A stretch of DNA of 27,330 bases, from IMG/VR virus record IMGVR_UViG_3300018049_000112, positions 1 to 27,330 of that record; one strand, 5' to 3'. Positions 1 to 27,330 of this stretch are shown piece after piece. The notes below the pieces were generated by a model. That model saw only the letters and a program-made list of their open reading frames with translations, was not told the DNA's origin and searched no databases. A program made the position numbers and the translations under genes. Each line of letters opens with the position of its first letter. The first letter of the stretch is position 1. The stretch comes from a virus.

Positions 1-1
1 T

Positions 2-331
2 CGGCAAAGCGTGATGGCCTATCGCTACGGCGTGCAGGCTGCCTGGTACAGCCACGGGATTGAGCAGGCCACGAACATCCGGCCAGAGGCGTTCATCTTT
101 ATCGCGGTTGAAACTGAGGCGCCGTATGGCGTCGGCGTCTATGCCGCAGATGAAGAGCTGATAGAACACGGTTGGCGACTATGCCAGCGCGATCTGCAGA
201 AGCTGGCCGACTGCCGCGAGACCGACCAATGGCCTAGCTACAGCGACGCCATCGAAACGCTCACCTTGCCTGACTGGGCAAAGAAGGGCACAAGCGCGCC
301 GATTACCACCGATGAGATCGAGGGATTCTGA
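2..331 (+). CDS. RecE-like / DUF3799 PD-(D/E)XK exonuclease, C-terminal part
   Basis: The frame is open from the window edge, so this is the last ~109 codons of a longer gene. The segment VQAAWYSHGIEQA followed by FIFIAVETEAPYGVGVYA is the conserved end of the nuclease core in RecE/DUF3799-type phage exonucleases, which degrade one strand of double-stranded DNA ends to leave a single-stranded tail. The catalytic D and ExK residues would lie upstream, outside the window. The TGA stop overlaps the ATG of the next gene, a RecT-like annealing protein. This is the classic exonuclease-annealase pair, and the pairing supports both calls. A YqaJ-type nuclease is a less likely alternative. Confidence 0.72.
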   Translation, partial: RQSVMAYRYGVQAAWYSHGIEQATNIRPEAFIFIAVETEAPYGVGVYAADEELIEHGWRLCQRDLQKLADCRETDQWPSYSDAIETLTLPDWAKKGTSAPITTDEIEGF

Positions 332-978
332 TGGACCAGAACAACGCACTAACAACCACCGGCAACGTGTTCGGCGGGATTCAAGCGTTCGAGGATGCGC
401 AGCGTATTGCCAAGGCGCTGGCCAGCAGCAGCTTGGTGCCGCAGCAGTTCCAAGGGCAACAGGGCCTGGCCAATACGTTGGTGGCCTTGGAGATTGCAGG
501 CCGGATGGGCCTCAGCCCGCTGCAGGTTATGCAAAACCTGCACATCATTCACGGGCGGCCTAGCTGGTCAAGCCAGTTCATCATTGCGCTGATTAACGGC
601 TGCGGCCGCTTTGAGCCGCTGCGGTACGAAATGTCGGGCAAAGGCGATGATCTGGCCTGCTACGCCGTGGCAAAGGAAAAAGCCACCGGCAAGGATCTGA
701 CTGGCCCCACCGTCAGCATGGCGATGGCCAAGGCTGAGGGCTGGGCGACCAAAAGCGGCAGCAAATGGCGCACCATGCCCGAGCTAATGATTCGCTATCG
801 GTCGGCAGCAATGTGGGGCCGGTTGTATGTGCCCGAGCTGCTGGTGGGCATTACCCACACGCAAGAGGAGGCGATCGACATTGAAGAGGTCACGGTCACC
901 TCGCCAGTGTCTGATCTAAACGCCAAGGTGGCGGAACAACCCAAGCCGGAGCCTGTCGAGGATGGCGAACTCTTCTGA
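331..978 (+). CDS. RecT-like single-strand annealing recombinase
   Basis: A 215-residue protein that should bind the single strand exposed by the exonuclease and anneal it to a complementary strand. Visible family traits are the N-terminal helical part with GLANTLVALEIAGRMGLSPLQVMQNL (about residues 45-70), the I-x-GRPSWSSQFIIALIN block (73-89), CYAVAKEK (110-117), and the conserved late segment KWRTMPELMIRYRSAAMWGRLY (about 145-166), typical of RecT-family proteins. The tail is acidic (EPVEDGELF), as often seen in proteins that contact SSB. The start overlaps the upstream stop (TGATGG), and a GAGGGA Shine-Dalgarno lies about 8 bases upstream. Its 3' end overlaps the next gene by 17 bases. 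Confidence 0.82.
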   Translation: MDQNNALTTTGNVFGGIQAFEDAQRIAKALASSSLVPQQFQGQQGLANTLVALEIAGRMGLSPLQVMQNLHIIHGRPSWSSQFIIALINGCGRFEPLRYEMSGKGDDLACYAVAKEKATGKDLTGPTVSMAMAKAEGWATKSGSKWRTMPELMIRYRSAAMWGRLYVPELLVGITHTQEEAIDIEEVTVTSPVSDLNAKVAEQPKPEPVEDGELF

Positions 979-1156
979 GTATTTGACAGCAACTCAGCTG
1001 GCCAAGCGTTGGGGGTTACACCCTGACACGCTGATGCGATGGCGCAAGGCTGAGAAGGGGCCGGCGTATTTCAAGACGCCCGGCGTTGTGCTCTACCCAT
1101 TGGCCGAGGTGGAGCAATTTGAACAGGCCAACACCATCACCCACAAAAAACCATGA
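962..1156 (+). CDS. Small helix-turn-helix (excisionase/MerR-like) DNA-binding protein
   Basis: A 64-residue protein. YLTATQLAKRWGLHPDTLMRWR (residues about 7-28) is a winged HTH_17-type motif: tyrosine/threonine-rich lead, LAKRWG first helix, recognition helix HPDTLMRWR, then GPAYFKTPGVVLYPLAEVEQF as the wing and closing helix. Phage excisionases and small regulators share this fold. It starts inside the RecT-like gene and its stop overlaps the next ATG (ATGA). No integrase or attachment site is visible in the window, so an excision role cannot be assumed; a transcriptional role in the recombination operon is equally possible. Confidence 0.7.
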   Translation: MANSSEYLTATQLAKRWGLHPDTLMRWRKAEKGPAYFKTPGVVLYPLAEVEQFEQANTITHKKP

Positions 1157-1467
1157 GCTTCAAGCTGAACCTGAGCATCTTTAAGAGCACCAAGCCCGAC
1201 AGCAAAATTGACTTTTCGGGAATGATGAATATCAAGGTGGAAGAGCTGGACGCGCTCTGCCGCTTTGTGATGAGCCAGACCCCGGATCAGTACGGGTCGG
1301 TTCAGGTGCCGATCAGCGGCTGGAAGAAACAGGCCAAGTCGGGGCTGAACTACATCAGCGCAGTGGGCCAGCCTCCGCGCGACTGGGTGGATCCTGGCGA
1401 TGGCGCTCAGAAGCTCGCCGCAGCCTTTGACGGCCAGGTGGTCGAGGTTGAAGGCGACATGTTCTGA
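1153..1467 (+). CDS. Unknown small protein, possibly a single-strand DNA binding protein
   Basis: A 104-residue protein translationally coupled (ATGA) to the HTH gene and last in the recombination operon. It has a basic N-terminal half rich in K (FKLNLSIFKSTKPDSKIDFSG), a central region with aromatic and beta-prone segments (YGSVQVPISGWKK), and an acidic C-terminus, VVEVEGDMF. Acidic tails ending in a hydrophobic-aromatic pair are typical of SSB proteins, and an SSB would fit after exonuclease and annealase. I do not recognise an OB-fold motif with certainty, so the functional call rests on the tail and the neighbours. The TGA stop abuts the stop of the opposite-strand gene at a palindromic TGATCA. 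Confidence 0.6.
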   Translation: MSFKLNLSIFKSTKPDSKIDFSGMMNIKVEELDALCRFVMSQTPDQYGSVQVPISGWKKQAKSGLNYISAVGQPPRDWVDPGDGAQKLAAAFDGQVVEVEGDMF

Positions 1468-1665
1468 TCACATCAGCTCGCACTCCAGGCGGGCAATTTC
1501 GTTGACGGCCTGTTGGAGCAGCTGCTGCTGATAGCAGCACTGTTTCAGCAGAGCTGCGGCAAATACGCCCGCGTCTTCGCTTTCGAGCAGGCTGCGGGCT
1601 TGTTTTTCGATCTCGAATTTTTGCTCGGTGGATAGGTCCACCGCCATCCAGTCGCCGAAGTTCAC
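1468..1665 (-). CDS. Small helical protein, NblA-like (weak)
   Basis: A leftward gene inserted between two rightward blocks. It encodes 65 residues from GTG (1663-1665), or 59 from the ATG at residue 7. The sequence DLSTEQKFEIEKQARSLL, then an alanine/leucine helix, then YQQQLLQQAVNEIARLE, predicts a two-helix hairpin. NblA, the small phycobilisome-degradation adaptor carried by some cyanophages, has the same length, an LS-x-EQ-x-F start and a Tyr/Met-rich second helix. The match is by pattern only and the second half is divergent. No Shine-Dalgarno is clear at either start. It could equally be an unrelated small helical cyanobacterial family. Confidence 0.55.
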   Translation of the reverse strand: MNFGDWMAVDLSTEQKFEIEKQARSLLESEDAGVFAAALLKQCCYQQQLLQQAVNEIARLECELM

Positions 1666-1705
1666 CGTATGCTAGGGATGGGGTACATCCAACGATAGCT
1701 AACCC

Positions 1706-1939
1706 GTGAACTGTCCGAAGTGCAGCAGCAGCAACATTCGAGCCGCAGCGACCAATGGGCATGACCAGGGGCACATCACGCGCAAGCGGAAATGCTTGGC
1801 CTGCGGGCATTCTTGGTTCACTGTCGAGCTGAACGTCAGCCCCGCTGTAGTGGGCTGGGGCCGGATTGGACCTACTGGGCAAAGCAAGCCGATGCTGCGG
1901 GTTCCGGTGAGCTTGGCTGTAGGCGACGGGGCTGTGTGA
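1706..1939 (+). CDS. Zinc-ribbon protein (NrdR N-terminal-like)
   Basis: A 77-residue protein starting at GTG. It opens with MNCPKCSSSNIR and continues with RKRKCLACGHSWFTVE, giving two CxxC pairs (C3/C6 and C31/C34 approximately) that should bind one zinc ion. The spacing and the basic RKRKC-x2-CG-x3-FT-x-E ending copy the zinc ribbon at the N-terminus of NrdR and related phage zinc-ribbon proteins. The NrdR ATP-cone domain is absent; residues after 45 are low in recognisable features and may be poorly conserved. Likely nucleic-acid binding. First gene of the second rightward block, divergent from the gene ending at 1468. Confidence 0.68.
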   Translation: MNCPKCSSSNIRAAATNGHDQGHITRKRKCLACGHSWFTVELNVSPAVVGWGRIGPTGQSKPMLRVPVSLAVGDGAV

Positions 1940-2018
1940 ACAACTGTCACAACGCCCTAGCCTGTGCTCTGTAGGCGGGGCACAATTACGGCACGGCCAA
2001 CCGGCCGCCCATGAAACC
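1940..2018 (+). other. Short intergenic leader with hairpin
   Basis: A non-coding gap of 79 bases upstream of the membrane-HTH gene. It holds a small GC-rich hairpin (CGGCC 1994-1998, loop AACC, GGCCG 2003-2007) about 12 bases before the ATG. No convincing -10/-35 pair or Shine-Dalgarno is visible. The hairpin has no T-run after it and is therefore not a classical terminator; it could modulate translation or mark a transcript boundary. Confidence 0.25.
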
Positions 2019-2213
2019 ATGATCACCACTTTTTTCTTGGCGATCTGGAAGCTGTTTCTTCCTCTGCTGTTCCTAATAGCAGTGATCGATTGGCTTACCG
2101 CTTCCACCGATCGCCGCGTTCGCATCCTCCGCACCACTGGCATGAGCCAACAGCGGATTGCTGAACGCTTGAACCTCTCCACCTACCGCGTCCGTAAGGC
2201 GCTCACCACATGA
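2019..2213 (+). CDS. Small membrane-anchored helix-turn-helix protein
   Basis: A 64-residue protein with two distinct parts. Residues 3-25 (TTFFLAIWKLFLPLLFLIAVI) form one strongly hydrophobic transmembrane segment. Residues 33-62 (RVRILRTTGMSQQRIAERLNLSTYRVRKAL) form an HTH: helix, GMSQQRIAERLNLS turn, recognition helix TYRVRKAL. Such a layout would place a DNA-binding domain on the cytoplasmic face of the membrane. Gene order: first of a tightly packed rightward chain; its stop overlaps the next ATG (ATGA, 2210-2213). Function unknown; candidates include a membrane-tethered regulator or a DNA-membrane anchor. Confidence 0.65.
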   Translation: MITTFFLAIWKLFLPLLFLIAVIDWLTASTDRRVRILRTTGMSQQRIAERLNLSTYRVRKALTT

Positions 2214-2341
2214 GCAACAAACTCGGCAACCTGCTCTGCTTCGTCATCGCTGCAGGCGCCTTCGCGATGATCGGCCTTGACGCCACTGCCCACCATGGCT
2301 CCACCCATTCCGGCACTCAGGAGTATGTGCGCCATGACTGA
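2210..2341 (+). CDS. Small hydrophobic/secreted hypothetical protein
   Basis: A 43-residue protein read from the ATG that overlaps the previous TGA. It has a hydrophobic stretch at residues 8-26 (LLCFVIAAGAFAMIGLDATA) that could be a membrane segment or a signal peptide with an A-x-A-like end, followed by a His/Ser-rich tail. The TGA at 2339-2341 overlaps the next gene's ATG at 2334. The tight couplings on both sides argue that it is translated, but its size leaves real doubt. No function is recognised. Confidence 0.5.
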   Translation: MSNKLGNLLCFVIAAGAFAMIGLDATAHHGSTHSGTQEYVRHD

Positions 2342-2540
2342 TAAGCCCGACATTATTTGGGATCCAATTAAAAAACGATTCAAGGCTCACTTGCTTATGC
2401 ATGGCAACTATCAATTTTTGGGCTACTTCCAGACCCCTGAAGACGCAGCCCAAGCGCGCACTGCTTCTGCTTGGCTGCACGTTCAAGACTTTGCTGGTGA
2501 TCGCTCAAGTATGGCCAACCGCTATCCCCGATATGACTGA
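2334..2540 (+). CDS. Small protein with an AP2/ERF-like DNA-binding domain
   Basis: A 68-residue protein from the ATG at 2334, which overlaps the upstream stop; a longer in-frame start at 2277 would bury the upstream gene and is less likely. The core FKAHLLMHGNYQFLGYFQTP followed by EDAAQARTASAW matches the AP2 pattern: a basic beta-strand, G-x-x-x-x-LG-x-F, then T-x-EEAA and an alpha helix with A-x-x-A. In phages AP2 domains usually sit behind an HNH nuclease; here the domain is alone. It is expected to bind DNA with its three-stranded sheet. An HNH gene occurs 2 kb away on the other strand but is not fused. Confidence 0.6.
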   Translation: MTDKPDIIWDPIKKRFKAHLLMHGNYQFLGYFQTPEDAAQARTASAWLHVQDFAGDRSSMANRYPRYD

Positions 2541-2706
2541 GAAGTCCTATTACTTCTATATCGAAAGCGCAGCGGTGCGGGAATGCATCCGGGCTGAGAA
2601 TTTCCAGCAAGCCAAAGCTGAGGCGTTCGATGGCTGGATTCAGTATTGGGACGAAATCCGCTGGCTTAACCCCGACAAAGACAACCACCTAATCACCAAT
2701 GGCTGA
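2533..2706 (+). CDS. Hypothetical small protein
   Basis: A 57-residue protein from the ATG at 2533, coupled to the AP2-like gene by an 8-base overlap and to the next gene by another 8-base overlap. A longer frame opens upstream at 2401 but would lie wholly inside the AP2-like gene. The protein starts MTEKSYYFYIESAAV, with an aromatic beta-like strand, followed by a Glu/Ala-rich helix (FQQAKAEAFDGWIQYW) and an acidic end. This has the look of a small beta-alpha domain that senses or binds a partner. No family is recognised. Confidence 0.6.
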   Translation: MTEKSYYFYIESAAVRECIRAENFQQAKAEAFDGWIQYWDEIRWLNPDKDNHLITNG

Positions 2707-2926
2707 GATCAAGGGCGCACTGCTGCAATGGGCTGACCAGCCCCAAGGTTGCTATGGCGAGGGCGTCAGCCGGCCAAAGAGCGGCAGCCGTACCAAGGAG
2801 TATCGGCTGATCGTCTACCCGAAAGGCGCCAAGCCGCTCACATGGATCACCCGCGCAGAAAACAAAAGCGCGGCGATCAAATACGCCCAGAACCGCTGGC
2901 CATCTTGCGAGGTAGAGGTGGCATGA
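2699..2926 (+). CDS. Hypothetical small basic protein
   Basis: A 75-residue protein overlapping its neighbours at both ends (ATG in the previous stop region; ATGA with the next gene). The sequence alternates beta-like strands, EYRLIVYPKGAK and LTWITRAENKSAAIKYAQNRW, the latter ending in a helix, then CEVEVA. The segment W-x-TRAENKSAAIKYAQ-x-RW resembles small strand-helix modules common in cyanophage accessory genes, but I cannot name a family. Net basic, cytoplasmic. Confidence 0.62.
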   Translation: MAEIKGALLQWADQPQGCYGEGVSRPKSGSRTKEYRLIVYPKGAKPLTWITRAENKSAAIKYAQNRWPSCEVEVA

Positions 2927-3123
2927 CCGATCCCGTCCGTGCCAGGCTTTATGAGCTTCTGGATCGCAGCAACACGTTCAGGGCCGGCCAGCAATGCGAA
3001 CGCGACCGCCTGCGCCTGCTGATTGACGTCCGCGTGGAACAGCTACGCGGCACGCATGGCATTCGCAACCGCGAGCAGCTCTGCGCCGAACTCCACCGTC
3101 TCAAAAATCTGATCGAGCCATGA
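2923..3123 (+). CDS. Hypothetical Arg/Leu-rich helical protein
   Basis: A 66-residue protein from the ATG at 2923 that overlaps the upstream stop (GCATGACC). The same frame remains open upstream to 2749, but that stretch shadows the preceding gene and has the odd composition of an out-of-frame reading. The protein is rich in R, L and E with heptad-like spacing (RDRLRLLIDVRVEQLRG and REQLCAELHRLKNLI), so it probably forms a helical hairpin or coiled coil. No known domain. The stop overlaps the next start (ATGA at 3120). Confidence 0.58.
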   Translation: MTDPVRARLYELLDRSNTFRAGQQCERDRLRLLIDVRVEQLRGTHGIRNREQLCAELHRLKNLIEP

Positions 3124-3407
3124 CCGAGCAACAGCTAGACCAACAACGCGCCGATTTTCTGGAATCGCTCTACCGGCGCAGCGGCCGCGATGAGTTGCCC
3201 GTAGGCGATGCACGCCGTAAGACCTACACGGGCCTGTGGGATGAGTTCTGCGCCGACATTGCCGCCAACTTCCGCGACACGGACTACGCCGAACTCCACG
3301 CCAAGGTCTGCATGGCCATGGATGAGTGTCAATCGGTGTTCACCCATAAGCAGGCCCAGCAGGCCATCCAGGTTTGCCGCGCTGAATTGCTGGGCAAATG
3401 GGCGTAA
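3120..3407 (+). CDS. Hypothetical helical protein
   Basis: A 95-residue, mostly helical, acidic protein: an N-terminal Q/D-rich helix (TEQQLDQQRADFLESLYRR), a loop with a G-x-GL pair, WDEFCADIAANFRD, then MAMDECQSVF and a final helix QAQQAIQVCRAELLGKW. It contains three cysteines without CxxC spacing, so zinc binding is not indicated. It starts on the upstream stop (ATGA) and overlaps the following HTH gene by 10 bases. Function not recognised. Confidence 0.65.
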   Translation: MTEQQLDQQRADFLESLYRRSGRDELPVGDARRKTYTGLWDEFCADIAANFRDTDYAELHAKVCMAMDECQSVFTHKQAQQAIQVCRAELLGKWA

Positions 3408-3601
3408 TACCTGAAGGCCGCAAATTCAAACGCGGCGAGCACAACCTGAACGCATTGCTCACGCCGGAGCTGGTCCGCAAAATGCGCCGGCTCCGCGACG
3501 AGGGTTGGAGTTATCGGCAGTTGGCCTTTGAATTTGATGTCGATGAAAAACACGCCTGGCGAATCTGCCGACGTATCGCATGGGGATGGCTTGATGCCTG
3601 A
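3398..3601 (+). CDS. Small helix-turn-helix protein (resolvase/homeodomain-like)
   Basis: A 67-residue protein with LTPELVRKMRRLRDEGWSYR followed by QLAFEFDVDEKHAWRICR (residues about 21-60). This is the tri-helical HTH of the kind found in resolvases and at the ends of phage HNH nucleases (L-x-x-E-x-V-x-x-x-R-x-L-x-x-x-G-x-S-x-x-x-L-A-x-x-F-x-V). The N-terminus GRKFKRGEHN is basic. It overlaps the genes on both sides. Probably a DNA-binding early regulator; it carries no nuclease or recombinase domain of its own. Confidence 0.68.
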   Translation: MGVIPEGRKFKRGEHNLNALLTPELVRKMRRLRDEGWSYRQLAFEFDVDEKHAWRICRRIAWGWLDA

Positions 3602-3818
3602 CAACGTGAACCATCCGCCGCATTACAACCGCGGCCCGGTGGAAGTGATTGAGATCATCGAAAGCGCCATTCAGGACGCGCCAGACATGCCTACCGCCTA
3701 CTGCCATGGAAATGCGATCAAGTATTTGCTGAGGCTTTGGTTGAAGGGTGACCCTTTAGAAAACGCCCAGAAATGCCGCTGGTATTTGGATCGGCTCATC
3801 GCCAAACTGGGCGCATGA
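3594..3818 (+). CDS. DUF3310 (SaV-like) protein
   Basis: A 74-residue protein from the ATG at 3594, which overlaps the stop of the HTH gene; a start at 3528 is open but would sit deep inside that gene. The family signature is complete: VNHPPHYNRGPVEVIEIIE at the N-terminus, YCHGNAIKYLLRLWLKG in the middle, and ENAQKCRWYLDRLIA at the end, matching the widespread NHP-x-HY / GNAIKY / A-x-WYLDR pattern of DUF3310. Members are common in phages of many hosts, often near nucleotide-metabolism genes; their biochemical role is not settled. Length is typical for the core domain. Confidence 0.85.
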   Translation: MPDNVNHPPHYNRGPVEVIEIIESAIQDAPDMPTAYCHGNAIKYLLRLWLKGDPLENAQKCRWYLDRLIAKLGA

Positions 3819-4030
3819 TGTATCTGCCTGGGCTGAACCTGCTAGAGCGCCTGGCGCTGCGGATTCTGGTCAAGAGTCCTAGGACCAGCTTGGTGGTGGT
3901 CAAAGAGCTGGGATGGCCAAGCGTATTTGTGGCGGCCAACAGCGACGACCCGATGCTGGCCGAGCCTGAACCGCCATCGATGCAGCTTGAGCGGATCTAC
4001 CACCAGCCATCAGCGGGCGAAACCGAATGA
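3815..4030 (+). CDS. Hypothetical small protein
   Basis: A 71-residue protein from the first of two adjacent ATGs, overlapping the DUF3310 stop (ATGATG). The N-terminal half is hydrophobic-amphipathic (LNLLERLALRILVKSP, then LVVVKELGWPSVFVAA) and probably a small alpha-beta fold; the C-terminal third is proline- and glutamate-rich. An in-frame start at 3773 would overlap DUF3310 heavily. No domain is recognised. Its stop overlaps the next ATG (ATGA at 4027). Confidence 0.58.
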   Translation: MMYLPGLNLLERLALRILVKSPRTSLVVVKELGWPSVFVAANSDDPMLAEPEPPSMQLERIYHQPSAGETE

Positions 4031-4359
4031 TCCGGCTCCACGCTGGTCGCCTGCTGCTGGTTTGCGACCGCGCCGATCGAACGTGGCACGCGCGCGTGAT
4101 TTTGGGGCCTAAACCTGAGCATCAGATTGAAGCTGACACTGGCGCTATCACGCTGCAGGAGGCGCTGCTAAAGGCCCAGGTGATCTACCAGGCGGCCGTC
4201 AGTCAGATCAGACCACCGGGTGACAAACGGATGTGCTGGGACTGCCTGCAATGGGATACCCAGCGGCATTGCTGCGAGCTGGCCTTGCCAGAATCAAAAC
4301 GAAGCGGTGGACGCTATGCGGCCAGGTGCGAATTTTATGAACCGTTTAGAGGTTGTTAG
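4027..4359 (+). CDS. Hypothetical protein with Cys-rich (possible zinc or Fe-S) C-terminus
   Basis: A 110-residue protein. Residues 1-60 form a beta-rich start (IRLHAGRLLLVCDRADRTWHARVIL) and a helix (TLQEALLKAQVIYQAAV). The C-terminal part holds CWDCLQW, then HCCELALPESKRSGGRYAARCEFYEPF. CxxC, CC and a further C give five cysteines in about 35 residues, plus histidine. This fits a small zinc site, with the R-x-C-E-F-Y ending seen in many phage Cys-cluster proteins. It overlaps both neighbours. Function unknown. Confidence 0.62.
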   Translation: MIRLHAGRLLLVCDRADRTWHARVILGPKPEHQIEADTGAITLQEALLKAQVIYQAAVSQIRPPGDKRMCWDCLQWDTQRHCCELALPESKRSGGRYAARCEFYEPFRGC

Positions 4360-4507
4360 CCGCACCGACCGGGACGGCGGCTACATCGAAACCCTGTTTC
4401 GGGAAGGCATGGAGATCTACTACCGCAGTTGCGCGCATGGCTACTGCAGGTATTCGTCGGACCTCTGGCAAGCCGAGATGTACTTGGATGAACTGCTGGC
4501 CAAATAG
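4337..4507 (+). CDS. Hypothetical small protein
   Basis: A 56-residue protein from the ATG at 4337, overlapping the previous gene by 23 bases; the frame is open to 4220 but that part is a shadow. The sequence NRLEVVSRTDRDGGYIETLF, then GMEIYYRSCAHGYCRYSSDL and WQAEMYLDELLAK, suggests a beta-hairpin followed by a helix. It is the last gene of the long rightward chain and faces the leftward HNH gene across about 100 bases. No family recognised. Confidence 0.55.
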   Translation: MNRLEVVSRTDRDGGYIETLFREGMEIYYRSCAHGYCRYSSDLWQAEMYLDELLAK

Positions 4508-4604
4508 TGGCAGGTGGGGAGCTTGCCGGAGCAGTCCTCCCCTCACCGTCGCCTGCCGTCGGCGGACGCTTCGAGATTCCTCAATAGAATTTCGAGCTTG
4601 CAGT
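4508..4604. terminator. Convergent intergenic region with possible hairpin
   Basis: A gap of 97 bases between the last rightward small gene and the end of the leftward HNH gene. It can fold: GGCAGG (4509-4514) can pair with CCTGCC (4552-4557), enclosing GGGGAG (4516-4521) with CTCCCC (about 4537-4542). There is no T-run on either strand, so any terminator role would be atypical. Nothing else is seen in the gap. Confidence 0.3.
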
Positions 4605-4910
4605 TTAGTGCTCGCCGTTCAGCCAGCGCGCAATGGCCCACTCGCGGAGTGCTGACCAAAATTCCTGCGCGCGGAACCAAGTGGTCCAGTCTTTGTGGCC
4701 TTTGGATGAGTTGCAGGCCAGGCAGCAGCTCACGAGGTTTTCCCGGACAGTGAGGCCGCCGTGCACCTTTGGAACAATGTGATCGAGCGTTGGCGAGCGG
4801 CCTAGCGGATCGTCGCAGTATGCGCAGCGGTAACTCCACGCCAAGTGGATCTGATCGCGGGCAGAGCGCCGCGTGACTAGGCGCGTTTCATCAATGTGAT
4901 GCTGTTCCAC
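4605..4910 (-). CDS. HNH endonuclease
   Basis: Read here from GTG at 4910, giving 101 residues. An ATG at 4964 in the same frame adds 18 residues but overlaps the upstream gene by 74 bases and its extra residues look like a shadow reading. The domain is complete: CAYC (residues 29-32), LDHIVPKVHGG (42-52) with the Asp-His catalytic pair, ENLVSCCLACNSSKG (57-71) with the Asn, the second Cys pair (63/66) and the usual N-x-x-K ending. The four cysteines bind structural zinc, and the DH...N...N residues the catalytic metal. A free-standing homing-type or packaging-associated HNH nuclease; no terminase is nearby to favour the latter. Confidence 0.82.
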   Translation of the reverse strand: MEQHHIDETRLVTRRSARDQIHLAWSYRCAYCDDPLGRSPTLDHIVPKVHGGLTVRENLVSCCLACNSSKGHKDWTTWFRAQEFWSALREWAIARWLNGEH

Positions 4911-5076
4911 ATAGATCCGCAGGAAGGGGCAGAGCTTGCACCTCGATATCGATGATGTCCTCATCGCTCGGGATGAACTCGCTGATCTGGCTGTAAATGT
5001 CAGCCGGCAAGTCGTCTGGATCGCTGTCAGAGCGATAGACCAGCTTGGCGGAGATTTCTAGGTAAAACGCCCGCAT
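4891..5076 (-). CDS. Hypothetical small acidic protein
   Basis: A 61-residue protein immediately upstream of and overlapping the HNH gene. RAFYLEISAKLVYRSDSDPDD and IDIEVQALPLP frame two beta-strands around an acidic helix (SQISEFIPSDEDIID). The pattern (short strand, helix with D/E, second strand) is common in small phage proteins of unknown role. An inverted repeat CGATGA/TCATCG lies inside the gene at 4950-4966. No function is assigned. Confidence 0.58.
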   Translation of the reverse strand: MRAFYLEISAKLVYRSDSDPDDLPADIYSQISEFIPSDEDIIDIEVQALPLPADLCGTASH

Positions 5077-5156
5077 GGGCTAGCCGCCGCTTGGCTAACG
5101 GTAGCGGGTGCCACCGTTGCGGCTTGGTTTTCTGGGTTTCTTTGGGATCGCTTCAT
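5058..5156 (-). CDS. Possible very small ORF
   Basis: An ATG at 5154-5156 opens a 32-codon frame that ends at 5058, overlapping the next leftward gene by 19 bases. The peptide starts MKRSQRNPENQAATVAPATV and continues Ala-rich. The basic start and low-complexity tail are plausible for a small phage peptide, and the overlap fits the local style, but the length alone does not prove translation. The stretch may instead be the leader of the leftward transcript. Confidence 0.33.
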   Translation of the reverse strand: MKRSQRNPENQAATVAPATVSQAAASPCGRFT

Positions 5157-5162
5157 GCCCTG

Positions 5163-5193
5163 TTGCCACAGTGCCCCGTTTGTGGTGTATAGT
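5163..5193 (+). promoter_or_regulatory. Candidate sigma70-type promoter
   Basis: TTGCCA (5163-5168) and TATAGT (5188-5193) lie 19 bases apart, 25 bases before the ATG at 5218. The spacing is longer than the optimal 17, so strength is uncertain. It sits in the divergent region between the leftward HNH unit and the rightward gene at 5218, the place where a promoter is expected. No operator repeats are evident. Confidence 0.35.
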
Positions 5194-5217
5194 TATTGCA
5201 TCAACCGAACCGGACTC

Positions 5218-5391
5218 ATGACCTACTCCACCGCCGCCCTCGCCGCCATCACCGCAGCCGGCATCACCAGCCCCTCCGACCAGCTGATCGCTTCCGTCAC
5301 CTTGTCCACCGAGGTGATCCGCCGCGGCACCGGCTGCTCCCTCGAAACCGCCGCCGCCGAAGCTTTCGCAACTTGGGCCGACCTCGCCTGA
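5218..5391 (+). CDS. Hypothetical Ala/Thr-rich small protein
   Basis: A 57-residue protein from the ATG at 5218. The frame remains open to 5155, but a -10-like box lies within that extension and the residues there are atypical. The sequence (TYSTAALAAITAAGITSPSD, then LIASVTLSTEVIRRGTGCSLE and TAAAEAFATWADLA) predicts two or three short helices and no membrane segment. It stands first in a two-gene rightward pair. No family recognised. Confidence 0.55.
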   Translation: MTYSTAALAAITAAGITSPSDQLIASVTLSTEVIRRGTGCSLETAAAEAFATWADLA

Positions 5392-5428
5392 CCTAGACGG
5401 AACGGCCCGCTGCCCCTACGCTCCCGCC

Positions 5429-5623
5429 ATGCAATACATCCTCAAGGTCGGCCCCTGGCACGTCGGCCCCTTCGACACCCACAAGGCCGCCAGCTGGTGG
5501 GCTGAAAAGCACGGCGTCGATAGCTTCACCATGCTGCAGCTGGATGATCCAGCAGAGGCGCCTGGCAAGGTGCTGCGGCAGCGCATGGCACCGCTAAAAA
5601 ACCCGGCGATCATGCTGCCGTGA
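5429..5623 (+). CDS. Hypothetical small protein
   Basis: A 64-residue protein 37 bases after the preceding gene. MQYILKVGPWHVGPFDTHKA gives a beta-hairpin with W/F at the turn; AASWWAEKHGVDSFTMLQLDD gives a helix and strand; the rest is basic. The pattern 'G-P-F-x-T-x-x-x-A-x-x-W-A-x-x-H' resembles small cyanophage proteins of unknown role that read like a one-domain sensor. It ends directly before the hairpin that terminates the opposing late transcript. Confidence 0.6.
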   Translation: MQYILKVGPWHVGPFDTHKAASWWAEKHGVDSFTMLQLDDPAEAPGKVLRQRMAPLKNPAIMLP

Positions 5624-5650
5624 AAAAGCCCCGGTTGGCTAGGCCGGGGC
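5624..5650 (-). terminator. Rho-independent terminator of the leftward late operon
   Basis: A perfect 7-bp stem, GCCCCGG (5628-5634) with CCGGGGC (5644-5650), closes a 9-base loop. On the minus strand it is followed directly by TTTT (complement of 5624-5627). It lies after the last leftward gene (stop at 5674) and so should end the late transcript; read rightward it has no T-run. Confidence 0.8.
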
Positions 5651-5673
5651 ATGTCTCCTCCGCCAGTCGGACG

Positions 5674-6189
5674 TTAGCCCTTGCTAGCGGTAACGCCTAG
5701 GTCGGCGTTATAGCGGCCAGTCTGCGCGTAGCTCTTCTCAACGCGGCCACTGACCAGTAGAAACTTCATCTGGCCGATGCGCAGGCCAGGCCAGATCGGA
5801 AGTGGATGGAGGCGGCGCTGATTCCGCAGCTCCATGGTCAACCTGCTGCCAAACCAGCCCGGATCCGCCCAGCCAGCCTCGGCATGGTCCCAGCCCTCGC
5901 GAGCGCGGCTGGACTTAAGCACGAACTGAGCGCCGACGTGATCGGGGAGATTGAAAATCTCCATCGTCTCGGCCAGGAAAAACTCGCCCGGCTGAATCCA
6001 AAACGGATCGTCGGGCGTGTGGCCGTGTAGCTGGATTTTCTGCAGCTCCGAAGTTTGCGCCACCTCGACCATGATTTGGGTGCCCAGCGTCACGTCATAG
6101 CTGGCTGGGTTTAGCTGTTCCTCATTAAACGGCGACAGCAGGGAATTGCGCTGGCATAGCCGGCGAATTTCATGGTCTGGTAGCAGCAC
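5674..6189 (-). CDS. dcd: dCTP deaminase / dUTPase-superfamily protein
   Basis: A 171-residue protein of the Dcd family, which deaminates dCTP to dUTP and in some members also hydrolyses dUTP, feeding dTMP synthesis. Family landmarks are in order: NPASYDVTLG (27-36), IQPGEFFLAET (65-75), the active-site segment LKSSRAREG (91-99) with Ser and Arg, WADPGWFGSRLTMELRN (107-123) containing the likely catalytic Glu120, LPIWPGLRIGQMKF (130-143), and the C-terminal QTGRYNADLG flap (156-165). All expected residues for deamination are present; dUTPase bifunctionality cannot be decided by eye. It is the last gene of the leftward late operon, an unusual place for a nucleotide-pool enzyme. Confidence 0.85.
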   Translation of the reverse strand: MLLPDHEIRRLCQRNSLLSPFNEEQLNPASYDVTLGTQIMVEVAQTSELQKIQLHGHTPDDPFWIQPGEFFLAETMEIFNLPDHVGAQFVLKSSRAREGWDHAEAGWADPGWFGSRLTMELRNQRRLHPLPIWPGLRIGQMKFLLVSGRVEKSYAQTGRYNADLGVTASKG

Positions 6190-6195
6190 TGGCGA

Positions 6196-7275
6196 TTAGT
6201 AATCCCAGCGAACCCTAGCCCTGCTGCTGCGGATGCCTACATGGACAAAGCCCTTACCGGCTCCGTATCCGATTGAGTAGGGCCAGTTTTTGTCGCACCA
6301 ATCCTCGACTTTGTAGATGTCGGCGCCATCGATGTAGAAATCAACCGCACCACAACCGGGTTTGTAGAGGTGTTCACTGTTGCTAGCCCCATTTGCCGCG
6401 GCATTAATCAAAGGCGGTCGATAGCCGGAGGTGATGATGACGGGTTTGCCGCCAAACGCCACGCGCACCCGCTCCAGGAATGCCGCCAGTTCAGCGGCGA
6501 TCTCTAGCTGATCGGCACGAACAAACCGCCGCGCCTCTTGACCGAGCGCAAATTCGCCCAAGGTGATGTGCGGCGTCATCCTGGCCGTAAATGGCGCATC
6601 AATGCTCAGCTTCGCGGTCTGCTGCTGATACTGCGGCCGATGTTTGCCCCAGCATTTGCCTTCAGCCTTGCGCCGCCGCAGCAGGCCAGCCTCGACGTTG
6701 GTGCCAGGGTTGCGGTACAGCTCCAGAGCTGCAGGCACTCCGGCCCAATCTTTTTCTTTCAAGCAGCGGCTGATCGTTTCGAATCCGCCAGAGCCGTAGA
6801 AACCAGAACCGAGGTTGTAGGCGAACGACACCAGAGCCGACTTCTGGTTGTCGTCCATCTCTTTCCAGAACGGCACGCTGGCCCGCAGCTTCTCAGCGAT
6901 GCGGTCCACCTCAAGCCGCAACAACATGTCGGCTTCGATGATCGTGATCCGATCGCCACGCTTGACCGGCACGCCGCCGCTGTAGCGCGTGGTTCCGTAA
7001 CCAATGGTCCAAGGCTCATCGCCGCTTAGCGGGTCCGGGTACGCGCTCAGGTGCACGCCCTCGAACTCTTTAATCAGCGCGATGGCTGCAGCCAAATTGG
7101 CTTGCTTGCCGTCTTGGCTCCAAGTCTGGAACCAGCCGCGATCACGGCGCATTGCCGTTTCGTAGCCGTTGGCCTCTAGGTCGGCCTCTAGTTCTTTAAT
7201 TGCCGCGGCCTGGTGGGGCAGCGCCTTGTAGTAGCGAAACAGCTGCTCAAGACTGATCGGTGCCGGGTTGCTCAT
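6196..7275 (-). CDS. Two-domain endolysin: GH24 lysozyme plus M15 peptidase
   Basis: A 359-residue protein from the ATG at 7275; a TTG at 7365 in frame is open but not favoured. Residues 1-60 form a helical lead (SLEQLFRYYKALPHQAA) with a W-rich end. Residues 62-210 are a T4-type lysozyme that cuts the glycan: Glu72 in EFEG, Asp81 in YPDP and Thr90 in WTIGYG form the expected triad. Residues 233-350 match M15_3 zinc peptidases, which cut the peptide stem: SGYRPP, His302 in SEH, Asp312 in AVDF and His345 in FVHVG are the metal ligands. Two intact activities in one chain is uncommon. No signal peptide is present, so release should need a holin. Confidence 0.87.
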   Translation of the reverse strand: MSNPAPISLEQLFRYYKALPHQAAAIKELEADLEANGYETAMRRDRGWFQTWSQDGKQANLAAAIALIKEFEGVHLSAYPDPLSGDEPWTIGYGTTRYSGGVPVKRGDRITIIEADMLLRLEVDRIAEKLRASVPFWKEMDDNQKSALVSFAYNLGSGFYGSGGFETISRCLKEKDWAGVPAALELYRNPGTNVEAGLLRRRKAEGKCWGKHRPQYQQQTAKLSIDAPFTARMTPHITLGEFALGQEARRFVRADQLEIAAELAAFLERVRVAFGGKPVIITSGYRPPLINAAANGASNSEHLYKPGCGAVDFYIDGADIYKVEDWCDKNWPYSIGYGAGKGFVHVGIRSSRARVRWDY

Positions 7276-7617
7276 CGGTGGCCCAGGGTGCAGATATGCG
7301 CAGCTCATCGCTGCTGATGATTGGTGGCGGCCCCGCAGCAGGTTGGGTTTTATGCCAATCCTCAATCTCGCGATCTAGCCGCGGTTTGAGAGTGGCCCTG
7401 AATTTCCAATCCTGCGCTGCTTTGTGGACGTGGTGCCGCCAATCCTTATCGCCAAAGCGCAGAAGCCAAGTTGTGCCGCCTACTTTTTTTTGCCAATAAC
7501 GTTGAGCACCTTGACCAGCAGCTGGACCCAGCTGTTTTCGCGGATCGGCAGCAGGGTGATGATTTCAGATCCGGCCGCGGCGAGAATTGCGATTGCGGCA
7601 AGGGTAGTGGGGTCCAT
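7247..7617 (-). CDS. Candidate -1 frameshift fusion of the holin-like ORF (123 aa)
   Basis: A -1 slip at the A8 run (7484-7491) joins the first 44 codons of the small ORF starting at 7617 to a second open frame ending at 7247. The second part reads GTTWLLRFGDKDWRHHVHKA, then AQDWKFRATLKPRLDREIED and WHKTQPAAGPPP, a basic, Trp-rich soluble domain with normal codon use. Within that frame I find no ATG, GTG or TTG. Its tail overlaps the endolysin start by 29 bases. The alternative is a real uninterrupted gene with a missing A in the assembly; both interpretations make this stretch coding. No strong downstream stem-loop is seen. Confidence 0.5.
7480..7617 (-). CDS. Small hydrophobic holin-like protein (45 aa)
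   Basis: A 45-residue ORF: MDPTTLAAIAILAAAGSEII, a turn (LLPIRENS), an amphipathic helix (WVQLLVKVLNVIG) and a K-rich end. The AT-rich end of the gene is GGC-A8-G-TAG. The layout (hydrophobic helix, short loop, amphipathic helix, lysine tail) resembles small proteins frequent in cyanophage genomes and could act as a holin or holin accessory next to the endolysin. The hydrophobic stretch is short for a full transmembrane helix, so a membrane role is probable rather than certain. See the frameshift entry for its extended form. Confidence 0.6.
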   Translation of the reverse strand: MDPTTLAAIAILAAAGSEIITLLPIRENSWVQLLVKVLNVIGKKK

Positions 7618-7641
7618 TTGGAGGCGTTGACTGCTTGAAAG

Positions 7642-7842
7642 TTAGCCCTGTTGTTCAAGGCGACGCAACCGGCGTTCGTGATCGTCGAGACGTTCTTTGT
7701 GATCACTTCGCAATGCCGTGATTTGCTCAAGGATTAGCGCCACCCGCGTGTCCATCACGCTGGCACGTTTATCAATGCGCCAAAGCGCACCAACGCCAGC
7801 AACTATTGCGGCCGTGATCAATGGCGTGATAAACGGATCCAC
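7642..7842 (-). CDS. Single-TM coiled-coil protein, lysis cassette (holin/spanin-like)
   Basis: A 66-residue protein. Residues 5-21 (ITPLITAAIVAGVGALW) form one transmembrane helix; residues 25-64 (RASVMDTRVALILEQITALRSDH, then KERLDDHERRLRRLEQQ) form a charged coiled coil. One N-terminal helix with a C-terminal coiled coil is the topology of inner-membrane spanins; the reversed order occurs in XhlA-type hemolysin-like holins. It lies two genes upstream of the endolysin. No lipobox partner (outer-membrane spanin) is seen. Confidence 0.65.
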   Translation of the reverse strand: MDPFITPLITAAIVAGVGALWRIDKRASVMDTRVALILEQITALRSDHKERLDDHERRLRRLEQQG

Positions 7843-7860
7843 GGCTGCGGTCTGTTGGAT

Positions 7861-8004
7861 TCAGTCTATCGAAGGTGGGCGCCATGGGTCCCTGCGGCCC
7901 TGCAGGATTACAACGGCTCGGCGGTAGTAATCGCAGTCGGTTTTCCCAGCTTGTTCTAATACTTCCTTAATCTTTCGCCAGTTTTCTAGCTTGTCGGGGT
8001 CCAT
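7861..8004 (-). CDS. Small hypothetical protein (47 aa)
   Basis: The ATG at 8004 follows the stop of the upstream gene directly (TAA then ATG). The protein is DPDKLENWRKIKEVLEQAGK, then TDCDYYRRAVVILQGRRDPW and a short proline-rich end. The pattern 'L-x-NW-x-KI-x-x-x-LE-x-AGKTD-x-x-x-YRRA-x-x-I' is one I recall from small cyanophage proteins of unknown function, but that recall is not a database match. Mostly helical, basic, soluble. Confidence 0.6.
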   Translation of the reverse strand: MDPDKLENWRKIKEVLEQAGKTDCDYYRRAVVILQGRRDPWRPPSID

Positions 8005-8286
8005 TTATCGGGCGCATACTGTCCGCTGTCTAAGCCGCTCAACCTCTGCCTGCAATACCTGAATTGCGGAATCCTGTTTAACATCGTCCGGCAACGCACC
8101 CATTTCGCCACGCGGCCAGAGAATACGAAACTCGGTGTTCTGCTCCACGTTCATATTCAGCTTCATCAGCTCATGCTCGATGTGAAACATCTTGGAGCTG
8201 ACGCCGCTAGCCCACCAGACCGCAATACCAGCCTGCACGGCGATAGCCAAGATGCCGCCGATTAGCTCAACATTTAGGCGATCCAC
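8005..8286 (-). CDS. Single-TM coiled-coil protein, second lysis-cassette candidate
   Basis: A 93-residue protein from GTG (8284-8286). Residues 6-29 (VELIGGILAIAVQAGIAVWWASG) form one transmembrane helix. Residues 33-55 (MFHIEHELMKLNMNVEQNTEF) and 72-90 (DSAIQVLQAEVERLRQR) are helical and heptad-like around a short W/P-containing loop (ILWPRGEMGALP). The topology repeats that of the gene at 7642. It may be a spanin, a holin regulator, or a membrane anchor for a structural part. No signal-peptide cleavage site is clear. Confidence 0.65.
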   Translation of the reverse strand: MDRLNVELIGGILAIAVQAGIAVWWASGVSSKMFHIEHELMKLNMNVEQNTEFRILWPRGEMGALPDDVKQDSAIQVLQAEVERLRQRTVCAR

Positions 8287-8310
8287 GGGGGCACTAACGC
8301 TGCCCTAACG

Positions 8311-8448
8311 CTAACGACCCTGACCCCGCAAGGGCTTTTTACCACGACGGCGAGGCCGTGAGTGCTGTCCGAAACCTTGTTTTGTGGTCTTGGGATGACC
8401 GGCTTTGTGCTCAACCCGCCCCAGTGCAGTCTTCGACTTAACCGCCAT
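8311..8448 (-). CDS. Small highly basic protein (45 aa)
   Basis: The ATG (8446-8448) overlaps the upstream stop (TAATG). The peptide reads MAVKSKTALGRVEHKAGHPK, then TTKQGFGQHSRPRRRGKKPL and RGQGR. It has no hydrophobic core and is packed with K, R, G and H; the ending RGxKxLRGQG resembles small basic proteins I recall from cyanophages. It may bind nucleic acid or a virion component. Short, but composition and start/stop coupling speak for a real gene. Confidence 0.62.
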   Translation of the reverse strand: MAVKSKTALGRVEHKAGHPKTTKQGFGQHSRPRRRGKKPLRGQGR

Positions 8449-8630
8449 TAGTTGCCGTCCTGCAGCACCAGATAGTCAACAGCTTCTAGTGCTGCAACGC
8501 GAGCTTCTAGCGCTGCAACAGTTGCTGCTGCACCTTGAGGCCCTGCGGTCGCGACCGTGACAACTCTGGTGTCGGCATCACCAGTAACAACAACCGTGTT
8601 TTTAACTGAGCTGACCTGAACGGCAGTCAT
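8448..8630 (-). CDS. Small tail-associated protein with coiled-coil end
   Basis: A 60-residue protein: N-terminal beta-like repeats (VQVSSVKNTVVVTGDADTRV), a short collagen-like turn (TAGPQGAAA), and a heptad helix VAALEARVAALEAVDYLVL. A hinge followed by a trimeric coiled coil is the style of small fibre or fibre-linker proteins in cyanophages. It is coupled to the gene upstream (4-base overlap, start at 8630). Confidence 0.58.
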   Translation of the reverse strand: MTAVQVSSVKNTVVVTGDADTRVVTVATAGPQGAAATVAALEARVAALEAVDYLVLQDGN

Positions 8631-8965
8631 GCGGTGTACCCCTCAGAAACAGTTATGGTGCCCTCAAGGTAATACTCTTTCAGTCCGTCAGTGTTCGTGA
8701 GCAGGACGTCATAATACGCGTCGTCTGGGAACGTAGCTGTTTCGGTGTCTGTCAGCGCGACTGCAACGGTGCCATTTGCGCGGTCTGTGTAGGTCACAGC
8801 AAAATCAGCGTATTTTGTGGTCCGGGGTTTATTCCACACCTGCGCTGCAACTGTCCAACCTGTCAAATCGATTGAGACGCTGTTGCTGTCAATGAACCGC
8901 AAAGTCACGCTGTAATCAGCTCGGCGCTGCAGCGTGATGTCGTATTTGCCGGGTTGGATAGCCAT
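8627..8965 (-). CDS. BppU N-terminal-like Ig-fold tail/baseplate protein
   Basis: A 112-residue protein, MAIQPGKYDITLQRRADYSV, then TLRFIDSNSVSIDLTGWTVAA and a C-terminal YYDVLLTNTDGLKEYYLEGT. The pattern 'I-x-x-x-x-Q-R-x-A-x-Y-S-x-x-L-x-x-x-D', 'DLTGWT-x-x-x-Q-x-x', and 'LEG-x-I-x-V-S-x-G' fits the small Ig-like domain of the BppU N-terminus used as a docking domain in tail baseplates. It is predicted to be a beta-sandwich virion protein that docks a receptor-binding part. A stand-alone copy, rather than a fusion, is typical of this gene neighbourhood. Confidence 0.68.
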   Translation of the reverse strand: MAIQPGKYDITLQRRADYSVTLRFIDSNSVSIDLTGWTVAAQVWNKPRTTKYADFAVTYTDRANGTVAVALTDTETATFPDDAYYDVLLTNTDGLKEYYLEGTITVSEGYTA

Positions 8966-8967
8966 GG

Positions 8968-9519
8968 TTACGGCGTGTCGATGGGCACAGGTCCAGCGCT
9001 GGCAGCAGTTGCGTCGCCTACCTCAACGGTATCAGCGTCGGATTCAGTTACAACTGGTTGACTGGGATCTTGTGGCCATACAGGGTAATCGGCACCAAGA
9101 ATGTATGCCCGCAGCTCGTCCGTTGTAGATGTTGCGGCGATAGCGGTGATCTTTGCGCTTGATGCCGTGCGGATTGATTCGCGCCAGGTTTTCCAGGCGT
9201 CATCAATTGCTGTGCCATTATCTGCCTGGCGAATTACCATCCAGTCGCTGCCTTGCAGCAAGCCGCCCGCAGTGTCCCGAGTTTTACCCGTCCAAAGGGA
9301 AACGAGATCAGCGTGATCTTTGGGGATTAGATCGCCATTGCCGTCGTAGCCCCAGTAAAAACGCTGATCCCAGTTGCGGGCTTCTGGCACAAAAGTCATG
9401 CCAATCGCGTCGCGATCCTCCTGGGTTGAAAGGCGAATCCAGTTAGCGGGATACTGAATCCCGCCGTGGACAAATGCGCGGTTATCTGAGATTGCGCTGC
9501 CGTCGAGGTAGTAGGGCAT
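8968..9519 (-). CDS. Tail-fibre-associated protein (fibre chaperone-like)
   Basis: A 183-residue protein downstream of the large fibre gene. The N-terminus (YYLDGSAISDNRAFVHGGIQ) is a short beta region; the middle (RDAIGMTFVPEARNWDQRFY) is followed by a helical block DWMVIRQADNGTAIDDAWKT and W-x-x-x-x-x-IRTASSAKI, the arrangement seen in DUF4376-like and tail fibre assembly proteins ('DW-x-x-x-R-x-x-E-x-x-x-x-x-P-x-x-W'). The proline/aspartate-rich C-terminus is low complexity. Probable role: folding or capping of the fibre. No membrane segment. Confidence 0.6.
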   Translation of the reverse strand: MPYYLDGSAISDNRAFVHGGIQYPANWIRLSTQEDRDAIGMTFVPEARNWDQRFYWGYDGNGDLIPKDHADLVSLWTGKTRDTAGGLLQGSDWMVIRQADNGTAIDDAWKTWRESIRTASSAKITAIAATSTTDELRAYILGADYPVWPQDPSQPVVTESDADTVEVGDATAASAGPVPIDTP

Positions 9520-9542
9520 GGTTCCGCGGTGATAAGGAAAGT

Positions 9543-12539
9543 CTACCGAGCACGGCTCGTGTTGAAAGGATGTTCAGCGAAGGCTGCGTAGATGTAATCG
9601 CCAGTAGCGCCATCACGCATTTTGAAACCGTTGCTGAGAATATCTGCAATGTCGGTAGTACCCTCTTGATCAGCAAGGTTTGCCCACAAAGGGTCATTAT
9701 CTACGTTGTAACCTTCCCGTTCGGTGTCAAGGATTTGCCAATTACCAGTAGTATCAGTCCGCTTAATCATCAGCCACCGTGGACGCATTCCGGTGTAAAC
9801 AAATGTATTTGAAGTTGACCCAGTAAACGAACCAAAGGAGCTGAAGCCTTCGACTGGGGCGAAGCAGTAGGCAATCAAATCTTGGGTATTACCATTTACA
9901 TTACCAGAAGTTCCTACTGAGAAGACACTACTTGTGGGGGCGGTGTTGTTCCACCGCTTAACTGAAGCAATTATCGCGTCAGTAAAATTTAACCTCAGAA
10001 AGTAGTCCTCAGGACTTGAGGAATCGACTCCAACATGATATGCATTCCAGTTAAGTGCCGCGTCACGGTTTTTAACTATAATCATTTCTGGCACAGCGTT
10101 TAAACCATGCCCAACTGTGGCGTTGGCCCCTGTTCCCGTATAACTAACAACCGAGCACCCCGCAGTGGGATTCGCCCTTACCTGAGAAGTTATGGTGCCA
10201 TCTGTGTTCGACACGGTTGAAGAACCGGCGTCCCACGTCCAGGCGACAAGTGATTCCCCGTTCCTGTTGATAGAACTCCAGTTGGATACAGGACCAAGGG
10301 TAAAACCAGTTGAATCGAAAGAAACCAAATCATTGGCTGCTGATGATGTGTACTCGGCATTAGTGCTATTGGTAGACAATCCGGAACTTCTGCCGCGAAC
10401 GGAATCAACAACCGCATGCCAGTATGTACCCGATCTACCTTTGAACCACGCCAAGTCCGGACTAAATTTCAACCCGCTAATCGATTGAGTGCTGTTATTA
10501 CCAGTGTAAAGCACCACATCCATCGCCGTGCTTCCATCAGCAATAGCCGGTGTTGGCAAGTTAGTGCTGCACAACGACTTGTAGCCAGCCGGAGCTGGGT
10601 ATTTGAAGGGTTGTTGACCGAAGTTAGCGCTAGTGGCGCTTTGATTGCCTGTAGTAGTTGAGTTTGAAACAGAAAAGAAATAAGGACCAGAAGTCAACCC
10701 AGTAAACGCTGTACCTTGTGAAACACCGTTTTTATAAAACACAAGGGTTCCATTGTCAGCATCAAACGCAATGCCAATTACATCGTTAGTTGTATAAGAT
10801 GCACCGTAACTAGAAGCACTACCATTATTATATTTATTACCATTAGCAGCGAAATAACCGTAACTGGTTGAATCTGCTCCGGTGTAAGTAGTAAGACTGA
10901 CATTTTGTTTAGTCAAACCAATCAAACCTGAGTTATTGCCAGTGGCGTTTTGAGTGACTTCGCAGTACCACTTACCAGTTTCCATGCCAAAGGTAGCCAA
11001 ACATTTAGTTTGAGTAGTTGTGTTAGCCTCAAGGTTCCCGTTTGTTAAAGTCATTGCAGAATTTAACGGGTTCCATGTCGCATAATTCCCCCGTACCAAA
11101 TCACCAGAACCGTAGTTAGTCGGTGAATCCAACATCGCATCACTGCCGTCAACTGGCTCAAACGGACTAACGGTGGTTGTAGCTGCGTCATTAACAGCCG
11201 TAATGGTGTGAGCACTAGGACTGTTGTCAATAAACGTGCTGTCTTGACAGGTAAGCAGAACAGTATCGGTAACAGCAGTTAAAGCAGTTGAAGGCGGGGT
11301 AAAGGCAGCGGTATACAGTGCACGACCTTTGATGATGCGGAGGTTGGAGATCTTGCCATCCCAATGATTAGCCGTAACGTCACTGCCTATGACTACTGGC
11401 TGTGTGTTGGTTGTTAATGCACCAGACAACGTGCTAGAAATAACTTCTGTACCGTTTACAAAAGCTTTGATTGCTGTACCGCTTCTTGTTACCGCTACAT
11501 GCTGCCATGCAGCCGTAGTAAGCGCAGAAGCTGCGGTTTGAGTAAAATCCCAACTTGTTCCACTAGTGCTCATCAAAAGCGTAAGACTAGTGGTGCTAGA
11601 GTTTCTTAATAGAAATGGCGCAAAGATTGCAGGGCTATTACGTTTGGTAATAATAGAACCAAGAGTGAATCCAGAGTCAGGATAAACCCAAGCTTCAATA
11701 GTAAAATCACCACTACCCAGATCAAAGTCTGTGCTGTCGGGAATACTCAAATAATCCCCAGTACCATCAAACTCCGTACTAAAGCTATTAGCCGTGTAAG
11801 CCGGTCCAGCGACAAGACCACTAGGAGTGAAGTCGTTGTTATTACCGCTTACATCGTTACCAAGTGCAGTAGCAGATGAGGTGTCAGCGAAATCAAGGTT
11901 ATAACCGTTAGTACCGTATGAACCAGTGTAAGCTTTAGGTTGCCAGACTCCGTTGGAATCGGTAAAACCAAAGCTGGTGGGGTCTAACGCTTGGCCGTCG
12001 ATGAAGTGTATGTTGGCGAGGTAGCCGTCAAAGAATAAGTCACTACCAGCGATAGCATGTGCATTGGTAGTGTTAATCAACCCATCGAAGTTTTGTGAGG
12101 GGTAAGAACTGGTAGAAAATGCTGTAACTTTTGCGCCGTTAACGTATAAACTAACCCTGTCTGCAGCCGTTCCTTGTGTAGTATCAAAAGCAACAACTAT
12201 GTGATACCAAGCTGAAACATCTCGGAAGAGCTGGCTGGTTACTAACTGCCATGTATATCCGCCTGAATAATGGTAAAGCTCAATAGTGTCGCCACTTAAT
12301 AACTGTATCCCAGCCTCAGTGCCGCCACTAACAGCACGCAGAAGACGCATAGTGGCGCTTAGCTTGCTCCGCTTAACCCAACCACTCCAAGTCCACGTCC
12401 TGCGATTACCTGCACTACTTGGAGTACGGCTCAAGTAAGCACTATCTGCCGAGTTAAACCGTACCGAACGTTCAATGTTGTAGGCTCCAGCAGCAGCAGC
12501 AGAAGCCAGCAGCAGGGGATTGGCGCTTCCAGGAATCAT
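9543..12539 (-). CDS. Large tail fibre / receptor-binding protein with two LamG-like and one SPRY-like domain
   Basis: A 998-residue protein. Residues about 25-195 and 255-425 are two concanavalin-like (LamG/Laminin_G_3) domains: TWTWSGWVKRSK...WYHIVVAFD...VSLYVNGAKV in the first, and GDYLSIPDS...FTIEAWVYPDSG...WQHVAVTRSG...KAFVNG in the second. A SPRY-like segment follows (about 515-650: KWYCEVTQN, VIGIAFDADNGTLVFYKNGV). The C-terminal third (from about 670) carries W-x-KGRSGTYWHAVVDSVRG and SYTGTGANATVGHGL-x-x-x-PEMIIVKNR, a DUF7483-like module repeated in phage fibres. Such domains bind glycans or surface proteins. Base composition is visibly AT-richer than the neighbours, suggesting exchange of the fibre by recombination. 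Confidence 0.75.
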   Translation of the reverse strand: MIPGSANPLLLASAAAAGAYNIERSVRFNSADSAYLSRTPSSAGNRRTWTWSGWVKRSKLSATMRLLRAVSGGTEAGIQLLSGDTIELYHYSGGYTWQLVTSQLFRDVSAWYHIVVAFDTTQGTAADRVSLYVNGAKVTAFSTSSYPSQNFDGLINTTNAHAIAGSDLFFDGYLANIHFIDGQALDPTSFGFTDSNGVWQPKAYTGSYGTNGYNLDFADTSSATALGNDVSGNNNDFTPSGLVAGPAYTANSFSTEFDGTGDYLSIPDSTDFDLGSGDFTIEAWVYPDSGFTLGSIITKRNSPAIFAPFLLRNSSTTSLTLLMSTSGTSWDFTQTAASALTTAAWQHVAVTRSGTAIKAFVNGTEVISSTLSGALTTNTQPVVIGSDVTANHWDGKISNLRIIKGRALYTAAFTPPSTALTAVTDTVLLTCQDSTFIDNSPSAHTITAVNDAATTTVSPFEPVDGSDAMLDSPTNYGSGDLVRGNYATWNPLNSAMTLTNGNLEANTTTQTKCLATFGMETGKWYCEVTQNATGNNSGLIGLTKQNVSLTTYTGADSTSYGYFAANGNKYNNGSASSYGASYTTNDVIGIAFDADNGTLVFYKNGVSQGTAFTGLTSGPYFFSVSNSTTTGNQSATSANFGQQPFKYPAPAGYKSLCSTNLPTPAIADGSTAMDVVLYTGNNSTQSISGLKFSPDLAWFKGRSGTYWHAVVDSVRGRSSGLSTNSTNAEYTSSAANDLVSFDSTGFTLGPVSNWSSINRNGESLVAWTWDAGSSTVSNTDGTITSQVRANPTAGCSVVSYTGTGANATVGHGLNAVPEMIIVKNRDAALNWNAYHVGVDSSSPEDYFLRLNFTDAIIASVKRWNNTAPTSSVFSVGTSGNVNGNTQDLIAYCFAPVEGFSSFGSFTGSTSNTFVYTGMRPRWLMIKRTDTTGNWQILDTEREGYNVDNDPLWANLADQEGTTDIADILSNGFKMRDGATGDYIYAAFAEHPFNTSRAR

Positions 12540-12548
12540 CTGCCTAAA

Positions 12549-13454
12549 TCAGCTCAGGTTGGTGATCAGCGTTGCGGTAATGTCGCCAGTTGTCCGGACC
12601 GAATAAGCCAAACAATCAACGGCATTTGCTGCTGTTGAAAGTGTAGGCGCCGTTCCTCCGGAAAATGACCACGCAGATCCATAACTCAGAGTACGAGAGC
12701 CCGTGCCATCTTGAGTGATCCAGATGCAGCCACTCGCGCCAGCCGTTAAGTTCGTTGGATTGGCGAGAGTCCGGTTTCCGCCCAAGGTGACGCTGAAATT
12801 GTTTGCAGCACTGAAATCAGGCGTGATTGTGGCGCCGTCAGTCAGTGCCGTAATTGCACCACGTTGCTGAGCCGTAAATGATTGAGCAACGTCAGTTTTG
12901 GCAGTGTCAGCATCGTATGCCTGAACATCTGTACCGATTGCCAGTCCCAGTGTGGTGCGTTGAGCAGCAGCGTCAGCGTCATCAAGCAGCGCTCGTCCAG
13001 CGGCAGTGCAAGTGATTTCCTCAACATCGCCAGACCCAGCCGTGCTGCGTCCAAGCAACTTGTCAGTCGCGCTTACGTCTTGGATCTTGGCGTAAGTAAT
13101 CGCGCCGGCATCCACTGCAAATGCTGTGCCGCTGCCGCTAACCGTGATGTCGCCGTAATCCCCATCCGAAAGCGTGGTGCTAACGGTGGACCAGCTAAGC
13201 GTTCCAGAACCGTTAGTCGATAAAACCTGTCCGCTAGTACCGTCAGCGCCAGGCAGGGTCCAAGTGATATTGCTGGTAACGGTGCCCGGTGAAACGAATG
13301 CAACGTAATTGCTGCCATCCGTGTCGTAATACTTCTGGATATCGGCAACGCTGACCTTTTTGGTCTGGTCGTTAGTTACATCAACAATGGGAATGACATC
13401 AGTACCAATCAGGCTCGTGTAAGCCGTCAGGTCGGTGATTTTGATGTTTGCCAT
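12549..13454 (-). CDS. Tail fibre-like structural protein
   Basis: A 301-residue protein rich in Ala, Thr, Gly and Ser without long hydrophobic segments, typical of trimeric fibres. The N-terminus IKITDLTAYTSLIGTDVIPI, then VDVTNDQTKKVSVADIQKY, is a short docking module also present in the next upstream gene. The middle holds a fibre-style segment (LPGADGTSGQVLSTNGSGTL, then SWSTVSTTLSDGDYGDITVS) and a repeated helix-turn stretch 'DDADAAAQRTTLGLAIGTDVQ'. The C-terminal part (TLGGNRTLANPTNLTAGASG, then CIWITQDGTGSRTLSYG) matches a beta-rich fibre module found in many phages. It likely mounts on the tail tip. Confidence 0.7.
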   Translation of the reverse strand: MANIKITDLTAYTSLIGTDVIPIVDVTNDQTKKVSVADIQKYYDTDGSNYVAFVSPGTVTSNITWTLPGADGTSGQVLSTNGSGTLSWSTVSTTLSDGDYGDITVSGSGTAFAVDAGAITYAKIQDVSATDKLLGRSTAGSGDVEEITCTAAGRALLDDADAAAQRTTLGLAIGTDVQAYDADTAKTDVAQSFTAQQRGAITALTDGATITPDFSAANNFSVTLGGNRTLANPTNLTAGASGCIWITQDGTGSRTLSYGSAWSFSGGTAPTLSTAANAVDCLAYSVRTTGDITATLITNLS

Positions 13455-13489
13455 CGTTGTCGCTCCAATACAGAGATTTTAGGCGCTGG

Positions 13490-14560
13490 TCAGGTTTTAA
13501 TACAAGCAAGCAGTGCAATGTTTCGCGGACGAGTCTCAGCGTCACCACCGCCAATCGTGTGGATGTGAGCGCCACCCGGTCCAGTGGTGTTGCCGCCCTG
13601 GGAAACAGGCTGCGACTGACCGCCAGACCCTACATTCTGACGATCACCACCGTCGTAGGAGTGCGAGTGATTGCCAGGGTTGCTGGTGGTAAAGGCGTTG
13701 TTGGGCAGTGCAGTTGCATCACCCTGAGACGATCCAAGCGTGCGGCTGGTATCAACGCCGCGACCATCGTCTAAACCACGGACAAATTCACCACGCAGGT
13801 CAGGCAAATTGAACGTTGTGGATCCATCACCGCCGCCATAAGTCGTCCCGATGGCACTGAACAACGTGGCATAGGTTGTCCGGCTAACTGCATCGCCGTT
13901 TGCCTTGAGGTAGCCGGTCGGTGCAGTAGAGCGGGCGGTGTAAATCACCGTGCCAGCAGGCGTCAGGTCCGTTGCTGATGGGATGCCTGCAATCTCGTCG
14001 TCAACGTATTTCTTGGTTGCCGCCTGCAGATCTGCTGTCGGTGCAGCATCTAAGGTCAGGGTTCCAGTCAGCGTGCCACCAGCCAACGGCAGGTAAGTAG
14101 TAGACGCTGCCGTGATCTGCAAATAGCGAGCGTCACCAGCTGCTTGCGTAATACCAAGCGGATCAACGCGGACAAAGTTTGCCCCGTCGTACACCTTCAG
14201 CTCATCAGGTGTTTGGCTGGTATCAAGCCACAACTGACCCAGAACAGGGCTAGCGGGTTCCGTTCCACTTGGATTGGTGATGACCGCCGAGCTAGGCAGG
14301 AAGCTAACCAGTGAGAAACTGGCGCCGTTATAGATCTTCAGCTCAGGCGGATTATTAGACGTATCGACCCACAGCTGACCGTTGGCTGGTGATGTTGGAA
14401 CGTCTGACCCTCGCGTGGTCCCAAATTGGACCATTGCCAAGCCAAGATTTTCAGCAGTGATGCGCTTGGTTTCGGTGGCGCTGATGTCAACAAAAGGCAG
14501 CAGGTCGTTTTCGACCAGTGTCTCCTGTGCAGCTAATTGGGATATGCGACGGTCAGCCAT
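13490..14560 (-). CDS. Tail collar-domain fibre protein
   Basis: A 356-residue protein. Residues 1-35 repeat the docking module of the adjacent fibre (ISQLAAQETLVENDLLPFVD then TKRITAENL). Two tandem copies of SPANGQLWVDTSNNPPELKI / SPVLGQLWLDTSQTPDELKV follow (about 55-135), then a fibre linker and KKYVDDEIAG. Residues about 205-275 are the Phage_Tail_Collar domain (GYLKANGDAVSRTTYATLFS, IGTTYGGGDGSTTFNLPDLR, GEFVRG). The C-terminus has NHSHSYDG and AHIHTIGGGD, paired H-x-H motifs like the metal-binding sites of T4 short-tail-fibre-type proteins, and the final ETRPRNIALLACIK. Its 3' part faces the fibre at 12549; its ATG overlaps the end of J. Confidence 0.83.
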   Translation of the reverse strand: MADRRISQLAAQETLVENDLLPFVDISATETKRITAENLGLAMVQFGTTRGSDVPTSPANGQLWVDTSNNPPELKIYNGASFSLVSFLPSSAVITNPSGTEPASPVLGQLWLDTSQTPDELKVYDGANFVRVDPLGITQAAGDARYLQITAASTTYLPLAGGTLTGTLTLDAAPTADLQAATKKYVDDEIAGIPSATDLTPAGTVIYTARSTAPTGYLKANGDAVSRTTYATLFSAIGTTYGGGDGSTTFNLPDLRGEFVRGLDDGRGVDTSRTLGSSQGDATALPNNAFTTSNPGNHSHSYDGGDRQNVGSGGQSQPVSQGGNTTGPGGAHIHTIGGGDAETRPRNIALLACIKT

Positions 14561-17500
14561 CAGTAGCCAATCACTGTGATGTCAACTAAGCCGGTCACGC
14601 CGGAACCGCTGGCATCGAGACACTTAATCGTAACCGAGGTGGTGGATTTGGCTGTGACCACAGCAGTCACCGCAGTTGAACCGCCAGTCTGAAGAGCAGT
14701 GATTTGTACGCTTTCCACGCTGCGGAATGTCTTGTTCAGGCTGACCGCCGTGCCAGCGCTGCTAATTGCAACGTCATTCTGTTTCTCGATCACATCGGGG
14801 TAATCGAGCTGGGCTGTCAGGGCAGTGATTTCACCGGCAACAACACCATCAGGGGATTTGAAGGTGGTTTGCACGCGGTACACATCACCCAGCAACCTTT
14901 CGTATGGGGCGTAAGGGTGAACAATGCCGCCCTCAGCAAGCTCGGTGTCGCTGTAGAAACGCTGTTCGCCCAAGATGCCAAACGCTGCGCCCCTGACTGC
15001 ATACGTTCCAGTGGCACTACCGCTGAGGGTAATTGCTGTGCCGCCCTGGGTAGCCGCAACACGGAAGACGGTGGTGGTCAGATCAGTTGAAACGACGTGA
15101 TAGGTCGTCCCAGTAGAGATCCCGGTCGGCAAGCTGCCTGAAACTTCAACGAACTCAAGCGTGTCGTTCTCTTCCAGCAGGTGAGCAATGGTGCTGCCAC
15201 CGCGCTGTAGTTGGAAGCTGCTGCTGGCAACGTCAATCACCACAGGCGTATCTTCCTGCAGCAACTTGTCGTCATCATTGGTGCCATCAGGGTCTTGCAC
15301 CAGCACAGTGTCTTCACCAGTTAGCGCGACCAGTTTGTGCTGGTACGTTGCCGTCGCCGTAGTGCTCAACAGCAGGTTGCTCTCTGCCTCGTTGTTGTCG
15401 AAGTTCCAGGTGAAGATGCTGTCTCGGGTGGCATCGGTCTGCACCAGATCACCGTCACCATCGACCTCGCAGTTGATGTAGTTGCCTTCCCAGCTGCCGG
15501 CGCCTTGGGTTCTGGCATTGATCGTTGCGACTGCGTTGCTGATCGGTGGCGCACCAATGTTGACCAGCACAAAGGCAGGAAGGTCAGAGCGCCAGTTGGT
15601 CGCATCAACCGACTTGACCATCACCACCCAGGTGTCAGAGTCAAACAGGCTGGTCTCGAACCATTGCTGGTTGGCGTTCAAACCACCAGACGCCAATTCA
15701 ATACCAGCACCCCAGCTGGCAGACAAATTCAGGCGAGTAGCAAGCGCTGCCGGACCGGACACGTTGTACGTCCCAGTGGCAGTGCCTGTCAGGTTGATTG
15801 GGGCGCCGCCTGCAGTTGCGGCCAGTTTGAACTCAACGCTGTTGAATCCTTCCTCTGCCACGAAATAAGTTGTGCCAGCTGTAATGCCGGTGGGCAAAGT
15901 GCCAGCGCTAGCGGCAAAGATGATTTCCTGACCGACAGTCAGCAGGTGCTGGTTGGTCTTGATGCCGATAACCGTTGAGGTCTTGACCGTAACGATGTCA
16001 GTGTCAACGTCAAACTCAACGATGTTGGTGGCCAAGGTGCCGCGCTTAAAGCGGACCTCATATCCAACAATGTCGCTGACGACCTTCTGATCCCAGCTGC
16101 CGTATTCACTCAGCGGCAATTGCCAGCTGAAGCGCTTGCCTGCACGGTTTGCGCTTTCAACGACGCTGAAGTTATTAGGCGTTGGCGGTGCAATCTCGGC
16201 ACGCTCCACCACGTCATAGATGTAGTCGTCCGGCTTTTCACCGAAGACCGCGCTGGTGAAGCTGATCCGAATGTCGTAGGTATCTGGCGCGTGGAACGCA
16301 ATCGTGTAATACCCCGTGAGCGGGATGTCAGCCAGGAAGTAGTAGCCATCATTCCCAGGAGTTTTGACGCCAGGGATCTCACCGCCTTTGAGGTTGCGAG
16401 GGCGTGCCCAGCACCTGAAACCAGTAATCCGAGGAAGGATCGGGCACGTTCCAGGGTCAACAATGATTAGCTGGGTGCCATCAGGCTGGTTGGCGTGAGT
16501 GACGGTGGCGTTGTACTCAGCTGCACTGAGATCTGGGATTGCGTCAAAGTCAGAAACGGTGACTGCCGTGAACTCGCTTTGACGGCTCAGGCGGTCAAAT
16601 GTTGCTGCGCGGAACTCGTAAGTGTTGCCATAGACGTGATCCGGCAGGCTGATCGATGCATTAGTAACCGAGGTGACCTGCACCTCATTCCATTGAGCTG
16701 CCCCGGTTTGGCGCCACTGGTACCGATAACCGCGAATCAATACGTCGTCTGCACCATTGCGCTCAGGCGCTTGCCAGTTGGCATTGATTTGGGTGCGGCC
16801 ATTGTTGTAAGCCAGTTTCGCAGAAAGGCTGACAACGGCTTGAGTTGCTTCAAGCGTAAAACGATCCTTTGGAATTGCAATCGGCAGGTCGTTATCGACG
16901 TAATCGAACTTGCTCGCGTTGTACTGAACCGCCTCAACTTGGAAGACAAGCGGATCGACCTCAGTGATTGCCACAATCTTGTAGAGCGCGGCCTGCATAT
17001 CAGACCACTCCAAGACCCACAAGGCGTTAGCTTGGCTGTCAACGTTGCCATCGACAACAGCAGTGGTCGTCCCAAGCTTGTCAACAATCGGCTGGCATTC
17101 AATCTCGTCACCGTCTTGAGTGACGAGAACGTCAATTCCGCCTTGAGTAGCCAGCGAACGGAATTCGGCTTCGCTTTCGTCTTCAGTAGCGCTGATTAGG
17201 TTGTGAACGCTAAGTTTTGGGCGTTTGGTGATGGTGTTGTCAGGGTTGGTGACCGTTTCACCGTCAGGCACCACAAACGTCAGGGTGTAATCAATCGCGT
17301 CGTTTAAGTTCAGAACGGCGTCAAGTTTGACGTTGTTGCCGCTGATCTCTTTAATGCGACCGCCTAAACGCTGACCCTGCTTCAGTGGATCCGCAATTTG
17401 AATGATCTCGCCAACACCAGCAGCTAGGCCCTCCGCACCAATGCGGAAGCTGACTTTTTCGGTCAGGTAGCGGTTAGAAAACAGCGTGTGCTTTGCTGCC

Positions 17501-18960
17501 CGCAGCGCTTGACCGCGTGAAGTAACGCCAAGCAGGCGCAGGTCAATCGGGTTGTAGCCAAAGGTTTCTAGCAGCGCGTCATCTTGCTGGTACTCAGTGA
17601 CGCTTGAATATGCCTGATTGGGATCATCCCAGTTAGCCAGGACAACAGACTTGCGGGCGCCGCGCGCCGTGCCGGTGTAAGTAAAACAAGGCGACGTAAC
17701 TTGCCCGGACTCGTCAACTTCTTGGATAACGTTTGCTTCGCTGAACTGCTGAACTGGAAGTTGTGCGCGATCTTGCGTCAGGAACAGCTGGCCTTGGCTG
17801 TAATAGATCAGCCCGCGGAAGCAAGATGCCAAGCCATTCAGAACCTCATAGACGCTGCCCGCGTTTTGCAAGTAGACGTTGCAGGTAAAACGCGGCTCAG
17901 TTCCACCGTTGCCATTGGGAACTGATTCATCGCAATACTGGCTGACGGTGTAAAGATACCAAGGGTCTATTGAGATGTTTGGCACATAACGCGCCACGCC
18001 AAAGCGATCATTAACGACAATGTCGCGGAAGATCCAAGCCGGGTTGTCCGTCCAAGCCATTTGGAACGTACCATCCCAGATCCCGGTATAAGTGCGAGTT
18101 TCGGCGTTGTAGTTGCTGGGAACTTGAACACGCTTGCCTCGAAGGCGAACTGAAACGTTCGGGATGCTGTTGAATTGGCGAGCGTCAACCTTCAGCGCTA
18201 GCAGAGCAGTGTTGGGGTAAGCAAATTTCTCGTCGATAATCTCAACCAGTGACTGCCACCGCGTTTGGTTTGCGACGTAGCCGCTGCTGTCATCACCCGT
18301 CAAACGAGTCAGGCGAATAGTCCAAGGCCCAGTGCCGTCTAGATCAAACTCGTAGGCACGTTGAAACTGACTGTTTGATTTGCCGCTAACTGTTGGTGAA
18401 TCAATTGTTGTGTAGGCACCTCCGTTTGCAGAAACCTCAATTCTGAATTGAACGCTAGTGCTAGTAATATCGCCGTTATCCCTGTTTTGCGCCTGCAACG
18501 CAGGGAAAGTCATAATGATGCGGCACCGCTCCACATCCGTGTCGGTGATGGTGCGAGTCAGGGCGCCAGCGGCGACAGTCAGGTTGGTATTTACGCCAAC
18601 AACGTTTTCAGTGGTGCTAAAGCCTTCAATTGGCGTCTGGGTTTCGTCGGTCCCAGTACGGTGCTCGATTGTGTAGCCCTGAAAGTTGTAGGTATCGTCT
18701 TCGTTCTGGATTGGCGTTGAATCTAGAAACGTGTCCTTTGTAATGCTGTTAGGGAAGCCCTCAATTTCGCCCTCGCTCAGTGCATAAACGGTTTTTGCAA
18801 AGGCGACTGAAAACAGGTTGTTTGCCGCAACAGTTGGTTGCCTAGCTGTAGGCGCCGCAATCGTGACGTTCTGCTGAACCGTCTGTTGAACAACTTGTTG
18901 GCCGCCGCCGCCACCGCCACCAGCACCGCTGACTTCAGGCAGATCTTGAAAGTCTTCCAT
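14560..18960 (-). CDS. J: Tail tip attachment / host-specificity protein J
   Basis: A 1466-residue protein homologous in order and features to lambda gpJ, the central tail-tip protein that closes the tube and contacts the receptor. Seen: a Gly- and Gln-rich start, the conserved N-terminal region with SEGEIEGFPN, FLDSTPIQNEDDTYNFQGYT and WQSLVEIIDEKFAYPNTALL, then ALKVDARQFNSIPNVSVRLR and the WIFRDIVVNDRFGVARYV block (about residues 310-330). Fibronectin-like domains lie in the middle (W-x-APERNGADDVLIRGYRYQW). Two copies of a beta module, LPTGI-x-x-GTTY...GGxxIxLxGxATGTY, lie at about 985-1065 and 1243-1320. The C-terminal 100 residues end in a small beta domain. Stop and start overlap neighbours by one base. 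Confidence 0.9.
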   Translation of the reverse strand: MEDFQDLPEVSGAGGGGGGGQQVVQQTVQQNVTIAAPTARQPTVAANNLFSVAFAKTVYALSEGEIEGFPNSITKDTFLDSTPIQNEDDTYNFQGYTIEHRTGTDETQTPIEGFSTTENVVGVNTNLTVAAGALTRTITDTDVERCRIIMTFPALQAQNRDNGDITSTSVQFRIEVSANGGAYTTIDSPTVSGKSNSQFQRAYEFDLDGTGPWTIRLTRLTGDDSSGYVANQTRWQSLVEIIDEKFAYPNTALLALKVDARQFNSIPNVSVRLRGKRVQVPSNYNAETRTYTGIWDGTFQMAWTDNPAWIFRDIVVNDRFGVARYVPNISIDPWYLYTVSQYCDESVPNGNGGTEPRFTCNVYLQNAGSVYEVLNGLASCFRGLIYYSQGQLFLTQDRAQLPVQQFSEANVIQEVDESGQVTSPCFTYTGTARGARKSVVLANWDDPNQAYSSVTEYQQDDALLETFGYNPIDLRLLGVTSRGQALRAAKHTLFSNRYLTEKVSFRIGAEGLAAGVGEIIQIADPLKQGQRLGGRIKEISGNNVKLDAVLNLNDAIDYTLTFVVPDGETVTNPDNTITKRPKLSVHNLISATEDESEAEFRSLATQGGIDVLVTQDGDEIECQPIVDKLGTTTAVVDGNVDSQANALWVLEWSDMQAALYKIVAITEVDPLVFQVEAVQYNASKFDYVDNDLPIAIPKDRFTLEATQAVVSLSAKLAYNNGRTQINANWQAPERNGADDVLIRGYRYQWRQTGAAQWNEVQVTSVTNASISLPDHVYGNTYEFRAATFDRLSRQSEFTAVTVSDFDAIPDLSAAEYNATVTHANQPDGTQLIIVDPGTCPILPRITGFRCWARPRNLKGGEIPGVKTPGNDGYYFLADIPLTGYYTIAFHAPDTYDIRISFTSAVFGEKPDDYIYDVVERAEIAPPTPNNFSVVESANRAGKRFSWQLPLSEYGSWDQKVVSDIVGYEVRFKRGTLATNIVEFDVDTDIVTVKTSTVIGIKTNQHLLTVGQEIIFAASAGTLPTGITAGTTYFVAEEGFNSVEFKLAATAGGAPINLTGTATGTYNVSGPAALATRLNLSASWGAGIELASGGLNANQQWFETSLFDSDTWVVMVKSVDATNWRSDLPAFVLVNIGAPPISNAVATINARTQGAGSWEGNYINCEVDGDGDLVQTDATRDSIFTWNFDNNEAESNLLLSTTATATYQHKLVALTGEDTVLVQDPDGTNDDDKLLQEDTPVVIDVASSSFQLQRGGSTIAHLLEENDTLEFVEVSGSLPTGISTGTTYHVVSTDLTTTVFRVAATQGGTAITLSGSATGTYAVRGAAFGILGEQRFYSDTELAEGGIVHPYAPYERLLGDVYRVQTTFKSPDGVVAGEITALTAQLDYPDVIEKQNDVAISSAGTAVSLNKTFRSVESVQITALQTGGSTAVTAVVTAKSTTSVTIKCLDASGSGVTGLVDITVIGY

Positions 18961-19607
18961 TACAGGCTGTTCTGAAGTTCCAGACCGAAGCTCAGAATCG
19001 CTGTCGATCCGATGATGCGCTCACCGTAGAGGACTGGAACCACTTCGCCCTGCTGAGTGTTGGCATTGGACTTGTCAAACGTGAATGACTTTCTCTGATC
19101 CTCGCGGCTGCGTCCGCCAGTGGCTCCACTGCCTGAAAAACCGCCTCCAATGCCGCCGGTGACATTTGTCATCTTCGGCGTTGGTGTGAGCAGGTCAGCG
19201 ACCCCGCCCAAAATCATTGCACCGCCAAGTAGACCAATCGCGGTGAAATTAGTCATGCCAAACAACCACGGAGCACCTGCTGCACCAATGGCCGGCACAA
19301 AGATTGAGAACGCAACTAAGGCAACACCAGCGATGATCCGTCCAACACCGCCGCGGCCTACAGGAATCGGGGCCAAGACAAAGCGCTTGCTTAGTGGCCA
19401 GTGCAGCTGCTCTTCAGTCAATCCATCTGGGTGCTCAGTAATTGCACGCCAGCGAATGCCGTTCTCTTCTGACTCAAGCAGATATTGACGCAATGCGGGA
19501 ATCTGAACGCAAAGCGCTCGGACGGCTTCAGCCGGGGTTTTGACCGCAAGCTTGAATTGCCGGCCAAACCGGCGCCCAGCTTCACCAAGCAAACGGATTG
19601 TCACCAT
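18960..19607 (-). CDS. I: Tail assembly protein I
   Basis: A 215-residue lambda gpI homologue, needed for tail-tip assembly. The N-terminal half is a ubiquitin-like domain (TIRLLGEAGRRFGRQFKLAV, TPAEAVRALCVQIPALRQYL). The centre has two hydrophobic Gly/Ala segments (about 88-110 IIAGVALVAFSIFVPAIGAA and 118-140). The C-terminus (RKSFTFDKSNANTQQGEVVP, then VLYGERIIGSTAILSFGLE) is characteristic: 'N-x-x-x-x-G-x-x-VP-x-x-YG-x-x-x-x-G-x-x-x-x-S'. It sits between K and J as in lambda. Confidence 0.87.
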   Translation of the reverse strand: MVTIRLLGEAGRRFGRQFKLAVKTPAEAVRALCVQIPALRQYLLESEENGIRWRAITEHPDGLTEEQLHWPLSKRFVLAPIPVGRGGVGRIIAGVALVAFSIFVPAIGAAGAPWLFGMTNFTAIGLLGGAMILGGVADLLTPTPKMTNVTGGIGGGFSGSGATGGRSREDQRKSFTFDKSNANTQQGEVVPVLYGERIIGSTAILSFGLELQNSL

Positions 19608-20329
19608 CAGCCTGCCCTCCGCACAACCATATAGGTATTGTCGCGGAAATAGCCGCTATAGGAAGTAAGGCCAGACAACCTGCCCACCAAATGTTGGTAA
19701 AGCTTGTTTGCTGCAGGATCTTCCACAACGGCAACATGGTTGCAAACGTGTTGGTTGCGGATTCTGAAGAGGATTACGTCACCACGAAGTAGATCAGCAC
19801 CTGGGGGCAGTTTGACAAAGCCTTCAGCGGCAAAGTTCTGCTCAAAGAACACGAAGCCAGGCTTTGACCATTCGCCCTCGTAGCGCCTGGGGTAATCGCC
19901 CATCTCGACACCTAGCTGCTGCTTGTACCAGTCCCGCACAGCGGAATAGCAGTCATAGACGCCGTAATTCCACTGACGACCGAGCAGACCTGCATCTTGT
20001 GACGGGTCAAGCCAAAAGGCTTCGCTACCGCCGCAGTTCCAAACTGCATAAGGCAGGTTCAATGCCTTGCAAGCTTTGACGTCAGCTGGGCTAAACCCGC
20101 TGTATTTGGCATGGCTATGCCAGCACGCCTTGGCATCGTCAAGGTAGTCAGCGGTCTCTTGAGCGCTGATAACGAACGTGTCGGGCTCGTCGCTGGTGTT
20201 CTGGCACTCCACTACCGATCCGTCCAGCAAAACAAAGCCGCATGTCTCTTTCGGGTATGCACGTTCTGCATAAGTCCGCATTGCGAGCCGCTGTTCAGCG
20301 GTAAGCGGGTTTTGCCATTGCGACAGCAT
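19607..20329 (-). CDS. K: Tail assembly protein K (JAMM plus NlpC/P60)
   Basis: A 240-residue protein from the ATG at 20329, which overlaps the stop of L (TAATG); an in-frame start at 20425 would overlap L by 97 bases. The N-terminal half is an MPN/JAMM metalloprotease-like domain: PKETCGFVL with the Glu and CWHSHAKYSGFSPADVKACK with H-x-H and S-x-x-D. The C-terminal half is NlpC/P60: NYGVYDCYSAVRDWYKQ with the nucleophile Cys, and HVCNHVAVVEDPAANKLYQH with the His. In lambda, gpK takes part in tail-tip assembly; whether both enzymes act on peptidoglycan is not established. Confidence 0.88.
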   Translation of the reverse strand: MLSQWQNPLTAEQRLAMRTYAERAYPKETCGFVLLDGSVVECQNTSDEPDTFVISAQETADYLDDAKACWHSHAKYSGFSPADVKACKALNLPYAVWNCGGSEAFWLDPSQDAGLLGRQWNYGVYDCYSAVRDWYKQQLGVEMGDYPRRYEGEWSKPGFVFFEQNFAAEGFVKLPPGADLLRGDVILFRIRNQHVCNHVAVVEDPAANKLYQHLVGRLSGLTSYSGYFRDNTYMVVRRAG

Positions 20330-21036
20330 TAGCCTTGAGAATCGACGAGGCCAGGAAATCCGCCAAACGGCAGACGCGAAGTAGAGCCAAAGCGCAGCTG
20401 GCAGCTTGTCAAACGCTTTCCGCAAACATCATCAGCAACGTCTGTAACTGAGTCATCGTTTGCGTCGAAATAATCAGAGCCGTCGTAATGGCAGCCAATA
20501 TCGCTCTTGTAAATCCATTGGCACTGCTCACGAAGCAAGCGGCGGCCAGGCAAACTGCGGCCCTCAAGATCAAAAGGAACAGCAAGCTGAAAAGTAACAG
20601 TGAGTTTGGTTTCGTTTGTTTTCTGCTCAACAACCCACTCGTCAGGGCCCCAAAAGGCGTTGGGGTCTGCGCCTGGGGTGCCGTCCAGATAGGTAGTAAG
20701 CGTGCGAATCCGGCTGACGCTCGCACCGACCAAATCGCTATAGGTGTTGGTCAATGCCGTAATTGCCAAACCAACGTTGGCAAAAACCAAAGTAGGCCGC
20801 TCAAGCTTGCCGCTGGTGTTTAGCTCAAACCCATTGGCCTGTAACGGAGTGGCCGTGTAAGTATTGCTGTCATAGGTGATGTCGTCACCATTGGTCTGCG
20901 ACCAGTTGCAAAAGCGATAGATCGACTGGTCAGTAGAACCGGCAGGCAAAAGCGTTGAGATGTCCAGAGTGAAGAGGTCAATAGCCTCTGGCATCTGGGT
21001 TTGAAATGTCTCTGCAACGGGCGGGGATTGTGTCAT
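20329..21036 (-). CDS. L: Minor tail protein L
   Basis: A 235-residue gpL homologue of the tail tip. The N-terminus reads LFTLDISTLLPAGSTDQSIY, then RFCNWSQTNGDDITYDSNTY. The C-terminal domain has four conserved cysteines (REQCQWIYKSDIGCHYDG, later DDVCGKRLTSCQLRFGS), the pattern that in lambda gpL is associated with an iron-sulfur cluster at the tail tip. Overlaps K and M by 1 and 4 bases. Confidence 0.87.
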   Translation of the reverse strand: MTQSPPVAETFQTQMPEAIDLFTLDISTLLPAGSTDQSIYRFCNWSQTNGDDITYDSNTYTATPLQANGFELNTSGKLERPTLVFANVGLAITALTNTYSDLVGASVSRIRTLTTYLDGTPGADPNAFWGPDEWVVEQKTNETKLTVTFQLAVPFDLEGRSLPGRRLLREQCQWIYKSDIGCHYDGSDYFDANDDSVTDVADDVCGKRLTSCQLRFGSTSRLPFGGFPGLVDSQG

Positions 21037-21557
21037 ACATACACCTGCCTTAACGCAAATGAGAGCCGAGCAATGACTGGGCTGATGTAATTAAACTGCC
21101 AGCCCTGTTCGAGAATATAATTTCTTGAGTTAAGGGTCAGCGTAACTTGCACGTCAGTCAAGTCGTCAATATCAACTGAGGTCAAGAGGCCAGTCGCCAA
21201 GTTGGCAGTGTAATTGGTAGGCCGTGTGTAGCCATCCAATGCAAGAGTCGAAATGTTTCTGTAGCCCAGGTCTAATTCGCCGTCTTCAAACTGTGCGTCA
21301 AACGTTTTTGTCGCATCAGGCGGCGTCCAAAGAAATGCCCGACCGGCTTGGCGGTAAAGATAAGACTCAATACCGTAGGCATCTTCTAAAGCCAATGGAC
21401 CAGTTGAACACTCCCAAACCTCACTTTGAGAATTGATGCCGTCAGTCAAAATTTGCGAGTAACCATCGCCAAACTGAACGCGCTGAGCCCTAACACCACG
21501 GCGGACGCTTGTCTCAAGCGCCACGTTCATATTGTTCAGGTTGATGTAGGCAGTCAT
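21033..21557 (-). CDS. M: Minor tail protein M
   Basis: A 174-residue homologue of lambda gpM (Phage_min_tail). The diagnostic SVRRGVRAQRVQFGDGYSQ segment near the start (about residues 17-35) and the RAFLWTPPDATKTF block (about 73-86) fit. It links the tape measure end to the tip complex. Stop and start overlap neighbours by 4 bases. Confidence 0.85.
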   Translation of the reverse strand: MTAYINLNNMNVALETSVRRGVRAQRVQFGDGYSQILTDGINSQSEVWECSTGPLALEDAYGIESYLYRQAGRAFLWTPPDATKTFDAQFEDGELDLGYRNISTLALDGYTRPTNYTANLATGLLTSVDIDDLTDVQVTLTLNSRNYILEQGWQFNYISPVIARLSFALRQVYV

Positions 21558-23866
21558 CGCAGAACGCCTCCGCTGCGCTGTTCATTGACCAGGGCCGACA
21601 TCACGATACCTTGCACCTGAGTAGCGATCTGCTTTTGCGCTGCAGCGCTTAGTTGCTCACCAGTGTTTTGCACACTGATGTTAATTGAATCAACCTTGAC
21701 GCTTCCGCCGCCGCTTGCCTCAACACCAAGGCGACCGCCAGGGCCACGTTTGAGCGGCATGATTGCCTCAGGCCCCGCCTCACCGGCAAGCCCAATGCCG
21801 CCCTTAGCGAACGGGAACACCATTGGTCGGTCAATAATCCCGCCCTTGGCAAACGGAACAATGCCGTTCTGCGCGAAGACGTTGCCTTTAGCACTTGCAA
21901 CGTCAGGGAACAGTGCGCCAACCAATGGCTTGATGATTGCCTGACGAATAGCGATTCGGGTGATGTCCTGAATGATGCTGTTGGCAAGATCCCGGAAGTT
22001 CATCTTGCCAGTCATGACAAACTCGGTCAGCGCGTCCTCCATGCCTTTAAAGGCATTGATCACGGCGTCAGCAGCTTGGCCGCCAAAGTCGGCCAGACTT
22101 TCTTTGTATTCGTCGATTTTGTCTTGGAATGATTCTTTGAAATTCTTGCCCTGTTCTTGGGTTGCGGTTACCAGCTCTTTGATTTTGGCGATCTGGGTTT
22201 CAGTCAGTCCCGGCAGCCGTTTAAGAATCGCCTCAACCTGATGCTTGATCTCAAGCTGCTTAGCCTCTTCGCCGGTGATAATCCCAGCCTTTAGCTTCAA
22301 TTCCTCAACCGTGCGGTTGTAATTTTCCTGCAGCTCTTCTCTCTTTAGAAAATCTTGGGCAATGGCTTGGCCAATGCGCTCCGCGTAATCAAGCTGGGTC
22401 AGCAGCAGATTGTTAGCCAGCTCAGCCTCGGCCAGCTCACGCGCCCGAACGCCCATCTTCTGCTGGTCCAAATCAGCAAGAGCGGCCGCATAGCGTGTTT
22501 CAGCTATGAGCAACTCATTGCCGGTCTGCTTAGCAGCAAGCAGCTTTAAGCCAGCATCCAGCTGGAACTGGGTGATTTCTTTGATCTTCTGTGCGTCGCC
22601 GCCGCCACGATCTGGCCTTGGCCTTAGCCGTGCAGCTTCCTCTCTTGCTCTAACGCCAGCAATGATTTCAGGCGTTAGCTCAGGTCCCATTGGCCTGACC
22701 AATGATTGCTGCTGACCTCTTGGCCTATCACCGATTGCCGGGACGCCACCGGCCGACTGGCCAATCAGCGCAAAAACCGTGTTCCAATCGGTGGACTTGA
22801 CAATATCGCTCAAGAATTTGACCGTGTTGGTCAACATCTTGACGCCTTCAATAATTGCAGGCAGGGCCACATCAGCCGCGGCAATCTTCAAATCCTCAAC
22901 GGCATTCTGAAGGTTTTTAAATTGCTGTTCCGGCCCCTTTAATGCCTCCTCAAGTCGATCAGCTCCATCACGCTCAATGGATTTCAGAGCAGCGATCACA
23001 ATGTCGCTGGTGATCTTGCCCTCTTTGGCCAGGTCTCGAATCTGACCAACGCCGACGCCCATTTCCTTGGCGATGGCCTGAACAACGGCAGGTGTCTGCT
23101 CAAAAACGCTATTCAGTTCTTCACCGCGCAGCACCCCGGTGCCCAAGCCTTGGCTCAACTGCAGAAACGCTGCGCTGGCCTCTTGCGCTGTAGTACCACT
23201 CAGCTTGGCTGCAGTATTGAAGCCATTGAAAACGCTTTTGATTTCAGACAGCGAAAGACCAATCGGACGCAAACGTGCGTAGATCTGAGCAAACTGCTGA
23301 TTTGCTTCGGTCTGACTCAAGCCGAATTTCTGAGCCGCAGCAGTTGCCGCAAATTGAACTTGGGTAAACGAGTCAAAGCCCAGGCTCAAGCTGCGCAGCC
23401 GGCGCTCTGATTCCGTAAAAGAAACGCCAGCGTCGGTGATTGCCTTGGTTAATATGCCAACGCCCGCCGCTGCTGCCGCAAAAGCAGCAATCCGGCCGCG
23501 CATAGCGTCAATCCGGCCAAACAGGCCGCCACCAACTCCGCCGCTTGAATCTGATCCCCGCGTTGCATTTCGCAGCTTGATTTGCAGCTGATCAATTTCA
23601 CGGCCCAGGCGCTTGTAGGCGTTGCTGTTGAGATCAACTCGGTCCCGAAGAGTTGTCAGCGCAGCAATGTGCTGCCGTATCCCGGCCGTAGTGTTTCCAG
23701 CTTCCCGCGCCATGCGGTTGATCTGGATATTCATTTGGCCCAACTGGGCCTTGTTTAGTTTCGCAGTGGTCTCTAAACCTTTCAGATTGCGGTTGAACGC
23801 GCTGATCTGATTGGCGCCATCAACGTTGACTTTTAAGCGGAAATCAGCGTCGCGGTTCAAAGTCAT
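21554..23866 (-). CDS. H: Tail length tape measure protein
   Basis: A 770-residue protein, longest of the tail genes apart from J and the fibre. The N-terminal third is helical (KGLETTAKLNKAQLGQMNIQ, RLGREIDQLQIKLRNA), then a tape-measure N-domain with FVQFAATAAAQKFGLSQTEA-like content and GTTAQEASAAFLQLSQGLGT, VLRGEELNSVFEQTPAVVQA. The middle is a coiled coil (EELQENYNRTVEELKLKAGI). The C-terminal segment DLANSIIQDITRIAIRQAII and AKGGIGLAGEAGPEAIMPL is the common end of lambda-type tape measures. Length should fix tail length at roughly 0.15 nm per residue, i.e. near 115 nm, if the usual rule holds. Confidence 0.92.
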   Translation of the reverse strand: MTLNRDADFRLKVNVDGANQISAFNRNLKGLETTAKLNKAQLGQMNIQINRMAREAGNTTAGIRQHIAALTTLRDRVDLNSNAYKRLGREIDQLQIKLRNATRGSDSSGGVGGGLFGRIDAMRGRIAAFAAAAAGVGILTKAITDAGVSFTESERRLRSLSLGFDSFTQVQFAATAAAQKFGLSQTEANQQFAQIYARLRPIGLSLSEIKSVFNGFNTAAKLSGTTAQEASAAFLQLSQGLGTGVLRGEELNSVFEQTPAVVQAIAKEMGVGVGQIRDLAKEGKITSDIVIAALKSIERDGADRLEEALKGPEQQFKNLQNAVEDLKIAAADVALPAIIEGVKMLTNTVKFLSDIVKSTDWNTVFALIGQSAGGVPAIGDRPRGQQQSLVRPMGPELTPEIIAGVRAREEAARLRPRPDRGGGDAQKIKEITQFQLDAGLKLLAAKQTGNELLIAETRYAAALADLDQQKMGVRARELAEAELANNLLLTQLDYAERIGQAIAQDFLKREELQENYNRTVEELKLKAGIITGEEAKQLEIKHQVEAILKRLPGLTETQIAKIKELVTATQEQGKNFKESFQDKIDEYKESLADFGGQAADAVINAFKGMEDALTEFVMTGKMNFRDLANSIIQDITRIAIRQAIIKPLVGALFPDVASAKGNVFAQNGIVPFAKGGIIDRPMVFPFAKGGIGLAGEAGPEAIMPLKRGPGGRLGVEASGGGSVKVDSINISVQNTGEQLSAAAQKQIATQVQGIVMSALVNEQRSGGVLR

Positions 23867-23868
23867 GG

Positions 23869-24536
23869 CTAGCTGGTTTTGTTGAGCTTGCTCATCGCTG
23901 CCGCTTCCATGACCTGCAGGCCCTCCAGTAGCTCGCGCGGCTGTTCTACTGAATACAGCTTAAACAGCCATTCGGCCGCTGTATAGTCCAAACCCGTCAA
24001 TCCACCCGTGCTTGTGCGCCATTGCGTCTGGAGCCGCAAGAACATTTGCACGATGTCCCAGTTGCTCTCCCAAACCTGAAAGTTTTCTTCGGGTGGGGGT
24101 GGCAAGTCTGGGGTCTCAATACCCATGGCCGCGGCATCGTCGGCGACCTCATCAATGACGCCGCCGGTTGCCCAATGCTCTGCGGCCTCGGCTAGTTTTT
24201 TCGCTTGGCTCCGTTCAGGCTGTCGAAATATGCCATCACGATGGCGCCAGCCAGCATCGGCACCTCAAGCAGCTCGGCCATGCTCTTCTGACTAAAGGGC
24301 ACCTCTTTGCCCTCGTCGTCAGTGACGCCAGACCAGCCCACCAGCACCTCAGAGGCCACCTCTAAGGCGCTCAAATCATCATTGCCGATGCCGTCGGTGA
24401 TCTCTTGGATGCGAGTTTGAGACAAATGCTTAAATTCGCAGTCAAAAGTCTGGCGCTCATGCCGGCCGCCATCGACGGGAACGTCGAAATTGACGGGCCA
24501 GGAATAAGAGCCAGACCGTTTTAATACAAACGCCAA
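23869..24536 (-). CDS. GT: Tail assembly chaperone G-T, product of -1 frameshift
   Basis: A 222-residue fusion made when ribosomes slip back one base at A AAA AAC (24195-24201) just before the G stop. The second part continues LAEAAEHWATGGVIDEVADD and then DUF1799: DLPPPPEENFQVWESNWDIV, GLTGLDYTAAEWLFKLYSVE, GLQVMEAAAMSKLNK. In lambda the same slip makes gpGT, which loads tail-tube subunits onto the tape measure. An ATG at 24126 could start the DUF1799 part alone, but the frame is open and in phase back to the slip site, so fusion is the expected form. Confidence 0.85.
24192..24536 (-). CDS. G: Tail assembly chaperone G
   Basis: A 114-residue protein ending at TAG directly after the slip site. 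It has the usual alternation of a beta-start (FVLKRSGSYSWPVNFDVPVD), an acidic-aromatic centre (ERQTFDCEFKHLSQTRIQEI), WSGVTDDEGKEVPFSQ and a final helix (LAGAIVMAYFDSLNG). It lies between tail tube and tape measure, where lambda G lies. Non-shifted product should be the majority. Confidence 0.83.
   Translation of the reverse strand: MAFVLKRSGSYSWPVNFDVPVDGGRHERQTFDCEFKHLSQTRIQEITDGIGNDDLSALEVASEVLVGWSGVTDDEGKEVPFSQKSMAELLEVPMLAGAIVMAYFDSLNGAKRKN
24195..24201 (-). promoter_or_regulatory. Programmed -1 frameshift site A AAA AAC
   Basis: Minus-strand reading in the G frame is CGA AAA AAC TAG. The heptamer A AAA AAC permits both tRNAs to re-pair one base back. After the slip the next codon is CTA and the frame stays open for 109 codons, to 23869. 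Placement directly before the stop of G and after the tail tube gene is the lambda arrangement. Confidence 0.85.
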
Positions 24537-24539
24537 GGT

Positions 24540-25478
24540 TTAGCTGTAGGCGAGACTTAGCTCATCATTGCCTGAACTGGTCGGAACCGCAATAAACGGC
24601 ATGGTCAGCATCTGAATCCCATCGCTGTCGCTATAGGTCAAATTGCCAAGGTCGCTCTGCGCGGTGGTCATCGTGACGATGTTGCCGCCAGTGCTGCCGT
24701 GCTGCCAAGTGATGGACCCAGTGCTGCTGCCAGTAGCAACAGCAAAAAAGTCTTTGTCGGCAATGGTCGGCGCTTCAACCACAACGTTGCCGCTAGGGGC
24801 TCGGTTGGTGATCAGGATCTCCTTAGAGCCGCCAACCAGCTCCCGATAAATCACGTCATTTGCGACGTTGAAGCTATAGGACTGCATCACGCCGCTAAAC
24901 CCGAAGGCTGAAAAGCTGCTGGTGTTGCCCTGCTTAAAGATCAGCGGAGTCGCTTGATTGGCATAGGTCGGGGTGGGCAGGGTCTGATCGGTCGGAGCCG
25001 AATAGATGCCCGTGAGGGTGAAAGCAATCACCGGAATGCCGCCAACCTCGCCTGACAGCTCAAAGCTGCCGCGGCAACCTGTCAGGGTGTGGCGAATGCC
25101 ATCTTGGTGGTAGTGAATCGTGCTGCTTTCAAAGCTGCTAGAGACTGGCGCATAGGTGACGCTGGTGCTGGCCACCACGGTTTCGCTAAGGCCGCAGCTG
25201 CGGAGCAGCGGGCCATAAGCCGGGGCAGTGCCTGCAGTGCCGGAGCCGGCCAGCTCAACCTCAAACGAAACCTCGACGCGGGTCTGGGCCAACAGCTGAT
25301 CGGCTTGGCCCATATAAGGGCGCACCAAGTCACGGTTCACCGTGTCGGCAACCAGTGGCTGGATGTCAAGATTGCGCACCAAAATTGCGTTACTGGCGCC
25401 AGTCGGAGAGCTGTCAGTGCCGTACGTTGTCTCCAGCTTCGCCAAAATCAGGCGCCGGCGGGTCAATACTGATGCCAT
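24540..25478 (-). CDS. Major tail tube protein (V-like)
   Basis: A 312-residue beta-rich protein. The start MASVLTRRRLILAKLETTYG and TDSSPTGASNAILVRN is typical of tube proteins ('A-x-L-E-x-T-Y-G-T-x-x-x-P'), followed by EVSFEVELAGSGTAGTAPAY and YGPLLRSCGLSE, then a C-terminal region with GIPVIAFTLTGIY and DLGNLTYSDSDGI. Size and position between tail terminator and G/GT agree. It should polymerise as hexameric rings around the tape measure. Confidence 0.85.
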   Translation of the reverse strand: MASVLTRRRLILAKLETTYGTDSSPTGASNAILVRNLDIQPLVADTVNRDLVRPYMGQADQLLAQTRVEVSFEVELAGSGTAGTAPAYGPLLRSCGLSETVVASTSVTYAPVSSSFESSTIHYHQDGIRHTLTGCRGSFELSGEVGGIPVIAFTLTGIYSAPTDQTLPTPTYANQATPLIFKQGNTSSFSAFGFSGVMQSYSFNVANDVIYRELVGGSKEILITNRAPSGNVVVEAPTIADKDFFAVATGSSTGSITWQHGSTGGNIVTMTTAQSDLGNLTYSDSDGIQMLTMPFIAVPTSSGNDELSLAYS

Positions 25479-25596
25479 CGTTGGCTACCTCTGGTTGGGG
25501 TTGAGGGGCCGGCTGTGTCCGCTCGACGAGCTTTCGCTTGCCGGTTTTTTGATCCAGGAGGTAACTGCCTCCCAAACCTTGGTTTTCATCAATCAT
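25414..25596 (-). CDS. Small protein upstream of the tail tube
   Basis: A 60-residue protein from the ATG at 25596; the frame is open to 25659 but that part shadows the neighbour. The motif GGSYLLDQKTGKRKLVERT followed by a P/Q-rich linker is seen in small phage proteins next to the tube gene ('GGSY-x-x-D-x-x-TG-x-x-x-x-V-x-x-T'). Its last 21 codons overlap the tail tube start, unusually long for this genome, so the C-terminus may be poorly constrained. Function unknown. Confidence 0.55.
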   Translation of the reverse strand: MIDENQGLGGSYLLDQKTGKRKLVERTQPAPQPQPEVANDGISIDPPAPDFGEAGDNVRH

Positions 25597-25604
25597 CGTA
25601 GCTA

Positions 25605-26033
25605 CTACCCAGTGGTGAGATCTGCAAGGGCCGTGCGATAACGCACAAGGTAATCGCAACTAATGACCCCGGCAGGTTGGTCGGCTTCGACTAGATCAAA
25701 GCTAACCCCAACAGGCTGCACGTCGAATGCATATCCGGACAGGGTTAGATCGGTCATCATTTTGCTGTGCAAGCTTTCAACAGTTGCATCCGCTTGCTGA
25801 TCGGGCACAGCCCCGCGCACAATTACGCTGACGCGAACAGTCAAATTCCAGTCAAGTTTGGGAAGGCTTATGTTCTGCTCAGCGCTGTCGCTAATCGGCT
25901 CAATAACAAGCGCCGGTGATTCGCCCCGCGTTAGTGGTTCCACCCGGCTGCGGTAGATACGCGTGCTGACCCCAGTGGTCCCTGTTAATGCGGTTGCAAT
26001 TTGAGCAAGTATGTTCTCTCTGCGCGTCGTCAT
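25605..26033 (-). CDS. Tail terminator protein (U-like)
   Basis: A 142-residue protein; the ATG at 26033 overlaps the upstream TGA, three codons inside an alternative start. MTTRRENILAQIATALTGTTGVSTR, shown by its pieces TTRRENILAQIATAL and TGVSTRIYRSR, then ESPALVIEPI and LDWNLTVRVSVIVRG, then LHSKMMTDLTLSG, matches the alpha/beta fold of tail terminators ('R-x-x-I-x-x-x-I-x-x-x-L', beta hairpin, late helix). It caps the tube and joins the head. Position upstream of the tube gene agrees. Confidence 0.75.
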   Translation of the reverse strand: MTTRRENILAQIATALTGTTGVSTRIYRSRVEPLTRGESPALVIEPISDSAEQNISLPKLDWNLTVRVSVIVRGAVPDQQADATVESLHSKMMTDLTLSGYAFDVQPVGVSFDLVEADQPAGVISCDYLVRYRTALADLTTG

Positions 26034-26353
26034 CAGAAGCACATCACACTGATGTCAACGGTAACGTCAGAGCTGATGCTGGTCACCGTAGAGCGGACAT
26101 AACGAACAGCGCGGCCAGCATAAAAATGACCATCAATGCCGGACTGTGTGTGCGCTTTTTCAACGTCAAGGTTGAACCAATTGGTTCCATCCAATGACCC
26201 TTGGTCTTCAATCGTGACGTTGCCGGTGACCTTGTGAACAAAAGTCAGATGCGCACCATGCACGGCGATGGCCTCGGTTGAACCCAGGGCGGTCAGTTGC
26301 GCAAAGTGATAGATGTTGTGATCGAGGTTTGCAGGCAGGCCCTGAATGCTCAT
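26033..26353 (-). CDS. Small beta-rich head-tail region protein
   Basis: A 106-residue protein between the FII-like and U-like genes, the slot of Z in lambda, but much shorter than Z. The fold looks like a beta sandwich: AIAVHGAHLTFVHKVTGNVT, then EDQGSLDGTNWFNLDVEKAH and GRAVRYVRSTVTSISSDVTV. The 'SLDGTNW-x-x-L ... R-x-VR-x-x-V' pattern recurs in small phage virion proteins of the discoidin-like or decoration type. Could be a neck or decoration protein. Overlaps both neighbours (ATGA). Confidence 0.6.
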   Translation of the reverse strand: MSIQGLPANLDHNIYHFAQLTALGSTEAIAVHGAHLTFVHKVTGNVTIEDQGSLDGTNWFNLDVEKAHTQSGIDGHFYAGRAVRYVRSTVTSISSDVTVDISVMCF

Positions 26354-26628
26354 GACAGTTGCAGTGCAATTTCAACAAACAATCCGTCATCGATCAGGCG
26401 CGCTTCCCTAACTGTGTAGGCGCTGCCGTTGACGGTCATACTGTCACCGTGAACCAAACTGCCAAAATCAGCCGCCTTGGCGGTCAATGTGTAGTCAGTG
26501 CTCAGCACCATGTCGCCAGCGATGACTTGGCCAGGCATATCAAGAATGCCTTTGCCAGTCACGCTGCCGGCGACACAATCAACGCCAAAATCAGCCAAAT
26601 AGCTGTCGGGCAGATCAGTCAGCGCCAT
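26350..26628 (-). CDS. Head-tail joining protein (FII-like)
   Basis: A 92-residue protein. DFGVDCVAGSVTGKGILDMP, then TLTAKAADFGSLVHGDSMTV and NGSAYTVREARLIDDGLFVE are the pattern of lambda gpFII and the Gifsy-2 FII-type head-tail joining family ('DFG-x-x-V-x-x-x-x-x-x-x-x-I-x-D', 'L-x-x-GD-x-V-x-x-x-G-x-x-YTVR'). It seats on the portal/connector and offers the tail docking surface. Confidence 0.78.
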   Translation of the reverse strand: MALTDLPDSYLADFGVDCVAGSVTGKGILDMPGQVIAGDMVLSTDYTLTAKAADFGSLVHGDSMTVNGSAYTVREARLIDDGLFVEIALQLS

Positions 26629-26800
26629 TGGTTTTGGGCTTGCGGGGTGCTGCCTTTGGTTTGGGTTGCTCAGCGGGTGCGTCTACAGCGCGACCCATCC
26701 GAAGCAGTTGGCCGGCAACCTTGGTATCAAGGTCATAGACCTTGCCCTCTTCAAGGTGTTGCTGCTGGGCGCAGCAGGTACGAACAATCAAAACGCGCAT
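26615..26800 (-). CDS. Small protein downstream of capsid
   Basis: A 61-residue protein: MRVLIVRTCCAQQQHLEEGK, then VYDLDTKVAGQLLRMGRAVD and a Pro/Lys-rich tail (PKPKAAPRKPKTN). 'LEEGKVYDL-x-x-x-x-A-x-x-LL-x-x-G-x-A' is a widespread small head-module pattern, often just after the capsid gene. Starts 9 bases after a terminator-like hairpin; see the hairpin entry for its odd Shine-Dalgarno. Confidence 0.65.
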   Translation of the reverse strand: MRVLIVRTCCAQQQHLEEGKVYDLDTKVAGQLLRMGRAVDAPAEQPKPKAAPRKPKTNGAD

Positions 26801-26829
26801 AAGAAAAAGGGGGCCGGTTGCCCGGCCCC
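26801..26829 (-). terminator. Rho-independent terminator-like hairpin after capsid gene
   Basis: An 8-bp stem, GGGGCCGG (26810-26817) with CCGGCCCC (26822-26829), a 4-base loop, followed on the minus strand by CTTTTTCTT. It should end part of the capsid transcript and let the rest read into the tail genes, a common way to make capsid mRNA more abundant. Confidence 0.75.
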
Positions 26830-26830
26830 G

Positions 26831-26837
26831 CCTCCTT
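26831..26837 (-). promoter_or_regulatory. Shine-Dalgarno AAGGAGG separated from its start by the hairpin
   Basis: AAGGAGG reads on the minus strand just after the capsid stop. The only following start is ATG at 26800, 30 bases away, too far for direct use. Folding the 20-base hairpin would leave 10 unpaired bases between them (C plus CTTTTTCTT), an ordinary spacing. It could also be a remnant with no role. Confidence 0.4.
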
Positions 26838-26839
26838 TA

Positions 26840-27330
26840 TCAGGTGGTCACGTCCAGAACGGCGGCGAAGGACTCGGCGTGGCGAACGGCGACGTCATAG
26901 GTGACGATCGCGCGAACGCTGGTCAGAGCCTTGCTGAAATCGTCGGAGTCTTCACCCACGACGATCTCGATGCCGTTGCCCCAGAAGCCAACCATGGCCT
27001 GGGAGAAATCACCCATCAGCACAGCGGAACAAACGCCGCTGCTTGTGCCCTTGGTCAGGTTGCTGGGGACTTGGTTGGTGACATACAGCGGGTAGCCGTT
27101 CACCGAAGCGGGAGTGCCGCCGCGGCCAATGGCGTTCAGCTGATCGTTCACCAGATAGGCGCCGTCGGTAGTGGTGGAACCACCAGCGCGAAGCTTCTTC
27201 AGCTCGGCCAGCACCTTGGCGTTGGTCACATAACCGATTGCGTCGCGGTTGACCGCGCCGTTGTCGATCAGCACCTGCTCCTCAAGGTCAACCAGAGCGT
27301 TGACGGTGATAGGGCCACCGTTGGTGCCCA
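26840..27330 (-). CDS. Major capsid protein, C-terminal part (HK97-like fold)
   Basis: The frame is open to the window edge, giving about the last 162 residues. Landmarks of HK97-type capsids are seen: NALVDLEEQVLIDNGAVNRD, AIGYVTNAKVLAELKKLR, then YPLYVTNQVPSNLTKG, AVLMGDFSQAMVGFWGNGIE and the late beta segment ALTSVRAIVTYDVAVRHAES, closing with FAAVLDVTT. These are the A-domain and late P-domain strands ('GDFS-x-x-x-x-x-x-x-x-x-x-E-x', 'R-x-x-x-x-x-D-x-x-x-x-x-x-x-SFA-x-L'). N-arm, E-loop and any scaffold part lie outside. Confidence 0.9.
   Translation of the reverse strand, partial: GTNGGPITVNALVDLEEQVLIDNGAVNRDAIGYVTNAKVLAELKKLRAGGSTTTDGAYLVNDQLNAIGRGGTPASVNGYPLYVTNQVPSNLTKGTSSGVCSAVLMGDFSQAMVGFWGNGIEIVVGEDSDDFSKALTSVRAIVTYDVAVRHAESFAAVLDVTT

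Follow-up and report, generated by a model that had tools for sequence, protein, structure and literature searches.

We propose that a small gene next to the endolysin gene of this phage, coding for a predicted membrane protein, is decoded by conserved programmed -1 ribosomal frameshifting, and that this phage is one of hundreds sharing the same layout of a slip site followed by an extension. The window is the 27,330-nt stretch of IMG/VR virus record IMGVR_UViG_3300018049_000112, and all positions are numbered within it. We put the probability of this reading at about 0.92 to 0.95; there are no protein or reporter data, and that the slip takes place on the ribosome is inferred. The reading is supported because the -1 phase of the extension is conserved, a slippery heptamer is present, the extension is under constraint, and the heptamer is usually absent where the extension is absent. 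According to this proposal most ribosomes would translate 45 codons and terminate at the TAG, releasing a short membrane protein that is holin-like, while some would slip back by one base on A_AAA_AAG with the P-site and A-site tRNA-Lys re-pairing in the -1 frame. The slipped ribosomes would bypass the TAG and make a 123-residue form with a helix, a proline linker and a beta-hairpin domain.

The features of the window that bear on this proposal are given in Table 1. The first-pass annotation of this DNA had described an ORF of 45 codons that ends GGC AAA AAA AAG TAG with a run of eight A, followed by an open -1 frame that has no ATG, GTG or TTG and runs to a TGA inside the start of the endolysin gene. 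Both descriptions were confirmed: the A run lies at 7491-7484 on the minus strand, the -1 frame stays open back through the slip site, and ATG, GTG and TTG are absent from it (identical contigs L006-L008). The TGA of the extension is 29 bases within the endolysin gene. In several relatives, as in most of the sampled loci, a gene for a protein with a membrane segment and a coiled coil is directly upstream of the frameshift gene. In the window, a 47-codon ORF (beginning MDPDKLENWRKIKEV) is located at 7861-8004 on the minus strand between two such genes, and a dCTP deaminase-like gene with a GTG start (5674-6189, minus strand) is directly 3' of the endolysin gene.

Table 1. Coordinates of the frameshift gene, its neighbors and the tail-chaperone slip site in the window
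Feature	Position	Strand	Basis or remark
0-frame ORF, 45 codons, product MDPTTLAAIAILAAAGSEIITLLPIRENSWVQLLVKVLNVIGKKK	7480-7617	-	TAG stop at 7482-7480
Slippery heptamer A_AAA_AAG, in frame, abutting the 0-frame TAG	7483-7489	-	Within the eight-A run
-1 frame extension, 78 residues plus TGA	7247-7483	-	Sequence and relatives
Predicted frameshift fusion, 123 residues (45 + 78)	7247-7617	-	Sequence and the -1 phase conserved in 235/235 relatives
Endolysin, phage lysozyme plus peptidase M15	6196-7275	-	ATG at 7275-7273, within the final codons of the extension
Small gene upstream with a GTG start; 66-residue product with a membrane segment and a coiled coil	7642-7842	-	
Small gene farther upstream; 93-residue product with a membrane segment and a coiled coil	8005-8286	-	
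Tail-chaperone slip site A_AAA_AAC (24201-24195), abutting TAG (24194-24192)	24192-24201	-	Sequence

Homologues of the extension were found in S-CBS1 and KBS-S-2A, weakly in S-CBS3, and in hundreds of viral contigs. Loci were gathered with the extension and with the membrane protein as queries, and 274 distinct membrane-protein genes were compared. The extension domain is present in 235 of them and in all 235 it is in the -1 frame. The earlier interpretation of the locus as a -1 frameshift, which one continuous frame in relatives, or a second part with a start codon of its own, would have contradicted, is supported by this comparison because none of the 235 has such a frame and no start codon past the slip is conserved. 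A heptamer whose second triplet is AAA or TTT lies no more than 4 codons from the stop in 234 of these 235 domain carriers. Among the 633 other long ORFs of the fetched loci, only 4 have a shifty heptamer in their last four codons, and a heptamer this near to a stop is thus rare by chance. These sequences are related by descent and therefore neither the counts nor the Fisher value given below represent independent events. In 11 further relatives, namely, the podoviruses S-B28, WH11-B, and 7B11-B with similar contigs, S-EIVl, and contig L308, the extension is too divergent for the profile and the slip arrangement is the same. The isolates with this layout are S-CBS1, S-CBS3, KBS-S-2A, S-B28, WH11-B, 7B11-B, and S-EIVl. 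Among the 245 extended sequences that have a heptamer it is A_AAA_AAG in 159, C_CCA_AAG in 84, and C_CCA_AAA and G_GGA_AAG in one each. All heptamers have been measured in E. coli, where C_CCA_AAG, G_GGA_AAG, and A_AAA_AAG were the most efficient ones with stimulators (PMC4066793).

The run is eight A long in the window and its close relatives. In 133 of the 159 A-type sites it consists of only six A, and the C-type and G-type sites have no long A run. This distribution bears on two other explanations. It had been suggested earlier that an A is missing, so that the true gene would be one 123-codon frame with nine A and the window is short by one base. An eight-A homopolymer is prone to assembly error and one extra A would join the frames. 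This explanation fails because relatives with six A, and those with CCCAAAG or GGGAAAG that lack a long run, have the same -1 phase, and independently sequenced isolates agree. From the relatives it is refuted for the family, and for the window we give it next to no credence. The layout inferred from the window was real but the eight A are not required, six being the commonest number among the relatives. The other explanation is that slippage of the polymerase on the A run yields a mixed mRNA pool from which both products are made. The eight A of the window and its close relatives are a plausible length for this, and within the eight-A clade to which the window belongs some contribution from transcriptional slippage is possible. 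It cannot explain the family, because the run has six A in most A-type relatives and because relatives of the C and G types, without such a run, retain the same -1 extension. We consider it very improbable.

Relatives without the extension usually lack the heptamer too. After clustering at 85%, the heptamer was found in 107 of 107 extended clusters and in 3 of 20 unextended ones, the other 17 being without it (107:0 versus 3:17, Fisher 2e-18). In the FPKR-type unextended genes, which run straight into the endolysin gene, CCC or CCT before AAG breaks the heptamer while the residues remain the same. There is no heptamer in the unextended genes of S-CBS4, P60, S-CBP1, S-CBP3, and S-CBP4; the last four and DSL-LC07 (L190-L194, all without a heptamer) have a C-terminal tail that is longer and charged, in the same frame. 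The exceptions are few. L116 (near 1635) has the domain and no heptamer, its gene ending TTC CCG AAG AAG TGA with a GTG that overlaps the stop in the -1 frame. Conversely, in L146, L147, L168, L309, and L316 there is a CCCAAAG three codons ahead of the stop and no extension domain, and here the CCCAAAG is possibly a remnant or has another use. The resolution of the short-protein tree was too poor to count losses of the extension. S-LBS1, considered as a relative with a separate second gene, was rejected because the proteins are unrelated. An unannotated small ORF in L188 (MH572431.1, Microviridae SD_MC_44), at about 2001-2140 between the scaffolding and replication genes, is similar to the membrane protein (46% across 47 residues, E 6e-3); it is possible that it codes for a microvirus lysis protein.

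The codons of the slip site are frozen. In the C group the Phe codon is TTC in 83 of 83 cases, a single ATC replacing it, and CCA and AAG are found in 84 of 84 sequences each; a few positions upstream, the codons for Lys, Leu, Val, and Ala are free to vary, and in the gene body upstream CCA accounts for only 14 of 98 Pro codons. In the A group, codons for Ala, Gly, Arg, Pro, and Lys all occur before the two Lys codons, and their third base is always A, as the heptamer demands. Only sequences with a heptamer were admitted to these codon tables, but the freezing is not an effect of this selection because all but one of the extended sequences have a heptamer. Judged by sequence alone, synonymous choice at the slip codons is conserved beyond the amino-acid need.

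The extension is also constrained as a -1 reading frame. Counted over the whole -1 frame, substitutions at the three codon positions are 5216:3092:12743; for the first six codons past the slip they are 298:197:975. In both cases the excess is at the third position. The linker right after the slip, upstream of most candidate starts, is therefore read in the -1 frame. This matters for the possibility that the second part is a separate gene, on which translation reinitiates at a weak or non-standard start codon just past the stop. A GTG overlaps the stop in L043, L047, and L059, as it does in L116 where the heptamer is missing, some relatives have an early TTG, and in the public annotations S-CBS1 gp23 begins at a TTG and S-CBS3 gp22 at an internal ATG. 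The lack of a start codon noted earlier in the window's extension does not hold throughout the family, since many relatives have a TTG or GTG soon after the slip, but none is conserved. In the stretch tested, ATG, GTG and TTG are all absent from 56 of 118 distinct sequences. The close pair L059 and L060 differ by GTG versus GTA and both retain the heptamer. Moreover, the constraint in the -1 frame covers the linker codons preceding a conserved Trp, which counts against a separate start, and reinitiation leaves the frozen heptamer unexplained. We judge it to be highly improbable, marginally more so than slippage during transcription.

It can also be argued that frameshifting serves mainly to couple translation to the downstream endolysin gene and that the sequence of the extension is secondary. 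At 110 of 116 scored loci the end of the extension lies 10-39 bases within the endolysin gene, an overlap that most of the siphovirus-type relatives have. However, residues of the extension are conserved across distant relatives and the next gene in the podoviruses is not an endolysin gene. This explanation is unlikely, although it deserves more weight than the three discussed above.

A stimulator, either a Shine-Dalgarno-like sequence upstream or a structure downstream, is common in -1 frameshifting but is not obligatory. Enrichment of Shine-Dalgarno-like sequences upstream of the heptamer was not found in the relatives, and the downstream sequence of the window folds no better than shuffled sequences (z -0.32). 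The first 45 downstream bases are 1.6 kcal/mol more stable than synonymous controls, but this is not specific to the slip site because a stretch 50 bases further on is likewise more stable. Clade alignments did not reveal a conserved downstream fold, except for a weak signal in four podovirus sequences. Since neither a downstream structure nor a Shine-Dalgarno-like signal has been shown, the efficiency of the slip may be low, a few per cent or less. In E. coli, the efficiency of frameshifting is about 0.3% without stimulators and reaches as much as 3.7% when the 3' context is optimal (PMC4066793). The E. coli dnaX gene, with A_AAA_AAG, and the IS3-family belong to the same V_VVA_AAG motif class but use a Shine-Dalgarno-like and/or structural stimulator (PMC4066793), none of which was detected at the cyanophage site.

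The 45-residue protein is predicted to have a membrane helix at residues 3-22, with a mean hydropathy of about 2 over 19 residues, and a second helix at 29-44. The 0-frame product matched only phrog_22542, of unknown function, among the PHROGs and had no match in Pfam or NCBIfam; no known holin family in these three databases was matched. The predicted structure of the extension (mean confidence 75, pTM 0.39) consists of a long helix and, after a proline-rich linker, a short beta hairpin that ends in a conserved I-x-A-P-W. No credible relative of the extension was found in domain databases, by PDB sequence search or by BFVD fold search, and matches to macrolide phosphotransferases at E 0.015 were judged to be due to chance.

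In the siphovirus-type relatives the endolysin gene follows the frameshift gene, and in the podoviruses S-B28, WH11-B, and 7B11-B the gene is between those for the tail fibre and the small terminase. The holin gene 17.5 of T7 is located between the tail fibre and small terminase genes. It thus shares the gene slot with these podoviruses, but no sequence relation to the frameshift gene has been shown, and to our knowledge 17.5 is not frameshifted. Holin activity of the short form is inferred only from the gene position, small size and predicted membrane helix, and we consider a holin-like role somewhat more probable than not. Positively charged residues follow the membrane helix, which suggests that the extension domain is cytoplasmic. 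Because of this a spanin-like role of the extension, for which an inner-membrane protein would need a periplasmic domain and a lipoprotein partner in the outer membrane, is unlikely, and we infer that a modulator role is more likely. The long form might modulate the short form or recruit a lysis partner, and its role as a lysis modulator is at present only a tentative inference. In lambda, the S105/S107 holin and antiholin arise from two start codons that vary the N-terminus. There too a single short lysis gene has two membrane proteins as products, with most of their sequence in common, but in the cyanophage gene it is the C-terminus that gains a whole domain, by frameshifting, and inhibition has not been shown.

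The window contains a second frameshift gene, in which slip site and stop are arranged in the same manner. Only 2 of the 24 window genes scanned have a shifty heptamer beside the stop, the holin-like gene and the tail chaperone gene. The latter has its 0-frame ORF at 24192-24536 and its slip site and -1 frame within 24207-23869, both on the minus strand; a 108-codon -1 frame after its TAG ends just before the gene for a tape-measure protein of 770 residues, and both halves match tail PHROGs. Since the window has this separate chaperone gene before the tape measure, the holin-like gene was ruled out as the tail assembly chaperone. The tail assembly chaperone G/GT of tailed phages (Xu, Hendrix and Duda 2004, as cited in PMC3556154) has a heptamer X_XXY_YYZ near the stop that likewise gives a short and an extended protein. 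G/GT is, however, a tail protein encoded before the tape measure, while the holin-like gene codes for a small membrane protein beside the endolysin, of a different family and role. Frameshifting is also tied to expression of the lysis gene of MS2 (PMC10885494), but there it leads ribosomes to a separate overlapping gene and there is no extended lysis protein. In the open literature, closed journals being outside the search, frameshifting was found in tail and capsid genes and no case yielded an extended holin or an extended product of a phage lysis gene.

The tailed-phage genes for which programmed frameshifting is known are mainly tail genes and some capsid genes, and what we describe here is a conserved case in the lysis region that spans siphovirus-type and podovirus-type cyanobacterial phages. 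In the public annotations that we inspected the second product is omitted, as in KBS-S-2A where there is a gap, or begun at a downstream codon, as in S-CBS1 and S-CBS3. It is conceivable, although we regard it as speculative and less likely than a modulator role as such, that the ratio of short to extended holin acts as a clock for lysis timing in a cyanophage group that is widespread, the extended form being the brake. The gene offers a test of the tuning of lysis by decoding, for which the relatives with neither extension nor heptamer are natural controls.
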